Assembly: GCA_013003715.1 (NCBI GenBank)
Contig: JABDIN010000088.1
Location: forward strand, 1 to 64,000
Length of the DNA stretch: 64,000 nt
DNA from: Desulfobacteraceae bacterium
GTDB lineage: Bacteria; Desulfobacterota; Desulfobacteria; Desulfobacterales; Desulfosarcinaceae
Direction: 5' to 3'
Positions 1 through 64,000 of this stretch are shown in pieces. Under the pieces are notes generated by a model. It was not told the origin of the DNA, searched no databases, and saw only the letters and a program-made list of their open reading frames with translations. Position 1 is the stretch's first letter; the number at the start of each line of letters is the position of its first letter. Both the position numbers and the translations under genes were made by a program.

Positions 1-9
1 GCAAACGTT

Positions 10-287
10 ATGATGACTTACTTGCATGAGATGGGTGATTTGTCAATATCCGTTACCGAACGAAATCCAAGGGAAAAACCCCGATTGCTGGATCAGGTGC
101 GGCATTTGATTCGAGCAAAACATTACAATATCTGCACGGAGCAGACTTATGTTGATTGGATTCGTCGCAACATTTTTTTCACCGGAAACAACATCCTGAT
201 CTATTGGGTGAACAGGAAATAAGCCGGTTTCTCACGCATTTGGCTGTTGACAGGAAGGTTGCTGCTTCGTCCCAGAACCAGGCCTGA
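10..287 (+). pseudogene. integron integrase remnant (N-terminal fragment, frameshifted)
   Basis: The reading frame begins like an IntI-type tyrosine recombinase: PRLLDQVRHLIRAKHY followed by EQTYVDWIRR is the SAM-like core-binding domain of integron integrases. At the run of seven T (173-179) the frame is lost. The expected continuation (FFHRKQHPDLLG, then ISRFLTHLAVDRK and ASSQNQA) is read from 174 in another frame and ends at TGA 285-287, consistent with a one-base insertion in the T run. The rest of the roughly 320-residue protein, including the whole catalytic domain with the Arg/His/Tyr residues, is absent. It is therefore a dead relic. The ATG at 10 is only the first in the window, so the true start may lie upstream. 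Confidence 0.8.
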
Positions 288-348
288 TGCGATTTTAAAT
301 CAGTTTTTACCCTTTCAACAGGTAAGTCGCTGATAAAACCATACCGCT

Positions 349-496
349 TAATATTAATCCGGCAATTAAATAGGTAAAGTGACGTATCGCTGATTCGCGC
401 AATGAGTTTCCGGCGGAACGTACTGGGGGGAAGCCTTCTTGCAGCCACCGTTTACCATAAACCAGAAAAACGAGTTTTGCGTATTTATCCGCCGGA
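349..496 (+). repeat. dispersed repeat, copy A (~147 bp)
   Basis: This stretch is closely similar to 1511-1657 (same strand) and to the reverse complement of 28735-28882. Conserved blocks include AAGTGACGTATCGCTGATTC, TTTCCGGCGGA and CGAGTTTTGCGTATT. The two ends form an imperfect inverted repeat: CCGGCAATTAAATA at the left against CCGGCGGATAAATA read inward from the right. The element sits between the integrase relic and a membrane ORF, whose 3' end runs into it. It could be a MITE-like non-autonomous element or a structured intergenic repeat; no transposase is present. Confidence 0.75.
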
Positions 497-779
497 GCAG
501 TATTAGCGTTATAGTGTGGAATGGATCCGCAAAAAGCGCCTTTTTTAAAAATTCTCCATTTAAGTACGACGCATTGTAATGAAGGGTTCGGTTCACATAC
601 CATGTTATCAAACCCGGGAACATAATGTCAGAGACAACTATACTAACAGAAAATAGAGAAGGGGCGGTCCTCCAGAACGAAAATAGAGCGAATAACGATA
701 ACAACATCAATGCAAGGATTGAGAGAGCGATCACCCAAAAAAAATGGAGCCAAAAGGTGGAGGAAGGGCGGTTGCTCAT
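366..779 (-). CDS. small membrane protein, unknown; 3' end runs into repeat A
   Basis: A 137-residue ORF. Residues 1-95 look like a genuine two-helix inner-membrane protein: a hydrophobic segment at about 12-35 (FWVIALSILALMLLSLFALF) and a second at about 42-62. The last 35 or so residues are encoded by the minus strand of repeat A, so the original C-terminus has probably been replaced by the repeat insertion or truncated. It lies downstream of the acetyltransferase on the same strand, separated by an attC-like sequence and a strong palindrome, which fits a gene-cassette position. The ribosome binding site (gaaagactt before ATG) is weak. No family recognised; the call as a functional gene is uncertain. 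Confidence 0.4.
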   Translation of the reverse strand: MSNRPSSTFWLHFFWVIALSILALMLLSLFALFSFWRTAPSLFSVSIVVSDIMFPGLITWYVNRTLHYNASYLNGEFLKKALFADPFHTITLILLRRINTQNSFFWFMVNGGCKKASPQYVPPETHCANQRYVTLPI

Positions 780-791
780 AAGTCTTTCACG

Positions 792-820
792 GTCATCCCG
801 CGATCAAGTCGCGGGATGAC
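792..820. repeat. 12-bp perfect inverted repeat (hairpin)
   Basis: GTCATCCCGCGA and TCGCGGGATGAC form perfect 12-bp arms around a 5-nt loop (TCAAG), followed by TTTT on the plus strand. It could act as a terminator for plus-strand transcripts or be a REP-like intergenic palindrome. A partial relative (TTTCACCGTCATCCC) occurs near 1363-1377. Confidence 0.6.
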
Positions 821-837
821 TTTTATGTGATGTTCTA

Positions 838-910
838 ATCTAATATTAAGTGGACCGGTGAGCTTCAGCGAGTCCGAAATGGCGCAGCCAAGGAATTGAA
901 CGCCTGGTTA
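838..910 (-). other. possible degenerate attC recombination site
   Basis: On the minus strand, directly at the acetyltransferase stop codon, the sequence begins TAACCAGGCGTTCAA and ends CTTAATATTAGAT, 73 bp in all. This matches the outline of integron attC sites: TAAC plus six bases plus TTCAA at the gene-proximal end, and a GTTRRRY-like box (here ATTAGAT) at the far end. Position just 3' of a small cassette-type gene and closeness to an integrase relic support the idea. The internal arms are poorly complementary, so it may be decayed or a false match. Confidence 0.4.
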
Positions 911-1333
911 TGACTTTAATTTCATAATAATTTCTGGATGACCTGTATGTTCATCTATTTGCTCTTTATATCTGACAAAGCCATGCTTTTTGTAAAAGGA
1001 GATACTTGCGGTATTGTTTTTATAAACACTTAAAGTTAGTTCTCTGTATTTACCTTTGATAAACCCAATTAACTCGGACCCTATTCCCTCGCCTTGCCTT
1101 GAAGGTGAAACGAATAACGCGGCAAGGGTGCATTTGTAGATGGATAAAAATCCGTAGATTTCTCCACTATTTTCATAAACATAGTTTGCCGAAGATGGAA
1201 GATAAACGTCTCGCATGTCATTTACTTTAGATTCCCAATAGTCTGATGGCATAAAGTCATGAGCTTTGATAGATGCTTCCAACCATATTTTTATAATGCT
1301 TTCGATATCTGTTTTTTTGGGACTTCTGATCAT
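908..1333 (-). CDS. GNAT family N-acetyltransferase (YjaB-like)
   Basis: A 141-residue single-domain GNAT enzyme, the usual length for the YjaB-type group, expected to transfer acetyl from acetyl-CoA to an amine. The acetyl-CoA-binding motif A is visible as LFVSPSRQGEGIGSELI (about residues 72-89), followed by the motif B region LSVYKNNTASISFYKKHGF, where the Asn and Tyr typical of the fold are kept. The N-terminus IRSPKKTDIESIIKIW also matches the family. The substrate is unknown. The gene stands alone on the minus strand, with an attC-like tail at its stop codon and an integrase relic about 600 bp away, so it is probably a former integron cassette. A purine-rich GAGAATAAAAA precedes the ATG. 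Confidence 0.85.
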   Translation of the reverse strand: MIRSPKKTDIESIIKIWLEASIKAHDFMPSDYWESKVNDMRDVYLPSSANYVYENSGEIYGFLSIYKCTLAALFVSPSRQGEGIGSELIGFIKGKYRELTLSVYKNNTASISFYKKHGFVRYKEQIDEHTGHPEIIMKLKS

Positions 1334-1510
1334 TTTTTTATTCTCATAACGAAAAGTGTTTTCACCGTCATCCCAAAGAAGAGCTGCACCAAAAACGAGG
1401 TGATCGTCAAAAAACCGGTTGTCGCATAAAAATATTACCGGATGATGGATAATATGTTGTCGAGCGTGACCGCATTAGGGCCGATAGGACAGTTCCTTTT
1501 TATTATGGGA

Positions 1511-1657
1511 ATTATTAATCCGGCAACTAATCAGATAAAGTGACGTATCGCTGATTCGCCTAGTGAATTTCCGGCGGAGCGTACTGGGGGCATGCCTTCT
1601 TGCAGCCACCGCCTCCCTTAAACCAGACATACGAGTTTTGCGTATTCATCCGCCGGA
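1511..1657 (+). repeat. dispersed repeat, copy B (~147 bp)
   Basis: Second copy of the element at 349-496, same orientation, with scattered substitutions. It lies in the 590-bp stretch between the acetyltransferase start (1333) and the end of the DUF1302 gene (1924). The remainder of that stretch (1334-1510 and 1658-1923) shows no gene, terminator or other structure that I can support. The 65-residue ORF starting inside the repeat is treated as spurious. Confidence 0.75.
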
Positions 1658-1923
1658 GAAATATATCGGCGCATTCGAGGAATGGCAAGTCGAAACCGGT
1701 ACATATGGCGATGGGAACCATTCATATCATCGCCGGTCATGGACTTTATCCATGCTATAATCTGGCATGACAGGGGATATCCGTTTGATTCTTTGCCGAT
1801 GAGCTTAGCTATTCGGTTTGCGTCAGTGATGGCTCAAAAAGGGGTTTAAGCCCTGGCTACACAAGGGGAAACATACACTGGAAGTGAAATGTAGATTTTT
1901 ATTGCCTCCGCTCTTCTCGTGTT

Positions 1924-3423
1924 CTAAAAAAAATATTTGGCTTCGAAAATCAACCGGTCATTGTCATCCACCTGGTTAAAGATGTCTCCGGACTGGTACA
2001 TGACCACGCCACCGAGTATGCTGAAGGCATCGGTAAGGTCGTATTCCAGGGTCAGGCGCTGGAATGCGCCTTTTTCACCGTAGATGCCGAAAGCGTTGGC
2101 CAGGACGGTCAGGGTGAGGGTGTCGTTTATGAAGTCCCGGGTGAGCCTTATGGCGGATTGGAATTCATTTTCGTTTGCGTCGTCCGGAGTATCTTCAAGG
2201 TCTTTATCAAAGTCGAGAAGGTATCTATCCGCTAATTCGAGGCTGATGGTGGTGTTATCGAATCCGGTGTATTCGAAGCCGATGAGGCCGTCCAGACGCG
2301 AGAACTTATCCGTTGAGTTCAAGAATCGGATTCCGGTGAAATAGGCGGCTTCTGATTTGAACAGCCAATTCCCGCGGGCTGCGGTCAGACCGGTGCCCAG
2401 CATATTGATGCGGTCGTGGGTCCGGCGAAGGGCGGGCATGGGAAAAGAGGGGACTGTTTTAAGCCGTGGGATGTCATTGTATATATCCGCCCAATACAGG
2501 GACAGATCCCAACCGCTGAAGATACCGTTGAGCGCTGCGGCGAATTCCGTGTGTTCAGCGATACTCTCCGGGATGTCTTCTGTCGGGGGTAGGGCGGAAT
2601 AGGGAAAAAAGTCGCTGCCGAATTCCGGGAGTTTGTTGAACCGGATTTCATGGATGGCTAAGCCGGTGAGGCTGAAATCGCCGAAATAGTAATCGGCCCG
2701 GGACATGTATACCGGCAATCGAAGGTCTTCGATGTCGGTGAGGCCGGGCTCCCGGAAATCCAACGGATTTAGTACATCGGTGATGCGAATATTGTCCGAT
2801 TTTCCCCATACAACGATCTGTCGGCCCAATTTGATGTCGATATTTCGTGAAAGGCTGCCGGAGATATAGGTATCCCGCATTTCAAGTTCGGTCTCGTAGG
2901 CATCCAGAACATCTTCGGTATACTCATCCCTGCCGTTGATGGCATAGGCGGCATCATAGTGGCCTTTGCCGCTGACGAACATCTTCCATTTCGGGGCCGG
3001 CTTGAATTCGGCCTGGACAAGCAGCTCTGCACGCAGTTTGGACAGCCCTCTCCAGTCTGTTTCACCGGGATCGGGTGCATCATGCATATAATTGTAGGTA
3101 CTTCCGATCTTAACATACCCGTCTATGGAAAATGGAGAGGTATCAATCATGGAACCCGGTGTCCGGGTGGCAGTGGAAGCGTTTTCCGGGTCTTCAAATC
3201 CCTCAAGGATCGGTTCATATCCGGATTCATCTCCCGCGGCTTCTCCATCACCGGTGCCATCGAATCCGTCCAGAACCTCGTCGAGATCGCTGTCGATATC
3301 GGTCGGTTCATCGTCGAAGCCGTCAAGAATCTCTTCCAATGCGGCTTCTTCCTCACAAAAAGCGAATTGAGGAGTTGCCCCGACAAACGACATAATCAGG
3401 CAGAACAAAACAATGGTCTTCAT
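1924..3423 (-). CDS. DUF1302-type outer-membrane beta-barrel protein with acidic N-terminal repeats
   Basis: A 499-residue secreted protein: signal peptide (about residues 1-23), then a very acidic linker with three related motifs, ILDGFDD (32-38), VLDGFDG (50-56) and ILEGFED (72-78), then a long region of alternating amphipathic strands ending in KYFF with the terminal Phe typical of outer-membrane barrels. Sequence such as KLGRQIVVWGKSDNIRITDVLNP resembles DUF1302 family barrels. It is the last gene of a four-gene minus-strand operon with a LolA-like periplasmic protein (4-bp gap), an RND transporter and TetR. A reasonable inference is an outer-membrane channel or acceptor for whatever the RND protein moves. 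The function of the acidic repeats is unknown; they may bind the periplasmic partner or divalent cations. Confidence 0.8.
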   Translation of the reverse strand: MKTIVLFCLIMSFVGATPQFAFCEEEAALEEILDGFDDEPTDIDSDLDEVLDGFDGTGDGEAAGDESGYEPILEGFEDPENASTATRTPGSMIDTSPFSIDGYVKIGSTYNYMHDAPDPGETDWRGLSKLRAELLVQAEFKPAPKWKMFVSGKGHYDAAYAINGRDEYTEDVLDAYETELEMRDTYISGSLSRNIDIKLGRQIVVWGKSDNIRITDVLNPLDFREPGLTDIEDLRLPVYMSRADYYFGDFSLTGLAIHEIRFNKLPEFGSDFFPYSALPPTEDIPESIAEHTEFAAALNGIFSGWDLSLYWADIYNDIPRLKTVPSFPMPALRRTHDRINMLGTGLTAARGNWLFKSEAAYFTGIRFLNSTDKFSRLDGLIGFEYTGFDNTTISLELADRYLLDFDKDLEDTPDDANENEFQSAIRLTRDFINDTLTLTVLANAFGIYGEKGAFQRLTLEYDLTDAFSILGGVVMYQSGDIFNQVDDNDRLIFEAKYFF

Positions 3424-3426
3424 CCG

Positions 3427-4245
3427 TTACAATCCTTTTTCCATCTGCCGGACACTGAACATGGCCTCGTCCAGCTCCTGATTGAACTTGACATTGTTGA
3501 ACTTCAAGATGGTTTTATGGGCCGTCTGCTTGCCTTTTTTCTTGGTGATATGCATTTCAGTGGGCACCCAGATACCGTCGATCAGGTCCAGCTTTTTAAC
3601 GTCTATGTACTTGAGGTATCCACCGTCCTTCACCCATCGCACCGCCCGAACCATGACATAATTGTCCTGCCGAATGAAGGACAGGGACTTTGCGTACCCG
3701 GTCTCCTCAACAACTTCTTTGCTCCGGGGAATGGATTCGATTAGCCAGGTTTTATGGCCATTGACATCCATCTCTTTTTTCAGGAAAAAGTCGAAATCTT
3801 CAAGATTCCGCGAGGTCATATCCGAAAAATTGAGGTCCGATCCCATGAAACTGCCGCTCTGATCAGAGGAGGCGATACGCTTGGTTTTGCGCAGGGCCGG
3901 CAGAAAGAGCCATTGGTCATCGTCTTTATCGGCCGCGTCGTAATCTACCGTTAAAAAAGCGGTGTCTTTCACATCGGCCGGATGGAGAAAAAACATCAAT
4001 CTCAGATTATCCTCACCTTTGTCTTTTGAGAATGCGGCGATTTTTCGTATCCTTTCATTGTTGAATTTGTCGATGAGGATCATCTCCATTTCAGAGGTCT
4101 GGTTGTCTCCGTCGTCCCGGTCCTCCACTTTTTGCATGATCTCCCGTGCCTTGGCGTCATCGGCGGCGGCGTGGCCAATGAATAAGGGCAGGCTGAATGT
4201 TATCAGGGTGATTGCGGTTATCCACATGGTTTTCCTGCTGTTCAT
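3427..4245 (-). CDS. outer-membrane lipoprotein-sorting protein family (LolA-like, COG2834 type)
   Basis: A 272-residue periplasmic protein with a signal peptide (about 1-28, ending HAAADD). It carries the family signatures MFFLHPADVKDTAFLTVDY, DDQWLFLPALRKTKRI and GSFMGSDLNFSDM. Members adopt a LolA/LolB-like half-barrel that can hold hydrophobic ligands, and are commonly encoded beside RND transporters and DUF1302 barrels. A strong GGAGG lies 4 nt before the ATG. It sits between the RND transporter gene and the barrel gene. By inference it shuttles a lipid-like substrate from the inner-membrane transporter across the periplasm. It is not the general lipoprotein chaperone LolA itself, judging from the different motifs and greater length. 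Confidence 0.85.
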   Translation of the reverse strand: MNSRKTMWITAITLITFSLPLFIGHAAADDAKAREIMQKVEDRDDGDNQTSEMEMILIDKFNNERIRKIAAFSKDKGEDNLRLMFFLHPADVKDTAFLTVDYDAADKDDDQWLFLPALRKTKRIASSDQSGSFMGSDLNFSDMTSRNLEDFDFFLKKEMDVNGHKTWLIESIPRSKEVVEETGYAKSLSFIRQDNYVMVRAVRWVKDGGYLKYIDVKKLDLIDGIWVPTEMHITKKKGKQTAHKTILKFNNVKFNQELDEAMFSVRQMEKGL

Positions 4246-4340
4246 ATGTCCTCCTGTTTTTATCTGTAATTCAGGTAATACTTAAAAGGTCAAATTTTAA
4301 AAGGCCACCGACGGGGAGAATCCCCTTTATTATTTTTCGA

Positions 4341-6770
4341 TCAGCCTTTTGTGATTTCCACCGGTTTCATTGGTTTGTTCACCAGAACCATCAGGGCCGG
4401 TGCCACAAAATAATCGGCCAGCAGCGCCAGGATGATGGTGATACCGGTGAGCCTGCCGAAATTGATGATATTCTGCATGGTGGCGAACCCATAAATGAAA
4501 AATCCCAGGGATAGTACCACAGTGGTGACCAGCATGGCCCGGCCGGTGGTGTGGAGTGTCTCGAACACCGCCTTTTGGGGGTCACCGGACAACTCGTAAT
4601 ACCGCCGGAAATTGTGCATGAAGTGAATGGTGTCGTCAACCGCGAGGCCGATGGCGATGCTGGCAACCATCATGGTGAAGAGATCCATGGGGATCGGGGT
4701 AAAACCGATAAAGCCTATGATTATCAGTATCGGCATCAGGTTGGGAATCATGCTCAACAGGCCGATTCTCACTTTGCCGATGAGCACCACCATCAGTATG
4801 GTAATGACCACCAGGGCGACGGTATAGCTCTTGGCCATACTGGTAATGGAGTTGTTGATCACCTTTGCCAGCAGCGACATCATACCGGTGATGTGATATT
4901 TGACATCACCGAATTGAGCAGCCATGTAGTCATTCAATAGTGCTTTTAGCGGCCGGTAATTGATGGCGTCCACAAAGGGCAGTTTCATGGTGAACCGGGC
5001 TTTGGAGAACCGGGTGTCCACAATATCTTCCAGGTCGTCCGATCCGCTGTTCTCGAAGAGCAGCAACTCCTGGGCGATGAGATCCCGATCGTCCGGTATG
5101 CGGTAAGCTTCGGGTCTGTCCTCATTGAGCGCCTGGTTGGTCTCCTTGACGATGGTGTTCAGAGACCAGACTTTCCCGACAAACACGTCATTATACTCAA
5201 AAGATTCGAGATAAGCCGCGGCCCGATCCATGCGTTGCAGCAGATCCGGGTCGTATAAGCCGTTTTCCCTGCCGGTATCGATGACCACTTCCATTGTGAT
5301 GGACCCGCGTAATGCGGCATCGATGGCTTCCGTAGCGGTTCGTATCTCATTGTCCTTGGGGAACCAGTGCAGCGGATGATGGGAAAACCGGATGTTCGTC
5401 ATGCCGACGATGGCTATCACCATTACCATTGCGCTAACCGCAAGAATTTTTCGGGGATGCGTGGTGGAAAATCGGCTGACGGCCTCCAGCAGCCGGTCCA
5501 TCGACTTTGAGTTTCCGCTTAATTCTTCGGTTTTTTTAGTGCTGAAGGGCAGGATGGCGATCAATGCCGGGAGCAGCACAATGGTGTAGACGAAGGCCAG
5601 GAGCACACCGATACCCGCGAAGATCCCCAGGTCCGCCACCGGTGCGAGATCAGCGGTGGCAAAGGACATGAGTCCGGCGGCGGTGGTGACATTGGTCATC
5701 ACCACGGCAAGACCGGAGTGGCCGAGTGCATATTCGATGGCTTCTTTTTTGTCATTGTGCTGCCGCAACCGTTGAAAAAAGACGGCCAGGATATGCACCG
5801 AGGTGCCGACGCCAACGGCCAGGATGAATGATGGCAATATCTGGGTGGGCAGCTTGATGGCGGTACCGGTGGCCGACATGATACCAATGGTGGAGAACAG
5901 GGATAGTCCGACGATCAATAGCGGCAGAATAACACCGGACAGTCTGCGGAACATCAGATAAAGCAATATGGCTACCCCCACAAGGGCGAGCACCATGAAT
6001 TTTCGCATGTCGCTCATCAGGGATTGTTTGAGAAAGTGAGTGACCACGGGGGATCCGGCCACTTCAATCCCGAGATCTTCGGACCTGTATTTGGTCACGA
6101 TTTTTTTCACGGCGGCCACCACCTCGGAATTCTCGGCGTCCGTCAGGTAGGTCGGGCTGTCTCCTAAATCAGGTGATGCCTCGTTCGAATCGTCGTCGAA
6201 CCCTGCCATGATGTCGTCTTTCTGCCCGATCGATGAGTGGTTCTGGGTGCGAATGACAATGGTGGTATAATCGCCGTTTTCCGACAGGAGCAGGTTCTTG
6301 TACATGGGATTGGACATGGCCTGACGTTTCAGGGCATTCAGATCCTCCTGATCCCGGGGCCAGTTTTCCAGAAGGTCTTCGACAATCAGTCGATCACCTT
6401 CCCCCCGTGTATTGCGGGCATTGATCAGACTGGTCATATCGTCGATGTACGGGACCGTCGCCTCGACATCATCGTGAATCTGTTTCAACAATTCCAGAAA
6501 TTTCAGATCGAAGACCGCTTTGGGTTTCAGGGCGATGAGAATACCCTCATCCCGGCCGAATTGGTCCCTGAACGCGTTATAAGCCAATAATTCCGGATCT
6601 TTTTCATGGAAAAAGCCCTCTGTGGAGGTATCGATCATGATGCCGGGAATCCGGGATATCATCAGTCCGATGATAATGCCCATGATCGCAATTGTTTTTA
6701 TCCGGTGTTTAAAAACAGATCCGGCAAAGGATTCAAACCATTTTTCGATGCGGTGTCTTATGTGTGACAT
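4341..6770 (-). CDS. RND superfamily transporter (MMPL/HpnN-like exporter)
   Basis: An 809-residue inner-membrane protein with the duplicated MMPL layout: a lone helix near 24-45, a large periplasmic loop, five clustered helices (about 260-415), then the same arrangement again (helix near 440-460, loop, five helices about 650-795). The length and the absence of AcrB-type TolC-docking loops place it with the predicted RND exporters of COG1033, which move lipids, hopanoids or hydrophobic compounds using the proton gradient. It starts 11 bp after the TetR stop and is followed by the LolA-like and DUF1302 genes, so inner membrane, periplasm and outer membrane steps are co-encoded. Substrate unknown. 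Confidence 0.85.
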   Translation of the reverse strand: MSHIRHRIEKWFESFAGSVFKHRIKTIAIMGIIIGLMISRIPGIMIDTSTEGFFHEKDPELLAYNAFRDQFGRDEGILIALKPKAVFDLKFLELLKQIHDDVEATVPYIDDMTSLINARNTRGEGDRLIVEDLLENWPRDQEDLNALKRQAMSNPMYKNLLLSENGDYTTIVIRTQNHSSIGQKDDIMAGFDDDSNEASPDLGDSPTYLTDAENSEVVAAVKKIVTKYRSEDLGIEVAGSPVVTHFLKQSLMSDMRKFMVLALVGVAILLYLMFRRLSGVILPLLIVGLSLFSTIGIMSATGTAIKLPTQILPSFILAVGVGTSVHILAVFFQRLRQHNDKKEAIEYALGHSGLAVVMTNVTTAAGLMSFATADLAPVADLGIFAGIGVLLAFVYTIVLLPALIAILPFSTKKTEELSGNSKSMDRLLEAVSRFSTTHPRKILAVSAMVMVIAIVGMTNIRFSHHPLHWFPKDNEIRTATEAIDAALRGSITMEVVIDTGRENGLYDPDLLQRMDRAAAYLESFEYNDVFVGKVWSLNTIVKETNQALNEDRPEAYRIPDDRDLIAQELLLFENSGSDDLEDIVDTRFSKARFTMKLPFVDAINYRPLKALLNDYMAAQFGDVKYHITGMMSLLAKVINNSITSMAKSYTVALVVITILMVVLIGKVRIGLLSMIPNLMPILIIIGFIGFTPIPMDLFTMMVASIAIGLAVDDTIHFMHNFRRYYELSGDPQKAVFETLHTTGRAMLVTTVVLSLGFFIYGFATMQNIINFGRLTGITIILALLADYFVAPALMVLVNKPMKPVEITKG

Positions 6771-6781
6771 GAGATATCTCT

Positions 6782-7420
6782 TCAGTCCTTTTTGAGTTTT
6801 ACGATGTTTGAAATGCTTTCAAGCACGGTCTCGACGATGTTCTCCGGAAGCCGGATTTCCTGCGGTACCACTTCCGGATCCCGGGCATACCTGCGAAAGG
6901 TTTTTTCCATCCGGGAATATAAAACAAGGGGCCCTAATGCCGAGAGGTGTACAACGATCGGATCTACTTTTCTGAAGACGCCACGTTGATGCCCGCTGTC
7001 CAGTATACCGGCCAGGGTTGAAAACATGCGCCCGAAATCCTTGATGGCCAATATTGGCAGGTTTTTACCGCCGGAAGCGGCTTCTCGCATCATTATCGGC
7101 GGAATGAACGGATTGTTACTTATCGTGTCGGCCAGTGTTAACACATATTGCTTCAAATTCTCTTCCGGTGTGTGGTCGTCATGGATGCATTCGGCCATGC
7201 GGTCGGCCACAGCACCGAACACATCGTGGAGGACCTGGGCATACAATGCCTTTTTATCACCGATATGATAGTAAATAGTGGCTTTGTTCACCTTGGCGCG
7301 GCCGGCGATTTCATCCATCCTGGCACCGGCATAGCCCTTTTGGCTGAAATCACGGGTGGCTGCCCGGACGATCCGGCGGTAGACTTCGGTTTTTTTGGTT
7401 TGGGTTTGGCGGTCGGGCAT
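6782..7420 (-). CDS. TetR/AcrR family transcriptional regulator of the RND operon
   Basis: A 212-residue one-component regulator. The N-terminal helix-turn-helix is visible at about residues 12-55 (RIVRAATRDFSQKGYAGARM, then IAGRAKVNKATIYYHIGDKK); the remainder is a typical all-helical ligand domain. I chose the ATG at 7420 because a GGAG lies 5 nt upstream; the GTG at 7426 overlaps that Shine-Dalgarno and is less likely. It is the first gene of the operon with the RND transporter. A palindrome TAACCA-GT-TGGTTA in its own promoter suggests autoregulation and co-regulation of the exporter in response to the exported compound. Confidence 0.88.
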   Translation of the reverse strand: MPDRQTQTKKTEVYRRIVRAATRDFSQKGYAGARMDEIAGRAKVNKATIYYHIGDKKALYAQVLHDVFGAVADRMAECIHDDHTPEENLKQYVLTLADTISNNPFIPPIMMREAASGGKNLPILAIKDFGRMFSTLAGILDSGHQRGVFRKVDPIVVHLSALGPLVLYSRMEKTFRRYARDPEVVPQEIRLPENIVETVLESISNIVKLKKD

Positions 7421-7452
7421 GTTCACTCCATTGTAATGGGATGGTATTTAAC

Positions 7453-7508
7453 TAACCAGTTGGTTAAACTATTTGGTTAAAATAATGCACACGCCCAGGG
7501 TTTGTCAA
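7453..7508 (-). promoter_or_regulatory. promoter and TetR operator of the RND operon
   Basis: On the minus strand TTGACA (7503-7508) is followed at 18 bp by TATTTT, a plausible sigma70 promoter. Just downstream lies TAACCA-GT-TGGTTA (7453-7466) with perfect 6-bp arms, and a further GGTTAA half-site is adjacent. The placement between the -10 and the start codon fits repression by the TetR protein encoded next. Confidence 0.5.
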
Positions 7509-7698
7509 TGAAAATGTGAATGAAAACTAAGCAATTCAGGTTGCCGGCAGCTGGTGATTGCATAGAAGGCTGATATGAATAGATAACTATTTTAATGATT
7601 TAAAGCTTGACACCCTTTAACCGATTGTCCAATGTATATGACGGCCGGATGATGCTCATAACAGGTCGACAACCACCACATGAAAGGATGATCTGCTT

Positions 7699-8829
7699 TT
7701 GGGAACTGAACCCCACGAGGCTGTTTTTCGGCGGGAAAGGCGGGGCGTATGGCTGCTGGTATCCATGGGGCTGGCGCTGATCGCTATCACCTGGGCGGCC
7801 GGTCACTGGAATCTGGACCGGACCATTTCCGGCTATTTTTTCGGCGGGGACAAGGGGTGGTACCTGAAGCATGATCAGCCATGGTGGTTTCTCTACCGCT
7901 TTGGCACGATACCCGGTCTGATACTGTCCCTTTCGGCCCTGACCGTCTGTTACCTGGGTATGGTCAAAACCGGCTTCTCCCCTTACCGGCGGCACGCCCT
8001 GGTGGTGTTGTTGACCGCCGTTATCGGTGGTGGTGTACTGGTGAATGCGGTGTTGAAAACATACTGGGGGCGTCCCCGCCCCCGGGAGATCGTGGAATTC
8101 TCCGGAGAAGCCGGTTTCCTGCAACCCAACCAGCGCGGCAATCCCGGCCAGGGGCAATCCTTCCCCTGCGGCCATTGCACCATGGGCTTCGTTTTTATAC
8201 CCTTGTTCTATTTATATCGGCGCCACAAAACCATAGCCATTGCCGGTGGAACCTTTGGACTGGTTTACGGCGGAATACTGGGGGCGGCGCGCATTGTCCA
8301 GGGCGCCCATTTTTTCACGGATGTAATCTGGTCTCTCGGCATCATTGCCATGGTCGCGGTGGCTCTCAACGATCTGCTGTTGCCCCGGGTCTCCTCGTTG
8401 TTTTGGGTGGACGGCGTACAGCACCGGAAGAAAAAATACGCATTGACCGCAACCATGATAGTGCTCGCATTGCTGATGACAATGCTTTATTTGACACGGC
8501 GTCCTTTTTTTGAGGCGGATATGTATGCACTTTCCATTGGTCCGGATACCCGGGCGATCATCATCCGTTCGGATCTGAATATCCGGTCCAAAACACTCAG
8601 ATTCACACCCCGGGAAAAGGGCCGGATCTCCATCCAGACCCAGGGATTCGGGTGGATTAATGCCGCACTCCAACTGAAGCACCAGCAGAAACAAGACGGC
8701 CAGAACCTGGTCGTCACCCTGAATTCGATGACTAAAGGGTATTTTTCGGAGTTAAACCAGGGGGTAACGATTATTTTGCCAGAAGACGTGCAGGATAGGG
8801 TATCCGTACGCCTTGAGACGTTCCGATAA
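7699..8829 (+). CDS. PAP2 family membrane phosphatase with C-terminal extension
   Basis: A 376-residue integral membrane protein of the lipid phosphatase/PAP2 superfamily. The three catalytic motifs are visible: K120-x6-R127P128 (KTYWGRPRP), P156-C-G-H159 (PCGH in place of the usual PSGH), and R198-x5-H204-x3-D208 (RIVQGAHFFTD). The histidines are kept, so it should still hydrolyse a phospholipid, undecaprenyl diphosphate or lipid A phosphate; which one cannot be told. After six or so helices, residues 250-376 form an extra soluble, beta-rich domain after a seventh helix (ALTATMIVLALLMTMLYL). The start is a TTG; the next in-frame ATG is codon 23. A convergent membrane-protein gene follows, so this gene is monocistronic. 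Confidence 0.85.
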   Translation: MGTEPHEAVFRRERRGVWLLVSMGLALIAITWAAGHWNLDRTISGYFFGGDKGWYLKHDQPWWFLYRFGTIPGLILSLSALTVCYLGMVKTGFSPYRRHALVVLLTAVIGGGVLVNAVLKTYWGRPRPREIVEFSGEAGFLQPNQRGNPGQGQSFPCGHCTMGFVFIPLFYLYRRHKTIAIAGGTFGLVYGGILGAARIVQGAHFFTDVIWSLGIIAMVAVALNDLLLPRVSSLFWVDGVQHRKKKYALTATMIVLALLMTMLYLTRRPFFEADMYALSIGPDTRAIIIRSDLNIRSKTLRFTPREKGRISIQTQGFGWINAALQLKHQQKQDGQNLVVTLNSMTKGYFSELNQGVTIILPEDVQDRVSVRLETFR

Positions 8830-8899
8830 TGACCGATGATCAATCGCCGGGCCTGTATTCGGAGATGGGCGGATGAAATGGGCCTTGTCCGTGATGGCG

Positions 8900-9808
8900 T
8901 TATTCCGGATTGTCTGCATAATAGGTATGATACTCCTGCTGCACCAGATCATACGGCTGATATATCTCCAGGAAGAATTTGAACGAGGCCATTTTCAGGT
9001 AGGAATACACGGGGGTGGCCAGTAATGTGGCCACCATGATCCTCACCCAGAAACTGTCCACGAACAGCAGCACGGCAATGGGAATAATCAGGACGAAGAT
9101 TGATTCAAGTGCAATGCGGCAACTGAAAAAAATCCAGGAAGGCCACAATACGCGGCCGGTGGTGAACAGCCGATAAAAAAGTCCGAGTTTTTCCCGGAAG
9201 TTCCCCCGGGACAATACCGCCAGTTTTGAAGAGTAGGAAAACCCGGCCATGCCCAGGGGCAGAAACAGGCCCATGCACAGCAGAAACAAGACTATCCATA
9301 TCCCATGCGGATGGGCGTTCCACCCCGTTCGCGTGACAATGAATCCCAGTGTGGCCCAGATGGCATAGAGCCCGCAAATAGTGCCCACGGCGATGGCATC
9401 CCAGACGACCTGCTGCCAACGGATACCGACCAGTGACGATAGTAAACCGAACATACCCCGCTCTTTCCGGTGCATCCGGCGCATATCGCTGCTGGGCCAT
9501 AGCGAAATAATCTGTTTTAAAAAGAATAACCCGGACAGAATCAGAAAGGTTCGGTAGTCGGTCAGGAGGACCCACAGCAGGCCGGGAACCTGATTGAATA
9601 GATAATCAGCGGATGCCGCCGACAATTCCCCGAGTTGCGCGAGATCCATGGATGAACGGTCGATATGGACATACTTTTTGATGACGCGATCCAGGAGAAT
9701 GAGCGCAAAGATCAATAGAAAAAAGGATTTGTACTTGAACAGATCCGTCGCAGAGTGGACCACCAGTATCCTCAACAGTCGTTTCAGGCCTGACCCTGTC
9801 TTTGCCAT
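8900..9808 (-). CDS. multi-pass inner-membrane protein, unknown, co-transcribed with PAP2
   Basis: A 302-residue hydrophobic protein with about five to six predicted helices (for example FFLLIFALILLDRVI, LLWVLLTDYRTFLIL and ILVLIIPIAVLLF-like segments) and a basic cytoplasmic stretch (DMRRMHRKERG, about 108-118). No family recognised. It starts 6 bp after the stop of the upstream PAP2 gene, so the two are almost certainly one operon. The partner phosphatase suggests a role in envelope lipid or isoprenoid phosphate metabolism, but this rests on context only. Confidence 0.6.
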   Translation of the reverse strand: MAKTGSGLKRLLRILVVHSATDLFKYKSFFLLIFALILLDRVIKKYVHIDRSSMDLAQLGELSAASADYLFNQVPGLLWVLLTDYRTFLILSGLFFLKQIISLWPSSDMRRMHRKERGMFGLLSSLVGIRWQQVVWDAIAVGTICGLYAIWATLGFIVTRTGWNAHPHGIWIVLFLLCMGLFLPLGMAGFSYSSKLAVLSRGNFREKLGLFYRLFTTGRVLWPSWIFFSCRIALESIFVLIIPIAVLLFVDSFWVRIMVATLLATPVYSYLKMASFKFFLEIYQPYDLVQQEYHTYYADNPE

Positions 9809-9814
9809 CGTTAT

Positions 9815-10801
9815 TTACCCGATCTCCCGGAAGACCGATCGGTGCAACCGCCGAAGCAGAAATGAAAAGAGCCACGTACAGGCAAGCCCCACTGGAATCA
9901 GACTGTAGAAAATCGTGGCCTCCCGCAACCATACCGCACGAATACCCATGACACAGGCCATGGCCCCGATGAGAGTCCCGACAATATAGATACAAAGGTG
10001 AAGCTCCCAGGCCGGTGGTGTCTCCGGGTAACGGCCGTTGGCCTTATAAAAGGATATTTGTGCCGGCAAATTGAGTAAATATTGGTAAATGAACTGCATC
10101 AGGAGGGCACTTAGTATAATGGATCCTGCCACGTCGCTGAACCAGTGCTCCAGGGCCATGCAGCGGGACAATCCCATCACCACAGCGTACGCAACGCTGA
10201 ATATCCCCCATGCCACCCCCCACATCTTTAATCCACGGCCGGTTTTCGGCGTTGCCACCAAAGCGTAAACAACGGCAACCAGGACAAAGGCCTGGGCGGT
10301 ATGCCCGCTGGGAAAACTGCCCCGGTAGATTCCCTCGGCAATATAGTGAGGGCCGAATTCGAACCAGTCCGTAAACATCAGTTTGCCGCTGAGCACTTCG
10401 GATGGCCGAGCCCTGCCCATCACCCATTTGAGGCTGTGGACCAGCATCATGCTGCACGCCAGACCCGATGTCAGGATGAAGCCCAGGTGGGGCCGCCAGA
10501 TGTACCATCGTGACCGCTCGCCTTTTTTCCATGCCAGGTAATAGACAATGGTTGTAAGGATAAGGAAAAAAATCACCGGATCCCCACCGCCAAGGCCTTC
10601 CCCCTCGAAAAGGGATCGATCCATGACACGGGCCAGTTGTTTGATACGGTGATCATGGAGGTAAGTGGTCCACTGGTAATCCACAGGGACGATCACGGAC
10701 ATGATCAGCACACCGAGTATCAGGATGACGGGAAATCCATATGTTGATTTTATGCCATGCAATGGTTTTTCTGCCCAATTATTTATGCAACTGGAAGACA
10801 C
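9815..10801 (-). CDS. PAP2 family membrane phosphatase
   Basis: A 328-residue multi-helix protein with a complete PAP2 active site: K125-x6-R132P133 (KWVMGRARP), P164SGH167, and S212R213-x5-H219-x3-D223. Members dephosphorylate undecaprenyl diphosphate, phosphatidylglycerophosphate, phosphatidate or lipid A. The start is a GTG at 10801 with no strong Shine-Dalgarno, so the exact N-terminus is uncertain. It is the first gene of a two-gene operon with the membrane protein at 8900-9808. A second PAP2 gene with a different architecture lies about 1 kb away on the opposite strand, but the two proteins share little beyond the catalytic motifs, so this is not a recent duplication. Confidence 0.87.
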   Translation of the reverse strand: MSSSCINNWAEKPLHGIKSTYGFPVILILGVLIMSVIVPVDYQWTTYLHDHRIKQLARVMDRSLFEGEGLGGGDPVIFFLILTTIVYYLAWKKGERSRWYIWRPHLGFILTSGLACSMMLVHSLKWVMGRARPSEVLSGKLMFTDWFEFGPHYIAEGIYRGSFPSGHTAQAFVLVAVVYALVATPKTGRGLKMWGVAWGIFSVAYAVVMGLSRCMALEHWFSDVAGSIILSALLMQFIYQYLLNLPAQISFYKANGRYPETPPAWELHLCIYIVGTLIGAMACVMGIRAVWLREATIFYSLIPVGLACTWLFSFLLRRLHRSVFREIG

Positions 10802-11047
10802 TGACGATATTGTTTATTGGAAATGACCGATATGGCCTTGATGCGATTCGCTGATTCAATCCGTGTGCCGGCGCGACACTACCATATTTAATACCGGCCC
10901 ACAACCGGAAGCGACCATAGCTGCCTGGAGAAATGATTGGGCCCGGTATAAATGGTTAACTGGTGTATTGGTCAACGGGTGAAATGTATCCATCATGATT
11001 ATTGTTATGAAAACAATTATTTGTATGATGAGCCCATATCCGGCGCA

Positions 11048-11191
11048 CTATTTACGGTTTACCTCTTCAGGGTCTTCCGGATAGTCAGCCAATAACACGC
11101 ATAAAAAATCATGGTCATACGGCATCCGGACGCGTATGATTTTTCTATGTTCTCCGTGACGACATCGGATAAGTTGGTTGTTTCCTTCCAT
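11048..11191 (-). CDS. possible small basic protein (47 aa)
   Basis: In the 450-bp gap between the PAP2 operon and the TraB/GumN gene there is a 47-codon ORF, preceded by AGGTGG 8 nt before its ATG (11191). The product is polar (RCRHGEHRKIIRVRMPYDHD), with no recognisable domain. It would be divergent from the TraB/GumN gene. The rest of the gap (10802-11047) shows nothing I can support. It may be a chance ORF. Confidence 0.3.
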   Translation of the reverse strand: MEGNNQLIRCRHGEHRKIIRVRMPYDHDFLCVLLADYPEDPEEVNRK

Positions 11192-11253
11192 GGAACGACC
11201 ACCTGCGGGCGGAAATTCGTTAGTAGTCATCCATAACAAGGAGTATTGGACTC

Positions 11254-12276
11254 ATGGCACGTCGCATCATTGGTATTCTATTATTGGTTTTTCTGGTCGT
11301 TCCTACATCGGGAAATGATGTTCTTGCTGAAATTTACCGGTGGCGTGATCAGAACGGCATCCTTCATTTCTCAGACACACCGCCGCCGGATGGTTTGGAA
11401 GACACGGATTCCGGACAGGCCCCACCCCAATCCCCGTCCACCAGCGGGTTCTCCGATGCCGCACAACAGGAGACGGCTGTATCCGGCGGTATGCTATGGA
11501 AAATAGGCGGGTTGGGTGTCAAGCAGAGCTATCTTCTGGGCACCATACATTCGGAAGATCCCCGGGTGCTGAATCTTCCCGATTCAGTGACCGAGGCGTT
11601 CAATTCAGCCGATGCATTTGTCATGGAACTTGAAATGAATTCCAATGCCGTTATGGCCATGGGGGCCGCCATGTTGATAACAGGCGATCGGGATCTGGAA
11701 TCGCTCATCGGAGCATCCGATTTCAACAAAGCGGTTTCGGCAATGGCCGACTATGGGATTCCGGCGTCTATTTTAAACCGGATGAAACCATGGGTCGTCA
11801 TGTCCATGTTGAGTATGCCCAAACCCAAAACAGGTGAATTCCTGGATTTGATGCTGGCCAACAGGGCCAAATCGCAGGGGAAGGCCGTTCACGGTCTGGA
11901 ATCGGCGGAGGAACAGATGTCTGTGTTCGAAGGATTGTCCATCGAGGATCAGGTCTCTTTACTTAAAGCGACCATTCAACAATTGGACGATTTGCCGGCC
12001 ATGTTCGATCAGTTGATCCGTGCCTATGTGGCCAATGATCTCGCCCGGATTTCCGCATTGGCTCAATCCTACAACTATGGCGTGGACAGCAATCTGGTGC
12101 AGCGGTTCATGTTCCGGCTCAATGAGGAACGAAATTATCGTATGGTGGACCGGATGATGTCCTATCTGAACACCGGCAACGCCTTCGTTGCCGTCGGCGC
12201 CCTGCATCTGGCCGGCGAATCCGGCATCATCAACCAGCTGCGGGCGAAAGGACTTGAAGTAACACCTGTGCCATAG
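11254..12276 (+). CDS. DUF4124-TraB/GumN fusion, secreted
   Basis: A 340-residue exported protein. After a signal peptide (about 1-25) comes a short DUF4124 module (IYRWRDQNGILHFSDTPPP, about 27-46), then a Pro/Ser-rich linker, then a TraB/PrgY/GumN domain (about 80-340) with the family signatures LLGTIHSEDP (94-103), VMELE, GLESAEEQM and the C-terminal GALHLAGESGI. The TraB fold is related to TIKI metalloproteases, and the conserved GxxH and GALH motifs are the putative metal site. AAGGAG precedes the ATG at a good distance. The gene is isolated, with divergent or convergent neighbours, so context says little. DUF4124 is often found at the N-terminus of periplasmic proteins; fusion to TraB/GumN is less usual. 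Confidence 0.85.
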   Translation: MARRIIGILLLVFLVVPTSGNDVLAEIYRWRDQNGILHFSDTPPPDGLEDTDSGQAPPQSPSTSGFSDAAQQETAVSGGMLWKIGGLGVKQSYLLGTIHSEDPRVLNLPDSVTEAFNSADAFVMELEMNSNAVMAMGAAMLITGDRDLESLIGASDFNKAVSAMADYGIPASILNRMKPWVVMSMLSMPKPKTGEFLDLMLANRAKSQGKAVHGLESAEEQMSVFEGLSIEDQVSLLKATIQQLDDLPAMFDQLIRAYVANDLARISALAQSYNYGVDSNLVQRFMFRLNEERNYRMVDRMMSYLNTGNAFVAVGALHLAGESGIINQLRAKGLEVTPVP

Positions 12277-12555
12277 GGCTGTAGGACATATTGATAATGT
12301 CAAATGTCAAAGCTCAAATGCCCAATGAAGGTATCCTGGTCATTTTTTTTGGAAAGCTTTAGAAATGGAGTGAATGTAAAAACGACAACATTCCGCCGTT
12401 TGGCATGTGGATGTTCTCATTCGGAGTTGTGTGAATTGTTATAATTCGGACCATTTGTCCGTCGAATATGATAAATCCGCAATCGCAATGGAGGAGGAAA
12501 ACCATGGACGTAATATCCGGAATGATATGTCTGATGAACCAGTCATGTCCACGCT

Positions 12556-13176
12556 CTATCCGGACGAACGGCCAATTCCGTTGAATAGTTGGTCGATCAG
12601 TCGCCCCAATTGCTCAACACGTCCATTAATATCAAAAGTGGGCGCATTAATTTCCTCTATCAGTATACATGAATAGTATGACCAGAATGCCGTAACAGCA
12701 TCAGGGATATCGACAGCCTCGTGAAGTTCTCCCCTTGCCGCCGCCGCCGTAAAGAGAATGTTCAGCCTTTCCAGGTATTCGCTTTCCAGTTGTTTAATGT
12801 TTTCGGCACTTTCACCCTCCAGGAACAGGATTTCCTTAATGAGCACCCTGGATAGTCTGATCCGGCGTGCGTAAAATCCGAATATGTGGCGTATCAGGTG
12901 GAGGAGCTGTGCTTTCAGGCCCTTATCCGGGGCAGTGGCCAGGGCGGTTTCGACCTCCGGGCGCATTTCTTCATAAAAAGTGGCAATCAACAGCGCCGGT
13001 TTGTTTGAAAAATGCTGGAAAATGGTGCCGAGCCCAACACCTGCGCGGGCAGCCAGTTCCCTCATGGTGGCCTTTTCATATCCTTTTTCCTCGAATAAAG
13101 TATAGGCGCTTTCAAGGATAATGCGTCTTGTCTCTTCTTTTGCCTTTTCCCGGCGGGTACCGAATTTTTGTGACAT
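12556..13176 (-). CDS. TetR/AcrR family regulator divergent from the DsrP-like gene
   Basis: A 206-residue regulator with a clear N-terminal helix-turn-helix (about 17-63: RIILESAYTLFEEKGYEKAT, then ELAARAGVGLGTIFQHFSNK) and a helical ligand domain. It is divergent from the dsrP-like gene at 13576, with a 400-bp space that contains two palindromes and a strong promoter, so it very probably controls that gene and perhaps itself. The 280 bp downstream (12277-12555) hold only a strong Shine-Dalgarno (GGAGGAGG) before a short ORF running into the tetR 3' end, taken as a remnant. Confidence 0.88.
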   Translation of the reverse strand: MSQKFGTRREKAKEETRRIILESAYTLFEEKGYEKATMRELAARAGVGLGTIFQHFSNKPALLIATFYEEMRPEVETALATAPDKGLKAQLLHLIRHIFGFYARRIRLSRVLIKEILFLEGESAENIKQLESEYLERLNILFTAAAARGELHEAVDIPDAVTAFWSYYSCILIEEINAPTFDINGRVEQLGRLIDQLFNGIGRSSG

Positions 13177-13490
13177 TGAACTCCCTTAAAAGCGGTTCGA
13201 GATGGTCCGCTACTATAGAAAAAAGGAGCTGCCGGTGTCAACAAGGTCTCGAATCACGGCAGAATGATCGCATGCGGACGCGTTTACATACCGTTGTGCA
13301 AACTCATGTTCGGGAACTCGTAGCTAAGCGAGGTATTTATTCAATATTTACAAAATGTTAAAAAATGCAAAGACAACACGTGCAAATGAACATGTCTCTC
13401 CTGCCCTGTTTTTTACCAACGATTCCTAATACCTTCAGACAACGCACTAGCGTACTGAAAAATCACCCAGCCCGCTCCCTTCATAATTGT

Positions 13491-13548
13491 TCACGCGTGA
13501 GTTTTAAATTGACTTTATGAACGTGTTATTGATAATGAACACGTTCAT
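13491..13548 (+). promoter_or_regulatory. promoter with long palindromic operator of the dsrP-like gene
   Basis: TTGACT (13509-13514) and GATAAT (13531-13536), 16 bp apart, form a good sigma70 promoter. ATGAACGTGTT (13517-13527) and AACACGTTCAT (13538-13548) are perfect 11-bp inverted arms that overlay the spacer and -10, so a bound dimer would block RNA polymerase. A second perfect palindrome, TCACGCGTGA (13491-13500), lies just upstream of the -35. The divergent TetR gene makes its product the obvious ligand-responsive repressor. The rest of the gap back to 13177 shows nothing else. Confidence 0.65.
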
Positions 13549-13575
13549 CTAAAGAGCGCGATACAAGGAGGGATT

Positions 13576-14751
13576 ATGCTGGAACTCGCTTTCAAGGGCA
13601 ATCGCCATTATTGGATCTGGTTGTCGTTTTTGGGGATCGGTATCATCACGGGCACAGCCGCCTATCTGGTGCAATTCAACGTGGGATTGGCTGTGACCGG
13701 CTTGAGCCGGGATGTGTCATGGGGGTTTTACCTGGCACAATTGACCTTTCTGGTGGGCGTGGCCGCTTCGGCCGTCATGGTGGTTCTGCCATATTATTTG
13801 CACAATTTCAGGGTTTTCGGCCGCATTACGATCCTGGGTGAGTTTACGGCAATTGCCGCGGTATGTATGTGCGGATTGTTTCTGTTCGTTGATATCGGCC
13901 AACCCATGCGGGCGATGAACGTGTTTCTATATCCATCCCCAAAGTCAATTGTATTTTGGGATGCCACGGTGTTGAATGGTTACTTATTTTTGAATCTGAT
14001 CGTTGGATGGAACGTCCTGGAAGCCGAGCGAAATGGCGTTCAACCGCCGTTTTGGGTGAAACCCTTGATTTACCTCTCGATCCCATGGGCTTTCGCGATT
14101 CATACGGTGACCGCGTTCATCTATTGCGGACTGGGTGGCAGAGGGTTCTGGCTGACAGCCATTATGGCGCCGCGGTTTCTGGCATCTGCATTTTCTTCAG
14201 GACCCGCCTTTTTGATTATTATCTGCCGGATTCTGCGGAAAGTCAGTGGGTTTAACGCGGGAACCAAGGCGATCCAGGGGTTGGCAAAGATTGCCACCTA
14301 TGGTTTGATGGCGAATTTATTTTTTCTCAGTTGTGAAATTTTTGTTGTGTATAACAGCGGTCTTCCTGAGCATAAGGCGCACTTTCAATATCTGTACTTT
14401 GGACTGGACGGTCATGGGGTGCTGGTGCCATGGATGCGAACTGCCTTGATTCTGATGGTATCGGCGGCGATATTGCTGATAATTCCGGCAACCCGTCGGC
14501 ATGAACCGGTGTTGATAACGGCATGTGTCGCCCTCTTCACAGGCACTTGGATCGACAAGGGGATGGGGCTGGTCACCGGCGGTTTTATTCCCACGCCCCT
14601 TCATCAGGTGCTGGACTACGTACCGACGGTATTGGAACTTCTCATATCCGTTGGAATTTACGCCACCGGCGCGCTCATATTGACAATTCTTTTAAAATTA
14701 GCCATGGGCGTTAAAAAGGAAACCGGACGAACCAAGGTCAGGTTCATATAA
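13576..14751 (+). CDS. dsrP: DsrP-like membrane subunit (NrfD/PsrC family), stand-alone
   Basis: A 391-residue integral membrane protein with about ten helices and no cofactor motif, matching DsrP of the DsrMKJOP complex of sulfate reducers. Matching features include the N-terminus MLELAFKGNRHYWIW, GLSRDVSWGFYLAQLTFLVG, VLPYYLHNFRVFG, DIGQPMRAMN and the C-terminal WIDKGMGLVTGGF. DsrP exchanges electrons with the menaquinone pool and passes them to the periplasmic FeS protein DsrO. Here no dsrM, dsrK, dsrJ or dsrO is adjacent: upstream is a divergent TetR gene and downstream, convergent, a metal ATPase. It is therefore an extra or orphan copy, probably conditionally expressed. AAGGAGG is ideally placed before the ATG. 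Family placement is firm; the physiological partner is unknown. Confidence 0.88.
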   Translation: MLELAFKGNRHYWIWLSFLGIGIITGTAAYLVQFNVGLAVTGLSRDVSWGFYLAQLTFLVGVAASAVMVVLPYYLHNFRVFGRITILGEFTAIAAVCMCGLFLFVDIGQPMRAMNVFLYPSPKSIVFWDATVLNGYLFLNLIVGWNVLEAERNGVQPPFWVKPLIYLSIPWAFAIHTVTAFIYCGLGGRGFWLTAIMAPRFLASAFSSGPAFLIIICRILRKVSGFNAGTKAIQGLAKIATYGLMANLFFLSCEIFVVYNSGLPEHKAHFQYLYFGLDGHGVLVPWMRTALILMVSAAILLIIPATRRHEPVLITACVALFTGTWIDKGMGLVTGGFIPTPLHQVLDYVPTVLELLISVGIYATGALILTILLKLAMGVKKETGRTKVRFI

Positions 14752-14810
14752 CAATCAATAGAACACATCGATTCGGAACGGTAGGTACTTTATGGATTGG
14801 ATCCGTGGAT

Positions 14811-16937
14811 TTAACCCCGCAGTGCCCGTGTTGAATTAAAAACGGCCAGCAGTGCCGTGCCCATGTCGGCAAACACGGCCTCCCACATGGAGGCCAGCCC
14901 CATGGCCCCGAAGGCGATGAAGATGCCTTTGATCACAAAGGCCAGGGTGATATTCTGCCACACGATTTTTCGGGTGTGTTTCGCCACGGCCACGGCCTCA
15001 GCCATTTTCAAGGGCGAATCGGTCATGAGCACCACATCGGCGGTCTCAATGGCGGCGTCACTACCCAATGCCCCCATGGCCACCCCGACGTCGGCACGGG
15101 CAATTACCGGCGCATCATTTATGCCGTCGCCCACAAACGCAATTTTCTCACCATCCCCCATCTTACTTCCGATCTGATCAAAGATACGCACTTTATCCTC
15201 GGGGAAAAGATCGGCATAAAAACTATCGAGACCGAGTTTGTGGGCCACGGCTTCGGCCGCACACTGATTATCGCCGGTCAGCATGGATATGTGTTGGATT
15301 CCGCTTTTTCGCAAAACCGACATGGCGTCGACTGCACCGGGCTTCAGTTCATCACCGATGATGATATAGCCAGCATATCTACCGTCGACCGCGACATGGG
15401 CAACGGTATTGTCGAAATCGCATTGATGATGGGCGATGGACTGGTGATGCAGAAAGTTGTCGTTGCCCACCAGTATGTCGTGCTTTTTATACCTGGCCGT
15501 CACCCCTTTACCGGCCATATTTTGGTGCCCGGTGATGTCGGTAATCTTGATCTTTCCGCCTTTTTTCTCAAATGCGTTCAGAATGGATCCGGCGATGGGA
15601 TGATTGGATTGGTATTCGGCTGCCGCAGCAAATTCCATAACCTGCTCTTTAGAATACCCATTTACACTGACCACATCCTTGACGTCGAACACCCCCCGGG
15701 TCAAGGTACCGGTCTTGTCAAACACCACGGTTTTAACCGCTGCCAGGACATCGATGAAATTGGAGCCCTTGATGAGAATACCGGCCTTGGACGCCCGCCC
15801 GATGCCACCGAAATACCCCAAAGGGATGCTGACCACCAAGGCGCACGGACAGGAAATTACCAGCAGCACCAATGCCCGATAAATCCAGGTTTGAAATGAG
15901 CCGCCAAAGAACAAGGGCGGAAGCAGGGCGACTGAAGCGGCCGCAAGAACCACAAATGGCGTGTAATAGCGGGCGAAGACGGTGATGAATTTTTCGGTTT
16001 TGGCTTTTCTGGCCGTGGCGTTCTCCACAAGATCCATGATTTTGGCCATGGAAGAATCCCTGAACAACCGGGTTGCCCTGATGTCCAATGCACCGGTCTG
16101 ATTGATCTGTCCCGCCATCACCATGATCCCGGGATTTACGGTCAGCGGCACCGATTCTCCGGTGAGAGCGGAGGTGTCTATCAGGGATGTACCTGCCACG
16201 ACTTCACCGTCAACCGGTATTTTTTCACCTGGTTTGACCATGATAGAATCACCGATGCTTACGGACTCAGGCGCAACTTCACGAAATCCGCCGGGTGTCG
16301 TGAGTCTGGCCGTATCCGGCCTGGCGGCCAACAGTCCCCGTATGGAGCGTCGTGAGCGTGAAACCGCCAGATCCTGGAGCAGTTCGCCAATCTTGTAAAA
16401 AATCATGACACCGATGGCCTCGGAATAGGCGTGGATGGCCAGTGCACCGCCGGTGGCAATCATCATGAGCACATTTTCATCGAAAAAGTCCCCTTTTAAT
16501 ATAGTGCGGACAGCCTTTTGTAGCACATTCCATCCCGCCAGAAGATAGGCCGAGAGCACCATCAGGATCTGAAAATCACCCAATGGTGAAAAATGGGCGG
16601 TGTATTCGGTGATCAATTGGTAGACAAACAACACGCCGGCGATAATAAGGTAGACAAGACCTTTTTTCAGGTCTGCTTCACCGGAAACATCGCCGGGTTC
16701 GATGCCACCGGTGTCATTCGACTTGGGCAGCAGTTTCACTGCAGGTTCAATGCGCCGGACTTCCGCTAATGCACCGGCAATATCGGATGCCTTTAAATGC
16801 AGGGTCATCCCCGCAAAATCAATGACGGCTTCGTCAACACCGTCTACCTTGTTCAACCCTTTTTCGATTTTAGCTGCACAATTTGCACAATCCAGGTTTC
16901 TGATTTGAAATTTTTCCGTCGTCAGACTTTGTTTCAT
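14811..16937 (-). CDS. heavy-metal-translocating P1B-type ATPase (Zn/Cd/Pb type)
   Basis: A 708-residue P-type ATPase with one N-terminal metal-binding domain (LDCANCAAKIEKGL, about residues 17-30), the CPC metal-transport motif in the sixth helix (SCPCALVVSIPLGYFGG), phosphorylation motif DKTGT, the HP dipeptide in NHPIAGS and the hinge GDGINDAP. The SCPCALV motif and its partner, an ArsR regulator with an alpha-5 zinc-type site, point to Zn(II)/Cd(II)/Pb(II) efflux. I chose ATG 16937, where an MKQSLTTEKF start leads straight into the metal-binding domain; an in-frame ATG at 16988 would add 17 residues but has no Shine-Dalgarno. The gene follows arsR at a distance of about 60 bp and is very likely co-transcribed with it. 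Confidence 0.9.
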   Translation of the reverse strand: MKQSLTTEKFQIRNLDCANCAAKIEKGLNKVDGVDEAVIDFAGMTLHLKASDIAGALAEVRRIEPAVKLLPKSNDTGGIEPGDVSGEADLKKGLVYLIIAGVLFVYQLITEYTAHFSPLGDFQILMVLSAYLLAGWNVLQKAVRTILKGDFFDENVLMMIATGGALAIHAYSEAIGVMIFYKIGELLQDLAVSRSRRSIRGLLAARPDTARLTTPGGFREVAPESVSIGDSIMVKPGEKIPVDGEVVAGTSLIDTSALTGESVPLTVNPGIMVMAGQINQTGALDIRATRLFRDSSMAKIMDLVENATARKAKTEKFITVFARYYTPFVVLAAASVALLPPLFFGGSFQTWIYRALVLLVISCPCALVVSIPLGYFGGIGRASKAGILIKGSNFIDVLAAVKTVVFDKTGTLTRGVFDVKDVVSVNGYSKEQVMEFAAAAEYQSNHPIAGSILNAFEKKGGKIKITDITGHQNMAGKGVTARYKKHDILVGNDNFLHHQSIAHHQCDFDNTVAHVAVDGRYAGYIIIGDELKPGAVDAMSVLRKSGIQHISMLTGDNQCAAEAVAHKLGLDSFYADLFPEDKVRIFDQIGSKMGDGEKIAFVGDGINDAPVIARADVGVAMGALGSDAAIETADVVLMTDSPLKMAEAVAVAKHTRKIVWQNITLAFVIKGIFIAFGAMGLASMWEAVFADMGTALLAVFNSTRALRG

Positions 16938-16996
16938 TGGGGCAACCCTTTGGCCTTTTTCATGTCCATGCAGAATTCGTGTTGTCATCGGTGCGA

Positions 16997-17374
16997 CTAA
17001 TGCGTCATCGACATTTGTAGTTCATTGACATGTTGCATTCCCAGATCAAGCAAGCGGCGGATGTGGTCATCGTCCAGTGAATAGTAAATAATTTTGCCTT
17101 CACGGCGTGCCTTCACAATTCTGGATTGCTTAAGGTTCTTCAACTGGTGGGATATTGCCGGTTGTTTCATTTTCAATAGAGCGCAGAGATCACACACGCA
17201 CATTTCGGACTCGCTTAACGCCCACAGAATGCTGATCCGGGTACTGTCACCAAAGATTTTAAAAAGGTCTGCCAATTCATACAGAGCGACTTGCTCCGGC
17301 ATTTTTCGGTCTACGGTGTTCACAACAGCCTGATGGATACCTTCGGTTATACAAACTTCAAGGCTGGTTTTCAT
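16997..17374 (-). CDS. ArsR/SmtB family metal-sensing repressor
   Basis: A 125-residue winged-helix repressor. It shows both classic metal sites: a CVCDLC motif in the recognition-helix region (EMCVCDLCALLKM, about 56-68; compare ELCVCDL of CadC/ArsR) and an alpha-5 site DDHIRRLLDLGMQHVNE near the C-terminus, which keeps the Asp, His, His and Glu spacing of the SmtB zinc site. GGAGG lies 7 nt before ATG 17374, so the longer reading frame from 17431 is not used. It heads the operon with the P1B ATPase and is predicted to leave the operator when Zn, Cd or Pb binds. Confidence 0.9.
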   Translation of the reverse strand: MKTSLEVCITEGIHQAVVNTVDRKMPEQVALYELADLFKIFGDSTRISILWALSESEMCVCDLCALLKMKQPAISHQLKNLKQSRIVKARREGKIIYYSLDDDHIRRLLDLGMQHVNELQMSMTH

Positions 17375-17409
17375 ATATTTGCCTCCTGGCCAGAATTCAA
17401 TGGTTAAAT

Positions 17410-17447
17410 GTACATATGACAATATGTTCATACGTACACCATGTCAA
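17410..17447 (-). promoter_or_regulatory. promoter and SmtB-type operator of the arsR-ATPase operon
   Basis: Read on the minus strand, TTGACA (17442-17447) and TATTGT (17419-17424) are 17 bp apart. A 28-bp imperfect palindrome (17410-17437), GTAC-x-TATGA centred on AATA and ending TCATA-x-GTAC, overlays the spacer and -10. It resembles the 12-2-12 operators (TATGAACA half-sites) of SmtB/CadC repressors. Confidence 0.65.
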
Positions 17448-17518
17448 GTGCCAAATTCAACCGCCAGGGATGAGTCTCAGTGATTATTCAATTTATGGAG
17501 GGACTGACTGCAGGATTT

Positions 17519-17983
17519 TCAGGTTGGCGGCCGGTGGGGTTCGTCCAATTTGCCTTTCATCTGCATCATGGTCAACAAGGCGTCGGCGCATCGTTTTTTC
17601 GTATTGTTTTTGACCACATAAATGGTTGATCGGCAAATCGTCAATGTCCGTCCGGGCTTTATCACTTTGCCCTGACCGATCAGCATTTCACCGTCGCCGG
17701 GCGCCAGCAGATTCAATTTATATTCAACGCTCAGGACCGATGAGTCCGCATCCATGAGGCTGAATGCCGCGTATCCGGCACAATTGTCTGCAATGGTTCC
17801 AATGACACCGGCATGAAAAAAACCATGTTGTTGAGACAAGCCGGGTTTATAAGGGAGGTGAATTTCACAGATGCCGGGTTCGATGGACACCAATTGTGCC
17901 CCGATGGTCGTCATGAATTTCTGGCGCAGGAAACTGTCCCTTACTTTTTTTTCGAAGCAAGGATCGCTTGGGGTATATTTCAT
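17519..17983 (-). CDS. PaaI-type hotdog-fold thioesterase
   Basis: A 154-residue single hotdog domain. The family signature QHGFFHAGVIGTIADNCAGY (about 52-71) carries the HGG-like turn and the acidic residue of the active-site helix, and YKLNLLAPGDG matches the following strand. Members hydrolyse acyl-CoA thioesters, often aromatic or phenylacetyl-CoA derivatives. It is on the minus strand between arsR and the M20 dipeptidase and apparently not in an operon with either. The substrate cannot be read from sequence. Confidence 0.82.
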   Translation of the reverse strand: MKYTPSDPCFEKKVRDSFLRQKFMTTIGAQLVSIEPGICEIHLPYKPGLSQQHGFFHAGVIGTIADNCAGYAAFSLMDADSSVLSVEYKLNLLAPGDGEMLIGQGKVIKPGRTLTICRSTIYVVKNNTKKRCADALLTMMQMKGKLDEPHRPPT

Positions 17984-18057
17984 ATGGGCACCAATCCCGA
18001 AACCGGTATTTTATAGCCGGCTTCCACCGTAATTATAATATAAATCGGTATTCAATT

Positions 18058-19428
18058 CTATTGTCCGGCCAAAGATTCAAATAGCAAACCGTAGGCGGTG
18101 AGCCCTTTTCTGAAATTTCCGAGCCGGAAGAATTCATCGGGTGCATGGATATTCTCATCATTGAGTCCAAATGCGAATACGATGGTATAGACCTTCATTT
18201 TCTCAAGGAATAATCCGCATATGGGCACACTGCCACCCATTTGAGCATAATAGGGAGATTTGCTGTAAATCTGTCTGTACACTGAAGCCACCGCCCGGTT
18301 GCCGGGATGATCCTCGGGGACCAGATAGGGCAGGGCCTTGCTTTTGATTGGTGTTACGGACACCTGCACCTCATCCGGCATATATTTGTTGATATGTGTG
18401 TGAATCAAATCGACAATTTGATCCGGGTCCTGGTTGGGGACAAGCCTGCAGGTGATTTTAGCATGGGCCTGGCTCGGCAGTACGGTCTTGGTCCCCTCTT
18501 CCTGGAATCCACCCCATATGCCGTTTACCTCGAGTGTGGGGCGAACCCATGCACGTTCATAGGTTGAATAACCCTTTTCACCAAAGAGCCCTCCGGCGCC
18601 AATGGCATCGCAATACTGCCGCTCATCAAATTCTATGGCTGAAATATGCCGGCCCTGAGCATCGGTCACCGGCAACACATCATCATAAAAGCCATGGACA
18701 GCGACACGGCCGTCAGACTGGTGCAGGGAACTCAACAAACGGCATAAGGCATGAATGGGATTCATTATCGTACCCCCATAAGTGCCGGAGTGAAGGTCGC
18801 TATCGGCACCGGTGATATCGATCTGCACGCCGCACAGCCCGCGCAGTCCCATGATCACTGATGGCTGATCCTCACCCCATTGGCCGCCGTCGGCGCTGAT
18901 CACCATGTCACATGCGAAAAGCGCTTTATGGTCATCCATGAATGCCGGCAGATCCGGACTCCCAATCTCTTCCTGACCTTCAAAAAAGAATTTTACATTT
19001 ATCGGCAGCTTCCCGCCGGTTTTAAGAATGGCTTCCGTTGTCAGGATAGGGATCAGCATATTGCCCTTGTCATCGGAAGCACCTCGGGCATAAATACGAT
19101 CTTCTGTTACGACAGGATCAAAAGGGGGATGGGTCCACTCCTCGACAGGGTCCACCGGTTGTGTGTCAAAGTGGCCATAGATAACAATGGTCGGTTTGTC
19201 CGGCTGTTGCAGGCAATGGCCATAAACCACGGGGTGACCATGGGTCGCTAGGACCCGAACGGCTTCAATACCGGCCTTTTCCATGCGGGTGGCCACCCAG
19301 TCCGCAGCCTGTTGAACATCATTTCGATGTCTGGAAAGACTTGAGACACTGGGGATGCTGAGAAATGTCCTCAGATCATTAAGAAATTCATCCTGATGGT
19401 CATCAAGATACGCTTGCCACTGATGCAT
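18058..19428 (-). CDS. M20 family metallodipeptidase
   Basis: A 456-residue enzyme of the ArgE/DapE/carnosinase-like M20 group, cytosolic and using two metal ions. The metal-ligand motifs are visible: VIYGHFDTQPVDP (His and Asp, about 82-94), GASDDKGN (bridging Asp, about 115-122), GQEEIGSPDL (catalytic Glu plus metal Glu, about 149-158), and a dimerisation lid domain in the middle (DLHSGTYGGTIMNP). Length and motifs match bacterial dipeptidases annotated as PepV/DUG1-like. It stands alone; the likely role is cleavage of dipeptides for amino acid supply. Confidence 0.88.
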   Translation of the reverse strand: MHQWQAYLDDHQDEFLNDLRTFLSIPSVSSLSRHRNDVQQAADWVATRMEKAGIEAVRVLATHGHPVVYGHCLQQPDKPTIVIYGHFDTQPVDPVEEWTHPPFDPVVTEDRIYARGASDDKGNMLIPILTTEAILKTGGKLPINVKFFFEGQEEIGSPDLPAFMDDHKALFACDMVISADGGQWGEDQPSVIMGLRGLCGVQIDITGADSDLHSGTYGGTIMNPIHALCRLLSSLHQSDGRVAVHGFYDDVLPVTDAQGRHISAIEFDERQYCDAIGAGGLFGEKGYSTYERAWVRPTLEVNGIWGGFQEEGTKTVLPSQAHAKITCRLVPNQDPDQIVDLIHTHINKYMPDEVQVSVTPIKSKALPYLVPEDHPGNRAVASVYRQIYSKSPYYAQMGGSVPICGLFLEKMKVYTIVFAFGLNDENIHAPDEFFRLGNFRKGLTAYGLLFESLAGQ

Positions 19429-19720
19429 AAAGACCTCCCTTTGAAGTTACAATTGACAGGGTAAATCGATTTTTTAGGGTGATCGCAGACTGAAATCGAT
19501 GAAAAATCAGTTCTGGTGCAACCGGTCGGCGGAGCGCCGTTAATGCAATGTCGTCGCCCGAAATACGATGATCACTATAAGCATGCATAACCACCGTTTT
19601 CAAGGTTTTACTTCAGGTAGTTTTCACCCGCACGCCTTTTTTCCTTGACTTGTTTTTGAGGTTTCACGTAGCTTGAGGTCGAATTCGGTTCTCCGCAGAT
19701 ATCTTTAATCACGCGGCAGA

Positions 19721-19748
19721 TTGACACTCGATGCCTTCCAATTATCAA
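19721..19748 (+). promoter_or_regulatory. candidate sigma70 promoter of the lipoprotein gene
   Basis: A perfect TTGACA (19721-19726) and TATCAA (19743-19748) are 16 bp apart, about 29 bp before the lipoprotein start. The rest of the 348-bp gap (19429-19720) shows no gene or clear structure. Confidence 0.4.
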
Positions 19749-19776
19749 AAAAGATCTACAAGAAAAGGGGATTCAG

Positions 19777-20196
19777 ATGCGATACAGAATAATATGGGTA
19801 ATGCTGTTGTTGGCAATAGTTGCGGTATTTTCGGCCTGCGGCGGTAAATACAGCGATGCGATAGAAGTGAATAAGAAGTTTGCGGACGCCACCGAATCAT
19901 ATGTTGAAACGCTGGCCGAAGCCGATAGTGCCTCAACCGTGGCGGATGCCGTAAATGCTTATGCCGCCAAGATAGAAAAACTGGCCCCGCAGATGAAACA
20001 AATGGTTAAAAAATACCCTGAGCTGAAGGACCAGACGAATATGCCCGACGAACTAAAAGAGAGTCGTGAACGGTCAGAGGCTTTAGGCGAAAAGATGACA
20101 GGTGCCATGATGAAGTCTTTGCAATACATGGGCGATCCTGAAGTGATGAAAGCCCAGGAGCGGTTGCAAAAGTCCATGATGCTGATGGCGCAATAG
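19777..20196 (+). CDS. small lipoprotein, unknown
   Basis: A 139-residue exported lipoprotein: a lipobox FSAC ends the signal sequence, with Cys21 as the acylation site. The mature part is charged and predicted all-helical, with Met-rich C-terminal helices (MTGAMMKSLQYM, then KSMMLMAQ). AAGGGG precedes the ATG. No family recognised. It is followed at 71 bp by a small membrane protein gene on the same strand, which might be co-expressed. Confidence 0.7.
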   Translation: MRYRIIWVMLLLAIVAVFSACGGKYSDAIEVNKKFADATESYVETLAEADSASTVADAVNAYAAKIEKLAPQMKQMVKKYPELKDQTNMPDELKESRERSEALGEKMTGAMMKSLQYMGDPEVMKAQERLQKSMMLMAQ

Positions 20197-20267
20197 GAAG
20201 GCTGAACGATTTTTTCGTTGATTAAAGAGCACTTTCGATACTCATCCAACAACAAAGGAAAAAGCAA

Positions 20268-20825
20268 ATGGATTTTAAAGCCCACATCTTAACTGCATGG
20301 TCGTTGACACTGGATTACATTGTCCCGCTGATTCTTATTACTTTGGTGCTGGCCATTGTCAGTGGACTCACCCTGGGTATCCTGGCCCCGGTGATGTTGG
20401 CCGGTTACATGTCTTCCGTTTTGCTCATGCTCAAGGAGGGCCGTGAACCCAAAATTCCGGATCTCTTCTCTAAAATGAACCTGTTCCTCCCCCTCCTGGT
20501 GTTTGGTGTTGTCGTATTGATATTGTCGATCCTCGGCATCATGCTGCTCGTATTACCGGGAATACTATTTATACTGGCGGTCTCCTTTTTCTGTGTTTAT
20601 ACCATTCCTCTCATGGTCGATAAAAACATGGGGCTGGTTGATGCGATTAAAGAGAGTATTGTCATGGTGAGAAAAGACCCGATTCTGGACCACATCATCA
20701 TCGTGATATTGTTTCTGGGCATTAGTTGGGTTGGCAGTTTTGTCGTTATCGGCTGGTTGTTTACCCAACCTCTGGCCACAATATTTCTCATGTCTGCCTA
20801 TATGGAAAAAGTAAAAGCGGAATAA
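20268..20825 (+). CDS. integral membrane protein, unknown (DUF4013/YciC-like outline)
   Basis: A 185-residue protein with about five hydrophobic segments (DYIVPLILITLVLAIVSGL, then PVMLAGYMSSVLLM, then LPLLVFGVVVLILSILGIML, then the last near 145-170). The layout, with a Gly-rich GLTLGILAPVMLAGY segment, conserved Pro and an amphipathic segment MGLVDAIKESIVMVRKDP, resembles small glycerophosphoryl-diester or DUF4013-like membrane proteins, but I cannot name the family with confidence. AAAGGAAAAAG lies upstream of the ATG. Confidence 0.6.
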   Translation: MDFKAHILTAWSLTLDYIVPLILITLVLAIVSGLTLGILAPVMLAGYMSSVLLMLKEGREPKIPDLFSKMNLFLPLLVFGVVVLILSILGIMLLVLPGILFILAVSFFCVYTIPLMVDKNMGLVDAIKESIVMVRKDPILDHIIIVILFLGISWVGSFVVIGWLFTQPLATIFLMSAYMEKVKAE

Positions 20826-20976
20826 GTTGTCCGGCGGAAAAAGTGAATGCGTCTCATATAATACCTCAATCCGCAATTCAGGGCTAAAAGTCAATTCCTG
20901 TCCGGTCGTATCCGGTCTGTATCCGGATGCGGTGTCATTTATCCGCTTCAAAAGTGAAAATAGATTCTCATGTCTT

Positions 20977-21089
20977 CCTGAGTTATCGGGTTTTCGGCCT
21001 GCATAACTCAGGGGTCGCGCAACAATAAATTGACACATTTTCGTGGGTCAGGCGCCTTGCTGAATGGGATGATTGGCCCACGAAAATGT
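20977..21089. repeat. two tandem long hairpins in a 527-bp intergenic region
   Basis: Hairpin 1: CCTGAGTTAT (20977-20986) pairs with ATAACTCAGG (21003-21012) around 16 nt. Hairpin 2: ACATTTTCGTGGG (21035-21047) pairs perfectly with CCCACGAAAATGT (21077-21089) around 29 nt, followed shortly by TTATTTTTT. They could terminate the membrane-protein gene, form a small RNA, or be remains of a mobile element. The rest of 20826-21352 shows no gene. Confidence 0.55.
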
Positions 21090-21352
21090 TTAGTTATTTT
21101 TTCGCGAGCCCTTAGTTTCACTTTTATCGGAAAGACCTTTTCGATATGGCATCATTATGGATTAAGCGCAGTAGTTTCCAAGATTGATACCGGATTCCTT
21201 TCGCCACCCCCTGTACACCTCTAATATTGTATATTTTACGCAGTCTTCCATGCAATCCGTATACAGGAATTGTAAAAGAGACAGAGCAGGGTATAGTCAT
21301 TCGTTTTTCGCAGCTAGTTTGTGAACAGGAGAAATAGCAACAGGATACTGTA

Positions 21353-22909
21353 ATGAATAAAAAACCGGGATCCGAAGGACACGTATATACTCGTAAAGAG
21401 ATTGAGCACCTTATCGCCATGCTGGAAAACCTGGCTGAAAACAGCAAGCAGCTGGCGTTCTTGTCTGAAGCTCACCGGGTTGCGCTTTTAACGGCGGCCG
21501 GTCGGCTATCCAGGCCCAATCGTGATGAAATAAACCAGCGGCGTAAGCAAAAAAACCGGTTACGCCGGCGGCAACTGATGGAAAAAGAGCGCTCCGCCAG
21601 AGCGGCCACCGGTATCCGGACCGCACGAAATACACCGATGTTCAAAGCACCGATGCAACTCACGGAACTGAACACGGGTTCGGAGAATGATAGACAGAGA
21701 CTGAAGTCACCCAGAAATTGCTATGTCTGCAAGGCGAAATTTAAGCAACTGCATTTCTTTTACGACGCCATGTGCAAAGACTGCGGTGATCTTAACTATC
21801 AGAAACGGTTCCAGACAGCACCTTTACAAGGTAAAGTCGCAGTGATCACCGGTGCGCGTTTGAAGATCGGGTACCAGGCATCGTTGATGATGCTTCGTGC
21901 AGGTGCCGCTGTCATCGCCACAACCCGATTCCCGGTGGACGCGGCGACGCGTTATGCCGCGGAAGCGGATTTTTCCGAGTGGGGAACGCGTCTGCAGATA
22001 TACGGGCTGGATTTACGACACACCCCCAGTGTTGAAATCTTTACCGCCCATGTGGCGCAGAGATGCAATCGACTGGATATCCTGATCAATAATGCGGCCC
22101 AGACCGTTCGCCGTCCACCCGGATTCTACGCGCATCTTATGGAGAAGGAAAATCTTGAGTTCCAGGCGTTGCCTGAAACGGTGCAGTCTGTTCTCGGGAA
22201 CTATGCTTCTTTCCGGCGGCAGCTGAATGCCGTGCGCACAGACCGGCCGACACCGGCCAATGGTCTGCCTGTTGGCTGGCACGGTCAGGGGCCCGGTATC
22301 GGTATCCGGGCATCCGCACAATTGTCTCAGATTCCGTACGCATATGATGACACCCTGCCAATGGATGAGATATTCCCGGAAGGACAACTGGATATGGATC
22401 TGCAGCAGGTGGATCTGCGGAATACAAATAGTTGGCGATTGCGCCTGGGGGAAGTGGAGACACCGGAGATGCTCGAAGTCCACCTGGTGAATGCCGTGGC
22501 CCCGTTTGTGTTGTGCAATCGGTTGTTGCCCCTCATGAAGCGGGACAATACCGGGCAGAAGCATATTGTAAATGTCACTGCGATGGAAGGAAAGTTTCAC
22601 CGATTCAAACAGGCTTCTCGCCACCCCCATACGAATATGGCAAAGGCCGCCCTGAACATGCTGACCCACACGGCTGCCAAAGATCTTGCCGGCCATGGTA
22701 TCTTTATCAATGCCGTTGACACCGGATGGGTGACGGATGAGGATCCGGCTGTTCTGGCCAGGTTAAAGCAGGAAATCCACGATTTTCAACCTCCATTGGA
22801 TATTGTCGATGGTGCCGCAAGGGTGTGCGATCCGTTTTTTCATGGTATTATCACCGGCCGCCACTGGTCCGGGAAATTTTTGAAAGACTATCAGCCCATC
22901 GACTGGTGA
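21353..22909 (+). CDS. zinc-ribbon-containing SDR family oxidoreductase with atypical active site
   Basis: A 518-residue protein. Residues 1-90 form a helical, strongly basic region ([19 protein letters not shown]); 123-144 hold a CxxC-x14-CxxC zinc ribbon (C123, C126, C141, C144); from 159 on there is a Rossmann SDR domain with [14 protein letters not shown] (162-174) for NAD(P), NNAAQ (246-250) and the late motif NTG-like DTGWVTDE. The SDR core is interrupted by an insertion at about 255-365. The catalytic Tyr of YxxxK is replaced: the motif reads T427-N-M-A-K431, and the catalytic Ser position is T409. This pattern ([13 protein letters not shown]) seems to be a property of a family of large SDR proteins, not random decay. 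Substrate unknown; the gene is monocistronic. Confidence 0.8.
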
Positions 22910-23022
22910 CAGCAGAAGAAAAGCGCTTCAGTTTTACAATCGGTGATTGTACGCTGTATTGATTGTTTATAGAACCTTCTGAAACAGGATTGTACTCAAA
23001 ATTGCGCCGGACTAACGGTATG

Positions 23023-23093
23023 TAGCGTTTCGGACGGCCGGCGTTCGTCTCGATCTCCCTGAAAAAGTTTGAGGCGAACAGGTCGAAACGCTA
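23023..23093. repeat. large imperfect hairpin in the gap before padR
   Basis: TAGCGTTTCG (23023-23032) pairs perfectly with CGAAACGCTA (23084-23093). Inside it GTTCGTCTC can pair with GAGGCGAAC with one G-U, giving an extended interrupted stem. The right arm overlaps the stop codon of the flavodoxin remnant, so on the minus strand the structure sits at its 3' end, where a terminator or mobile-element end would be. Confidence 0.45.
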
Positions 23094-23252
23094 ACTTTCC
23101 GCCTTCTTAAGTAAATCGTACATATCCGCAGAAAAAGATCCGATGAAACGCTTATAATAGGCGGGTACGTGCAGGTAATAGACAGGCATCGTCCAAATAA
23201 TACCTTCAGAGATGTGTATGTCAGCCATGATGGGTTGGAATAGTCCGGTATC
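23091..23252 (-). pseudogene. flavodoxin / NADPH-dependent FMN reductase fragment
   Basis: The minus-strand frame reads FQPIMADIHISEGIIWTMPV followed by YYLHVPAYYKRFIGSF and stops at TAG 23091-23093. This matches the central part of flavodoxin-fold reductases, where a segment of the type DGIIWATPVYHFHVPA forms part of the FMN site and is followed by a helix with KRFI. Only about 54 codons remain, closed upstream by a TGA, so it is a remnant, although the ATG at 23228 could give a 45-residue product. It is divergent from the PadR gene and about 0.8 kb from an intact flavodoxin-ferredoxin gene. The rest of the gap (22910-23022) is empty. Confidence 0.55.
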
Positions 23253-23304
23253 TCATGAATGTGGAAACGGGGTTTAAATGATCATGGGGATAATGCAGAC
23301 AAAT

Positions 23305-23325
23305 TTGACTATTAAATATTGACTA
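23305..23325 (+). promoter_or_regulatory. direct-repeat element TTGACTA-N7-TTGACTA before padR
   Basis: Two identical heptamers TTGACTA are 14 bp apart (23305-23311 and 23319-23325), about 48 bp before the padR start. The same spacing and near-identical sequence recurs at 23968-23988 before the EFR1 gene, so it is a candidate operator shared by the two genes. Confidence 0.5.
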
Positions 23326-23372
23326 AACCAGCCTTATGGTCTATGGTGAAAACCAAAGAAAGGAAGCGGCTT

Positions 23373-23912
23373 ATGAATATCGCAAAATTCGTCGTTTTGG
23401 GCGCACTTGATCAGCTCACCACCGCCAGCGGGTATGACATCATCCGGGAATTGGATAAAAAAATGATTACGAGCTGGACGAATGTGAAAAAGGGCTCCAT
23501 ATACCACGCTCTTAAAACGCTGAATGCGGGCGGCCAAATTCACGAAACCGAACGGGTCAAACAGGGGCAGTTTCCAACTATGACCCTTTATAAAATCACG
23601 GAAGCCGGCCGGAAAGCATTTGATAAAATGCAGGCGGAAGCATTCCGGGGACTCTATCCGTATTACTTCGGGTTCAAACTGGCCTTTAAATTCAATATCC
23701 GGAGAACGGTCGACGAGATAGCCGTCTATGCGGAACAGGCCATTGCCATCATCGATGCCAACATTGCCGGGCGTGATGCCTACCTGAAATCGCATGCAAC
23801 CGATGGTTCGAAGATGAAAGCGGAGGCATTTTTTATCGAGCATGACAAGATGCTGTTTCGATCTGAGAAAAAATGGATTCAAATGGTCGTAAAGCGCATA
23901 AAGGAGGGTTGA
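23373..23912 (+). CDS. PadR family transcriptional regulator
   Basis: A 179-residue PadR protein: N-terminal winged helix (about 1-95: FVVLGALDQLTTASGYDIIRE, then GSIYHALKTLNAGG and YKITEAGRKAF) and a C-terminal helical dimerisation domain (Vir_act_alpha_C type, about 100-178). I chose ATG 23373 since AAGGAAG lies 7 nt upstream; the longer frame from 23319 lacks one. It is followed after 150 bp by the flavodoxin-ferredoxin gene. The shared direct repeat in both promoters suggests that PadR regulates itself and that gene. Confidence 0.88.
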   Translation: MNIAKFVVLGALDQLTTASGYDIIRELDKKMITSWTNVKKGSIYHALKTLNAGGQIHETERVKQGQFPTMTLYKITEAGRKAFDKMQAEAFRGLYPYYFGFKLAFKFNIRRTVDEIAVYAEQAIAIIDANIAGRDAYLKSHATDGSKMKAEAFFIEHDKMLFRSEKKWIQMVVKRIKEG

Positions 23913-23967
23913 TCATCATGATTTTGCGGACGCTGTGACTGGAAAAAATTTACACCAAAGGTTTATT

Positions 23968-23988
23968 TTGACTATACAAATTTGATCA
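23968..23988 (+). promoter_or_regulatory. direct-repeat element TTGACTA-N7-TTGATCA before the EFR1 gene
   Basis: TTGACTA (23968-23974) and TTGATCA (23982-23988) have the same 14-bp phase as the element before padR, and the flanking context (TTTGACTAT) is also shared. It lies about 75 bp before the start codon at 24063. Candidate PadR binding site. Confidence 0.45.
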
Positions 23989-24062
23989 ATATTTAATCCC
24001 TATTTCACATCCGGAAGGATCAGGTTCAGAACATGTCAACTATGTAGCTATGGAGGCGACTC

Positions 24063-24986
24063 ATGATGAAAGCAAGTATACTCACCTTCAGCCAGACCGG
24101 CAATACCCTCAAAGTAGGCCGGGCGATCTCACATGCATTGGGAGAAAATGGCATCCGGGTTGAGCACACCAGATATCTTCATCGTAATAATTGGGATCCG
24201 GAATCCGCTGATTTGATCGGTATCGGATGTCCGGTTTTCGAAAACATGCCGGCCGAATGTGTGCCGGAATATTTGCAACTGCATAATTTTAAAAGAAAAA
24301 AGGCCTTCGTATTCATAACTTCGGGTGGCTCACCGGCCAAATCTTTGTGGCACCTGTCCCGGGCACTCTCACGAACAGGCGCTGATGTGATCGGAGGCAT
24401 GCAATTGCGGGGGGCGGTGACGGTACCGACCAAATTCGGGGAATTTACCGGCCGTCCGGATGAAAGGGATCTGGCACAAGCCAGCGCATTCGGGAACGCT
24501 TTGGCAGCCAACATAACGGAAAAAACTGCCCTACCTGATCAGTATTCGATAAATTCGAAGCAGGGCGCTGGTTTGTATAATATTCTCGGCCCCTGCCTTA
24601 CCTATCTCAAGAAAAAAATTACCCCATTGCCCGTGAGTGACCCGGTGAAATGCACGTGTTGTGGAAACTGCGTCCGAGAATGCCCGACAGACAGCATCAC
24701 CATCAATCAGGGAGTCGTTTCTTTCAGCAACACTTGTATGGTCTGCTATCGATGCTGGCATGTTTGCAGTAGCGATGCCATTACCATGAGGTTTTCTCCG
24801 GGTGATGGTACGATCGAACGATTGCTTTACGCCAATCGCATGGAACGGTTTTTCGGAAACATCAAAGCCGACGAAAACATCGGTCCGAACCTGTATAAAG
24901 ATGTTTTAGCCCGAAAAATACGGTTGAAGTATGATCGGAAAGATCCGACAGCGGAATTTGAGACCGATGACATGAAAGTCCATTGA
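24063..24986 (+). CDS. EFR1-type flavodoxin-ferredoxin fusion protein
   Basis: A 307-residue cytosolic redox protein. Residues 1-155 are a flavodoxin domain with the FMN phosphate loop SQTGNT (10-15) and the following GIGCPVFENMP and FITSGGSP loops. Residues 190-240 are a two-cluster ferredoxin: C197-x2-C200-x2-C203-x3-C207-P, then C225-x2-C228-x2-C231-x3-C235, the second without the usual Pro. EFR1 proteins are common in strict anaerobes and are presumed to move electrons between ferredoxin, flavin and unknown partners. The PadR gene upstream and shared repeats suggest inducible expression. GGAGG is well placed before the ATG. Confidence 0.87.
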   Translation: MMKASILTFSQTGNTLKVGRAISHALGENGIRVEHTRYLHRNNWDPESADLIGIGCPVFENMPAECVPEYLQLHNFKRKKAFVFITSGGSPAKSLWHLSRALSRTGADVIGGMQLRGAVTVPTKFGEFTGRPDERDLAQASAFGNALAANITEKTALPDQYSINSKQGAGLYNILGPCLTYLKKKITPLPVSDPVKCTCCGNCVRECPTDSITINQGVVSFSNTCMVCYRCWHVCSSDAITMRFSPGDGTIERLLYANRMERFFGNIKADENIGPNLYKDVLARKIRLKYDRKDPTAEFETDDMKVH

Positions 24987-25359
24987 AGATAGTATATCCT
25001 CTATTTTACATCCGAGTCTATTGGTTGAAGACTTGGTATGGGAACGGCTTTGAGAGATCAATTTGATGGCTTTTTGTCAGACGTTTTTATATCAAGAATG
25101 GCATGCTACATAAAAAGAAATTGATTTCTCCTTATACGACCAAAACATTGACAATATATTGAGAAAAATATATTCTCAGAATATCGAAAATTACGGTCAT
25201 CACGGCCTGATGAGATGTTTGAAGCTGCACCTGGAACAATGCACCACGTGATTTGCCGGGAGTTTATGAAATTCCGTTGAGCACCGGATAAGGGCGTTTT
25301 ACATGTGGAAGCCAGTATTGTAGGTATTAATGAGGCCACAAGACAAGGAGAAGCTCATC
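24987..25359. other. 373-bp intergenic stretch
   Basis: No gene is supported here. It contains short inverted repeats (TGAGAA/TTCTCA near 25159-25184, AGAAAT/ATTTCT near 25118-25131) and a 31-codon open frame around 25185-25277 (reading DEMFEAAPGTMHHVICREF) that may be a gene scrap but matches nothing I know. Confidence 0.3.
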
Positions 25360-26028
25360 ATGAAAGGATACGTTTTTGGTGCGACAATCATAACGGCTAT
25401 CTGCCTGTTGGTCATCCTGATTGGCCCACCCGCCAGCGGTACGAATGAAGAAAAACCCCAGGACGATGCATTGCCGCTTCTGAGATTAGTGGACGCCGAG
25501 GGATGGATCCAGGTTGACTATGCAGACCACTCCCAATCATCTCAAGTTTTTACCCGTATTTGCACGGTTGAAGTCCATTTTTCAGCAATTACCGCTTTCC
25601 TGATCACCAAACAAAAAAAAATTGTCCCCTATTTCACAGATTCCGAAGAAAATGATTTTATATTGGGTGAAGTTGAGGAGAAATGCCGAATATTGAATAC
25701 GAGTGTGCCGATGATGGAGCAACGATGCACTTCCACCCAAAAACGATATTTGAGAGCAAGGATCACCGGTGGGAAGGTCAACCGGCTGAAAAAACCAATA
25801 CGTTTGGATGTCATTAACCTGGAAATTCAAAATTTTGAGGATGCCAGGGATGTCCACTGTGTGACCTGCGTATCATCCAAATGTACCGAATCTAACCAGC
25901 AGAGTGGAGGGACGCCGGCAGATTCATGGTGGCCGACGGCATTGTACAATTGGCCGTTAAAAGACGGGCACACCGAAACGATAGGACACTATAAGTATAC
26001 ACTTGTTTTGAATAGGCATAAAAGATGA
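25360..26028 (+). CDS. secreted/periplasmic protein, unknown
   Basis: A 222-residue protein with an N-terminal hydrophobic segment (about 5-27: VFGATIITAICLLVILIGPP), either a signal peptide or an anchor, followed by a soluble beta-rich domain. It has several Cys (CTVEV, EKCRIL, QRCTST, HCVTCVSSKC), suggesting disulfides in the periplasm. AAGGAG lies 9 nt before ATG 25360; the longer frame from 25330 is not favoured. I recognise no family. The next gene is convergent. Confidence 0.55.
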   Translation: MKGYVFGATIITAICLLVILIGPPASGTNEEKPQDDALPLLRLVDAEGWIQVDYADHSQSSQVFTRICTVEVHFSAITAFLITKQKKIVPYFTDSEENDFILGEVEEKCRILNTSVPMMEQRCTSTQKRYLRARITGGKVNRLKKPIRLDVINLEIQNFEDARDVHCVTCVSSKCTESNQQSGGTPADSWWPTALYNWPLKDGHTETIGHYKYTLVLNRHKR

Positions 26029-26092
26029 AAAACCGTGCATTCGATCATATGTTTAAAGTCCGGCTACCTGTTATCCCGGTTTTCCTGAAAAG

Positions 26093-26746
26093 TCATTCGT
26101 GGTAAGGGCTATTGGCGATAGCATTGTCTCGGGTTATCATTAATTCATTTACATCGTCTTCTATCAAAATGATTTCCGAACGCAGGTCCAATTGCCGGGA
26201 TTCTGCAGATCGAATGCTGCCTAATAGCTGAATCCGTCTTTTTTTACCGATGCCATCCTGGACAAGTTCCGTTTCCTGCTCGTCCATATCTGCTTGAATA
26301 GTATCCAACTCATCGTATAACTCATCGATTCGTTTTTGTTTGTATCGAATGCTTTGCTGCAATCTAAAGATCTCTTTCCCCTGCTCGTATGCATCAAGAA
26401 AAGCGGGTTCCTGGAGACCACGACAGACACCATTGTACGCGTTGCCATGGATTCCGAATCGGTATCCGGAGCGCGGGGTACAATGGTGTGCCAAACCCTC
26501 GATATGTCCTGTTCTATATCGATTCATGTCGGGTGACACATCATGTTTGGCGCAGGCTTTTCGATGTTTCCCGATTTGGGCCAGGGGAATTCCACGCGAG
26601 CCATCCTCGTAGCCAATGATATACCAGTCTGCATTCAGGCATTCATTCTCGCTCAGTGTGGCGCAACCTGCTGCGGCAAAGAGGATGGTCAGGACAATCA
26701 GACTGTTTAAAAAGAATATTTTTCGTGTAAGGCAAGCGCTTTTCAT
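26093..26746 (-). CDS. DUF2799 family lipoprotein
   Basis: A 217-residue lipoprotein: signal peptide with lipobox AAGC (Cys28). Residues 35-70 carry the DUF2799 pattern (CLNADWYIIGYEDGSRG, then IGKHRKACAKHD), and a second similar block follows (YRTGHIEGLAHHC, then GIHGNAYNGVC). Residues 125-210 are a predicted coiled coil (RLQQSIRYKQKRIDELYDEL). DUF2799 has no established function; members are small periplasmic or outer-membrane lipoproteins. AGAGG precedes the ATG. Monocistronic. Confidence 0.8.
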   Translation of the reverse strand: MKSACLTRKIFFLNSLIVLTILFAAAGCATLSENECLNADWYIIGYEDGSRGIPLAQIGKHRKACAKHDVSPDMNRYRTGHIEGLAHHCTPRSGYRFGIHGNAYNGVCRGLQEPAFLDAYEQGKEIFRLQQSIRYKQKRIDELYDELDTIQADMDEQETELVQDGIGKKRRIQLLGSIRSAESRQLDLRSEIILIEDDVNELMITRDNAIANSPYHE

Positions 26747-26836
26747 CTCATGGACCTCTCATTTGAAGCTGCGTTCTATTACGGTATTATTGTTCTGTCC
26801 GCGCCCCTTCTCCATACATGATCCCAGCGGCCACCT

Positions 26837-27553
26837 TTAAGCCTGCCGCCGGTGGAAGGTTTTCTGAGCCAGTTTTTGCCAGCGGGTTTCGGTAAACGCG
26901 GGATGACCGGCCAGGGACCGGAAAGTCTTCTCAATTTTAGGATCAAAACGCCACACCGGATAGGGCAAACCGCCGAGCAAACGGTTGAACAAGCAGGCTT
27001 CCATCGCCAATAGCAATACCGCCAGCAGGACACCGCCAATTTGAATAAGGCTGTCCAGGTAGCCCATGGCGGCGATCAGAGCTGTTGCCGCTGCAGGTGG
27101 GTGGACGCACCGGATCAATACCATGCCGAGGCTGACCGTGCCCATGGCAAGGACAATTGCCAGCAGGTGGGGCCAGTTCATGGCGGTTGGCGCCGTTTCG
27201 ATAAATGCCGGGAAGAGCGTCTGGGACAGGGTCAGGGCCCCCAGTCCGGACAACAGGGCCACTGTGTGGGACAATATGAGATTTCTCGGGCTGGCGGCTT
27301 CGGAAAGCGGGGTATAGAACAAGATGAAGGCTGACGGCCCCAAAGGCGGAAAGAGAAGCATTAAATTCGTCAGGAAGGCCATGAGGGTGATGGTGCCCAA
27401 TGCAACCATACCGGAGAAAAAAAGATATAAAATCGTGATGAGGTCCCGGTGTCGGTGACGTCGATACAGGTAGCTCAGTTGAAATTTTGAAAAGAAGGCC
27501 ACCAGACGGTAAAAAAACGTTTGCTGAGGTCCCCGGACAGGTTTTTTTTTCAC
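26837..27553 (-). CDS. HPP family membrane protein
   Basis: A 238-residue protein with the HPP signature CVHPPAAATAL (about 147-157) and four to five membrane helices (LITILYLFFSGMVALGTITL, then FLTNLMLLFPPLGPSAFIL and following segments). HPP proteins are integral membrane proteins, some implicated in nitrite transport. The gene begins with a GTG overlapping the stop of the HDOD gene (GTGA), so the two are translationally coupled. The basic N-terminus (KKKPVRGPQQ) faces the cytoplasm. No direct clue to the substrate here. Confidence 0.85.
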   Translation of the reverse strand: MKKKPVRGPQQTFFYRLVAFFSKFQLSYLYRRHRHRDLITILYLFFSGMVALGTITLMAFLTNLMLLFPPLGPSAFILFYTPLSEAASPRNLILSHTVALLSGLGALTLSQTLFPAFIETAPTAMNWPHLLAIVLAMGTVSLGMVLIRCVHPPAAATALIAAMGYLDSLIQIGGVLLAVLLLAMEACLFNRLLGGLPYPVWRFDPKIEKTFRSLAGHPAFTETRWQKLAQKTFHRRQA

Positions 27554-28509
27554 TCTCCTTGCTCCTGGTCAGTGGATTCAGCAAGAGCTGCCAATTGATC
27601 CAAAGCATCACCAACGCCCCGGTTGGTGAGTCCGAATAGGAGGAGTACTTCATCGAGGCCGGCTTTGATATGGGTGATCATCTGAACAACTTCGGCCGTA
27701 GAGATGCCAAGTAACTGCGTGGCCGCCGTGTGCATGGTTTGAATCCGGTCCGGATCTTGTTTCAATACACTTGACCAGAGTGCGGAAGCGGCCATGGGCA
27801 CCACAATCGTATCCGTCAATTCGAGTTTACGGATTTCATCCATGGACAGGTTATGCGCCCCGATGTAGCACACCAGTTCGTCCGGAAATCCCCAGGACTG
27901 AACAATCCAGGCGCCGGCCTGGGCATGATCCCACCCGAAGTGCTCCCGTTCCAGCCGGGACAGCCGTTCAGGGCTCTGCGACCATTCCGCCATGATGGGT
28001 GTGTAGTATTCGCTCCAGACACTCAGGAGCACCGGCAGGGCAACATCAGAAATCAACGAGGCGGTGAAGGCTTCTTCTGCTTTATCCTTTATCAGGACGG
28101 TCGCCATACTTCGGGAGAAAAACGCGCGTACCAGGGAATCGATCCAGAACGCTTCATGGTCAAAGATATCGCCAGTGGGTCTCGGTATGGCATCCATGAC
28201 CGAATATGCCATTACCAGGGAACGAATATTTTTGATCCCCAGAAACGTCACCGCCTGCTTGATTTCGGACACCGGCGACCGGGGGCTGTAAAAAGAAGAG
28301 TTTACGGTTTGGATTACCTTGGCGGAAATACCGGTGGCCGAGGAAATCAGGGTCGCCAGCCGGTCGATGTCCGGGTCTTCATTGTTGATTTCGGCAAGCA
28401 GACGTTGAACCGCCAACGGCAGGGGCGGAATCTCGATACCCTTGAACATGGTATTGAAATTACCAGTGGCGATAGCGGCATGACGCCGTAATTTTTGGAA
28501 TAATCCCAT
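27550..28509 (-). CDS. HDOD domain signalling protein
   Basis: A 319-residue single HDOD domain protein (about 20-245): LPLAVQRLLAEINNEDPDID, then ISAKVIQTVNSSFYSPRSPV and IKQAVTFLGIKNIRSLV are the canonical opening helices. HDOD proteins are catalytically degenerate relatives of HD phosphohydrolases, used as output or scaffold modules in motility and c-di-GMP signalling. No other domain is attached. It is the first gene of a coupled pair with the HPP membrane protein. Confidence 0.88.
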   Translation of the reverse strand: MGLFQKLRRHAAIATGNFNTMFKGIEIPPLPLAVQRLLAEINNEDPDIDRLATLISSATGISAKVIQTVNSSFYSPRSPVSEIKQAVTFLGIKNIRSLVMAYSVMDAIPRPTGDIFDHEAFWIDSLVRAFFSRSMATVLIKDKAEEAFTASLISDVALPVLLSVWSEYYTPIMAEWSQSPERLSRLEREHFGWDHAQAGAWIVQSWGFPDELVCYIGAHNLSMDEIRKLELTDTIVVPMAASALWSSVLKQDPDRIQTMHTAATQLLGISTAEVVQMITHIKAGLDEVLLLFGLTNRGVGDALDQLAALAESTDQEQGE

Positions 28510-28734
28510 ATCGTTTTCTGTCTGTCCCGATCAAAAATCAGACGGCATGTTTACCACCAGACTATCGTCATTTATGGTCAAAACTTTAGGTCGCCGTCCG
28601 GGCTGCAAGTGCACGACAGAAAATCCAAAGAAATGGCATTTGATCTATCAAGTTATTTTTTTTACCATCAAAATACTGAAGTTCACCGGTATACTCCTTC
28701 AACTTGCCGCATCCTACCGGTTGGATTTTTTTGC

Positions 28735-28882
28735 ATCGGCGGATAAATACGCAAAACTCGTAGGTCTGGTTTATGGGAGGCGGTGACTGCAAGAAGGCTT
28801 GTCCCCAGTAAGTTCCGCCGGAAACTCATTGCGCGAATCAGCGATACGTCACTTGACCTATTTAGTTGCCGGATTAATATTA
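28735..28882 (-). repeat. dispersed repeat, copy C (~147 bp)
   Basis: Reverse-complement copy of the elements at 349-496 and 1511-1657, with the same terminal inverted repeats (CCGGCAACTAAATA / CGGCGGATAAATA). It begins 10 bp after the stop of the CoA ligase and lies in the 383-bp gap to the HDOD gene start. The short ORFs inside all three copies (for example those reading DKYAKLV-x-LVYG on one strand or RVLRI-x-PP on the other) come from the repeat and are not counted as genes. The remaining 28510-28734 shows nothing. Confidence 0.75.
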
Positions 28883-28892
28883 TCCTCAAGAA

Positions 28893-30530
28893 TCAGCTTT
28901 CCGCTCGCCGTTGCTCCTCATCCCGGATTTCTCTTCTCAACAACTTCCCAACCTTGGACTTAGGCAGCATGTCCCGGAATTCGATGTACTGGGGCACTTT
29001 GTAGGCCACGAGACTCTTCCGGCACCATTTGATAAGGTCATAGCCGGTAATGCCTTTGATATCGGATTTCAGGACCACGTAGGCTTTGATGCGTTCACCG
29101 ACTTTTTCATCGGGAATACCGACGACGCAGGTGCCGATGACGGCGGTGTGTTCCTGGAGTACGGCCTCGATTTCGGATGCGGACACCCGGTATCCCTTGT
29201 GTTTGATGGTGTCCACGGTCCTGTCCACAAAATAGAGATGGCCGTCCTGGTCCATGGACATAATGTCGGCGGTGCGGTACCAGGTTTTGCCGTCCAGTTG
29301 GATGAAGGATTTTTCGGTCTCCTCGGGCTTGTTCAGATAGGTGGTGACCATGTGTTTCGAGTGGACGATAATCTCACCGGGTTCTCCGGGATCCACAGGC
29401 ATGAGAAACAGGGGGTCGACTATTTTGACCTCTTTGCTGGGAACGATGGTGCCCACGCTTTTGGGCGGGTTTTCAATGTTCGTCGGGCACATGGACACAC
29501 CACCGCAGGTTTCGGTGGCGCCGTATCCCTGATAAATGGATTTCCCGAATTTGTTTTTCCAGCGTTTCCCCACTTCCACGGGAAGCACATCCCCGGCGCT
29601 GTACCAGTAATCCACGGAACGCAGATCATATTGATTCAGGCGGTCGTGTTCCAGCATCATCCGGTATAAGGTGGGCACGCCGATGAGGGAACGCACCTTG
29701 AAACGGTGAATGGCGTCGAAGGTGGCATCCAGATTGATACGGGGTTGAATCAACAGGGCACCGCCCACAAACAGGGTGGCCAGGCTACAGGTCTGGCCCA
29801 GGATGTGAAACAGCGGAGCATTGCCGAAGATGATGTTCTCCTTGGCCGGCACAAGGTGTTCGCTTGTCCGGATCTGCTCCAGGGCGGAGGTCAGATACAA
29901 TTCCTGGGTGAGGGGCACGCCCTTGGGAAATTTTGTGGTTCCACCGGTGTAGAGGATCTGTGCCGTTGTGCCCGGTTCCGGCTGAAACGGCGGGGCATCC
30001 GTATCTTTATATTTGCCCAACAACGTGCGAATTGAAAATACATTGTCTTCCCAGGACACTGAACCCCGGGGGACGACATCAAACAGATACCCGAATCCAC
30101 GCTTCATCACGTTGAGCAGATCCGTCATGCGCGCCACAACCACCCGTTTAAGGTTCGTATTGGGCATGACCTGTTTCACATACCCGAAATTGGTGTCCGC
30201 GCAGATGATGGTTTCGGCCTCGCTGTCATTGGTGATGTAAGTGACGTCATGGGGGGTATAGATCGGCGTAATGGGCACGCAAACCGCCCCCATCTTTTGA
30301 ATTCCCAGCCAGGCCACCACCCATTGGATACTATTGGGAAGGTATATAACCACCTTTTCTCCGGGCACGACGCCAATGTCCAGAAGTGCCGCGGCAAGCC
30401 GACCTGCAAGATCCCGGACACGGCTGTAGCTGAATCTTGTCCCGAGGTAGATCACCGCCGTAGCGTCCGGTGTTTTCTTAGCGGTTGCTTCAAATGTTTC
30501 GTAGATCGTATTCGTTGGTTTGCTTTCCAT
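28893..30530 (-). CDS. AMP-forming acyl/aryl-CoA synthetase of the Liv-type transport operon
   Basis: A 545-residue ANL-superfamily ligase (acid + ATP + CoA to acyl-CoA). Motifs visible: the P-loop ILYTGGTTKFPKG, then GYGATETCGG (A5), YRTADIMSMDQDGHLYFVDR (A7-A8) and the C-terminal lysine region PKSKVGKLLRRE. ATG 30530 (MESKPTNTIYETF) is taken as start because homologues begin close to TIYE; an ATG at 30566 would add 12 residues, and neither has a strong Shine-Dalgarno. It follows the ATPase genes of a branched-chain-type ABC importer on the same strand, so the imported acid is probably activated by this enzyme. Substrate class (aromatic, branched or fatty acid) unknown. Confidence 0.86.
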   Translation of the reverse strand: MESKPTNTIYETFEATAKKTPDATAVIYLGTRFSYSRVRDLAGRLAAALLDIGVVPGEKVVIYLPNSIQWVVAWLGIQKMGAVCVPITPIYTPHDVTYITNDSEAETIICADTNFGYVKQVMPNTNLKRVVVARMTDLLNVMKRGFGYLFDVVPRGSVSWEDNVFSIRTLLGKYKDTDAPPFQPEPGTTAQILYTGGTTKFPKGVPLTQELYLTSALEQIRTSEHLVPAKENIIFGNAPLFHILGQTCSLATLFVGGALLIQPRINLDATFDAIHRFKVRSLIGVPTLYRMMLEHDRLNQYDLRSVDYWYSAGDVLPVEVGKRWKNKFGKSIYQGYGATETCGGVSMCPTNIENPPKSVGTIVPSKEVKIVDPLFLMPVDPGEPGEIIVHSKHMVTTYLNKPEETEKSFIQLDGKTWYRTADIMSMDQDGHLYFVDRTVDTIKHKGYRVSASEIEAVLQEHTAVIGTCVVGIPDEKVGERIKAYVVLKSDIKGITGYDLIKWCRKSLVAYKVPQYIEFRDMLPKSKVGKLLRREIRDEEQRRAES

Positions 30531-30630
30531 GATGGTTTTTATGACCCCGTGGTAATTGATAAACAACGCTCATTTCTCTGATTTCAATCAATAGAAGGCC
30601 TATCCAGGTTAGACCGCAGATAACATGGTT

Positions 30631-31377
30631 CTAAATTCCAAAGTAGGCTGCCTTGATCTCCGGATTATCCATGAGTTCGGCCCCGGTACCGCTGAGGGTG
30701 AGCATACCGTTTTCCACGACATAGCCCCGGTCGATGATCGGGAGGACCGGGCGGGCAAATTGTTCACAGATCACCACGGTAATGCCGGAGTCCTGGTTGA
30801 GATTGACGATGGCCTCCACCACGGCTTTTTGCATGAGCGGGCTCAGCCCCAGCAGAGGCTCATCAAGCAGGAGCAGGGTGGGGCGCACGGTCAGCGCCAT
30901 GCCGATGGCCAGCATCTGTTGTTCGCCGCCGCTTAAAAAACCGGCTTTCCGTTTTCGCAGGGGATACAGGGCCGGAAACAATTCAAAAACACTGTCCATG
31001 GTTTCAGCGATTTCACTTCGTTTTCTCAGGTGGCCGGAAATTTTGAGGTTTTCGATGACGCTGCTCTCCCCGAACACGGGATGCCGTTCCCTGGAGAGTA
31101 CGATGCCCTTTTGTACCCGCGCATCCGCAGAGGCTTCGGTGATATCCTCTCCCTCGAAAGAGATACGGCCGTAAACCGTTATGCGTTCACCACCTTTGCG
31201 TTTTTCCTTGATCCGCATATCGATGATCAGGCCCGAGACTGTATTCATCAAGGTGGTTTTCCCTGCACTGTTGGACCCGATGACCCCGACGATTTCTCCG
31301 GTATTCACCGCCATGGTCAACCCATTGACCGCCAGCGCATTCTCAAAAAACACCATTAAATTCTCAATTTCAAGCAT
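30631..31377 (-). CDS. livF: branched-chain-type ABC transporter ATPase (LivF-like)
   Basis: A 248-residue ABC ATPase of the LivF group. Walker A is GSNSAGKTT (about 34-42), signature LSGGEQQ, Walker B LLLLDEPLLGLSP and the switch His in VVICEQ-type sequence. It has a slightly longer insert than usual after Walker A (MRIKEKRKGGERI). It works with LivG as the ATPase pair energising import through LivH/LivM. In this operon it is followed by the CoA ligase gene and preceded by livG across a 140-bp gap with no feature. Confidence 0.9.
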   Translation of the reverse strand: MLEIENLMVFFENALAVNGLTMAVNTGEIVGVIGSNSAGKTTLMNTVSGLIIDMRIKEKRKGGERITVYGRISFEGEDITEASADARVQKGIVLSRERHPVFGESSVIENLKISGHLRKRSEIAETMDSVFELFPALYPLRKRKAGFLSGGEQQMLAIGMALTVRPTLLLLDEPLLGLSPLMQKAVVEAIVNLNQDSGITVVICEQFARPVLPIIDRGYVVENGMLTLSGTGAELMDNPEIKAAYFGI

Positions 31378-31517
31378 GGATACCCTTAAGTAATTTTAAA
31401 ATGTGAAATACTTTAAGATTTTAAAACAAGCCCCGGTACCCTTCCGGTGTGTGAAAGGTCCGTTTTAATCTTTAAAATTCAAATTTCAAATTTATGATTT
31501 AAAAATTCCTCCCACCA

Positions 31518-32267
31518 CTATTCCGTTCCCAGGTACGCGTTTTTGACCTCATCCTGCTCCATCACTTCCGATGACGGGCCGTCGGCTATTTTTTCGCCAT
31601 AGTTCATTACGATAATCCGGTCGGCGATCTTGAACAATTCCTTGAGCCGGTGTTCGATCATGATGATGGTCTTGCCCTGCAGGCGGAGTTTTTCGATGAT
31701 GGGAACGATACTGGCGACTTCGGCCAGACTCAGGCCGGAGAACAATTCGTCCAGTATGATGAGATCCGGCTCCAGGGCGATGGCCTTGGCCAACTCCAGG
31801 CGTTTGAGGTATCCCTGGGGCAAAGCGCCGGCTATTTTGTAAGCCACGTGCGCATCCCGTTCGAATCCCACTTCCTCCAGCAGATCCAGCGCCACGGCAT
31901 CCCGGTCTCCATACTTTCCGCCCACCAGGCCTTTCACGCGCGGTGAAAACAGGGGTATGATCATGTTTTTATAGGCTGGGAGCTGATAAAAAGGCCGTAC
32001 CATCTGGAATGTGCGGGCGATACCCAGACGCACGATCTTATAGGCCGGCAGACTATGGATGGGCCGCCCCTTGTAAATCACCTTTCCCGAAGAGGGTTTG
32101 ACAAAACGGGAAATAAGGTTGACCAGGGTGGTCTTGCCGGAGCCGTTTGGGCCGATGACGCCGAGCAGTTCTCCCTCGTTCAGATCAAAACTGACCTGGC
32201 TTACGGCCTGGACTCCGCCGAATGATTTGCTCAGTTTTGATATCTGCAGTAGAGGTGTAACCGTCAT
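31518..32267 (-). CDS. livG: branched-chain-type ABC transporter ATPase (LivG-like)
   Basis: A 249-residue ABC ATPase with Walker A GPNGSGKTT, the LivG-specific RFVKPSSGKV and IARTFQMVRPFYQLPAYKN regions, and Walker B LIILDELFSGLS. The signature motif is LPQGYLKR instead of the common LSYGQQR, and Walker B ends in EL instead of EP, both mild deviations. ATG 32267 is preceded by GGAGGTGG and overlaps the livM stop by 4 bp (ATGA), so the longer frame from 32285 is not used. Translationally coupled to livM. Confidence 0.9.
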   Translation of the reverse strand: MTVTPLLQISKLSKSFGGVQAVSQVSFDLNEGELLGVIGPNGSGKTTLVNLISRFVKPSSGKVIYKGRPIHSLPAYKIVRLGIARTFQMVRPFYQLPAYKNMIIPLFSPRVKGLVGGKYGDRDAVALDLLEEVGFERDAHVAYKIAGALPQGYLKRLELAKAIALEPDLIILDELFSGLSLAEVASIVPIIEKLRLQGKTIIMIEHRLKELFKIADRIIVMNYGEKIADGPSSEVMEQDEVKNAYLGTE

Positions 32268-33268
32268 TTTTCCACCTCCACCCATCTTTCAAACTGGTGA
32301 TATTTTCGTTGGGCGTAGTGAAACAATCCCTCGGGGATGGCCACGATAAACACCACCAGAAAGGCGCCGTAAAACACGATCCGCAACCCTCCGATACCCC
32401 GCAGTACCTCGGACAACGGCACCAGGATACAGGCGCCGAGGGTGGCGCCGGCCAGACTGCCGGGTCCGCCCACTACAGCAGCGGCAATGGGCAAAATGGA
32501 GTAATCCAGTGCAAACACGGGCATTCCCACGAACATGTAGACATGGGTCATGAAAGCGCCGGCAAACGCCCCCACGGAACCGGCAATGAACAGGGCCTGG
32601 ATCTTGAACCAGTAAATGTTGATACCGGCATTGGTGACGGACCGGTCATTGTCATTGATGCCTTTGAGCACCAGTCCGAAATCGGATGTCAACATTCTCC
32701 GGAATCCGAAAAGTGCGGCGGTGAGCACACCGAAGATGAGATATATTTCAATCCAGATGGAAGGCAGCGGTGTCATGCCGCTCAATCCTTCCGTGCCGCC
32801 GAATATCTTGGTGGCCTCAATCACCCGCACCAGCATAAGCGGAAGTATGAGGGTCACCATGGAAAAATAAATACCCCTCAACCGGAGAACCGGCAACAGC
32901 AGCAATGTGCTGATGGCTCCGCCTGCCACGGCCGCCAGGGGCAGGGTGATAAAGGGCGAAATTCCGAAATAATGGTTCATGACGCCGGCGCAATAGGCCC
33001 CCATACCGAAAAAAAGTGCCTGGCCCAGGGAGATCATACCGGTCTGGGCCAGAATATCCCAGCTGATGGCCAGCAGTCCGAACACCGCCACGGACAGCAT
33101 TACTTTCTGCCAGTAGGGACCCAGCAGCAGAGGGAGTGTCAGGAAAATGAAAACCGGCAGCCATCGGGGCGAGGACAGATAGAGCATTTCGCGCCAGGAG
33201 CATACAGCGAAAACATCCTCGGACCGTACCTTGATCCCCCGGTCTATGCGTTCTTTTCGTTTTTTCAA
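32264..33268 (-). CDS. livM: branched-chain-type ABC transporter permease (LivM-like)
   Basis: A 334-residue permease with about nine helices, including the LivM signature WDILAQTGMISLGQALFFGM (about 68-87) and GPGSLAGATLGACIL near the C-terminus. It forms the membrane channel together with LivH. The start codon is TTG (33268), 6 bp after the livH stop, with AAGGA upstream. A long frame on the opposite strand here is a coding shadow. Confidence 0.9.
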   Translation of the reverse strand: MKKRKERIDRGIKVRSEDVFAVCSWREMLYLSSPRWLPVFIFLTLPLLLGPYWQKVMLSVAVFGLLAISWDILAQTGMISLGQALFFGMGAYCAGVMNHYFGISPFITLPLAAVAGGAISTLLLLPVLRLRGIYFSMVTLILPLMLVRVIEATKIFGGTEGLSGMTPLPSIWIEIYLIFGVLTAALFGFRRMLTSDFGLVLKGINDNDRSVTNAGINIYWFKIQALFIAGSVGAFAGAFMTHVYMFVGMPVFALDYSILPIAAAVVGGPGSLAGATLGACILVPLSEVLRGIGGLRIVFYGAFLVVFIVAIPEGLFHYAQRKYHQFERWVEVEK

Positions 33269-33274
33269 ACCGTG

Positions 33275-34147
33275 TTAAATCCTTTCTTCCAGTTCCTTTT
33301 GCTTACCGAAAAAACCCGAGGGTTTGACGGCCAGGACAATAAGTATGGCCGCCAGACTGACAATCATGGTCCAGTGGGAACCGATGTAGGAATCGGTGAA
33401 CCGTTCGGCGAATCCGATGACAAAACTGGCCAGGATGACACCGCCGGTACTTCCCAGTCCACCGATGATGCAGACGGCCAGGGCTTTGATGAGCACATCG
33501 TATCCTTCTTCCGGCGATATAGTGCCCAGCGGAATAATCACGGTGGCCGCCACAGCCGCCAGCCCGGCGCCCATGGCCACCGCCAGCATGGCGATTTTAT
33601 CCGGATTGATGCCGAAGGTGAGGGCCGTGCGCTCGTCCTGGGCAATGCCCCTGAAGGCCAGCCCCAATGACGTGTGATGGGTGAAGACCCACAGGCCAAG
33701 CACCAGCACCACACCGATTGCCACGATGAGCAACCGTTGCATGTCCACAAAGGCACCGCCGATAAAGAAACTGTAATCCGCAAATACCGGCAGGTTGTAC
33801 TCAAAACCCACGAAACCGAAGTAGCGGAACAATTCCAGGACGGCCAACCCGATGCCGAAGGTGGCGATGACCTCGGACAATGCCTGGCCGCGCACCCGCA
33901 TGAGTACAAACCGGTACATGGCGGCGCCCAAGAGTGCGGTAATCAGAATGGACAGAAGGACGGATACCGGGTAAGAAAAACCGAGGAGGTTGATCATCAT
34001 CCAGGTCGCATAGGCGGACAGCACATAAAACGCGCCATATGCGAAATTGGCCACCCCGCTTATCCCGAAGGTGAGATTGAACCCGATGGCCATCAGGGCG
34101 AGAATGACGCTGTTGATGATGGCGTAAATGGCGGTTCCGGCTAACAT
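33275..34147 (-). CDS. livH: branched-chain-type ABC transporter permease (LivH-like)
   Basis: A 290-residue permease with eight or so helices and the LivH signature ALMAIGFNLTFGISGVANFA (about 16-35), plus GGLGSTGGVILASFVIGF near 213-230. It pairs with LivM. It follows the substrate-binding protein gene at 60 bp in the same orientation. Confidence 0.9.
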   Translation of the reverse strand: MLAGTAIYAIINSVILALMAIGFNLTFGISGVANFAYGAFYVLSAYATWMMINLLGFSYPVSVLLSILITALLGAAMYRFVLMRVRGQALSEVIATFGIGLAVLELFRYFGFVGFEYNLPVFADYSFFIGGAFVDMQRLLIVAIGVVLVLGLWVFTHHTSLGLAFRGIAQDERTALTFGINPDKIAMLAVAMGAGLAAVAATVIIPLGTISPEEGYDVLIKALAVCIIGGLGSTGGVILASFVIGFAERFTDSYIGSHWTMIVSLAAILIVLAVKPSGFFGKQKELEERI

Positions 34148-34207
34148 ATGTTGTCTATTTCCTCATGTGGTGAAATCAAAAAAAATGTTAAATCTTAAAA
34201 TTTGAAG

Positions 34208-35488
34208 TTATTTTGCCGACTTCAGTCCTTCCGGCAGTTGAATTTTCCCTTCAGCCAGGGCCGGCGGAAAGACGATGGTACGGCTGCCGTCGGCATTCCA
34301 TTGAAACACCGCGGCCACGGCGCTGGTGGCGGGATCCATGTCGAAAATGGCCTGGTGGCCCTCATCGAATTTGATGTGCCCGATGATACCATTGCGTTCC
34401 GTTTTTTTCAGCTCGGCGACAATGGCGTCGGGTTCTATGCTGCCCGCGCGTTCAATGGCTTCAGCCAGGATATAGACGGCCTCATAGGAGGGGGCCGGAC
34501 CATGGCCGGCTTCCAGGGGTTTTCCCCACCGCGCATCGTAGGCTTTTTCAAAAGCCACTGAGAGGGGCATCTTGGCCGAAGATATGGCACTGCCCATCTC
34601 GAAATTGCAGTTGACCGCCCCGGCAATTTTTTGATCAAAGGTTTTCCAGGCGCCCGGACCGGCCAGGGGGGATATGAATCCGGCCAGAAGACTCGGCACT
34701 TTCATGGTATTCCATTGTTTGACCAGGGTACCGCTTTGGGGCATATCGAAAATCGGCAGGATCACCTGGGCTTTTTTGGCCCGGGCTTTCATCAATGCCG
34801 AAGAAAAATCACCGGTTCCCGTGGGAAAGGCTTCATGTTCCACGATTTCCCATCCCGCCTTGCTGAAATAGACATCGGTCAAGATTTTCGCGGTTGCCCG
34901 TGCCCAGGCCACATCCTGGTTGAGGATGTATACCCGTTTGAATCCGAACTCCTTGTTGATAAAGGACATGGTGCCCACCAGGTATTTCACCAGGTATTTG
35001 GCGTTCAGGCAGGTTCTGAAGATATACTTGTATTTTTCGGGGTTCTCCTTGATTTTTGCTTCGGATGCCGGGGACATGGCGATGGTGCCGATCATGGGCA
35101 CCTTGTATTTGGAGATGATATCCATACCGGCCATGAGGGCTTCGGATCGGAAAGGTCCAACCACCAGGGCGGCGGGTTTTTTGTCCAGGATTATTTTTTC
35201 CAGGCCCAGCAGCGCTTCGGGCACCGGCACGCCGGGTGCGGCATCCCGGATATCGAGAGATGCCACTGTGAATTGCCGCTTTTCGCCGTCAACCATGACA
35301 CCACCCTTGGCGTTGATCTCCTCCACCGCCATTTCCACCGATCGAAGGCATTCTTTCCCTTCCAGAAAACCGGTTGATGTGGGTACACCGATGACGATGG
35401 GTTCGGCACCAAAGCACGGAGAAACAAGAAACACGCCGGCCAGCAAAATGGCGGCTAATGTACCGAACAGCCTTTTCGGATCTTTCAT
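34208..35488 (-). CDS. periplasmic substrate-binding protein of the Liv-type transporter (copy 1)
   Basis: A 426-residue type-I periplasmic binding protein (Peripla_BP_6/LivK-like). Signal peptide about 1-27 (FGTLAAILLAGVFLVSPCFG), then IVIGVPTSTGFLEGKECLRS, VVGPFRSEALMAGM and YKYIFRT, with PAPSYEAVYILAEAI late. GGAGG is well placed before the ATG. It directly precedes livH, so it is the cognate receptor. A close paralogue (35894-37189) lies upstream. Type-I receptors of this operon class bind amino acids, amides or aromatic/short-chain carboxylates; the CoA ligase in the operon favours a carboxylic acid. Confidence 0.9.
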   Translation of the reverse strand: MKDPKRLFGTLAAILLAGVFLVSPCFGAEPIVIGVPTSTGFLEGKECLRSVEMAVEEINAKGGVMVDGEKRQFTVASLDIRDAAPGVPVPEALLGLEKIILDKKPAALVVGPFRSEALMAGMDIISKYKVPMIGTIAMSPASEAKIKENPEKYKYIFRTCLNAKYLVKYLVGTMSFINKEFGFKRVYILNQDVAWARATAKILTDVYFSKAGWEIVEHEAFPTGTGDFSSALMKARAKKAQVILPIFDMPQSGTLVKQWNTMKVPSLLAGFISPLAGPGAWKTFDQKIAGAVNCNFEMGSAISSAKMPLSVAFEKAYDARWGKPLEAGHGPAPSYEAVYILAEAIERAGSIEPDAIVAELKKTERNGIIGHIKFDEGHQAIFDMDPATSAVAAVFQWNADGSRTIVFPPALAEGKIQLPEGLKSAK

Positions 35489-35522
35489 GGGACCTCCTTA
35501 TATAGTTGAAATAACACAATTG

Positions 35523-35544
35523 TCACGTCTGAAAACGTGAACAC
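35523..35544. promoter_or_regulatory. inverted repeat and GTGAACAC half-site upstream of binding protein 1
   Basis: TCACGT (35523-35528) and ACGTGA (35535-35540) are 6-nt apart; the right arm continues as GTGAACAC (35537-35544), an octamer also present in the palindrome upstream of the second binding-protein gene. Possible operator. The rest of the 405-bp gap (35545-35893) shows no gene; the octamer link is the only pattern. Confidence 0.3.
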
Positions 35545-35893
35545 GAAAGCCGGATGGTCCGGCAATAACCGGATACATGACCTGCGTCTGTTGTTGCGGG
35601 GGTGAGCGCGAAGCAGGTTGTCGCTACACTCGGTCCTTGGAAGCAACAGGTATGCCGAAGATCGTCACATTAGTAACATATTGTTTATATTGATAATGCT
35701 GGCAATTTGAAATGTGAGGCAAAAGCGTAGTGTTTCGAATCGAAACAGGGCATATGGAGAAAGGGGTGCTTACAGGCAGGCTGTCGCAATGAAAATGCTT
35801 GAATTTACAGTGTGTTGCGTGATGTGTTACAAAACGATACATTGACTTGGTTCAGGCCGAATCACCACCCCATGTCGCCGGTCATGCCGTTCT

Positions 35894-37189
35894 TCACGGC
35901 CGGATAGCCTGGGGCAAATGGATGTCATCTTCCGCGATCGTCGGCGGGTAAACGATGGTGCGCCGCCCGTCCTTCGTCCATTGTACCAGGCAGGCCACCG
36001 CTTCCGTGGCCGGGTCATCGCCGAATATGACCTGATGCCCCTGATGGAATCGCAACCGGCCCATGACACCGTAACGATCCGTGCGTTCCAGAGCGGCTAC
36101 CAGCCGGTCGGCATCCAGGGAATCGGCGGATTCGATGGCCTCCGCCAGAATAAAGACCGCTTCATAGGCGGGCGCCGGGCCATGGCCGGCCTGGATTTGT
36201 TCCCCGAAACGGGTGGTGTACGCCCGGTGAAAATCGGCAGCCGGCGTATACTTTACCGACGGCATATTGCCGAGTTCGAAGACCACATTTAAAACGCCGT
36301 CCAGATCGCTGCCGAACCGCTCCCAGGCACCGGGACCCACCATGGGCGAGATAAATCCGCACAACAGGCTGGGCAGGTTCATCATTTTCCACTGGGTGAC
36401 CAGGTTGCCGCTATTAGGTGCATCAAAAATAGGCAGAATCACCTGGGCCCCCAGCGCGGCCGCCTCAGTCAGCCCGGCTGAATAATCAACGGTGTCCGAT
36501 GGATAATGTCGGGTACCTGAAATCTGCCATCCCTTGCGGTCAAAATACAATTTAATCATCAGCGAAGTGGTGCTGCGGGCCCAGGCCACATCCTGACTCA
36601 TGATATATACCCGGTCGAATCCATATGTTGTGTTTAAAAACCGCATGGATTCAATGAGGTAATCCGTCAGATAGGTGGTGTTCAACCCTGTTCTGAAAAC
36701 ATATTTGTATTTCGGATTTTTCATGACCTTTGCTTCCATGGCCGGTGTCATGGCTATGGTTTCGATCATGGGTACCCGAAACCGGGCCACAAGATCCATT
36801 GCCGGCAACAATACTTCGGAGCGAAACGGCCCCACAACAAGCGCATGAATCGATGCTGTTTCCAGAAATTCTTCCAGCCGTTGCAACGCGGATTGCACCG
36901 GAAGGTCAGGGGACGAATCCTTGAGATCCACGGTTTTCAAGTGGATCCTGCGATTGCCGGATGCCATTTTTACGCCTCCACGGCCGTTGATTTCCGCCAC
37001 GGCCATCCGCACCGCCAGGAGGCTTTCTTTTCCTTCGAGGGACGTCAGGGAAGTGGCGACGCCGATAATGATCGGGTTTTCAGCGGCCGTGATGGTGATT
37101 TGGCTTGTACTGAAGGCAATGCATAACAATACGAAGATCGATCGCTTCAGGCGGAAAATGGTTGCAACGGTGTTACCAGTGAAAATCAT
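35894..37189 (-). CDS. periplasmic substrate-binding protein, paralogue of copy 1
   Basis: A 431-residue LivK-like receptor with a signal peptide (about 12-35: FRLKRSIFVLLCIAFSTSQ). Along its length it repeats the motifs of copy 1: IIIGVATSLTSLEGKESL, VVGPFRSEVLLPAM, RVPMIETIAMTPAMEAKV, KYKYVFRTGLN, VAWARSTT and GPAPAYEAVFILAEAIESA. The same gene order and strand indicate a tandem duplication that has diverged. It begins a separate unit 405 bp upstream of copy 1 and is divergent from the sensor kinase, so it may feed the same transporter with a different substrate or act as a receptor for the kinase. Confidence 0.88.
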   Translation of the reverse strand: MIFTGNTVATIFRLKRSIFVLLCIAFSTSQITITAAENPIIIGVATSLTSLEGKESLLAVRMAVAEINGRGGVKMASGNRRIHLKTVDLKDSSPDLPVQSALQRLEEFLETASIHALVVGPFRSEVLLPAMDLVARFRVPMIETIAMTPAMEAKVMKNPKYKYVFRTGLNTTYLTDYLIESMRFLNTTYGFDRVYIMSQDVAWARSTTSLMIKLYFDRKGWQISGTRHYPSDTVDYSAGLTEAAALGAQVILPIFDAPNSGNLVTQWKMMNLPSLLCGFISPMVGPGAWERFGSDLDGVLNVVFELGNMPSVKYTPAADFHRAYTTRFGEQIQAGHGPAPAYEAVFILAEAIESADSLDADRLVAALERTDRYGVMGRLRFHQGHQVIFGDDPATEAVACLVQWTKDGRRTIVYPPTIAEDDIHLPQAIRP

Positions 37190-37232
37190 GGCCGATTATC
37201 TGTCCCTGGTGTTTTTCGATTGTTTGGTGGTT

Positions 37233-37267
37233 TGTGTTCACTTTTACCGGCGGATCAGGTGAACACA
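37233..37267. promoter_or_regulatory. inverted repeat TGTGTTCAC-N17-GTGAACACA between binding protein 2 and the kinase
   Basis: Nine-bp perfect arms at 37233-37241 and 37259-37267 with a 17-nt spacer, in the divergent promoter region. Half-site GTGAACAC recurs upstream of binding protein 1. Such spaced inverted repeats fit an activator upstream site, for instance of the NtrC-type regulator encoded just to the right. No sigma54 -24/-12 element was seen near by. Confidence 0.45.
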
Positions 37268-37342
37268 TGTATTTATTCCCGGCTAATCCTTCTGGCTGGA
37301 GTTGAAAGCGGATAATCTTCCAAAGAACAGCCGTAACTTATG

Positions 37343-37372
37343 TTGACAGGCGGATACCCCCTTCCTTATTAT
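37343..37372 (+). promoter_or_regulatory. candidate sigma70 promoter of the two-component operon
   Basis: TTGACA (37343-37348) and TATTAT (37367-37372) are 18 bp apart, about 70 bp before the kinase start. Confidence 0.5.
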
Positions 37373-37439
37373 CTCCGGATCAGCTGCACAACATAAATGT
37401 CGCCATGTCGTGGATTTGTTTATCCGGCTCTGAACACAT

Positions 37440-39293
37440 ATGAAAATCCGATTTTCCATATCATTGAAATTGCTGCTCCTGATCCTCCCCCTGGTTTGTC
37501 TACCCATCGGTATTGTCGGTTATTTCTCCTTCCATGCTGCAGTGGAACGGGTGGACCGGTTGGTTCGGCACGAACAGATGGTAACGGTCCGCATGACCGC
37601 CGACAAGATCCGGGATATTTTCACCAAATGCCGGATGGATCTTGAAACCATTTCCGGCCTGCCGGTGATGGAGGACTTTCACAATGCCCGCACCTTCAGG
37701 CTCCGGGCGGAAACCGAGTTCAATCATGAAAAAATAGTGAAGTTATTCCAGGAGTTTCTGAACCGGACCACCGCCTACTATCAAATCCGGTATATCGATC
37801 ATCATGGTGAGGAACTCGTTGTGGTGAACCGTCATGATATGGATGGAGAAAGGAAAAACATTGCCGGTAGCAGCCTTTTCCTATCGGCACGTAAACGTGG
37901 ACGAGACCGGGACCATTTTTCAGATATCCAGCCCATCGAAGGTCGGGACATCTATGTCATCCACCGGGCCAAAGCCGTTTTCAGCGCCTGGAATGAGTTT
38001 GCCGGCGTGCTGTGTATCGACCTCGATTACACTAAGATCATCCGGATCGTCGAAGAGATTCAAGTGGGCGAGAACGGGTATGCCTTTATGGTGGACAACC
38101 AGGGCCGTACAACGGCTCATCCGCGCTACGAACCATATGCTCACGATCTTGAAACACTTCCGGAACCCAGCCTGGCGAAACTGGTTCGCCAGATGATCAC
38201 CGGTGCCAGTGCATGGGAGATGTATTCTTTCGAGGGTGAGCAGAAGATGGCGGCATTTGCGCCGGTCCTTCCCCTGGGATGGTCCATTGCCGCCACCATT
38301 CCCACCACTGAACTCAAGGCGGAAGCCCGTGCCATACAGACACGGGTCATCCAGGTGGTGGTCATCACCCTTCTGTTCGCTGTCATCGGGGTAAGTTTGA
38401 TTTCCTACCTGCTGAGAAGGCCGGTACGCAACCTGGTAGCGGCGACACACCGAATTGCCGCAGGCGACTTGAGCAGACAGATTCCGGTGCAGACCTCCGA
38501 TGAGTTGGGGGATCTCACCCACTCGTTTAACCGGATGACCCAAAATCTTGCCACGGTGCAGGATGAGTTGATTCGATCCGAAAAACTCATCTCGCTTGGC
38601 CGGTTATCCGCTGGTGTTGCACATGAAATCAGGAATCCGCTCAATGCCATGAAGGGCGCTATTGTGCTCATGCAGCGCCGGCGGAAGGCGGATCCGCTGA
38701 TTCAGGAATATACGCATCTCGTGATGGAAGAGATCGACCGGTTAAACAATTTTGTGACCGATTTCCTGTATTTTGCACGGCAATCCAGGCCTAAGCCGGT
38801 GCCAACGGATGTCAATGCCTTAATACTAACCGCACAGAAACTGTTTGCTGAACAGGCCTCAAACAGGGATATCCGTTTCCATAACCATCTGGCTTCGAAT
38901 TTACCCAAAATCACCATCGATCCACACCAGATGGAGCAGGTGATCCTGAATTTGCTGGTCAACGCCATGGATGCTCTGCCGGATGGCGGAAACATCTCTT
39001 TTTCCACTTTTTATTTACGGTCGAAACCTGAAGACGATGGCTCGGGAAACATCAGAATTGAAATCCGGGATAACGGCATCGGCATTCCCAAGGCCAATTT
39101 GCAGGACATTTTCGATCCGTTTTTCAGCACCAAGGAATCCGGCACGGGCATCGGTCTGCCCTTGAGCCTGGGCATTGTGGATAATCACGGCGGCCGGTTG
39201 AATATCAAACCCAGAGAAAACAGGGGAACCAAAGTGATTCTTGAACTGCCGGTTCCCGGTGTAAAATCACATATTGATACTGAGGAGAATTAG
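37440..39293 (+). CDS. membrane sensor histidine kinase (dCACHE-HAMP-HisKA-HATPase)
   Basis: A 617-residue kinase. First helix at about 8-28, a periplasmic double-Cache domain about 30-285 (VGENGYAFMVDNQGRTTAHP is the typical second-lobe ligand loop), second helix about 298-322, HAMP about 325-375, HisKA with the phospho-acceptor in VAHEIRNPLNAMKG (His near 395), and HATPase with N box ILNLLVNAMDALPDGG, G1 IEIRDNGIGIP and G2 GTGIGLPLSLG. It is immediately followed by its sigma54-type response regulator (adjacent codons), and divergent from the binding-protein genes. The Cache domain probably senses the acid or amino acid that the Liv system imports. No strong Shine-Dalgarno before ATG 37440. 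Confidence 0.9.
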   Translation: MKIRFSISLKLLLLILPLVCLPIGIVGYFSFHAAVERVDRLVRHEQMVTVRMTADKIRDIFTKCRMDLETISGLPVMEDFHNARTFRLRAETEFNHEKIVKLFQEFLNRTTAYYQIRYIDHHGEELVVVNRHDMDGERKNIAGSSLFLSARKRGRDRDHFSDIQPIEGRDIYVIHRAKAVFSAWNEFAGVLCIDLDYTKIIRIVEEIQVGENGYAFMVDNQGRTTAHPRYEPYAHDLETLPEPSLAKLVRQMITGASAWEMYSFEGEQKMAAFAPVLPLGWSIAATIPTTELKAEARAIQTRVIQVVVITLLFAVIGVSLISYLLRRPVRNLVAATHRIAAGDLSRQIPVQTSDELGDLTHSFNRMTQNLATVQDELIRSEKLISLGRLSAGVAHEIRNPLNAMKGAIVLMQRRRKADPLIQEYTHLVMEEIDRLNNFVTDFLYFARQSRPKPVPTDVNALILTAQKLFAEQASNRDIRFHNHLASNLPKITIDPHQMEQVILNLLVNAMDALPDGGNISFSTFYLRSKPEDDGSGNIRIEIRDNGIGIPKANLQDIFDPFFSTKESGTGIGLPLSLGIVDNHGGRLNIKPRENRGTKVILELPVPGVKSHIDTEEN

Positions 39294-40691
39294 GTGGAGA
39301 GGAAAAAGATCCTGGTCGTGGAAGACCGGGAAAATACCCGAAAGGTGATCGCCGCCATTTTATCGGATGAAGGTTTTGACGTGCTTACCGCGCCTGATGG
39401 CCGGAAGGCACTCGGTATATTCTCCGTTCATTATGATATCACCGCCGTATTATCGGATTTGAAAATGCCCGGTATGAACGGTCTCGAATTGTTTCACCGG
39501 ATGAACGGCATCAGAAAACCACCGCCGTTCATCATCATGACCGCCTATGGCACTGTCAAGTCCGCCGTATCGGCGCTTAAGGAGGGCGTTGCCAATTATC
39601 TCATCAAACCCCTGGATTACGAGGAATTAACCATTGTGCTGGACAAAGCGATTCGGGAACATGATATGTCCTCCGAATTGTCCGCTCTCAAAAAACAATT
39701 GATCGGAGACAATATATTTCACGGGGTGATCGGCGCCGATCCTAAAATGCAGGTGATATTCCAGTTGGTGAGAACCGTAGGTCCCACCGATGCATCCGTG
39801 GTGATTTATGGTGAAACCGGTACCGGAAAAGAACTCCTGGCCAATGCCCTGCACCGGGAAAGCCCGCGCCGGCAAAGACCCATGGTTTGCATCAATTCCG
39901 CATCTTTATCCGAGCATCTGTTGGAGGCCGAGTTGTTCGGCTATCTAAAAGGCGCGTTCACCGGCGCCATCACTAACCGCAAAGGCCGGCTTGAAACGGC
40001 ACACCATAGTACCCTGTTCTTGGATGAAATCGGGCACATGAGCATGAATCTCCAGGCCAAGCTGCTCCGTTTTTTGGAGGAAAAGACGTTCGAGCCGGTG
40101 GGGGATACGGATTCCCGGAAGGTTGATGTGCGTGTGATCGCCGCCACCAATGTGGACTTACAGGAAGAGATCCGCAAGGAACGTTTTCTGGGGGATCTGT
40201 TATACCGCCTTGAAGTCGTGCCCATCCATGTCCCGCCGCTAAAGGAACGCCGGGGGGATGTCTGCCATCTGACCGATCATTTCATGAGACAGTTTTCCCT
40301 GCAATACGATAAGAAGTTGACCGGCGTATCATCCGGAGCCATGGACCTGCTCTCCGCTTATCCATGGCCGGGAAATGTGCGTGAACTGAAAAACACCATC
40401 CAACAGGTGGTGATTCTGTCCGGCAATTCAATCCTGGAGGTCGACGATCTCCCGGGTAAAATCAAAGCCGGAATCAGTCACGACTGCCCGGGGGAGATGA
40501 TGACATCCGGCTCGGCTGCAGGCGATATGGCCATCTCCCTGCGGGAGATGGAAATCGATCTGATTCAGGCGACACTCGAAAGATGCAACGGCAATAAAAG
40601 CCACGCCGCCCAGCAACTGGGTATTTCCCGAAAAACCCTCTATGAAAAAATCAACAGGTACCACATCCCGGTGGCGAAACCAGCACGATGA
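39294..40691 (+). CDS. NtrC-family sigma54-dependent response regulator
   Basis: A 465-residue regulator: receiver domain 4-120 with phospho-acceptor Asp55 (LSDLKMPG), sigma54 AAA+ domain about 145-380 with Walker A GETGTGKE (173-180), the sigma54-contact loop GAFTGA (220-225), Walker B STLFLDEIGHM and R-finger region, and a C-terminal Fis-type helix-turn-helix (GNKSHAAQQLGISRKTLYEKI, in part). It starts at a GTG immediately after the kinase stop. Predicted to activate sigma54 promoters when phosphorylated, most likely those of the divergent transport operon, although no clear -24/-12 element was found there. Confidence 0.92.
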   Translation: MERKKILVVEDRENTRKVIAAILSDEGFDVLTAPDGRKALGIFSVHYDITAVLSDLKMPGMNGLELFHRMNGIRKPPPFIIMTAYGTVKSAVSALKEGVANYLIKPLDYEELTIVLDKAIREHDMSSELSALKKQLIGDNIFHGVIGADPKMQVIFQLVRTVGPTDASVVIYGETGTGKELLANALHRESPRRQRPMVCINSASLSEHLLEAELFGYLKGAFTGAITNRKGRLETAHHSTLFLDEIGHMSMNLQAKLLRFLEEKTFEPVGDTDSRKVDVRVIAATNVDLQEEIRKERFLGDLLYRLEVVPIHVPPLKERRGDVCHLTDHFMRQFSLQYDKKLTGVSSGAMDLLSAYPWPGNVRELKNTIQQVVILSGNSILEVDDLPGKIKAGISHDCPGEMMTSGSAAGDMAISLREMEIDLIQATLERCNGNKSHAAQQLGISRKTLYEKINRYHIPVAKPAR

Positions 40692-40925
40692 TTGCATGTA
40701 GATTTGACATTACCTGGTCGGGCACTGTTCCAACCGCATCCTTTTTAAATACGTCAGCCCTGTCGCCGGGTATGGGTGTCTAAAAACCGATAATTCGTTT
40801 TCCGGCAGTCTTTCCGAGTGCCTATATGCAGATGAAATCCGGAAAAAATCCCGGGCGGAACCGGGGGATGTATCCATGTCCGAAAACGTCTTGTCATCAT
40901 GGAGGGGAACGGATATTCTCCGGGC

Positions 40926-42380
40926 ATGGACTTGAATCCCAAAATTTGTGACCGGGCGAGAAAAGCGCGGGATCCGCGTTTTGACGGATTGTTTTATACC
41001 GGTGTCAGGAGTACGGGCATTTATTGCCGGCCCGTTTGTCCGGCGCCGTCGCCGAAACCGGAAAACATTGTCTATTATCCGACGGCCGCAGCCGCGGCTG
41101 CGGCCGGGCTGCGGCCGTGCCTGCGATGCAGGCCGGAAGCATCACCGGGGACACCGCTGTGGAATGGGACATCCGCGACCATATCCCGGGCCATGGGATT
41201 GATCCAGCAAGGGGCCTTGAATCATCAAAGCGTGGATGAGCTGGCGTTGCGGTTAGGGATTGGCGCGCGGCACTTGCGCCGATTGTTCAAGCAGCACATC
41301 GGTGCCGCCCCGAAAACCATCGCCCAGACCCAGCGAGTGTTGTTTGCCAAAAAGCTCATCCATGAGACCCATCTGCCCTTGACACAGATTGCGTTTGCAT
41401 CCGGGTTCGGCAGCATCCGGCGGTTCAATGCCACGTTCCGGAAACTTTATGGCAAATCTCCCAGTGAATTCCGCCAGCGTTCCCCGCGGCTCGCCAATGA
41501 ATCACCACAATCCATCACCTGCAATTTGATGTTGCCGTACCGGCCGCCGTTTGATTGGCCCGGGATGCTCGTTTTTTTTCGCAGCCGTGCCATTCCCGGT
41601 GTTGAGTGTGTGGATAAGGACACCTATAGCAGAACCATAACCATCGGCGGTCTTCAGGGGTGGATTCGGGTTTCAAAACCCGCAACCGGATACGTGTTGA
41701 ACCTCGAGGTGACCATCAGCGACCCTTTATATCTGATGCAGGTGGTCTCCAGGGTCCGGCGTATCTTTGACCTGGATGCAAACCTGCCGGTAATCCATGA
41801 GGTGCTTGCCAAAGACCCAATGCTTGCAAAACTGCTTCGCCGACACCAGGGGCTTCGATTGCCCGGTACCTGGGATCCGTTTGAAGTTGCGGTCAGGGCC
41901 GTGGTGGGTCAACAGATATCGGTAAAAGCCGCCCGGACCGTGTTGGGCCGGATCGCGGCCATCGCCGGCATCCCGTTCGCAGAAGCAGGTCCGGAAGGAT
42001 TGACCCGTTGTTTTCCATCTGCCCGTGAACTTTTACGGATGGCGTTTAATGACCTGGGCATGCCCAAGACCCGGAAACGAACCCTGGAAACGCTTGCCGA
42101 TATCGTTGCCGCAAACCAAATAAAATTGGACGGCTCCCAGGAATTGCCGGCGGCCATCGCGGACATGGTTAAATTGCCCGGAATCGGGGAGTGGACCGCC
42201 CAATATATTGCCATGCGCGGTCTGGGAGAACCCGATGCTTTTCCGGCCGGAGACCTGGGAATCAGGAAGGCTTTGGCAGAAAACGGCGCGATGCCAACCG
42301 AAAAACAGGTCGTCCGGCGTGCCGAAAACTGGCGTCCCTGGCGGGCATATGGCGCCATTTATCTCTGGCATTCATTGTAG
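40926..42380 (+). CDS. Ada-AlkA fusion: methyl-phosphotriester sensor, AraC HTH and 3-methyladenine glycosylase
   Basis: A 484-residue multidomain repair protein. Residues 1-80 are the Ada zinc domain with Cys34, Cys38, Cys65 and Cys68 (IYCRPVCPAP and PCLRCRPE); one of these accepts methyl from DNA phosphotriesters. Residues about 90-195 are an AraC-type double helix-turn-helix; about 200-300 the AlkA N-terminal domain; about 305-480 the HhH-GPD glycosylase with hairpin LPGIGEWTAQYIAMR and catalytic Asp in PAGDLGIRKAL. Thus sensor, transcription factor and base-excision enzyme are one chain. ATG 40926 (MDLNPKICDRA) matches the usual start; an ATG 27 bp upstream is less likely. The ogt gene follows after 48 bp. 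The Ala run (AAAAAAAG) in the Ada domain is notable. Confidence 0.92.
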   Translation: MDLNPKICDRARKARDPRFDGLFYTGVRSTGIYCRPVCPAPSPKPENIVYYPTAAAAAAAGLRPCLRCRPEASPGTPLWNGTSATISRAMGLIQQGALNHQSVDELALRLGIGARHLRRLFKQHIGAAPKTIAQTQRVLFAKKLIHETHLPLTQIAFASGFGSIRRFNATFRKLYGKSPSEFRQRSPRLANESPQSITCNLMLPYRPPFDWPGMLVFFRSRAIPGVECVDKDTYSRTITIGGLQGWIRVSKPATGYVLNLEVTISDPLYLMQVVSRVRRIFDLDANLPVIHEVLAKDPMLAKLLRRHQGLRLPGTWDPFEVAVRAVVGQQISVKAARTVLGRIAAIAGIPFAEAGPEGLTRCFPSARELLRMAFNDLGMPKTRKRTLETLADIVAANQIKLDGSQELPAAIADMVKLPGIGEWTAQYIAMRGLGEPDAFPAGDLGIRKALAENGAMPTEKQVVRRAENWRPWRAYGAIYLWHSL

Positions 42381-42428
42381 CGGTTCGCCGGCGGAATGAC
42401 CGGATAACTTACCACAGGAGAAAACATT

Positions 42429-42938
42429 ATGTACTACGATATATTTGATACAAGCATCGCCGGCACTTTAACCCTGGCCGGTGACGAACAGGGACTGTGC
42501 TGGATCGGATTTCTCCGGGGAAAACATCCGGTGGTGATCGGTGGTGATTGGATAAAAAAGGCCTCGTTTTTTACAGATATCAGGCAACAACTCACGGCCT
42601 ACTTTGCCGGCGAACGCCAGGATTTTGATGTGAGACTGGCACCACGGGGAACGGTATTTCAGCTTAAGGTGTGGGAGAGCCTAAGGAAAATCCCCTATGG
42701 AGAACTGGTGTCCTATAAATCCATCGCCGAAGACATCGGCAGTCCAAAGGCGGTAAGGGCGGTGGGCGCGGCCAACGGGCGAAATCCCCTGCCCATTGTG
42801 GTGCCCTGCCATCGTGTTATCGGCAGCAACGGCCAGCTCACGGGATTCGGCGGCGGGCTGGATGTCAAACAGCGGTTGATAGATCTGGAGCGGAGGGTTG
42901 CCGGCAAGGCCGATCAGATCGATTTGCCGCTCCCGTAA
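42429..42938 (+). CDS. ogt: methylated-DNA-protein-cysteine methyltransferase (Ogt/AGT)
   Basis: A 169-residue suicide repair protein that removes methyl groups from O6-methylguanine and O4-methylthymine. The acceptor is Cys127 in PCHRV, with the preceding helix-turn-helix (GELVSYKSIAEDIGSPKAVRA, in part) and the arginine finger region intact. A CACAGGAG lies before the ATG. It follows the Ada-AlkA gene in the same orientation, forming an alkylation-repair operon that the Ada part may auto-induce. Confidence 0.93.
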   Translation: MYYDIFDTSIAGTLTLAGDEQGLCWIGFLRGKHPVVIGGDWIKKASFFTDIRQQLTAYFAGERQDFDVRLAPRGTVFQLKVWESLRKIPYGELVSYKSIAEDIGSPKAVRAVGAANGRNPLPIVVPCHRVIGSNGQLTGFGGGLDVKQRLIDLERRVAGKADQIDLPLP

Positions 42939-43171
42939 GTGCCGATAAACCCGGTATATCAGGGACATCCGACGGGGCTGCACCCTGCTCCGGCAGGCCG
43001 GCTCCCTTCCCCCCGGACCCTTCATCCAAATCCATCCTCCTTCGCCGTCCGGGCAAGTTTTTCATGCTTTTCTTGGTGTTGTGTGTGGGTTTTTGTGATA
43101 TCATGCCGAACATAGTTGTGATGTTGGACCAGAGTTACATTTAACCACAAGATAAAGAAACGGCATTATAA

Positions 43172-43795
43172 ATGAACCTTGGAATGATCCTACTGCAAAT
43201 TGTGGCGCTGTTCATGGCCTTGACTTTTCACGAATTCGCTCACGGCTGGATTGCCCGGAGATTGGGAGACCGCACCGCCGAGTCCCAGGGACGGCTGACC
43301 CTTAACCCAAAGGATCACATCGATCCGTTCGGCACCATTGTGCTGCCCGCCATGCTGATTCTCATGAAATCCCCGGTGGTGTTCGGCTGGGCGAAACCCG
43401 TTCCCATCAATCCCTTCAACTTCAAGAACCCCAGAAAGGGAATGATGTGGTCGGCCCTTGGCGGGCCGGTGATCAATTTGGTGCTGGCGGCGGTTTTCGC
43501 GTTATTGTTCAAGGTGCTGGTCATCGCCAATGTCTATGTTGAACCCGTTCTGATGTTTCTGGTGGTGGCGGTTCGGCTCAATGTGTTTCTCGCCATTTTC
43601 AATCTGATTCCCATCCCGCCCCTGGATGGCGGCCGGGTGCTGGTCGGTTTGCTTCCCCGGGAACAGGCCTATGCCTACAGCAAGATAGAGCCCTATGGAT
43701 TTATCATCATCATCGGCCTGATGTATTTTCATGTTCTCGACCGGTTCCTGTATTACCCGATTTCCATTGTTCTGCGGTTTTTAGGTATTTATTGA
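43172..43795 (+). CDS. site-2 protease family (M50) membrane metalloprotease
   Basis: A 207-residue intramembrane zinc protease with HExxH (H20, E21, H24 in TFHEFAHGWIARRLGD) in the first helix and the third ligand region NLIPIPPLDGGRVL (about 140-153). No PDZ domain is present. It belongs to the short SpoIVFB/YwhC-like group, common in bacteria and archaea. A single isolated gene in a 234-bp-spaced position after ogt; target unknown. Confidence 0.88.
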   Translation: MNLGMILLQIVALFMALTFHEFAHGWIARRLGDRTAESQGRLTLNPKDHIDPFGTIVLPAMLILMKSPVVFGWAKPVPINPFNFKNPRKGMMWSALGGPVINLVLAAVFALLFKVLVIANVYVEPVLMFLVVAVRLNVFLAIFNLIPIPPLDGGRVLVGLLPREQAYAYSKIEPYGFIIIIGLMYFHVLDRFLYYPISIVLRFLGIY

Positions 43796-43859
43796 GATAA
43801 ACGAGGGAGGCTGCACCGCCCGTGCCTTGCTTTTTCCCGATGAGAGCATCGCAAATCAT

Positions 43860-44657
43860 ATGACATCACCGAAGAACTCACCGAAACAGGCAATGATTGT
43901 CGCCCATCGCGGCGCCCGGGATGAAACACCGGAGAATACCGCCGTGGCATTTGACAGGGCATTGGCTCATGGGGTCGACGGCATCGAACTGGATGTGCAG
44001 ATGAGCAAGGACGGCGTGCCGGTGATTTACCACGACCGGACGCTCCACCGGATCATCAGACAGCGCAGGTATATCGCCGATTTCTCTTGCCAAGAGTTGC
44101 AATCCATGGATTGGGGCGGTTGGTTTTCTTCGGACTTTTCCGGGGAACGCTTATTGACCTTGAGCACCGTCTTGTCCGAATATGCCGCCAGGACCAGACT
44201 TCTCATCGAGGTCAAATCCCGGCCCCGGGATCAAAAATCCGGCCGGTCCCGGACGTTAACGGAAAAGATACTCCATGAACTGGACGCCGCCGGTCCATTT
44301 CAGCCGCCGCTGTCCCCATACCTGCTGTCCTTTGATCCCAATGTGCTCAGCATTGCCCATTCGTCTGCCCCCCGACTCCGGCTGGTCTGGAATCTGCCGG
44401 ATAAGGCCGGTGCCTTGCGGCAATGCCTCTCCGGTATGCGAAGAGATCCCGATGCATTCTCACATATAAAAGGTCTGTGCGTAAACATCGGCTTGTTGTC
44501 ACCGGAAGTCATGGAACTTGCCGGGGTGCTCGGGAAAGACACCTTAACCTACACCTGCAACTCGAAAGCGCAGGTCAACAAGGCGCTGGCCGCGGGGATT
44601 GACGTATTGATGACCGACCGGCCGGGCTGGTTGCTGCCCCATCTCCGAAAGATTTAG
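43860..44657 (+). CDS. glycerophosphodiester phosphodiesterase
   Basis: A 265-residue TIM-barrel enzyme that cleaves glycerophosphodiesters to sn-glycerol 3-phosphate and an alcohol. Motifs: AHRGARDETPENT (first catalytic His), GIELDVQMSKDG with metal-binding Glu/Asp, and YHDRTLHR (second catalytic His). No signal peptide, so cytosolic. I chose ATG 43860; the TTG at 43827 would add 11 residues with no Shine-Dalgarno. The glycerol-3-phosphate dehydrogenase gene follows after 20 bp, so the product is used at once. Confidence 0.88.
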   Translation: MTSPKNSPKQAMIVAHRGARDETPENTAVAFDRALAHGVDGIELDVQMSKDGVPVIYHDRTLHRIIRQRRYIADFSCQELQSMDWGGWFSSDFSGERLLTLSTVLSEYAARTRLLIEVKSRPRDQKSGRSRTLTEKILHELDAAGPFQPPLSPYLLSFDPNVLSIAHSSAPRLRLVWNLPDKAGALRQCLSGMRRDPDAFSHIKGLCVNIGLLSPEVMELAGVLGKDTLTYTCNSKAQVNKALAAGIDVLMTDRPGWLLPHLRKI

Positions 44658-44677
44658 CAGCCGAAGGAAATGTCGAC

Positions 44678-46288
44678 ATGAAACGAAAGTTCTGGGCATT
44701 GATGGCGGATGACACCTTTGATGTACTCGTGGTGGGCGGCGGCATTTACGGCGCATGGACCGCATACGATGCAGCATTAAGGGGGTTGACCGTCGCCATT
44801 GTGGACAAGGGGGATTGGGCATCGGGCACCTCGTCGGCTTCCACCAAACTGATTCACGGCGGGTTGCGATATCTCGAACACCTCAGATTGGATCTGGTCC
44901 GCACCTCTCTGGAAGAGCGAAAGCGTCTGGCTACACTGGCACCGCACATGGTGCTGCCCCTGCGGTTTTTTGTGCCGGTGTATGAGGAAAATCGGGTCGG
45001 GCCCATGATGCTGAAAACCGGGTTGTGGATGTACGATCTTCTGGCCGGTAAACATCAACCCGTGGCCGGTCACCGCTCGGTGAGCCGCCGTCAGGCAATG
45101 GTCAGATACCCTTTTCTGAACACGGAACAAATGACACGTGGATTCACTTATGGCGATTGCCAGATGGATGACTGCCGGTTCACCCTGGATATCGTCAAGG
45201 GCGCCGTTAAAGCCGGGGCGGTGGCTGTTAATTATGTTGAAGCCGTTGAACTGCTGCAGGATCGTAAAAAAGTGGTGGGCGCCACTGTCAGGGACCTCAC
45301 CACCGGCTCCAAAATTAATATCAGCGCAAAACTCGTGGTGAATGCCGCCGGTCCATGGGTACCCCTGCTGGGTAAAGCGCATTTCATGTCCAATTTCATC
45401 CGTCTCAGCAAAGGCGTCCACCTCGTGATGCCGCCCCTGCCGGTCTGCGATGCCCTGCTTCTGATGACCCAGGACGACAAACGGATCTTTTTCATGGTCC
45501 CGTGGTACGGGAAAACATTGGTGGGTACAACGGATGCGGACTTCAGCGATGACCCGGATACTGTTGCGGTAACCCGTGAAGACGTGGAATATCTGCTCAC
45601 CGAAACCAACCGGTTTTTAGGGGACCAGGTTTGGAAACCCGAAGATGTTCTGGGGGCCTTTGCCGGATTGCGCGCATTAAAGAATGAACCGGGAAAACCG
45701 CCTTCCCAGGTGTCGCGGGAATGGTCGTTTGTGGAACATAGTCCCGGGTTGATGGTTTCCATCGGGGGAAAATTTACCTCCGCCCGCGCCGATGCAGCAC
45801 AGATGGTGAATCGTATCCTGGAATTGTTAAACCGGCCCTCCCTTGGCGAGACCCCAACGGCCACCGTGTTGCTTCCCTCAGCGCCCCATGGGGATTTCAA
45901 GTCCTGGCAGAATTCAACGAAACGCAAAAGCCGCCGGTTGGGCATGGACCCGGAGACAACGGGCTGGTCCATATTCAGATATGGTACGGCCGTTGAAAAG
46001 CTCCATAAATGGATACGCAGAGATGCCGCTCTGGCGGAACGGTTGGTGCCGGAACTGCCATTCTGCCGGGCGGAAGTTGTTTACAGCGCCAAAAAAGAGA
46101 TGGTCGTTACCCTCGAGGATCTGATCCGGCGCCGATTACCGGTTATGATTCTCTCCGGACCGGACCGCTCCGTCGCCGAACAGGCAGCCGCCCTGGCGGC
46201 GCCCTATCTGGGGTGGTCGGATGAGGACTGCCGGGAACAGGTTGAAAAGGTGATGACAACATGGCAGGGAAGCGCAAGCGGTGTTTAG
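44678..46288 (+). CDS. glpD: FAD-dependent glycerol-3-phosphate dehydrogenase
   Basis: A 536-residue GlpD-type flavoenzyme oxidising sn-glycerol 3-phosphate to dihydroxyacetone phosphate and reducing quinone. The Rossmann FAD loop VVGGGIYGAWTAYDAA (about 17-32), then GTSSASTKLIHGGLRYLEH (substrate/FAD region) and GGKFTSARADA late are all characteristic. The C-terminal domain (VTLEDLIRRRLP) matches the DAO_C helical domain. It is next to the phosphodiesterase gene, making a small glycerophosphodiester-use operon. The next gene is convergent. Confidence 0.9.
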   Translation: MKRKFWALMADDTFDVLVVGGGIYGAWTAYDAALRGLTVAIVDKGDWASGTSSASTKLIHGGLRYLEHLRLDLVRTSLEERKRLATLAPHMVLPLRFFVPVYEENRVGPMMLKTGLWMYDLLAGKHQPVAGHRSVSRRQAMVRYPFLNTEQMTRGFTYGDCQMDDCRFTLDIVKGAVKAGAVAVNYVEAVELLQDRKKVVGATVRDLTTGSKINISAKLVVNAAGPWVPLLGKAHFMSNFIRLSKGVHLVMPPLPVCDALLLMTQDDKRIFFMVPWYGKTLVGTTDADFSDDPDTVAVTREDVEYLLTETNRFLGDQVWKPEDVLGAFAGLRALKNEPGKPPSQVSREWSFVEHSPGLMVSIGGKFTSARADAAQMVNRILELLNRPSLGETPTATVLLPSAPHGDFKSWQNSTKRKSRRLGMDPETTGWSIFRYGTAVEKLHKWIRRDAALAERLVPELPFCRAEVVYSAKKEMVVTLEDLIRRRLPVMILSGPDRSVAEQAAALAAPYLGWSDEDCREQVEKVMTTWQGSASGV

Positions 46289-46377
46289 CTGATTCCCGTT
46301 CTTTATGCGGTGAATTCAACTTGAAATGGTCAATTATGTGGATTGAAAGAGATATTATTCCGGAATTATTGAAAATA

Positions 46378-48093
46378 TCAAAAGAGATTTTTCTCATATA
46401 AACTGCAATAATACCCATCCTCCGCCACGAGATCGGCATGGCTGCCGGTCTCCACGATACAGCCGTTTTTCATGACATATATGCAATCCACATGTTTGAC
46501 GGTGGAGAGGCGGTGGGCAATGATGATGGTGGTGCGATTTCGGCTGAGTGTTTTCATGGATTCCTGTATCAGGTGTTCGGACTCGGTATCCAGGGAGGAG
46601 GTGGCTTCGTCGAATATCAGCACCGGCGGATTTTTCAGGAATACCCGGGCAATGGAAACCCGCTGTTGCTGCCCGCCGGAAAGTTTCACGCCGCGTTCTC
46701 CCACCAGGGTGTCGAAACCATCGTCCAGGCCCATGATGTGATCGTAGATATTGGCTTGTTTGGCGGCATTGATGACGTCCGCTTCCCCGGCATCGGGTTT
46801 GCCGTAAAGGATGTTGTCCCGGATGCTCGAGTCGAACAAGAATACGCTTTGCTGAACGATGCCGATGTTCTCCCGGAGAAATCTCTGGGTCAGGCCCATG
46901 ATATCATGGCCGTCAAACAGGATGTTCCCCTGCCGGGATTCGTAAAAACGCGGTAATAGAGACACCAGGGTACTTTTTCCTGCCCCGGACTCGCCGACCA
47001 CGGCGATACTTTTACCGGCCGGGACGTGAAGTGAAATACGCTCGAGTACCGGTTGATCGCTGGATTCATAGGCAAATGAGACGTCCTTCATTTCTATTTC
47101 GCCGGAGACCACTTTTAACGAATACGCATCTTTTTTATCCTTAATATCAGGCTCGATATCCATGACCTCCACGAATCGTTCAAAAGAGGTTACCCCCTGA
47201 TAGTATTGCTCGGTGAAATTGATCAGCCGTTCGATGGGGGGGAGGATGACACCCACAAACAATAGAAACCCCACGAGATCGGGAACATCCATTTTACCGG
47301 TATAGATAAACACCGTTCCGAAGGTGATAATGGTCAGGTAATACAGATCCCTTAAAAAATGCATGACGGAGTAGAATACGCCCATAATGCCGTAAACATG
47401 TTCCTTGGCCTGCCGGAAGCTGACATTTGCAACTTCGAATTTCTGGAACTCGAGTTCCTCGTTGGCGTAGGATTTGACTTCCCGTATGCCCTGGACCGAG
47501 TTCTCAACCGAGGAATTGATGTCGGCGATTTTTTTTCTCACGCCGCGGAATCCGTCCTTCATTTTACGCCCCACCACTATACCCCAGAATCCCATTACCG
47601 GTACCGGCAGCATGGCGATAAGCGCCAGTTGGGCGTTGAACTGGAACATCAAAATGAAAGCGCCGGTGAGGACGCACAATGATATCAGCAGATCTTCAGG
47701 CGCATGGTGGGCGACTTCGGTTATGGTGTTCAGATCATTGGAGATTCTGGACATGATATGACCGGTCTTGACATTGTCGAAATAGGTGAAGGACAATTTT
47801 TGAAGGTGTCTGAAGATGTCCGATCTCAAATCGTATTCGATCCTGACACCTAGAATATGTCCCCATTTGATCCGGATGTAGGAGAGAAAAGAGGTCATGA
47901 CATAAATGGCAAGGATGATGCCCAGTATGATTCCGATGAGTGTGGTATCCCGGTCCGGCAGGGCGGTTTTCAATAGTATGCGGGTGACGAATGGAAAGAA
48001 AATGGACAACAACGAGGCGAACAAGGCAACGGACATGTCCAGGATAAAAAGCCGCAGGTGGGGTTTGTAATAACCGAGGAATCGTTTCAGCAT
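46378..48093 (-). CDS. ABC exporter, fused permease-ATPase (MsbA-like)
   Basis: A 571-residue half-transporter: six membrane helices in residues 1-310 (ABC_membrane type I exporter fold) and an ATPase domain about 335-571 with Walker A GESGAGKST, signature LSGGQQQR and Walker B VLIFDEATSSLD. It should dimerise and export a lipid, peptide or drug. The DUF1499 gene overlaps its start by 7 bp, so the two are coupled. The specific cargo is unknown; MsbA-like lipid A flipping is only one of several possibilities. Confidence 0.9.
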   Translation of the reverse strand: MLKRFLGYYKPHLRLFILDMSVALFASLLSIFFPFVTRILLKTALPDRDTTLIGIILGIILAIYVMTSFLSYIRIKWGHILGVRIEYDLRSDIFRHLQKLSFTYFDNVKTGHIMSRISNDLNTITEVAHHAPEDLLISLCVLTGAFILMFQFNAQLALIAMLPVPVMGFWGIVVGRKMKDGFRGVRKKIADINSSVENSVQGIREVKSYANEELEFQKFEVANVSFRQAKEHVYGIMGVFYSVMHFLRDLYYLTIITFGTVFIYTGKMDVPDLVGFLLFVGVILPPIERLINFTEQYYQGVTSFERFVEVMDIEPDIKDKKDAYSLKVVSGEIEMKDVSFAYESSDQPVLERISLHVPAGKSIAVVGESGAGKSTLVSLLPRFYESRQGNILFDGHDIMGLTQRFLRENIGIVQQSVFLFDSSIRDNILYGKPDAGEADVINAAKQANIYDHIMGLDDGFDTLVGERGVKLSGGQQQRVSIARVFLKNPPVLIFDEATSSLDTESEHLIQESMKTLSRNRTTIIIAHRLSTVKHVDCIYVMKNGCIVETGSHADLVAEDGYYCSLYEKNLF

Positions 48094-48455
48094 GTCTTTT
48101 CGCTTTTCATAAACAAGCGCCGGATATGTTCCAGCCGCCGGCGGTTAGCACCAAGATCCCAGTAGCCTTTACGCGATGAAGACCTCAGATGTATTTGGTT
48201 TTCTTTTTCGGGGAAATGAAACAGCACATCATCCACAAATTGAAACAATCTGGAACGGAACTCTGCGTGGATAAAGACCGGGTCTGTATCTACGATGGTG
48301 ACCCGGGGCAGCCGGCTCAACAAAGCCAGAAGTCTGTGATGCGCTGTTTCACGGTCACCGGTATATGCCAGCGGAGCGATGTATGAGCTGATATTTGCAT
48401 TCACAGATGATACGCAATTCGGTCTTTTCGGGCACGGCGGTAATCTTGATTCCAT
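48087..48455 (-). CDS. DUF1499 domain protein
   Basis: A 122-residue protein with the DUF1499 pattern: PKRPNCVSSVNANISSYIAP (about 9-28), a central FHFPEKENQIHLRSSSRKGY-like strand region and GANRRRLEHIRR at the end. No signal peptide is evident in the chosen frame. The family is widespread but uncharacterised. The gene overlaps the start of the ABC exporter by 7 bp, implying translational coupling. Confidence 0.8.
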   Translation of the reverse strand: MESRLPPCPKRPNCVSSVNANISSYIAPLAYTGDRETAHHRLLALLSRLPRVTIVDTDPVFIHAEFRSRLFQFVDDVLFHFPEKENQIHLRSSSRKGYWDLGANRRRLEHIRRLFMKSEKTC

Positions 48456-48765
48456 TTGATAGATAGTAATATCTGCATGTTAAGGTGTTTAGTGCGAAAT
48501 TCTGCTCCCTAGGTTCACCATAAGAGGGAATTATTTTCACTTTTCGGCGCAGCTTATACCACAGATGGTGAGGAATTGTAAAAACTATACGATGAATAGC
48601 CGCCTGAATTCATATCGGTTTCAAGACCTGTTTTGTCAACGCCCGCCCGCCGACACTCGACAAAGGGATTCGGGTCTTTATCTTACGAATACGGGTAAAA
48701 GGCAACCCGGAATGGAAATCCTTGAATTCCATAATTTTCGAACGAACACGCAAGGGGGTGGAATT
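48456..48765. other. 310-bp intergenic stretch
   Basis: Divergent region between the DUF1499 gene and a lipoprotein gene. The open frame from 48565 that runs into the lipoprotein is not counted as coding because the only good ribosome binding site is at 48752-48761. No other structure seen. Confidence 0.3.
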
Positions 48766-49296
48766 ATGAATCCTCCATCATATAAAACATCGCATATATG
48801 GTATTTCCAGAAAAAAAACAGCAGTAACATCCGGCGCTTATCGGCGCTTGTCTTGGTTGCCGGTTTAATAGTATTCGGGTGTACCGGCCAGTACGGCTGG
48901 GCTCGAATTGATCGTGACCTGGAAACGGTGTTCGAAGAGAACCGGATTTTAGAGGACTATAACTACTATTACAGCGGTCCATACTACAATCCGCGGGGGA
49001 TAATCGGCATCCATAAGGATGTTACGCTTGAATCCAAATTTTGGAAACCGGTGGACGTGACGGAACAGCGATTGCGAGGCTGGAAATGGTTCATGAATGC
49101 CGGCCACAGCCTGTCTTTTCGGCAGTCACCCAAGGCCAGGTACCTTTTTGATCAGAACGGTGACCGCATCGGCTTCTGGTATTCAAAATGGTCGTGGACA
49201 GTCATAAGACGAGCGGAGGGCAACACGGTAATGGTTTATACGCCATTTGATGAGGACCGAAATTCACCGGCGTGGCGCCGGATGGGAAAAAGATAG
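48766..49296 (+). CDS. lipoprotein, unknown
   Basis: A 176-residue protein with a signal sequence ending in a lipobox (VFGC, Cys39 approx.). The mature part is rich in Tyr and Trp (YNYYYSGPYYNPRG, then ESKFWKPVDV, WKWFMNAG and FWYSKWSW). AAGGGGGTGG sits 5 nt before ATG 48766. No family is recognised. It is followed by the rseC gene at 27 bp, so the two may be co-transcribed. Confidence 0.65.
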   Translation: MNPPSYKTSHIWYFQKKNSSNIRRLSALVLVAGLIVFGCTGQYGWARIDRDLETVFEENRILEDYNYYYSGPYYNPRGIIGIHKDVTLESKFWKPVDVTEQRLRGWKWFMNAGHSLSFRQSPKARYLFDQNGDRIGFWYSKWSWTVIRRAEGNTVMVYTPFDEDRNSPAWRRMGKR

Positions 49297-49323
49297 TTGC
49301 ATTTTAATTGCGGGGTATGAATT

Positions 49324-49779
49324 ATGTCCGTTGAAACCGGTACGGTCGAAAAGGTTGAAAACGGTTGGGCATGGGTAAAAGCGCAACGCAAAAGCGGTTG
49401 TGCCAGTTGCTCCGGCAAGGATCATTGTCATAGTATGGGCGGCAGCCACATGCTGATCCAGGCTAAAAACAATGCCGGGGCGGTGCCGGGGGATGAGGTT
49501 GAAGTTTTCATCAGCACCGCCATTAAGATGAAGTGCATGTTCAGTCTTTATATCGTACCGGTGTTCGGGTTAATGGCCGGGGCATTTTCCGCCGAAGGCT
49601 TGTCCAACTGGCTGGGAATGAATCATTCATTCGGGATGGTTGTTTTCAGCGTTGGCGGCCTGGTGGCAGCCTACATCATCGTTAAGGTCTATGCGGACCG
49701 CCTTTCGAATCGCGGTGCATTGTCCCCGGCGGTGAATCGGGTCCTTCGCCGGCATGCACCACTCACGCAATCCGGGTAA
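49324..49779 (+). CDS. rseC: SoxR-reducing system protein RseC family
   Basis: A 151-residue membrane protein: N-terminal soluble domain with a Cys cluster C-x2-C-x5-C (GCASCSGKDHCHSMG, about 25-39), then two helices (about 72-92 and 98-120). RseC/MucC proteins act with Rnf/Rsx complexes to reduce SoxR or modulate sigmaE in other bacteria. The Rnf genes are not in this window. The family call is firm on the Cys cluster plus helix pair. Confidence 0.85.
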   Translation: MSVETGTVEKVENGWAWVKAQRKSGCASCSGKDHCHSMGGSHMLIQAKNNAGAVPGDEVEVFISTAIKMKCMFSLYIVPVFGLMAGAFSAEGLSNWLGMNHSFGMVVFSVGGLVAAYIIVKVYADRLSNRGALSPAVNRVLRRHAPLTQSG

Positions 49780-49987
49780 ACCAGGAAAATCGAGATTGAT
49801 TTTTCGAGCGCATATGAGGTTGTTCTTTATCTTCCCGGTAAGTGGTAAGCTGACACGTGCATTTTAATGTCAACTACCAAAGCCCAGATTTCAACTGCGG
49901 GCCCCCTGATGAAAATGAACATACGGTTTTTGCGGCTGCGGACGGATGTGACGGAGCATTGAAGGTATGTGAGATCATGGAGTTGTG

Positions 49988-50818
49988 ATGAATCTAAGAA
50001 GGATGAAGAACCGTCTGATTGCCGTTGCAGCGAGCAGGCTGCCGGACCTGGCCCAAGGATTGTCCGCGCGTTACGCGCCGGTGGAAACCATCGATATTCC
50101 CTGGGTGAAAAACCTGAAACCCCTTGATCAATGCCGGGTCGCCATGGTCACCACGGCAGGCCTGCATCACTCTCACCAGACCCCGTTTGATATGACTGAC
50201 CCGGACGGTGATCCGACATTCCGCCGGATTGAATCCCCTACCATTATACAGGATTATCTCATCACCCATGATTATTACAATCATAAGGATGCGGAGCGGG
50301 ATATCAATGTGGTGTTCCCGATCCAACGGTTAATGGACATAAACCGGGCCGGGGTGATTAAAGGGGTGGCCGATAGTCACTACAGTGTCATGGGACATAT
50401 CGATGGTCGCCATATCCGGACGCTTGTTGAAGACACCGCCCCGCAAATCGCCCGGCATCTGGTATCCGACCGGGCCGATATCGTTCTGCTCACCCCTGGC
50501 TGAGGTATCTGTAATCAATCCGTGGGATTGATTCAACGCGCGATCGAAGCCGCCGGCATACCCACCATCGGGATCTCCATAGGCCGGTCCTACACCGAAA
50601 AGGTAAAACCGCCCCGGACCGTATATTTAAAATGGCCGTTCGGACATCCCCTGGGGGAACCATTCAATATCAATCAACAGGCCGCGGTGTTGGAAAAAGC
50701 CGTTGATGCGCTCTATGCGATCAAAACCCCCGGTGGCATCATCGACCTGCCGTTCCGCTGGCGTCGTGAAACCTATCCTGAACCGTTCTGGATGCGGATG
50801 AAGGCGTTGGCCAATTAG
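49988..50818 (+). CDS. selenoprotein of the glycine/sarcosine/betaine/D-proline reductase B family
   Basis: One 276-residue protein, interrupted by an in-frame TGA at 50501-50503 that is read as selenocysteine (Sec172). Upstream residues (AMVTTAGLHHSHQTPFDM, then INVVFPIQRLMDINRAGVIK and ADIVLLTPG) and downstream residues (GICNQSVGLIQRAIEAAGIP, then TIGISIGRSYTEKVKPPR) together match the selenoprotein B family; the redox motif is U172-G-I-C175. A perfect hairpin with a GTG loop begins 9 nt after the TGA, as in bacterial SECIS elements. ATG 49988 has GGAG 5 nt upstream. Members use substrate-derived or thiol redox chemistry with selenium, but no other reductase subunit (grdA/grdE, prdA) is near, so the reaction is unknown. 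Automatic callers would split it in two. Confidence 0.9.
50513..50533 (+). promoter_or_regulatory. SECIS hairpin for selenocysteine insertion
   Basis: AATCAATCC (50513-50521) and GGATTGATT (50525-50533) are perfectly complementary, with a 3-nt loop GTG whose first G is 19 nt after the TGA, within the spacing known for bacterial SECIS elements. It is inside the coding region, as expected for SelB-dependent decoding. Confidence 0.85.
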
Positions 50819-50893
50819 ACAGAGACGGAATCCAGCCGTCCGACACTGGCCGTTTGATATCTGGAACGCGGAGTTGAAGGGCTGCTTTGCATC

Positions 50894-51397
50894 TCACTCT
50901 TTCGTGTGCATGATCAAGTGGCCCAAGTCCGGGAAAATCAAGGCTCTGCAGGCGAGTTGGACCGCTTTGAGGCTGCCGGGCATGCAAAACACGGTGGTTT
51001 GTTTGATGATGCCGGCTGTGGCGCGAGATAAAATGGCTGCGGAATCTATCTGCTCATAGCTGAGCTGCGCGAAAATGGGACCGAAGGCGGTGAGTTCCTT
51101 TTTAAAATAGGGGCGAACGGCTTCGATGGTAACGTCTTTCGGACTGAGGCCGGTGCCGCCGGTGATCAACAGGGCGTGGGGGGAAAGGGATTCGATCACG
51201 TCCAGCAGGCAAGTGCCGATGGCATCTTCGGCATCCGTTACCACCTGATGAAATACAATGGTGTGGCCTTCTTTCTCTGCCCGTTTACGAATCCAAAGTC
51301 CGCTTTTATCATCTTTGAGTGTGCGGCTCGTCGATACGGTGATAATTCCGATATTCAGATTTTTCGCTGCTTTTGATCTATGAATACTGGTGCCCAT
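50894..51397 (-). CDS. moaB: molybdenum cofactor biosynthesis protein MoaB/MogA family
   Basis: A 167-residue MoaB-type protein that adenylates molybdopterin. Motifs: IGIITVSTSRTLKDDKSG (about 16-33), LITGGTGLSPKDVTIEAV (about 78-95) and the C-terminal FCMPGSLKAVQLA. Found alone, convergent with the selenoprotein gene. The cofactor is needed by formate dehydrogenases and other enzymes of such organisms. Confidence 0.9.
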   Translation of the reverse strand: MGTSIHRSKAAKNLNIGIITVSTSRTLKDDKSGLWIRKRAEKEGHTIVFHQVVTDAEDAIGTCLLDVIESLSPHALLITGGTGLSPKDVTIEAVRPYFKKELTAFGPIFAQLSYEQIDSAAILSRATAGIIKQTTVFCMPGSLKAVQLACRALIFPDLGHLIMHTKE

Positions 51398-51506
51398 TTA
51401 ATTTCGCCTTGTATAGTAGTTTAGTGAGATCCGGTGACGCGGGCCCTGTGGTGGTTGTGCGATATGACAACCGGCCGGATCGGTCGACTCGAACGGTGAT
51501 GCTCAG

Positions 51507-52037
51507 CTACTCGATGACGACACGGTCTTCGCCGTCGCTTTCCATGAGAAGAACGTTAACGGTTTCGGTTCGATCGGTATCAATGAGGATGCCTGTAAAA
51601 TTACCCTGTATGGGCAACTCCCGATGACCACGGTCCACCAGCACGGCCAATTCGATGCGCGCAGGCCTGCCGAAATCCATCAATGCGTCCATGGCGGCGC
51701 GAATGGTCCGTCCGGTGAACAACACATCATCCACCAGAACAATCTCTTTACCGTCGACGGAAAAGGGGATGTCCGTCGCTTTTACCACCGGGCTATGTCC
51801 GATCTGTGTCCAGTCGTCCCGATACAGGGTGATGTCGATATCGCCGCTGGGGATAAGGCATCCGGTTTTATCGAGCAAAACGTTCTGCAGCCGTTTGGCC
51901 AGGTGAACGCCTCGCGTGTGCAATCCCACGAGGGCCAGGTGGTCGGTCGTCATACGATGTTTCAGAATATCAGCCGACATCCGGTCCAGGATTGCTTCAA
52001 TCCCGGCGGTATTCAATACTTCACGCTGGGTTTCCAT
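51507..52037 (-). CDS. pyrR: bifunctional pyr regulator / uracil phosphoribosyltransferase PyrR
   Basis: A 176-residue phosphoribosyltransferase-fold protein. The PRPP loop VLVDDVLFTGRTIRAAMD (about 100-117) and the preceding VVKATDIPFSVDGKEIV hinge match PyrR. In Gram-positives it binds pyr mRNA and attenuates pyrimidine genes; in proteobacteria the role is often unclear, and no pyr leader is visible here. Standalone gene on the minus strand, between moaB and terB. Confidence 0.88.
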   Translation of the reverse strand: METQREVLNTAGIEAILDRMSADILKHRMTTDHLALVGLHTRGVHLAKRLQNVLLDKTGCLIPSGDIDITLYRDDWTQIGHSPVVKATDIPFSVDGKEIVLVDDVLFTGRTIRAAMDALMDFGRPARIELAVLVDRGHRELPIQGNFTGILIDTDRTETVNVLLMESDGEDRVVIE

Positions 52038-52216
52038 GGCGCTCTCCCGAATTGATTTTTGCCTATTACGTATAGATCATATTGTTACACCATACCACCA
52101 TTGGAGATCAAGCTTTTAGTGTTGTTGCGTGTATGGAACATTTTGAAATGACCGGGAATACCGTCATTTTTGTTCAAGTATCAATGGAGAATGCCGGTAA
52201 AATCCCAGGAGGGAAC

Positions 52217-52348
52217 ATGGACGAGGTACATGAGCAGATTCGACATATCGTTGAACAGGTTGGAACCGATTCACTGAAGTTGTTGACGCCTCAATTCTGC
52301 GGATTCTCGGAATGCAACACCTTTTTTTTGGTTTCGATGAGTTGGTGA
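52217..52348 (+). CDS. possible small protein (43 aa) with strong ribosome binding site
   Basis: AGGAGGG lies 4 nt before an ATG that opens a 43-codon frame (DEVHEQIRHIVEQVGTDSLK helix, then a hydrophobic tail). Its 3' end overlaps the terB gene on the other strand by 58 bp, which argues for caution. The gap between pyrR and terB (52038-52290) holds nothing else. Confidence 0.3.
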   Translation: MDEVHEQIRHIVEQVGTDSLKLLTPQFCGFSECNTFFLVSMSW

Positions 52349-52764
52349 TGGGACAGCCGAAGTAAGTTCTGGAGTTTGTGCATCAGGTAATTTTCATATT
52401 TATCCATCTTACCGTCCACGAAAACAATGCGCCACAAGGTTTCAAGAATTTCAATTTTTTCCGTGTTGGAATAATTTTCATTGATTAGTCCGGCAAATTG
52501 CCACAAATCAACGCTTTTCTCCAGTTCCTTGTCTGCTTCTGCAATGAGGGCATCCGCGTGTGCCGTGGTGAGTCCGTACCTGTTTTTAAGGATGCCGATG
52601 AGCGTCTCCATCTCTTCCGGTGTAAAGGATTCGTCTATCCGGGCCATTTCAAGGAAAAGGGCGCAGGTGGCCACCCGGATATCGTGGCTGGATCCTTGCC
52701 CGCCACCGGCAATTTTCGGTGAATCGTCCGGGGTGAAGAATTTTTTTATCAGATCGATCATCAT
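52291..52764 (-). CDS. TerB family tellurite-resistance-like protein
   Basis: A 157-residue all-helical TerB/COG4103-type protein: HDIRVATCALFLEMARIDES, FTPEEMETLIGILKNRYGL and IEILETLWRIVFVDGKMDKY are the family helices, with metal-binding acidic residues in ARIDESFTPEE and DGKMDKYE. No other ter gene is adjacent, so a role in tellurite resistance is not implied; TerB-like domains also occur in envelope and stress-signalling systems. Confidence 0.85.
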   Translation of the reverse strand: MMIDLIKKFFTPDDSPKIAGGGQGSSHDIRVATCALFLEMARIDESFTPEEMETLIGILKNRYGLTTAHADALIAEADKELEKSVDLWQFAGLINENYSNTEKIEILETLWRIVFVDGKMDKYENYLMHKLQNLLRLSHHQLIETKKKVLHSENPQN

Positions 52765-53093
52765 TCGTCTCCTTTGGTATTCAGTTGAAATCCGGTCCGG
52801 AATGCATCACACCCATTCTTACCAAACATACCGGTTAACTCTTGTGTTTGAAAAGAAAATGAATGTCATGAAACCGGTAGGCACTTCCCGCGGCGGCAGT
52901 GGATACCCCGGTGACATGGGGATCGTTCCCTAAAAAGGCAACCTTGAAGTAATGCGGCGAACCTGCTACGTTTTCCCTTTGAACAGGGGCGTTGCACGCT
53001 ATCCGGAATCGAGCGATAATATCATTTGATGATTAAACAATAAACATTTTTTCATGTGTTGTTTATCATGGTGAAAAAACGGAAGGAACTGCA
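52765..53093. other. 329-bp divergent intergenic region
   Basis: No gene is supported. The only notable feature is GGAAGGA (53081-53087) that serves the TTG start of the thioesterase gene, and an AT-rich stretch (53023-53070) that could hold its promoter. Confidence 0.3.
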
Positions 53094-53510
53094 TTGTCGT
53101 ATCGTACACATTTGAAAGTTCGTTTTGGGGATATCGATCAGGCCGGTATTGTATATTACCCGAGATTTCTCCATTATTTTCACGTGGCGTTGGAGGAATT
53201 TTTTGCCGACGCCTTAAAAATTGATTATCCGCAACTGCTAAAGGATCATCGGATCGGATTTCCCACGGTTCACCTTGAAACCGATTTCAGTAAACCGTTA
53301 TGGTATGGGGACGAGATCGATATCGAGGTCCGGGTTCGCAGACTGGGAAAGACGTCGATTACATGGGAGTACCTGACCTTCACCAAAGGGGAGGATGCGC
53401 CGAGGATCCACGGCTCCAATGTAACGGTCTGTTTGAATATGGATTCGTTTAAAAAGATGGCCATACCGGACTGGCTGCGGGACCGGCTGCTGCCCATGGT
53501 CGCCAGTTAG
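53094..53510 (+). CDS. YbgC/4-hydroxybenzoyl-CoA-type acyl-CoA thioesterase
   Basis: A 138-residue hotdog thioesterase. The active-site stretch VRFGDIDQAGIVYYPRFLHY (about 9-28) keeps the catalytic Asp and the following Gly-Val-Tyr-Tyr of the 4HBT/YbgC group, although the usual GxV is GIV. The start is TTG 53094, supported by GGAAGGA 7 nt upstream. It is followed after 36 bp by an acyl-CoA synthetase gene and then a V4R-PAS-LuxR regulator, so a common aromatic or fatty acyl-CoA theme is likely. Confidence 0.87.
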   Translation: MSYRTHLKVRFGDIDQAGIVYYPRFLHYFHVALEEFFADALKIDYPQLLKDHRIGFPTVHLETDFSKPLWYGDEIDIEVRVRRLGKTSITWEYLTFTKGEDAPRIHGSNVTVCLNMDSFKKMAIPDWLRDRLLPMVAS

Positions 53511-53546
53511 CTGTAGTGCACCACCGGTGTTTATTTACTTAGGCTT

Positions 53547-55085
53547 ATGAATAAATCGATGAATATAGCCTGGTGGGTCCAGCGCTGGAGTGACCTCCAT
53601 CCTGAGAAACCTGCCGTCATTTTCGAAGGTAAAACCATCAATTACCGGGCGCTTCACCACCGGTCCAACCAGAGTGGCTGCTGGCTCCAGTCCGTTGGTA
53701 TCGAAAAGGGCGACCGCGTGGCCGTTATGCTCGACAACTGCCCGGAGTTTATTGAAATTTACCTGGCGTGCGCCCGGCTCGGTGCGATTTTTGTGCCCAT
53801 CAATTACCGTTTGACCGCCCGTGAAGTTGAACATATGGTGCTGAATTCCAGGCCCAGACTTTTTGTCTATGGCCGGAAGTACACGAACGCCGTCTCTGCG
53901 GTTACTGCAAACAATCGCTACCCGCTGATGTTGACGACGGTGGTCGGGGATAGTAACACCGGGTCTACCTGTTATGAGAACGCCATCAAGGTGTTCAGCG
54001 GCCGGAAACCGTTTCTCACCCGATCCCTCGGGCCTGCAGATCCGGAGGAACCCCATGTGATCATGTATACGTCCGGTACCACGGGCCAACCCAAGGGGGC
54101 CGTTTTATCCCACCGGAAAACATTTTTCAATTGTTTGAATGCGGATATTTTTTTCAAGCTGCACGCGGATGATATCATGTTGATTATCCTCCCTCTATTC
54201 CATTCCGGGGGATTGTTTATCCAGGCCACACCGATCTTATACAAAGGGGCGACCATGGTGATCCACCCCCGTTTCGATCCGTCGGTGGTGTTTAAGGACA
54301 TTCATGCTTATCAAGTCACTAAATTGTTAGGTGTGCCCACTGTGTATCGGGCGCTGTTGAAACTGGCGGATGGGCACGGTCACAAGCTGTCTTCCTTAAA
54401 GGTGTGCGCCATCGGCGGCGAGAAAACCACGCCGGAACTGCTTTCCCGATGCCATGCAGCCGGTTTCCCCCTGCGCCAGATCATGGGGCAGACGGAGACC
54501 TCTATTCTGCTATGGGCTTCCGAAGATGATTCGCTGCGTCGCCCCGGTACCGTCGGGCGCCCGGTTTTCCACGCGGAAGTCGCCATCGTGGACCGGCAGG
54601 GACGCAGGGTAAATGTGGGTGAGGTCGGTGAGATGGTGGTCCGCGGGTCGATTATGATGAAAGAGTATTGGCAGGACCCCGTGCGAACCGAGGAAACCAT
54701 CCGCAATGGTTGGCTGCATACCGGGGATCTGGCACGGGTTGACGAAGAAGGGTTCTTCTTCCTCGTGGACCGGGTGAAAGATATGTACATTTCCGGTGGT
54801 GAAAATGTATACCCGGCCGAAGTTGAGCTGGTACTGAAAACCCATCCGGATATCCGGGATGCGGCGGTGATTGGCATCCCCGATAACCGCTGGGGAGAAA
54901 CCGGCAACGCATATATCATCCCCAAAAACGGAAAACCGCTTGACTTAAAGGACATAAACGCCCATTGCACCGGCCGGCTGGCCCCTTTTAAATGGCCGAA
55001 GCAGGTGATCATCTGCAATGACTTTCCGCGGACATCGCTTGGAAAAGTTCGAAAATCATTGTTGAAAAAGGGACTTTCCGAATAA
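53547..55085 (+). CDS. AMP-forming acyl-CoA synthetase (FadD-like)
   Basis: A 512-residue ANL ligase. Motifs: IMYTSGTTGQPKGAVLSHRK (about 172-191), GQTETS (A5), HTGDLARVDEEGFFFLVDR (A7-A8), and C-terminal PRTSLGKVRK with the adenylation Lys. Length and motifs match medium/long-chain or aryl-CoA ligases. It follows the thioesterase gene closely, and the regulator gene comes 58 bp after it on the same strand, so the three probably form an operon. Activation by this enzyme and hydrolysis by the thioesterase may adjust an acyl-CoA pool. Confidence 0.88.
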   Translation: MNKSMNIAWWVQRWSDLHPEKPAVIFEGKTINYRALHHRSNQSGCWLQSVGIEKGDRVAVMLDNCPEFIEIYLACARLGAIFVPINYRLTAREVEHMVLNSRPRLFVYGRKYTNAVSAVTANNRYPLMLTTVVGDSNTGSTCYENAIKVFSGRKPFLTRSLGPADPEEPHVIMYTSGTTGQPKGAVLSHRKTFFNCLNADIFFKLHADDIMLIILPLFHSGGLFIQATPILYKGATMVIHPRFDPSVVFKDIHAYQVTKLLGVPTVYRALLKLADGHGHKLSSLKVCAIGGEKTTPELLSRCHAAGFPLRQIMGQTETSILLWASEDDSLRRPGTVGRPVFHAEVAIVDRQGRRVNVGEVGEMVVRGSIMMKEYWQDPVRTEETIRNGWLHTGDLARVDEEGFFFLVDRVKDMYISGGENVYPAEVELVLKTHPDIRDAAVIGIPDNRWGETGNAYIIPKNGKPLDLKDINAHCTGRLAPFKWPKQVIICNDFPRTSLGKVRKSLLKKGLSE

Positions 55086-55143
55086 TAAGCAGTCTGTTGA
55101 CTGCATGCACATCTTTTGGGCTCATTCGGGTATGGAGAAATAA

Positions 55144-56964
55144 ATGGATTCCCGCAAACGTCCCAATGGCAGGGAAAGCAAATCGACAATAGTTCGTATC
55201 AGCAAAACCCTCAATCGGCCGGCCAATGGTGAAAACGGTGAAAAACTGCCGGAATCGTCCGCCGCCGGCCTCTCCAACGTAGGGGTGCCCCGGTCTCTTC
55301 GTCCCATCTTTAAAAAGGCGGAAGCCTATGTCCGCCGTTATTTCAGGAATAGAATCGATAAGCCGGAACAAGGGATCATTGAAATATCCGGTGAACGATA
55401 TATCCTCGTACGCGCAGCATCCATGTCCAAAGAGTTTTTTGACATGGTGGCCTCGCTGTACGAAGATCGCGGAGAAGAGGAAGCCCGAAATGTGACGGTC
55501 AGCTTCCTGTACGATATCGCCTATGCCATCGGAAAAGCGGATGCAAAGCGGTTCTTTTCGAAAATGAGCGTCAGCGATCCCATTGCAAAACTGTCGGCGG
55601 GTCCCGTCCATTTCGCACATACCGGTTGGGCCTTTGTGAAGATATTGCCCGAATCCAATCCGACACCCGATGACAATTATTATTTGATCTATGATCATCC
55701 GTTCTCCTTCGAAGCCCACACCTGGATGAAAACCGGCAACCGGACAAATTTTTCCGTCTGTATCATGAATGCCGGATATTCATCGGGGTGGTGTGCGGAA
55801 AGCTTTGGCATCCCCCTCGTGGCCGCCGAGGTTGAATGCCGCGCCAAAGGCGACGAACGCTGCCGGTTTATCATGGCGCCGCCCGCCAGAATCAAGGAAC
55901 ATATCGAAAAGTACAGCCTCCGGTCCACCGTGAAAAAAGTGGATTACGGATCCGTGGATATCCCGGAATTTTTCCGCCGGAAACGGTTGGAGGATGAACT
56001 TAATCGGCACCGGGACAATCTGGAAGAGCTGGTCCAGGAGAGAACGCGGACCTTGACCGAGATCAACGAGCGCTTGAAAACCGAGATTCTGAACCGAAAG
56101 AAGGTAAAGAAGGCACTGAAAAAGAGCGAAACCATGCTTGAAGCGGTGTTTGATCAGACATTTCAATTCATCGGTGTGCTCTCCCTGGACGGAACAGTGG
56201 TGAAGGTCAACAAAACCGCCATGTCCCTGGCCAAGACCGCCTATGATGACGTCATCGGGCGCCCTTTCTGGGAGACCCAGTGGTGGGAAGGCAGCCGCAA
56301 GGAACAGCATCGATTGCGGGCGGCGGTGGGCCGGGCCGCGGCGGGTGAACTGGTGCGGTTCGAAACCGCATATTCCACACACGATGACCAGCCCATCACC
56401 ATCGATTTTTCCTTGAAGCCGGTCAGGGATAATCAGGGGAACCCAACCTTGCTGATTGCGGAGGGCAGGGATATTACGGAATTGAAACTCGCCATCGAAG
56501 ACATACGCAATCGCGAGATCGAATTGAAAAAACAATCCACTCATCTGGAGGAAGCCAACATCGCCCTGAAGGTCATACTGAAGCAGGTGGAAGAAAAGCG
56601 AAAAGAAGACAAGGAAAATATACTGACCAACATCAATCAACTGGTGCTGCCGTATACCAAGCGGTTAAAGGAAAGGCCGATGAGCAGCGACCAGAAGGCG
56701 CTTGTCAGCACGGTTGAGTCCAATCTCGGAAAGATATCTTCCCCTCTGGTGAGCCGCCTTTCCTCCAATTTTCTGAACCTGACCCCCATGGAGATCCGGA
56801 TTTCACATCTGGTAAAAGAAGGGTTGACCAATAAAGAGATCTGCGATCTGCTCGGTCTCAGCCTGAACACGGTATCCTCGCACCGGTTTCGGATTCGAAC
56901 CAAATTGGGGTTGCGAAACAAAGGCACCAACCTGCGTTCCTACCTCCTGTCCCTGGAAGACTAA
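55144..56964 (+). CDS. V4R-PAS-LuxR one-component regulator
   Basis: A 606-residue cytosolic regulator. Residues about 35-245 form an XylR_N/V4R-type ligand domain, ending with the hallmark ECRAKGDERCRFIMAPP (Cys-rich V4R tail); about 275-330 is a coiled coil (LEELVQERTRTLTEINERLK); about 330-450 a PAS domain (VFDQTFQFIGVLSLDGTVVK, then GRDITE-like end); another coiled coil; and a LuxR/GerE DNA-binding domain at about 540-606 (LTPMEIRISHLVKEGLTNKE, then ICDLLGLSLNTVSSHRFRIR). V4R domains bind hydrocarbons and aromatic compounds in activators such as XylR/DmpR, but here the sigma54 AAA+ domain is absent and the output is LuxR type. Context with a CoA ligase and thioesterase suggests control of aromatic or fatty acid activation. 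Confidence 0.85.
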   Translation: MDSRKRPNGRESKSTIVRISKTLNRPANGENGEKLPESSAAGLSNVGVPRSLRPIFKKAEAYVRRYFRNRIDKPEQGIIEISGERYILVRAASMSKEFFDMVASLYEDRGEEEARNVTVSFLYDIAYAIGKADAKRFFSKMSVSDPIAKLSAGPVHFAHTGWAFVKILPESNPTPDDNYYLIYDHPFSFEAHTWMKTGNRTNFSVCIMNAGYSSGWCAESFGIPLVAAEVECRAKGDERCRFIMAPPARIKEHIEKYSLRSTVKKVDYGSVDIPEFFRRKRLEDELNRHRDNLEELVQERTRTLTEINERLKTEILNRKKVKKALKKSETMLEAVFDQTFQFIGVLSLDGTVVKVNKTAMSLAKTAYDDVIGRPFWETQWWEGSRKEQHRLRAAVGRAAAGELVRFETAYSTHDDQPITIDFSLKPVRDNQGNPTLLIAEGRDITELKLAIEDIRNREIELKKQSTHLEEANIALKVILKQVEEKRKEDKENILTNINQLVLPYTKRLKERPMSSDQKALVSTVESNLGKISSPLVSRLSSNFLNLTPMEIRISHLVKEGLTNKEICDLLGLSLNTVSSHRFRIRTKLGLRNKGTNLRSYLLSLED

Positions 56965-57263
56965 GTCCGCCCCTATTGTTACCGGCTTCATCCGGTTTAA
57001 ATGCCTTACAGGGAAAACGGTTAATTTAGCTCACCATTTTGTCACAAAATTAGCATGCTTGACGAAATGAATTCCTGGGTGTAACAAACCACATATAAAA
57101 AATGATGACTATTCAGTTACTAGGGGCAAGTGCAATGCCGTGGGTGAGATGGCATCCATCGAACCAGGGTGGTCATGCCATCAGTGTTTTTGCCGTTCAA
57201 TCAACCCTTTTCTGGAGGGTGGCGTGGCCAGATGCTTCCGGTACCGCGGCTGTCACACATCCA

Positions 57264-57294
57264 TTGTGCCTTGATGATACGGAGATTTTATAAT
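57264..57294 (+). promoter_or_regulatory. weak candidate promoter for serA
   Basis: In the 453-bp gap before serA (56965-57417) a perfect TATAAT is found at 57289-57294, with TTGTGC 19 bp upstream (57264-57269), a wide spacing. Also noted: ATTTTG-TCA-CAAAAT (57040-57054) is a perfect inverted repeat that may be an operator or small hairpin. The 63-codon ORF at 57102-57293 is taken as chance. Confidence 0.3.
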
Positions 57295-57417
57295 ACATAA
57301 ATGGGATTCCGTTCATTCCCCTTAATTCCGATAAGGAAGGTCGAGTGAACCTGGAAAACCCTTTGGCCCCCGTTCCTGTCGCCAACATGCGCTTACACTT
57401 CTTATGGAGATTGATCG

Positions 57418-58998
57418 ATGAAAGTACTGATTAGTGACCCATTGTCCGACGTCGGCATTAAGATTTTCCAAGAAACAACGGGCATTGATGTTGATGTCAA
57501 TACCGGACTTACGCCTGAGGAACTGAAATCGATTATCGGCCAATACGACGGCCTGGTTATTCGCAGTGCAACCAAAGTAACCGCTGATTTGCTTGAGGCT
57601 GCCCATCGGCTGAAGGTCGTCGGCCGCGCGGGTATAGGACTTGATAATGTCGATATCCCGGCCGCATCACAACGGGGTATCGCCGTCATGAATACACCAT
57701 TCGGCAATACCACCACAACCGCAGAGCATGCGATTTCAATGCTCATGGCCTTGTCCCGGAACATCCCTCAGGCGACCGCCTCGCTTAAGGCCGGCAAATG
57801 GGAGAAAAAAAAGTTAAAAGGGCGGGAATTGTTCAACAAAACCCTGGGCCTGATCGGCGCCGGCAATATCGGTACCATCGTTGCAGACCGGGCCAAGGGA
57901 TTGAAGATGAAGGTTGTTATTTTCGACCCGTATATCAACCCCAAGGTCAGCGAAAAGCTCGATGTTGAAGTTGTCGCGCTGAATGAATTGCTGAGCCGTG
58001 CGGATTATATCAGCATTCATACGCCCAAAACCGAGGAAACCGCAAATCTAATCAATAAAAAAACCATCTCGAAAATGAAAAAAGGCGCCATGCTGATCAA
58101 TTGCGCCCGGGGCGGTATCGTCAATGAAGACGATCTCTACGATGCCCTCAAAGACGGTCATCTGGCCGGTGCCGCCCTGGACGTTTTCTACACCGAACCA
58201 CCCGGCAACATAAAGCTGATGGAGTTGTCCAATTTCATCTGTACACCGCATCTTGGTGCTTCCACTGATGAGGCACAGGTCAATGTGGCCAAAGACGTGG
58301 CCGAGCAGATAATCGATTTTTTATTGAATGGTGTGGCTAGAAATGCCGTAAATGTACCGTATATAAGCTCCGAGCTCGTCAGTATCCTCAAGCCGTTTGC
58401 TATGTTATCTGAGAAAATGGGGCTTCTTCATGCACAATTGGCAAAGGGTGGTATTGAGGAGTTGTCCATTAAATATGCCGGAAAAATCAGTGAGTACGAT
58501 GTAAAATCCGTTACCGCCGGAGCCCTGAAGGGGTTGCTGACACCGGCTATGAAAGACGCGGTGAATTTTATCAATGCGCCGATTTTGGCTGAAGAAAGAG
58601 GCATAACGGTTCTCGAGTCGCGAACCGCTACATCGGAAGATTTCACCAGCCTGGTGATGATCAAGGTTAAAACGGTGGACAGGGAGAACATCGTATCCGG
58701 TACCGTATTCGGCAAGAACCTTCCCCGGCTTCTGAGGGTAAATGACCTTTTTCTTGAGATGGCTCCGGAAGGCCACCTGCTGTTGATTTCCGGTGAAAAC
58801 AAGCCCGGGATTGTGGGCATGCTGGGTACGATTCTGGGCAAACATGAGTTGAATATCGACCAGATGATGGTTTCAAAACGATCGGATGATTCGAAAAATA
58901 CGATTTTACTGGCAACCAGCTCTTCAGTCACCGACACGGCGCTTAAAGAGCTACGGCATACCGAGGGCGTCATTTCCGTTGCACCGCTTGAACTCTGA
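57418..58998 (+). CDS. serA: D-3-phosphoglycerate dehydrogenase
   Basis: A 526-residue long-form SerA (3-phosphoglycerate + NAD to 3-phosphohydroxypyruvate), first step of serine synthesis. NAD-binding motif GLIGAGNIG (about 144-152), the catalytic Arg/Glu/His signature ARGGIVNEDDL and TPHLGASTDEAQ, an ASB-like intervening domain, and a C-terminal ACT domain (about 452-526: HLLLISGENKPGIVGMLGTI) for serine feedback. GGAG lies 8 nt before the ATG. It begins a same-strand run continuing through trpB2, iorA, iorB and serC. Confidence 0.95.
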   Translation: MKVLISDPLSDVGIKIFQETTGIDVDVNTGLTPEELKSIIGQYDGLVIRSATKVTADLLEAAHRLKVVGRAGIGLDNVDIPAASQRGIAVMNTPFGNTTTTAEHAISMLMALSRNIPQATASLKAGKWEKKKLKGRELFNKTLGLIGAGNIGTIVADRAKGLKMKVVIFDPYINPKVSEKLDVEVVALNELLSRADYISIHTPKTEETANLINKKTISKMKKGAMLINCARGGIVNEDDLYDALKDGHLAGAALDVFYTEPPGNIKLMELSNFICTPHLGASTDEAQVNVAKDVAEQIIDFLLNGVARNAVNVPYISSELVSILKPFAMLSEKMGLLHAQLAKGGIEELSIKYAGKISEYDVKSVTAGALKGLLTPAMKDAVNFINAPILAEERGITVLESRTATSEDFTSLVMIKVKTVDRENIVSGTVFGKNLPRLLRVNDLFLEMAPEGHLLLISGENKPGIVGMLGTILGKHELNIDQMMVSKRSDDSKNTILLATSSSVTDTALKELRHTEGVISVAPLEL

Positions 58999-59104
58999 GA
59001 TTGAAATGATCCTCATCGACCCATTGCGGCACCTGGCCGACGGATAATCGGCAGATAAAATCCCGGTGCCTGTTTCATCAACTCATTTTGTATAAGGAGG
59101 CGTT

Positions 59105-60490
59105 ATGGAGGTCAAAAAGATTTTTTTACCCGAGTCTGAGATGCCGCGAAGATGGTATAATGTCATGGCGGATATGCCCACACCAATGGAACCTCCCCTG
59201 CATCCGGGAACCGGTCAACCGGCCGGTCCTGAGGATTTAGCGCCCATCTTTCCCATGAATTTGATTGAACAGGAGGTTTGCCAGGATCGCTGGGTGGATA
59301 TCCCGGAACCGATTATGGATAAGTACACGATCTGGCGGCCTTCCCCGCTGTACCGGGCCACGGGATTGGAAAAGGCCTTGGGGACGCCGGCGAAAATCTA
59401 TTTCAAGAACGAAGGTGTCAGCCCGGCCGGCAGCCACAAGCCCAACACCGCCATTGCACAGGCATACTACAACAAAATCGCCGGAACCAAAAAACTGACC
59501 ACGGAAACCGGGGCCGGACAATGGGGAAGCGCCCTTTCCATGTGTTGTGCCCTTTTCGGTCTTGAACTCAAGGTTTACATGGTCAAGGTCAGTTTTAAAC
59601 AAAAGCCGTACCGGCGACTGATGATGGAAACCTGGGGCGGTAAATGTGTGGCCAGTCCCTCCACTGAAACCGCCGCTGGACGAAAAATATTGGAACAAAA
59701 TCCGGATTCCCCCGGAAGCCTCGGCATTGCCATCAGTGAAGCCGTGGAGATAGCGGTCGCCAGCGATGACACCAAATACGCGTTGGGCAGTGTGTTGAAT
59801 CATGTAATGTTGCACCAGACCGTCATCGGTCTTGAGGCCCAGAAGCAGATGGAGATGGCCGGCGATTATCCGGATATCGTTATCGGCTGTGCGGGTGGCG
59901 GCAGCAACTTTGCCGGCCTCGCATTTCCCTATATCCGTGATAAGGTGAATGGGAAGGATATCGAGATAATTGCGGTGGAGCCGACATCCTGCCCGACCTT
60001 GACCCGCGGTCCGTTTGCATATGATTTTGGTGATACCAACCAGATGACACCTCTGCTGCCCATGCATACCCTGGGGCATACCTTTGTTCCGGAACCGATC
60101 CATGCCGGCGGACTCCGTTATCACGGGATGGCGCCGTTGGTCAGCCAGTTGGTGATGGATGGTTTGATCCGCACGGAATCGATTCCCCAGACGGAAACTT
60201 TCCAGTCCGGTATTGATTTTGCGCGCAGCGAGGGCTATATCAGTGCACCGGAAACCAATCACGCCGTGGCCATGACCATTCGCGAAGCCAAGAAAGCCAA
60301 GGATGAAGGTAAGGAAAAAGTCATCCTGTTCAATTGGAGCGGTCATGGTTTTGTTGATATGGCTGCGTATGAAGCGTACATGCTCGGGAATTTATCAAAT
60401 CATGAATTGCCGTCCGATGAGATCAAACGAGCATTGTCGGACATCGATGCCTTACCCAAACCCAAACAGTATAAAGCCGGGAATCTATAG
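59105..60490 (+). CDS. trpB2: TrpB2-type tryptophan synthase beta chain
   Basis: A 461-residue TrpB2 (TrpEb_2) form of tryptophan synthase beta, longer than standard TrpB because of the N-terminal extension ([15 protein letters not shown] and similar). PLP-binding Lys112 is in AGSHKPNTA; the phosphate cup is [11 protein letters not shown]. TrpB2 proteins act independently of TrpA; an archaeal TrpB2 is reported to prefer O-phosphoserine to serine. The gene is preceded by AAGGAGG and lies 106 bp after serA and just before the iorAB operon; a terminator follows. Whether this copy makes tryptophan from indole, or salvages indole, is open. Confidence 0.93.
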
Positions 60491-60564
60491 ACCATCGGCC
60501 GTCCATTTGGGTTGAGTTTTGAGTGCCGTAATTGTAAACGGCTTTTTCAGCGATGAGACCAAAA

Positions 60565-60592
60565 GGTGGGCCGCTGAGGCCCGCCTTTTTTT
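60565..60592 (+). terminator. Rho-independent terminator after trpB2
   Basis: GGTGGGCC (60565-60572) pairs with GGCCCGCC (60578-60585) over a 5-nt loop, followed by seven T. It separates trpB2 transcripts from the small protein and ior genes and shows that the open frame from 60519 is not coding. Confidence 0.8.
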
Positions 60593-60671
60593 CATCGGCC
60601 CGAAGTTGCCGTATCCCTACCGGGTGTCGGCGGTGGATGAATATTTTGTATCTATATATATGGGGGATATG

Positions 60672-60962
60672 ATGACGACGAAGCAAAAAGATATCGCCTG
60701 CATTGATGAATCATATACCATCCGGTGCCCGCGGCTGGGTCATATGATTGATTTTCTGTATTGCCAAACAGAAAAAGGACGGCTACCGTGCTTTAAAATT
60801 CTAGATTGCTGGCATGAACACTTTCCTGTTGAGCAATATTTGAAGCAAACACTCACCAGCGAGCAATGGGACGCTGTCATCAGCAGGCCTCAAGAGCCAA
60901 AAATGCTGTCATTGCTGCAGCTAATTGAAGACGCCAAGAAAAGGAATAAAGAGACAACATGA
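60672..60962 (+). CDS. small Cys-rich protein upstream of iorA
   Basis: A 96-residue protein with a Cys-rich core: CIDESYTIRCPRLGH, then CQTEKGRLPCFKILDCWH, a spacing that could bind zinc or an iron-sulfur cluster. The C-terminal half is helical (EQWDAVISRPQEPKMLSLLQ). GGGGGA lies 5 nt before ATG 60672 and the terminator at 60565-60592 excludes the longer frame. Its stop overlaps the iorA start by 4 bp, so it is coupled to IorA synthesis and may be an accessory factor. Family unknown to me. Confidence 0.7.
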   Translation: MTTKQKDIACIDESYTIRCPRLGHMIDFLYCQTEKGRLPCFKILDCWHEHFPVEQYLKQTLTSEQWDAVISRPQEPKMLSLLQLIEDAKKRNKETT

Positions 60963-62824
60963 ACAGAGAAGAGATTCTATTGGGAAACGGGGCGATTGCG
61001 CTTGGGTTATTGGAAGGGGGCTGTCAGATACTCACCTCCTACCCCGGCACACCAAGCTCGGAAATTTTACCGGAAGCGGTCCGGTTCATCAAATCACAAG
61101 AGCTCAATATTTATACCGAATGGTCCACCAATGAAAAGGTGGCCCTTGATAATGCGTTTGCCGCAGCCGTTGCCGGGAAGCGATCGGCGTGCATCATGAA
61201 ACAGGTGGGATTGAATGTGGCTGCGGACTCGCTCATGAGTGCCGCCTACATCGGCACCGTAGGCGGATTTGTCATTGTGTCATGCGATGATCCGGGACCG
61301 CATTCATCACAAACCGAACAGGATACGCGCATGATGGCCCGTGTCGCCAAGGTGCCGGTATTTGATCCGTCCAGCCCGAAAGAGGCCCGGGCCATGGCCA
61401 AGGCGGCCATGGAGCTGTCCGAGGAATTCAGTGTTCCGGTGATCCTGCGGCCCGCTATTCGGGTCTGCCATGCCCGTCAGAACCTGACCATCGGGAAAAT
61501 CGAGCCCAATAACACAAAAGCCGATTTTGTAAAAGACCCGTCCCGCTGGGCGGCCACACCGAAGTTTCGCCTCAAATTGCATGGGGAACTCAATGTGAAA
61601 CTGGCCACCATCGCGGAGCGTTTCTCCGGAATGTCTCAGTTTAATTCACACAACCTGGAAACGGGTAAGAAATATCCCTTGGGTATCATTGCCGGAGGGG
61701 TGCCCTATTCGGTGGTGGCCGATCTTTTCAATGAAGATGCCAGAACCGATATCCCGGTGTTGAAGATCGGGACACCGTATCCATTTCCGCAAAAACTCGC
61801 CGATGAATTTACAGGCGCCTGTGAAAAAGTACTGGTCATCGAGGAAACCGACACCGTGATAGAATATCTGCTCCAGGATCGGAAGAAGGTGCTCGGCAGG
61901 CTTTCCGGTAATATTCCTTCCCAGGGGGAACTGACACCGGAAGTGGTGTTCTCCTGTATCAACAATGCCGCGGAAGCGGCCGGCATCAAACCGCTGTCCG
62001 GCAAAACCGCCGACGAAGCGGTAAGGCTGGTGTCGGAATTGGATCTGCCGATCCGCAAGCCGACCCTCTGTCCGGGCTGTCCCCATCGCTCCTCCTTTTA
62101 TGCCATCCGGAAAGCGCGGCCCAAGGCGATATTCACATCGGATATCGGCTGCTACACCCTGGGATTGAACCTCGGCGGTGTGGATACCTGCCTGGACATG
62201 GGCGCCGCCATCACCATGGCTTCCGGATTTTATCAGGCATATGCCCAGGATGGTGAAACCAAACCCATTGTCGCCACCATGGGCGACTCCACCTTTTTCC
62301 ATTCGGGAACGGCCGGATTACTGAGCGCCGTCTACAATGACGCGCGGTTTATTTTTGTCATACTGGACAATGAAATCACCGCCATGACCGGCATGCAACC
62401 CACGCCGGGCCTGGGCATCCGTGCCGATGGCTCCAAGGGCAACCAAATTACCCTGGAACAGGCGGTCAAAGGTTGCGGAGTAGATTTTTTAGAGGTGGTG
62501 GATCCTTACGATATCGATAGCATGAAAAAGGTGATGAAAAAGGCGGCCGAATTCACCGAATCCCCGGAAGGCGGCATCGCCGTTGTCATCGCACGCCATC
62601 CCTGTGTCATTGCATACAGGGACCAGGCCATACCGAATAAAAAGCGGGTGACCGTCACCGAAGACTGCATTGACTGCGGGTACTGCCGGAAACGGTATGA
62701 GTGCCCGGCGTTGATCCGTGATCCCGAGGTAAGCCGTACCGCCATCGATCGTCAGATTTGTGCGGACTGCGGTCTGTGTATTGAGATATGTCCGAAGAAA
62801 GCCATTGTGGAGGAAAGCATTTAA
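60959..62824 (+). CDS. iorA: indolepyruvate:ferredoxin oxidoreductase alpha subunit
   Basis: A 621-residue thiamine-diphosphate iron-sulfur enzyme subunit that oxidises aryl pyruvates (indolepyruvate, phenylpyruvate) with CoA to arylacetyl-CoA and reduced ferredoxin, or the reverse under reducing conditions. The N-terminal pyrimidine-binding domain begins LLGNGAIALGLLEGGCQILT; the C-terminal domain has the ThDP motif MGDSTFFHSGTAGLLSAVYN and ends with two ferredoxin clusters (CIDCGYCRKRYECP and CADCGLCIEICP). The first cluster has an altered spacing with an inserted Arg-Tyr-Glu. Immediately followed by iorB. Confidence 0.95.
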   Translation: MNREEILLGNGAIALGLLEGGCQILTSYPGTPSSEILPEAVRFIKSQELNIYTEWSTNEKVALDNAFAAAVAGKRSACIMKQVGLNVAADSLMSAAYIGTVGGFVIVSCDDPGPHSSQTEQDTRMMARVAKVPVFDPSSPKEARAMAKAAMELSEEFSVPVILRPAIRVCHARQNLTIGKIEPNNTKADFVKDPSRWAATPKFRLKLHGELNVKLATIAERFSGMSQFNSHNLETGKKYPLGIIAGGVPYSVVADLFNEDARTDIPVLKIGTPYPFPQKLADEFTGACEKVLVIEETDTVIEYLLQDRKKVLGRLSGNIPSQGELTPEVVFSCINNAAEAAGIKPLSGKTADEAVRLVSELDLPIRKPTLCPGCPHRSSFYAIRKARPKAIFTSDIGCYTLGLNLGGVDTCLDMGAAITMASGFYQAYAQDGETKPIVATMGDSTFFHSGTAGLLSAVYNDARFIFVILDNEITAMTGMQPTPGLGIRADGSKGNQITLEQAVKGCGVDFLEVVDPYDIDSMKKVMKKAAEFTESPEGGIAVVIARHPCVIAYRDQAIPNKKRVTVTEDCIDCGYCRKRYECPALIRDPEVSRTAIDRQICADCGLCIEICPKKAIVEESI

Positions 62825-62825
62825 T

Positions 62826-63395
62826 ATGGAGACTACAAACGTTATTTTGTGCGGATTGGGCGGACAGGGCATTCTGTTTATGACCAAGATATTTGCTCAT
62901 GCCGCGCTTGGAAAAGGATTTAATATCATCGGTGCTGAAACCCATGGAATGGCCCAGCGCGGCGGTTCAGTTATTTCACATCTTAAAATCGGCGATCCGG
63001 AAAGCTCACTCGTGCGTGCCGGATCCGCTGACTTCCTGGTGGCTTTGGAAGAAAATGAAAGCTACCGGAATTTACCTTTTGTCGCGTCGCATGCGCGAAT
63101 ATACGTGAACTCGGATTCGGGGAAATTCCCGGTCGCACAGGTCAAATCTTTTTTGCAGGCACATGAGATTGCGGCCTATGCTGCCCCGGCATCCCAAATG
63201 GCCGGAGAATTGGGGGCATCACTGTCCACCAATCTCGCCATGATCGGCTTTTATTCGGCATTCAACGAAAAACCGTTCACATCCGGCGAGTTGCGGGAAA
63301 CAGTTGAACGCATCAGTCCGGAACGGTTTCGCGAATTGAATCTGAAGGTATTCGATACCGCCCATGATTATGGAAAGTCTCAAGGACCGGTTTAA
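62826..63395 (+). CDS. iorB: indolepyruvate:ferredoxin oxidoreductase beta subunit
   Basis: A 189-residue gamma-type domain subunit: VILCGLGGQGILFMTKIFAH (about 6-25) is the diagnostic glycine-rich start, then HGMAQRGGSVISHLKIG. It forms a heterotetramer with IorA. ATG 62826 follows the iorA stop by 1 bp, with GGAGG upstream; the longer upstream frame runs inside iorA and is discarded. Confidence 0.95.
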   Translation: METTNVILCGLGGQGILFMTKIFAHAALGKGFNIIGAETHGMAQRGGSVISHLKIGDPESSLVRAGSADFLVALEENESYRNLPFVASHARIYVNSDSGKFPVAQVKSFLQAHEIAAYAAPASQMAGELGASLSTNLAMIGFYSAFNEKPFTSGELRETVERISPERFRELNLKVFDTAHDYGKSQGPV

Positions 63396-63516
63396 TCGCC
63401 GACTCCTTGGGCGCTCAGGTGATCAGCCGCCATGTTTCAATGAAACAGCATTCCCCCATGCCGTCAGATCCATGGGGAAATTTCCGGATCGCTAAATCCA
63501 TCAAAGGAGGGGCATT

Positions 63517-64000
63517 ATGGACAATCGGATTTACAATTTTAATGCAGGACCCGCTGCGTTGCCATTGCCTGTTTTAAAACGGATTCAAGAAGAGTTTCTG
63601 AATTTTAAAGGTTCGGGGATGTCCATCACGGAGGTCAGCCATCGCTCCAAATGGTTTGATGAGGTGATCGAATCGGCCGTTGAAAGAACCCGTCGGCTGC
63701 TGAAACTGGATGACCATTATAAAGTCCTGTTTATTCAGGGGGGGGCGAGTCTCCAATTTTGCATGATTCCCATGAATTTGTCGGTGGCCGGTAAGTCGGC
63801 GGACTATATCAATACGGGCACGTGGTCCACAAAAGCCATTAAAGAGGCCGAGATCCAGGGCAAGGATATCAAGGTTATCGCCAGCTCGGAAGACAAGCAT
63901 TTTTCATATATCCCCCGCGATCTGAAACCCAATCCGGATGCCTCATATCTGCATTTCACGTCCAATAACACCATCAAGGGGACGCAGTTCGCCAAATTTC
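63517..64000 (+). CDS. serC: phosphoserine aminotransferase (partial, runs off the window)
   Basis: The first 161 codons of a SerC-type PLP aminotransferase: NRIYNFNAGPAALPLPVLKR, then GSGMSITEVSHRSKWFDEVI, then VLFIQGGASLQFCMIPMNL and YINTGTWSTKAIKEAE. It converts 3-phosphohydroxypyruvate plus glutamate to O-phosphoserine, the step after SerA. GGAGG lies 5 nt upstream of ATG 63517. The PLP lysine lies beyond the window end. It is 121 bp after iorB on the same strand. Confidence 0.93.
   Translation, partial: MDNRIYNFNAGPAALPLPVLKRIQEEFLNFKGSGMSITEVSHRSKWFDEVIESAVERTRRLLKLDDHYKVLFIQGGASLQFCMIPMNLSVAGKSADYINTGTWSTKAIKEAEIQGKDIKVIASSEDKHFSYIPRDLKPNPDASYLHFTSNNTIKGTQFAKF

Follow-up and report, generated by a model that had tools for sequence, protein, structure and literature searches.

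The locus at positions 49988–50818 raises two linked questions: is the TGA that interrupts its reading frame read as selenocysteine (Sec), or is the gene broken, and, if the codon is decoded, what kind of enzyme would result? We analysed the locus within the window, that is, a stretch of 64,000 nucleotides from contig JABDIN010000088.1 of a Desulfobacteraceae bacterium. The frame opens with ATG at 49988, carries TGA 50501–50503 in frame as codon 172 and closes with a TAG stop at 50816–50818, giving 276 residues when TGA is counted as Sec. The features of the locus are listed here by window position.

49324..49779, + strand: RseC/MucC-family gene (PF04246, 3.6e-30), about 208 bp upstream of the PrdB-like gene; listed as a neighbour
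49979..49982, + strand: GGAG, a putative Shine-Dalgarno-like element seen in the sequence, 5 nt 5' of the ATG
49988..50818, + strand: PrdB-like selenoprotein gene, 276 aa plus TAG stop
50501..50503, + strand: TGA Sec codon, U172 of the UxxC redox motif U172-G-I-C175; aligned TGA in homologues
50510..50512, + strand: TGT codon of Cys175, the presumed resolving cysteine of UxxC; invariant in homologues
50513..50533, + strand: bacterial SECIS hairpin, stem 50513–50521/50525–50533, apical loop GTG 50522–50524
50894..51397, − strand: MoaB-like molybdopterin-binding gene (PF00994, 5.9e-25), convergent and downstream; listed as a neighbour

The MoaB-like neighbour scored 134.8 bits with TIGR02667, for which the cut-off is 222.4. 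Searches for a phage origin of the PrdB-like gene gave no match in 50,697 phage records and no confirmed match in viral contigs.

A preliminary description of this DNA had proposed a selenoprotein split by the in-frame TGA. The frame was confirmed, and conservation of TGA at the aligned codon across loci settles that it is a genuine Sec codon. Around codon 172 the window protein reads TPG-U-GIC, and 30 of the 31 loci matched by it (window included) have an aligned TGA. The 31st locus, L040 (G008, C99:26604–26837), is a gene remnant in which similarity stops before the Sec codon and the frame enters the next gene. In a larger set of 60 loci, from which L040 and L059 (a duplicate of the window) were excluded beforehand and in which L051 and L058 encode identical proteins, TGA was found in 59. 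Leaving aside the window and one annotated PrdB, 57 of the 58 other homologues keep TGA, and the exception has Gly. This exception is L063 (G388, C12:67270–68052), where GGA replaces TGA while the SECIS hairpin is intact; the Gly codon may stem from a miscalled base in a G-rich run or reflect a mutation or loss of Sec of recent date. Two alphaproteobacterial homologues, L133 and L134, have Cys in the Sec column. The homologues thus show the Sec or Cys at position 172 that the preliminary description had told readers to look for; it had also held that homologues ending at this codon, or with neither residue there, would point to a nonsense mutation, and this is not the picture that emerged. The cysteine three residues on, C175, is invariant in 29 of 29 members of an alignment of homologues (A1) and in three groups of sequences (45/45, 4/4 and 14/14). 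Across 43 homologues of the UxxCN group to which the window protein belongs (the partial L053 omitted), identity to the window protein averaged 47% up to the Sec codon and 57% beyond it, so the downstream part is conserved at least as well. The reading as a pseudogene, with a TGA due to nonsense mutation or sequencing error and a hairpin formed by coincidence, could appeal to the Gly codon of L063 next to a surviving hairpin and to the broken remnant L040, but the column conserved in 59 of 60 loci already refutes it, the higher identity past the TGA speaks against it too, and we regard it as extremely improbable.

A Sec codon also needs its decoding apparatus, and the preliminary description had suggested a search for selA, selB, selC and selD elsewhere in the genome. 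All four were found. The draft genome of the window (G000; 5.5 Mb in 115 contigs, 97% complete) encodes a tRNA-Sec with the anticodon UCA (71 bits), SelB (379.7 bits), SelA (601.3 bits) and SelD (363.9 bits). The lack of selB or selC that had been named as a sign of a nonsense mutation was therefore not observed, and this complete machinery counts against a pseudogene. SelD itself (L018, G000 C8:18649–19569) has its own in-frame TGA within KTCGUAAK, which makes it the second predicted selenoprotein of the genome.

We then come to the hairpin. A perfect 9-bp hairpin with a GTG loop, 9 nt past the TGA, had been reported and taken for a SECIS element, and it is indeed present at 50513–50533: its stem is a perfect run of nine Watson-Crick pairs that starts after 9 nt (50504–50512), and the distance from UGA to the loop is 18 nt. 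The folding energy was −10.0 kcal/mol (50501–50540), corresponding to a z of −1.5 against shuffles for this cut, and to −0.3 and +0.4 for two longer ones. Energy as sole support was dropped, since shuffles fold almost equally well, and conservation and a count of geometry were used instead. While the energy alone would be compatible with a coincidental hairpin next to a broken codon, such hairpins are rare in the window: of the 2,497 TGA triplets on both strands, just 4, among them this TGA, are accompanied in SECIS geometry by nine or more uninterrupted Watson-Crick pairs, and 1 has such a stem at exactly the position seen here. With G-U pairs allowed the count rises from 4 to 27. If a perfect stem of 8 bp or more is required together with 20 or more open codons upstream and 40 or more downstream, this TGA alone qualifies in the window; four others do so only when G-U pairs are counted. 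Published limits for bacterial SECIS elements, as given in the available part of PMC13188914, are a loop of 3–9 nt, a stem of 4–16 bp, G in the first two loop positions, 16–37 nt from UGA and a minimum free energy of −7.5 kcal/mol or lower. With its 3-nt loop opening with G, its 9-bp stem, the distance of 18 nt and −10.0 kcal/mol, the window hairpin lies within all of these quoted limits.

Comparison of the 45 TGA loci of the window's UxxCN group (42 distinct rows, 48 columns) showed that the hairpin is shared. Counted outward from the loop, contiguous pairs number at least 8 in 37 of the 45 loci and 6 or 7 in five, and the loop-closing pair is absent in three; the loop starts with GT in 44 loci and with GGT in one. 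The outermost, ninth pair forms in only 7 of the 45, so the conserved stem is 8 bp long and the ninth pair of the window is a local extra. Among the 42 distinct rows, 88.6% of cells are paired, but 57.9% still pair when the partner is slid by −1. Cells changed on both sides numbered 13 (shuffled mean 3.2; 0 of 500 shuffles as high), and the covariation score of 0.196 exceeded all shuffles. Two of the five measures fell within the shuffles: the number of pairs changed on both sides (2) was matched or exceeded in 226 of 500 shuffles, and that of further pair types (5) in 488. Compensatory changes are synonymous at the protein level, with Gln CAA going together with Leu TTG and Gln CAG with Leu CTG (4-0-0-19 in distinct sequences, Fisher p 1.1e-4). 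A tree-aware analysis left just 2 (pair 18/28) and 4 (pair 15/31) supported contrasts, of which 2 of 2 and about 3 of 4 run in the predicted direction, too few to reach significance; since so few independent contrasts lie on well-supported branches, p-values that ignore relatedness are optimistic. Outside the UxxCN group the stem persists with very different letters, for example in L034, L036 and L044. The assignment of the hairpin as a SECIS element thus stands, backed by the published constraints and the compensatory synonymous changes. As judged from sequence comparison, UGA codon 172 is a selenocysteine codon that is accompanied by a SECIS element and a complete Sec machinery, and not a nonsense mutation.

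To which family does the protein belong? It matched PF07355 (GRDB) with 29.7 bits, above the Pfam gathering score of 22. With TIGR04483 (PrdB) it reached 165.8 bits, below the equivalog cut-off of 300, while 400.9–424.7 bits were obtained for three annotated PrdBs, encoded on Terrisporobacter, Enterococcus and Ligilactobacillus plasmids. Six Sec-containing members of the group or its vicinity that were scored, window included, gave 152–179 bits, and the Cys homologue L133 gave 87; the model matches all 29 members of A1. Scores with the GrdB models were 41.6 bits for TIGR01918 (cut-off 65.45) and 40.4 bits for TIGR01917 (cut-off 602.2), and the close relatives L048 and L024 exceeded the TIGR01918 cut-off with 79.9 and 65.9 bits. 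The UGSC family model NF041046 aligned weakly to residues 149–196 (E 0.007; 16.4 bits versus a cut-off of 125) and matched one of the 29 A1 members at E 0.001.

A quick tree, from which L053 (partial) and L044 (long and divergent) were omitted, as they were from the residue table, placed the window protein among 45 UxxCN sequences, L063 included. This group (support 76) lies beside true PrdB (joint support 92), with UPxC sequences outside. The window shares its Sec column in U172-G-I-C175 with annotated PrdB, and ten residues are common to the 45 group members, 4 PrdBs and 14 others: P38, H94, D105, P111, C175, R184, E187, G190, R210 and G219. The group also has a signature of its own: all 45 members carry W39, Y96, H99, H137, N176, G180 and H220. 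At Y96, H99, H137, N176, G180 and H220 the 4 PrdBs have G, N, a gap, H, V and A, respectively; W39 is also W in three of them.

The distant PrdB-like sequences of the UPxC kind comprise L041–L043, L033–L039, L045, L046 and the plasmid-borne L133 and L134. They have Sec in the sampled phylum and Cys in two alphaproteobacterial plasmids, where they are labelled 'selenoprotein B family protein'. Some genomes, G004, G009 and G010 among others, carry the UxxCN-group and UPxC kinds together.

An AlphaFold2 model computed from the window protein and seven relatives had a mean pLDDT of 75.8 and a pTM of 0.78. Foldseek returned no PDB match for it at E 0.001 (best 0.038), and the matches from VIA-align 2 were all of a generic alpha/beta kind, the best being the lac repressor core at Z 8.1; neither fold nor function was deduced from these comparisons. 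Searches of PDB chain sequences remained at chance level, with best E values of 0.62 for the window protein and 0.03 for the A1 profile. By its sequence, the predicted protein is a PrdB relative within the PrdB/GrdB superfamily. The kinship to GrdB/PrdB put forward in the preliminary description holds, with PrdB and not full-length GrdB as the kin.

The partner subunit is considered next. We take PF09338 to be the pyruvoyl-subunit family of PrdA and GrdE. It had no match in the window genome, whereas the same search found it in 17 of 395 genomes of the phylum. It was likewise absent from 28 of the 30 best-matching genomes, the window's included (G055 and G387 have it), and from 81 of the 97 genomes with any family match; loci were read from the best 30 of these 97 (29 plus the window's own). 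The PrdA model TIGR04480 matched in 0 of the 30 family genomes, in a search without a positive control; as the model was silent in controls too, PF09338 with its 17 positives among 395 genomes was used instead. Near the window gene itself no prdA occurs among the neighbours, while in three annotated Firmicutes plasmid loci prdA and prdB are clustered together. The earlier statement that no other reductase subunits lie beside the gene therefore holds, and PF09338 was not found genome-wide either.

These data bear on the reading that the protein is a genuine D-proline reductase PrdB whose PrdA is encoded at another genomic site or did not make it into the assembly. In its favour are an identity of 37% to annotated PrdB across 80% of its length, the TIGR04483 match of all A1 members, the shared Sec column and ten common residues, and a tree that does not reject a grouping of the window with true PrdB (AU p 0.44). 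A missing PrdA could in principle sit in a gap, given a genome that is 97% complete in 115 contigs. Against it, PF09338 has no match in 28 of the 30 best-matching genomes, the window's among them, TIGR04480 adds 0 of 30 with the limitation just given, the score is 166 bits for a cut-off of 300, and the prdA-prdB cluster of the three plasmid loci has no counterpart near the window copy. We consider a genuine PrdB very unlikely.

The absence of a PF09338 match, together with a score under the PrdB equivalog cut-off, leads us to infer a stand-alone reductase that is not a D-proline reductase. With a probability of roughly 0.7, the selenoprotein would act on its own and independently of a pyruvoyl group, with Sec inserted by means of the SECIS element and a selenol/thiol couple in the UxxC motif. 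In D-proline reductase, as described in PMC10298544, the bond between C-alpha and N of D-proline is cleaved in a pyruvoyl adduct; the selenocysteine and the pyruvoyl group reside on separate proteins. If the pyruvoyl subunit is indeed lacking, this route would be closed to the window protein. From what is known of the family, SelB with Sec-tRNA(UCA) would decode UGA 172, and U172-G-I-C175 would provide the selenol/thiol couple, which makes for the simplest working model. The selenolate may attack an electrophilic bond of the substrate, after which a Se-S bridge with C175 would form and presumably be reduced by the cellular dithiol system. As substrate class we propose small electrophilic, disulfide, persulfide or metal-thiolate compounds.

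Gene neighbourhoods were compared as well. Among the loci listed in a 47-locus set (the window is L132, and L051 overlaps L093), no operon shared by the entire group was found. In 8 of the 47 loci (L047–L050, L099, L111, L118 and L120; Pfam-checked in four of the eight), which come from three tree branches, a two-domain rhodanese is encoded 7–290 bp upstream in the same orientation. In at least 3 of the 47 (L098, L105 and L123), a copper/heavy-metal P-type ATPase is encoded 20–51 bp upstream on the same strand. Looser same-strand arrangements occur at L097 and L110, one with a small gene between and one 712 bp away, and in at least two more loci the ATPase is on the opposite strand; its identity was NCBIfam-checked in two loci. 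Each adjacency arises from several tree branches, with counts taken without a genome-wide background rate. At the window copy neither gene adjoins.

Could the protein then use its selenol in the homeostasis of sulfane sulfur, selenium or copper, with a rhodanese serving it or a metal exporter coupled to it? The rhodanese and P-type ATPase loci would fit this role, as would H99, H137 and H220, which are invariant in the group and absent from the 4 PrdBs. Yet most of the 47 loci, like the window, have neither gene, the ATPase is on the other strand in two, rhodaneses and P-type ATPases are common genes, and the adjacency was spotted post hoc without a background count, so that we find such a role unlikely. 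A broader version takes the group as a widespread set of mislabelled single-subunit selenol reductases that have the PrdB fold without a pyruvoyl partner and serve a redox chemistry linked to sulfane sulfur or copper, with H99, H137 and H220 possibly forming a metal or substrate site; we offer it tentatively and would sooner doubt it than adopt it. Most likely the group works as a pyruvoyl-independent selenol/thiol reductase.

How much of this is new? PrdB-like selenoproteins have been catalogued from marine and deltaproteobacterial sources since 2005–2006, and the window gene adds a member. In the available parts of the respective papers, 42 PrdB-type UxxC sequences are given for the Sargasso Sea (PMC1088965), 235 Sec-containing and 110 Cys-containing PrdB-type sequences for the GOS data (PMC2398784), PrdB-type UxxC selenoproteins for Anaeromyxobacter and Geobacter (PMC1794560) and 131 PrdB-type selenoproteins for sequenced bacteria (PMC5029168). 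The preliminary description had called reaction and partners undescribed from the window. The family itself is on record, since selenoproteome papers list it under 'proline reductase PrdB', a reaction that is putative for the group. In the CC-licensed PMC texts consulted, we found no report of PrdA being absent alongside deltaproteobacterial PrdB-like selenoproteins. The present analysis adds two points: in the sampled phylum a pyruvoyl subunit goes undetected in most carriers of the group, and the group shows a residue signature of its own. For both reasons the name 'proline reductase' should not simply be transferred, and the label is probably wrong for the window's group. If the group is pyruvoyl-independent, many PrdB entries may misname the reaction, and counts of D-proline reduction among marine and sediment bacteria would be too high; if its members are mislabelled throughout, the 'proline reductase' count of environmental selenoproteomes would largely be that of another enzyme. 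The role of the selenol in the PrdB fold would also be simpler to study in a PrdB-like selenoprotein with a single subunit.

Among known systems, the UGSC family (seleno)proteins (NF041046) share the U-G-x-C motif and the weak alignment at 149–196 (E 0.007), but the window protein has 16.4 bits where 125 are required. The selenoprotein B of glycine, sarcosine and betaine reductase, GrdB (PF07355, TIGR01918), has the UxxC motif in common with the window protein, which is homologous to the C-terminal half of GrdB. The window protein differs in its 276 aa versus a model of 431 positions, in a score of 41.6 versus 65.45 bits and in that no GrdE-type protein was found. PrdB of the Firmicutes D-proline reductase (TIGR04483) has a similar length, the same Sec column, UxxC, about 37% identity and the ten invariant residues. 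In contrast to it, the window protein scores 166 versus 300 bits, has no adjoining prdA and no PF09338 in its genome, reads C-N instead of C-H after UxxC and has Y96, H99, H137 and H220 of its own. The selenoproteins catalogued as 'proline reductase PrdB' from the Sargasso Sea, the GOS data and Anaeromyxobacter and Geobacter (PMC1088965, PMC2398784, PMC1794560) were, in the available parts of these papers, counted under the clostridial function with no partner subunit examined. They share with the window protein the label, pfam07355, the UxxC motif and an origin in deltaproteobacteria and marine samples, and, likened by description, the window protein is probably one of them.
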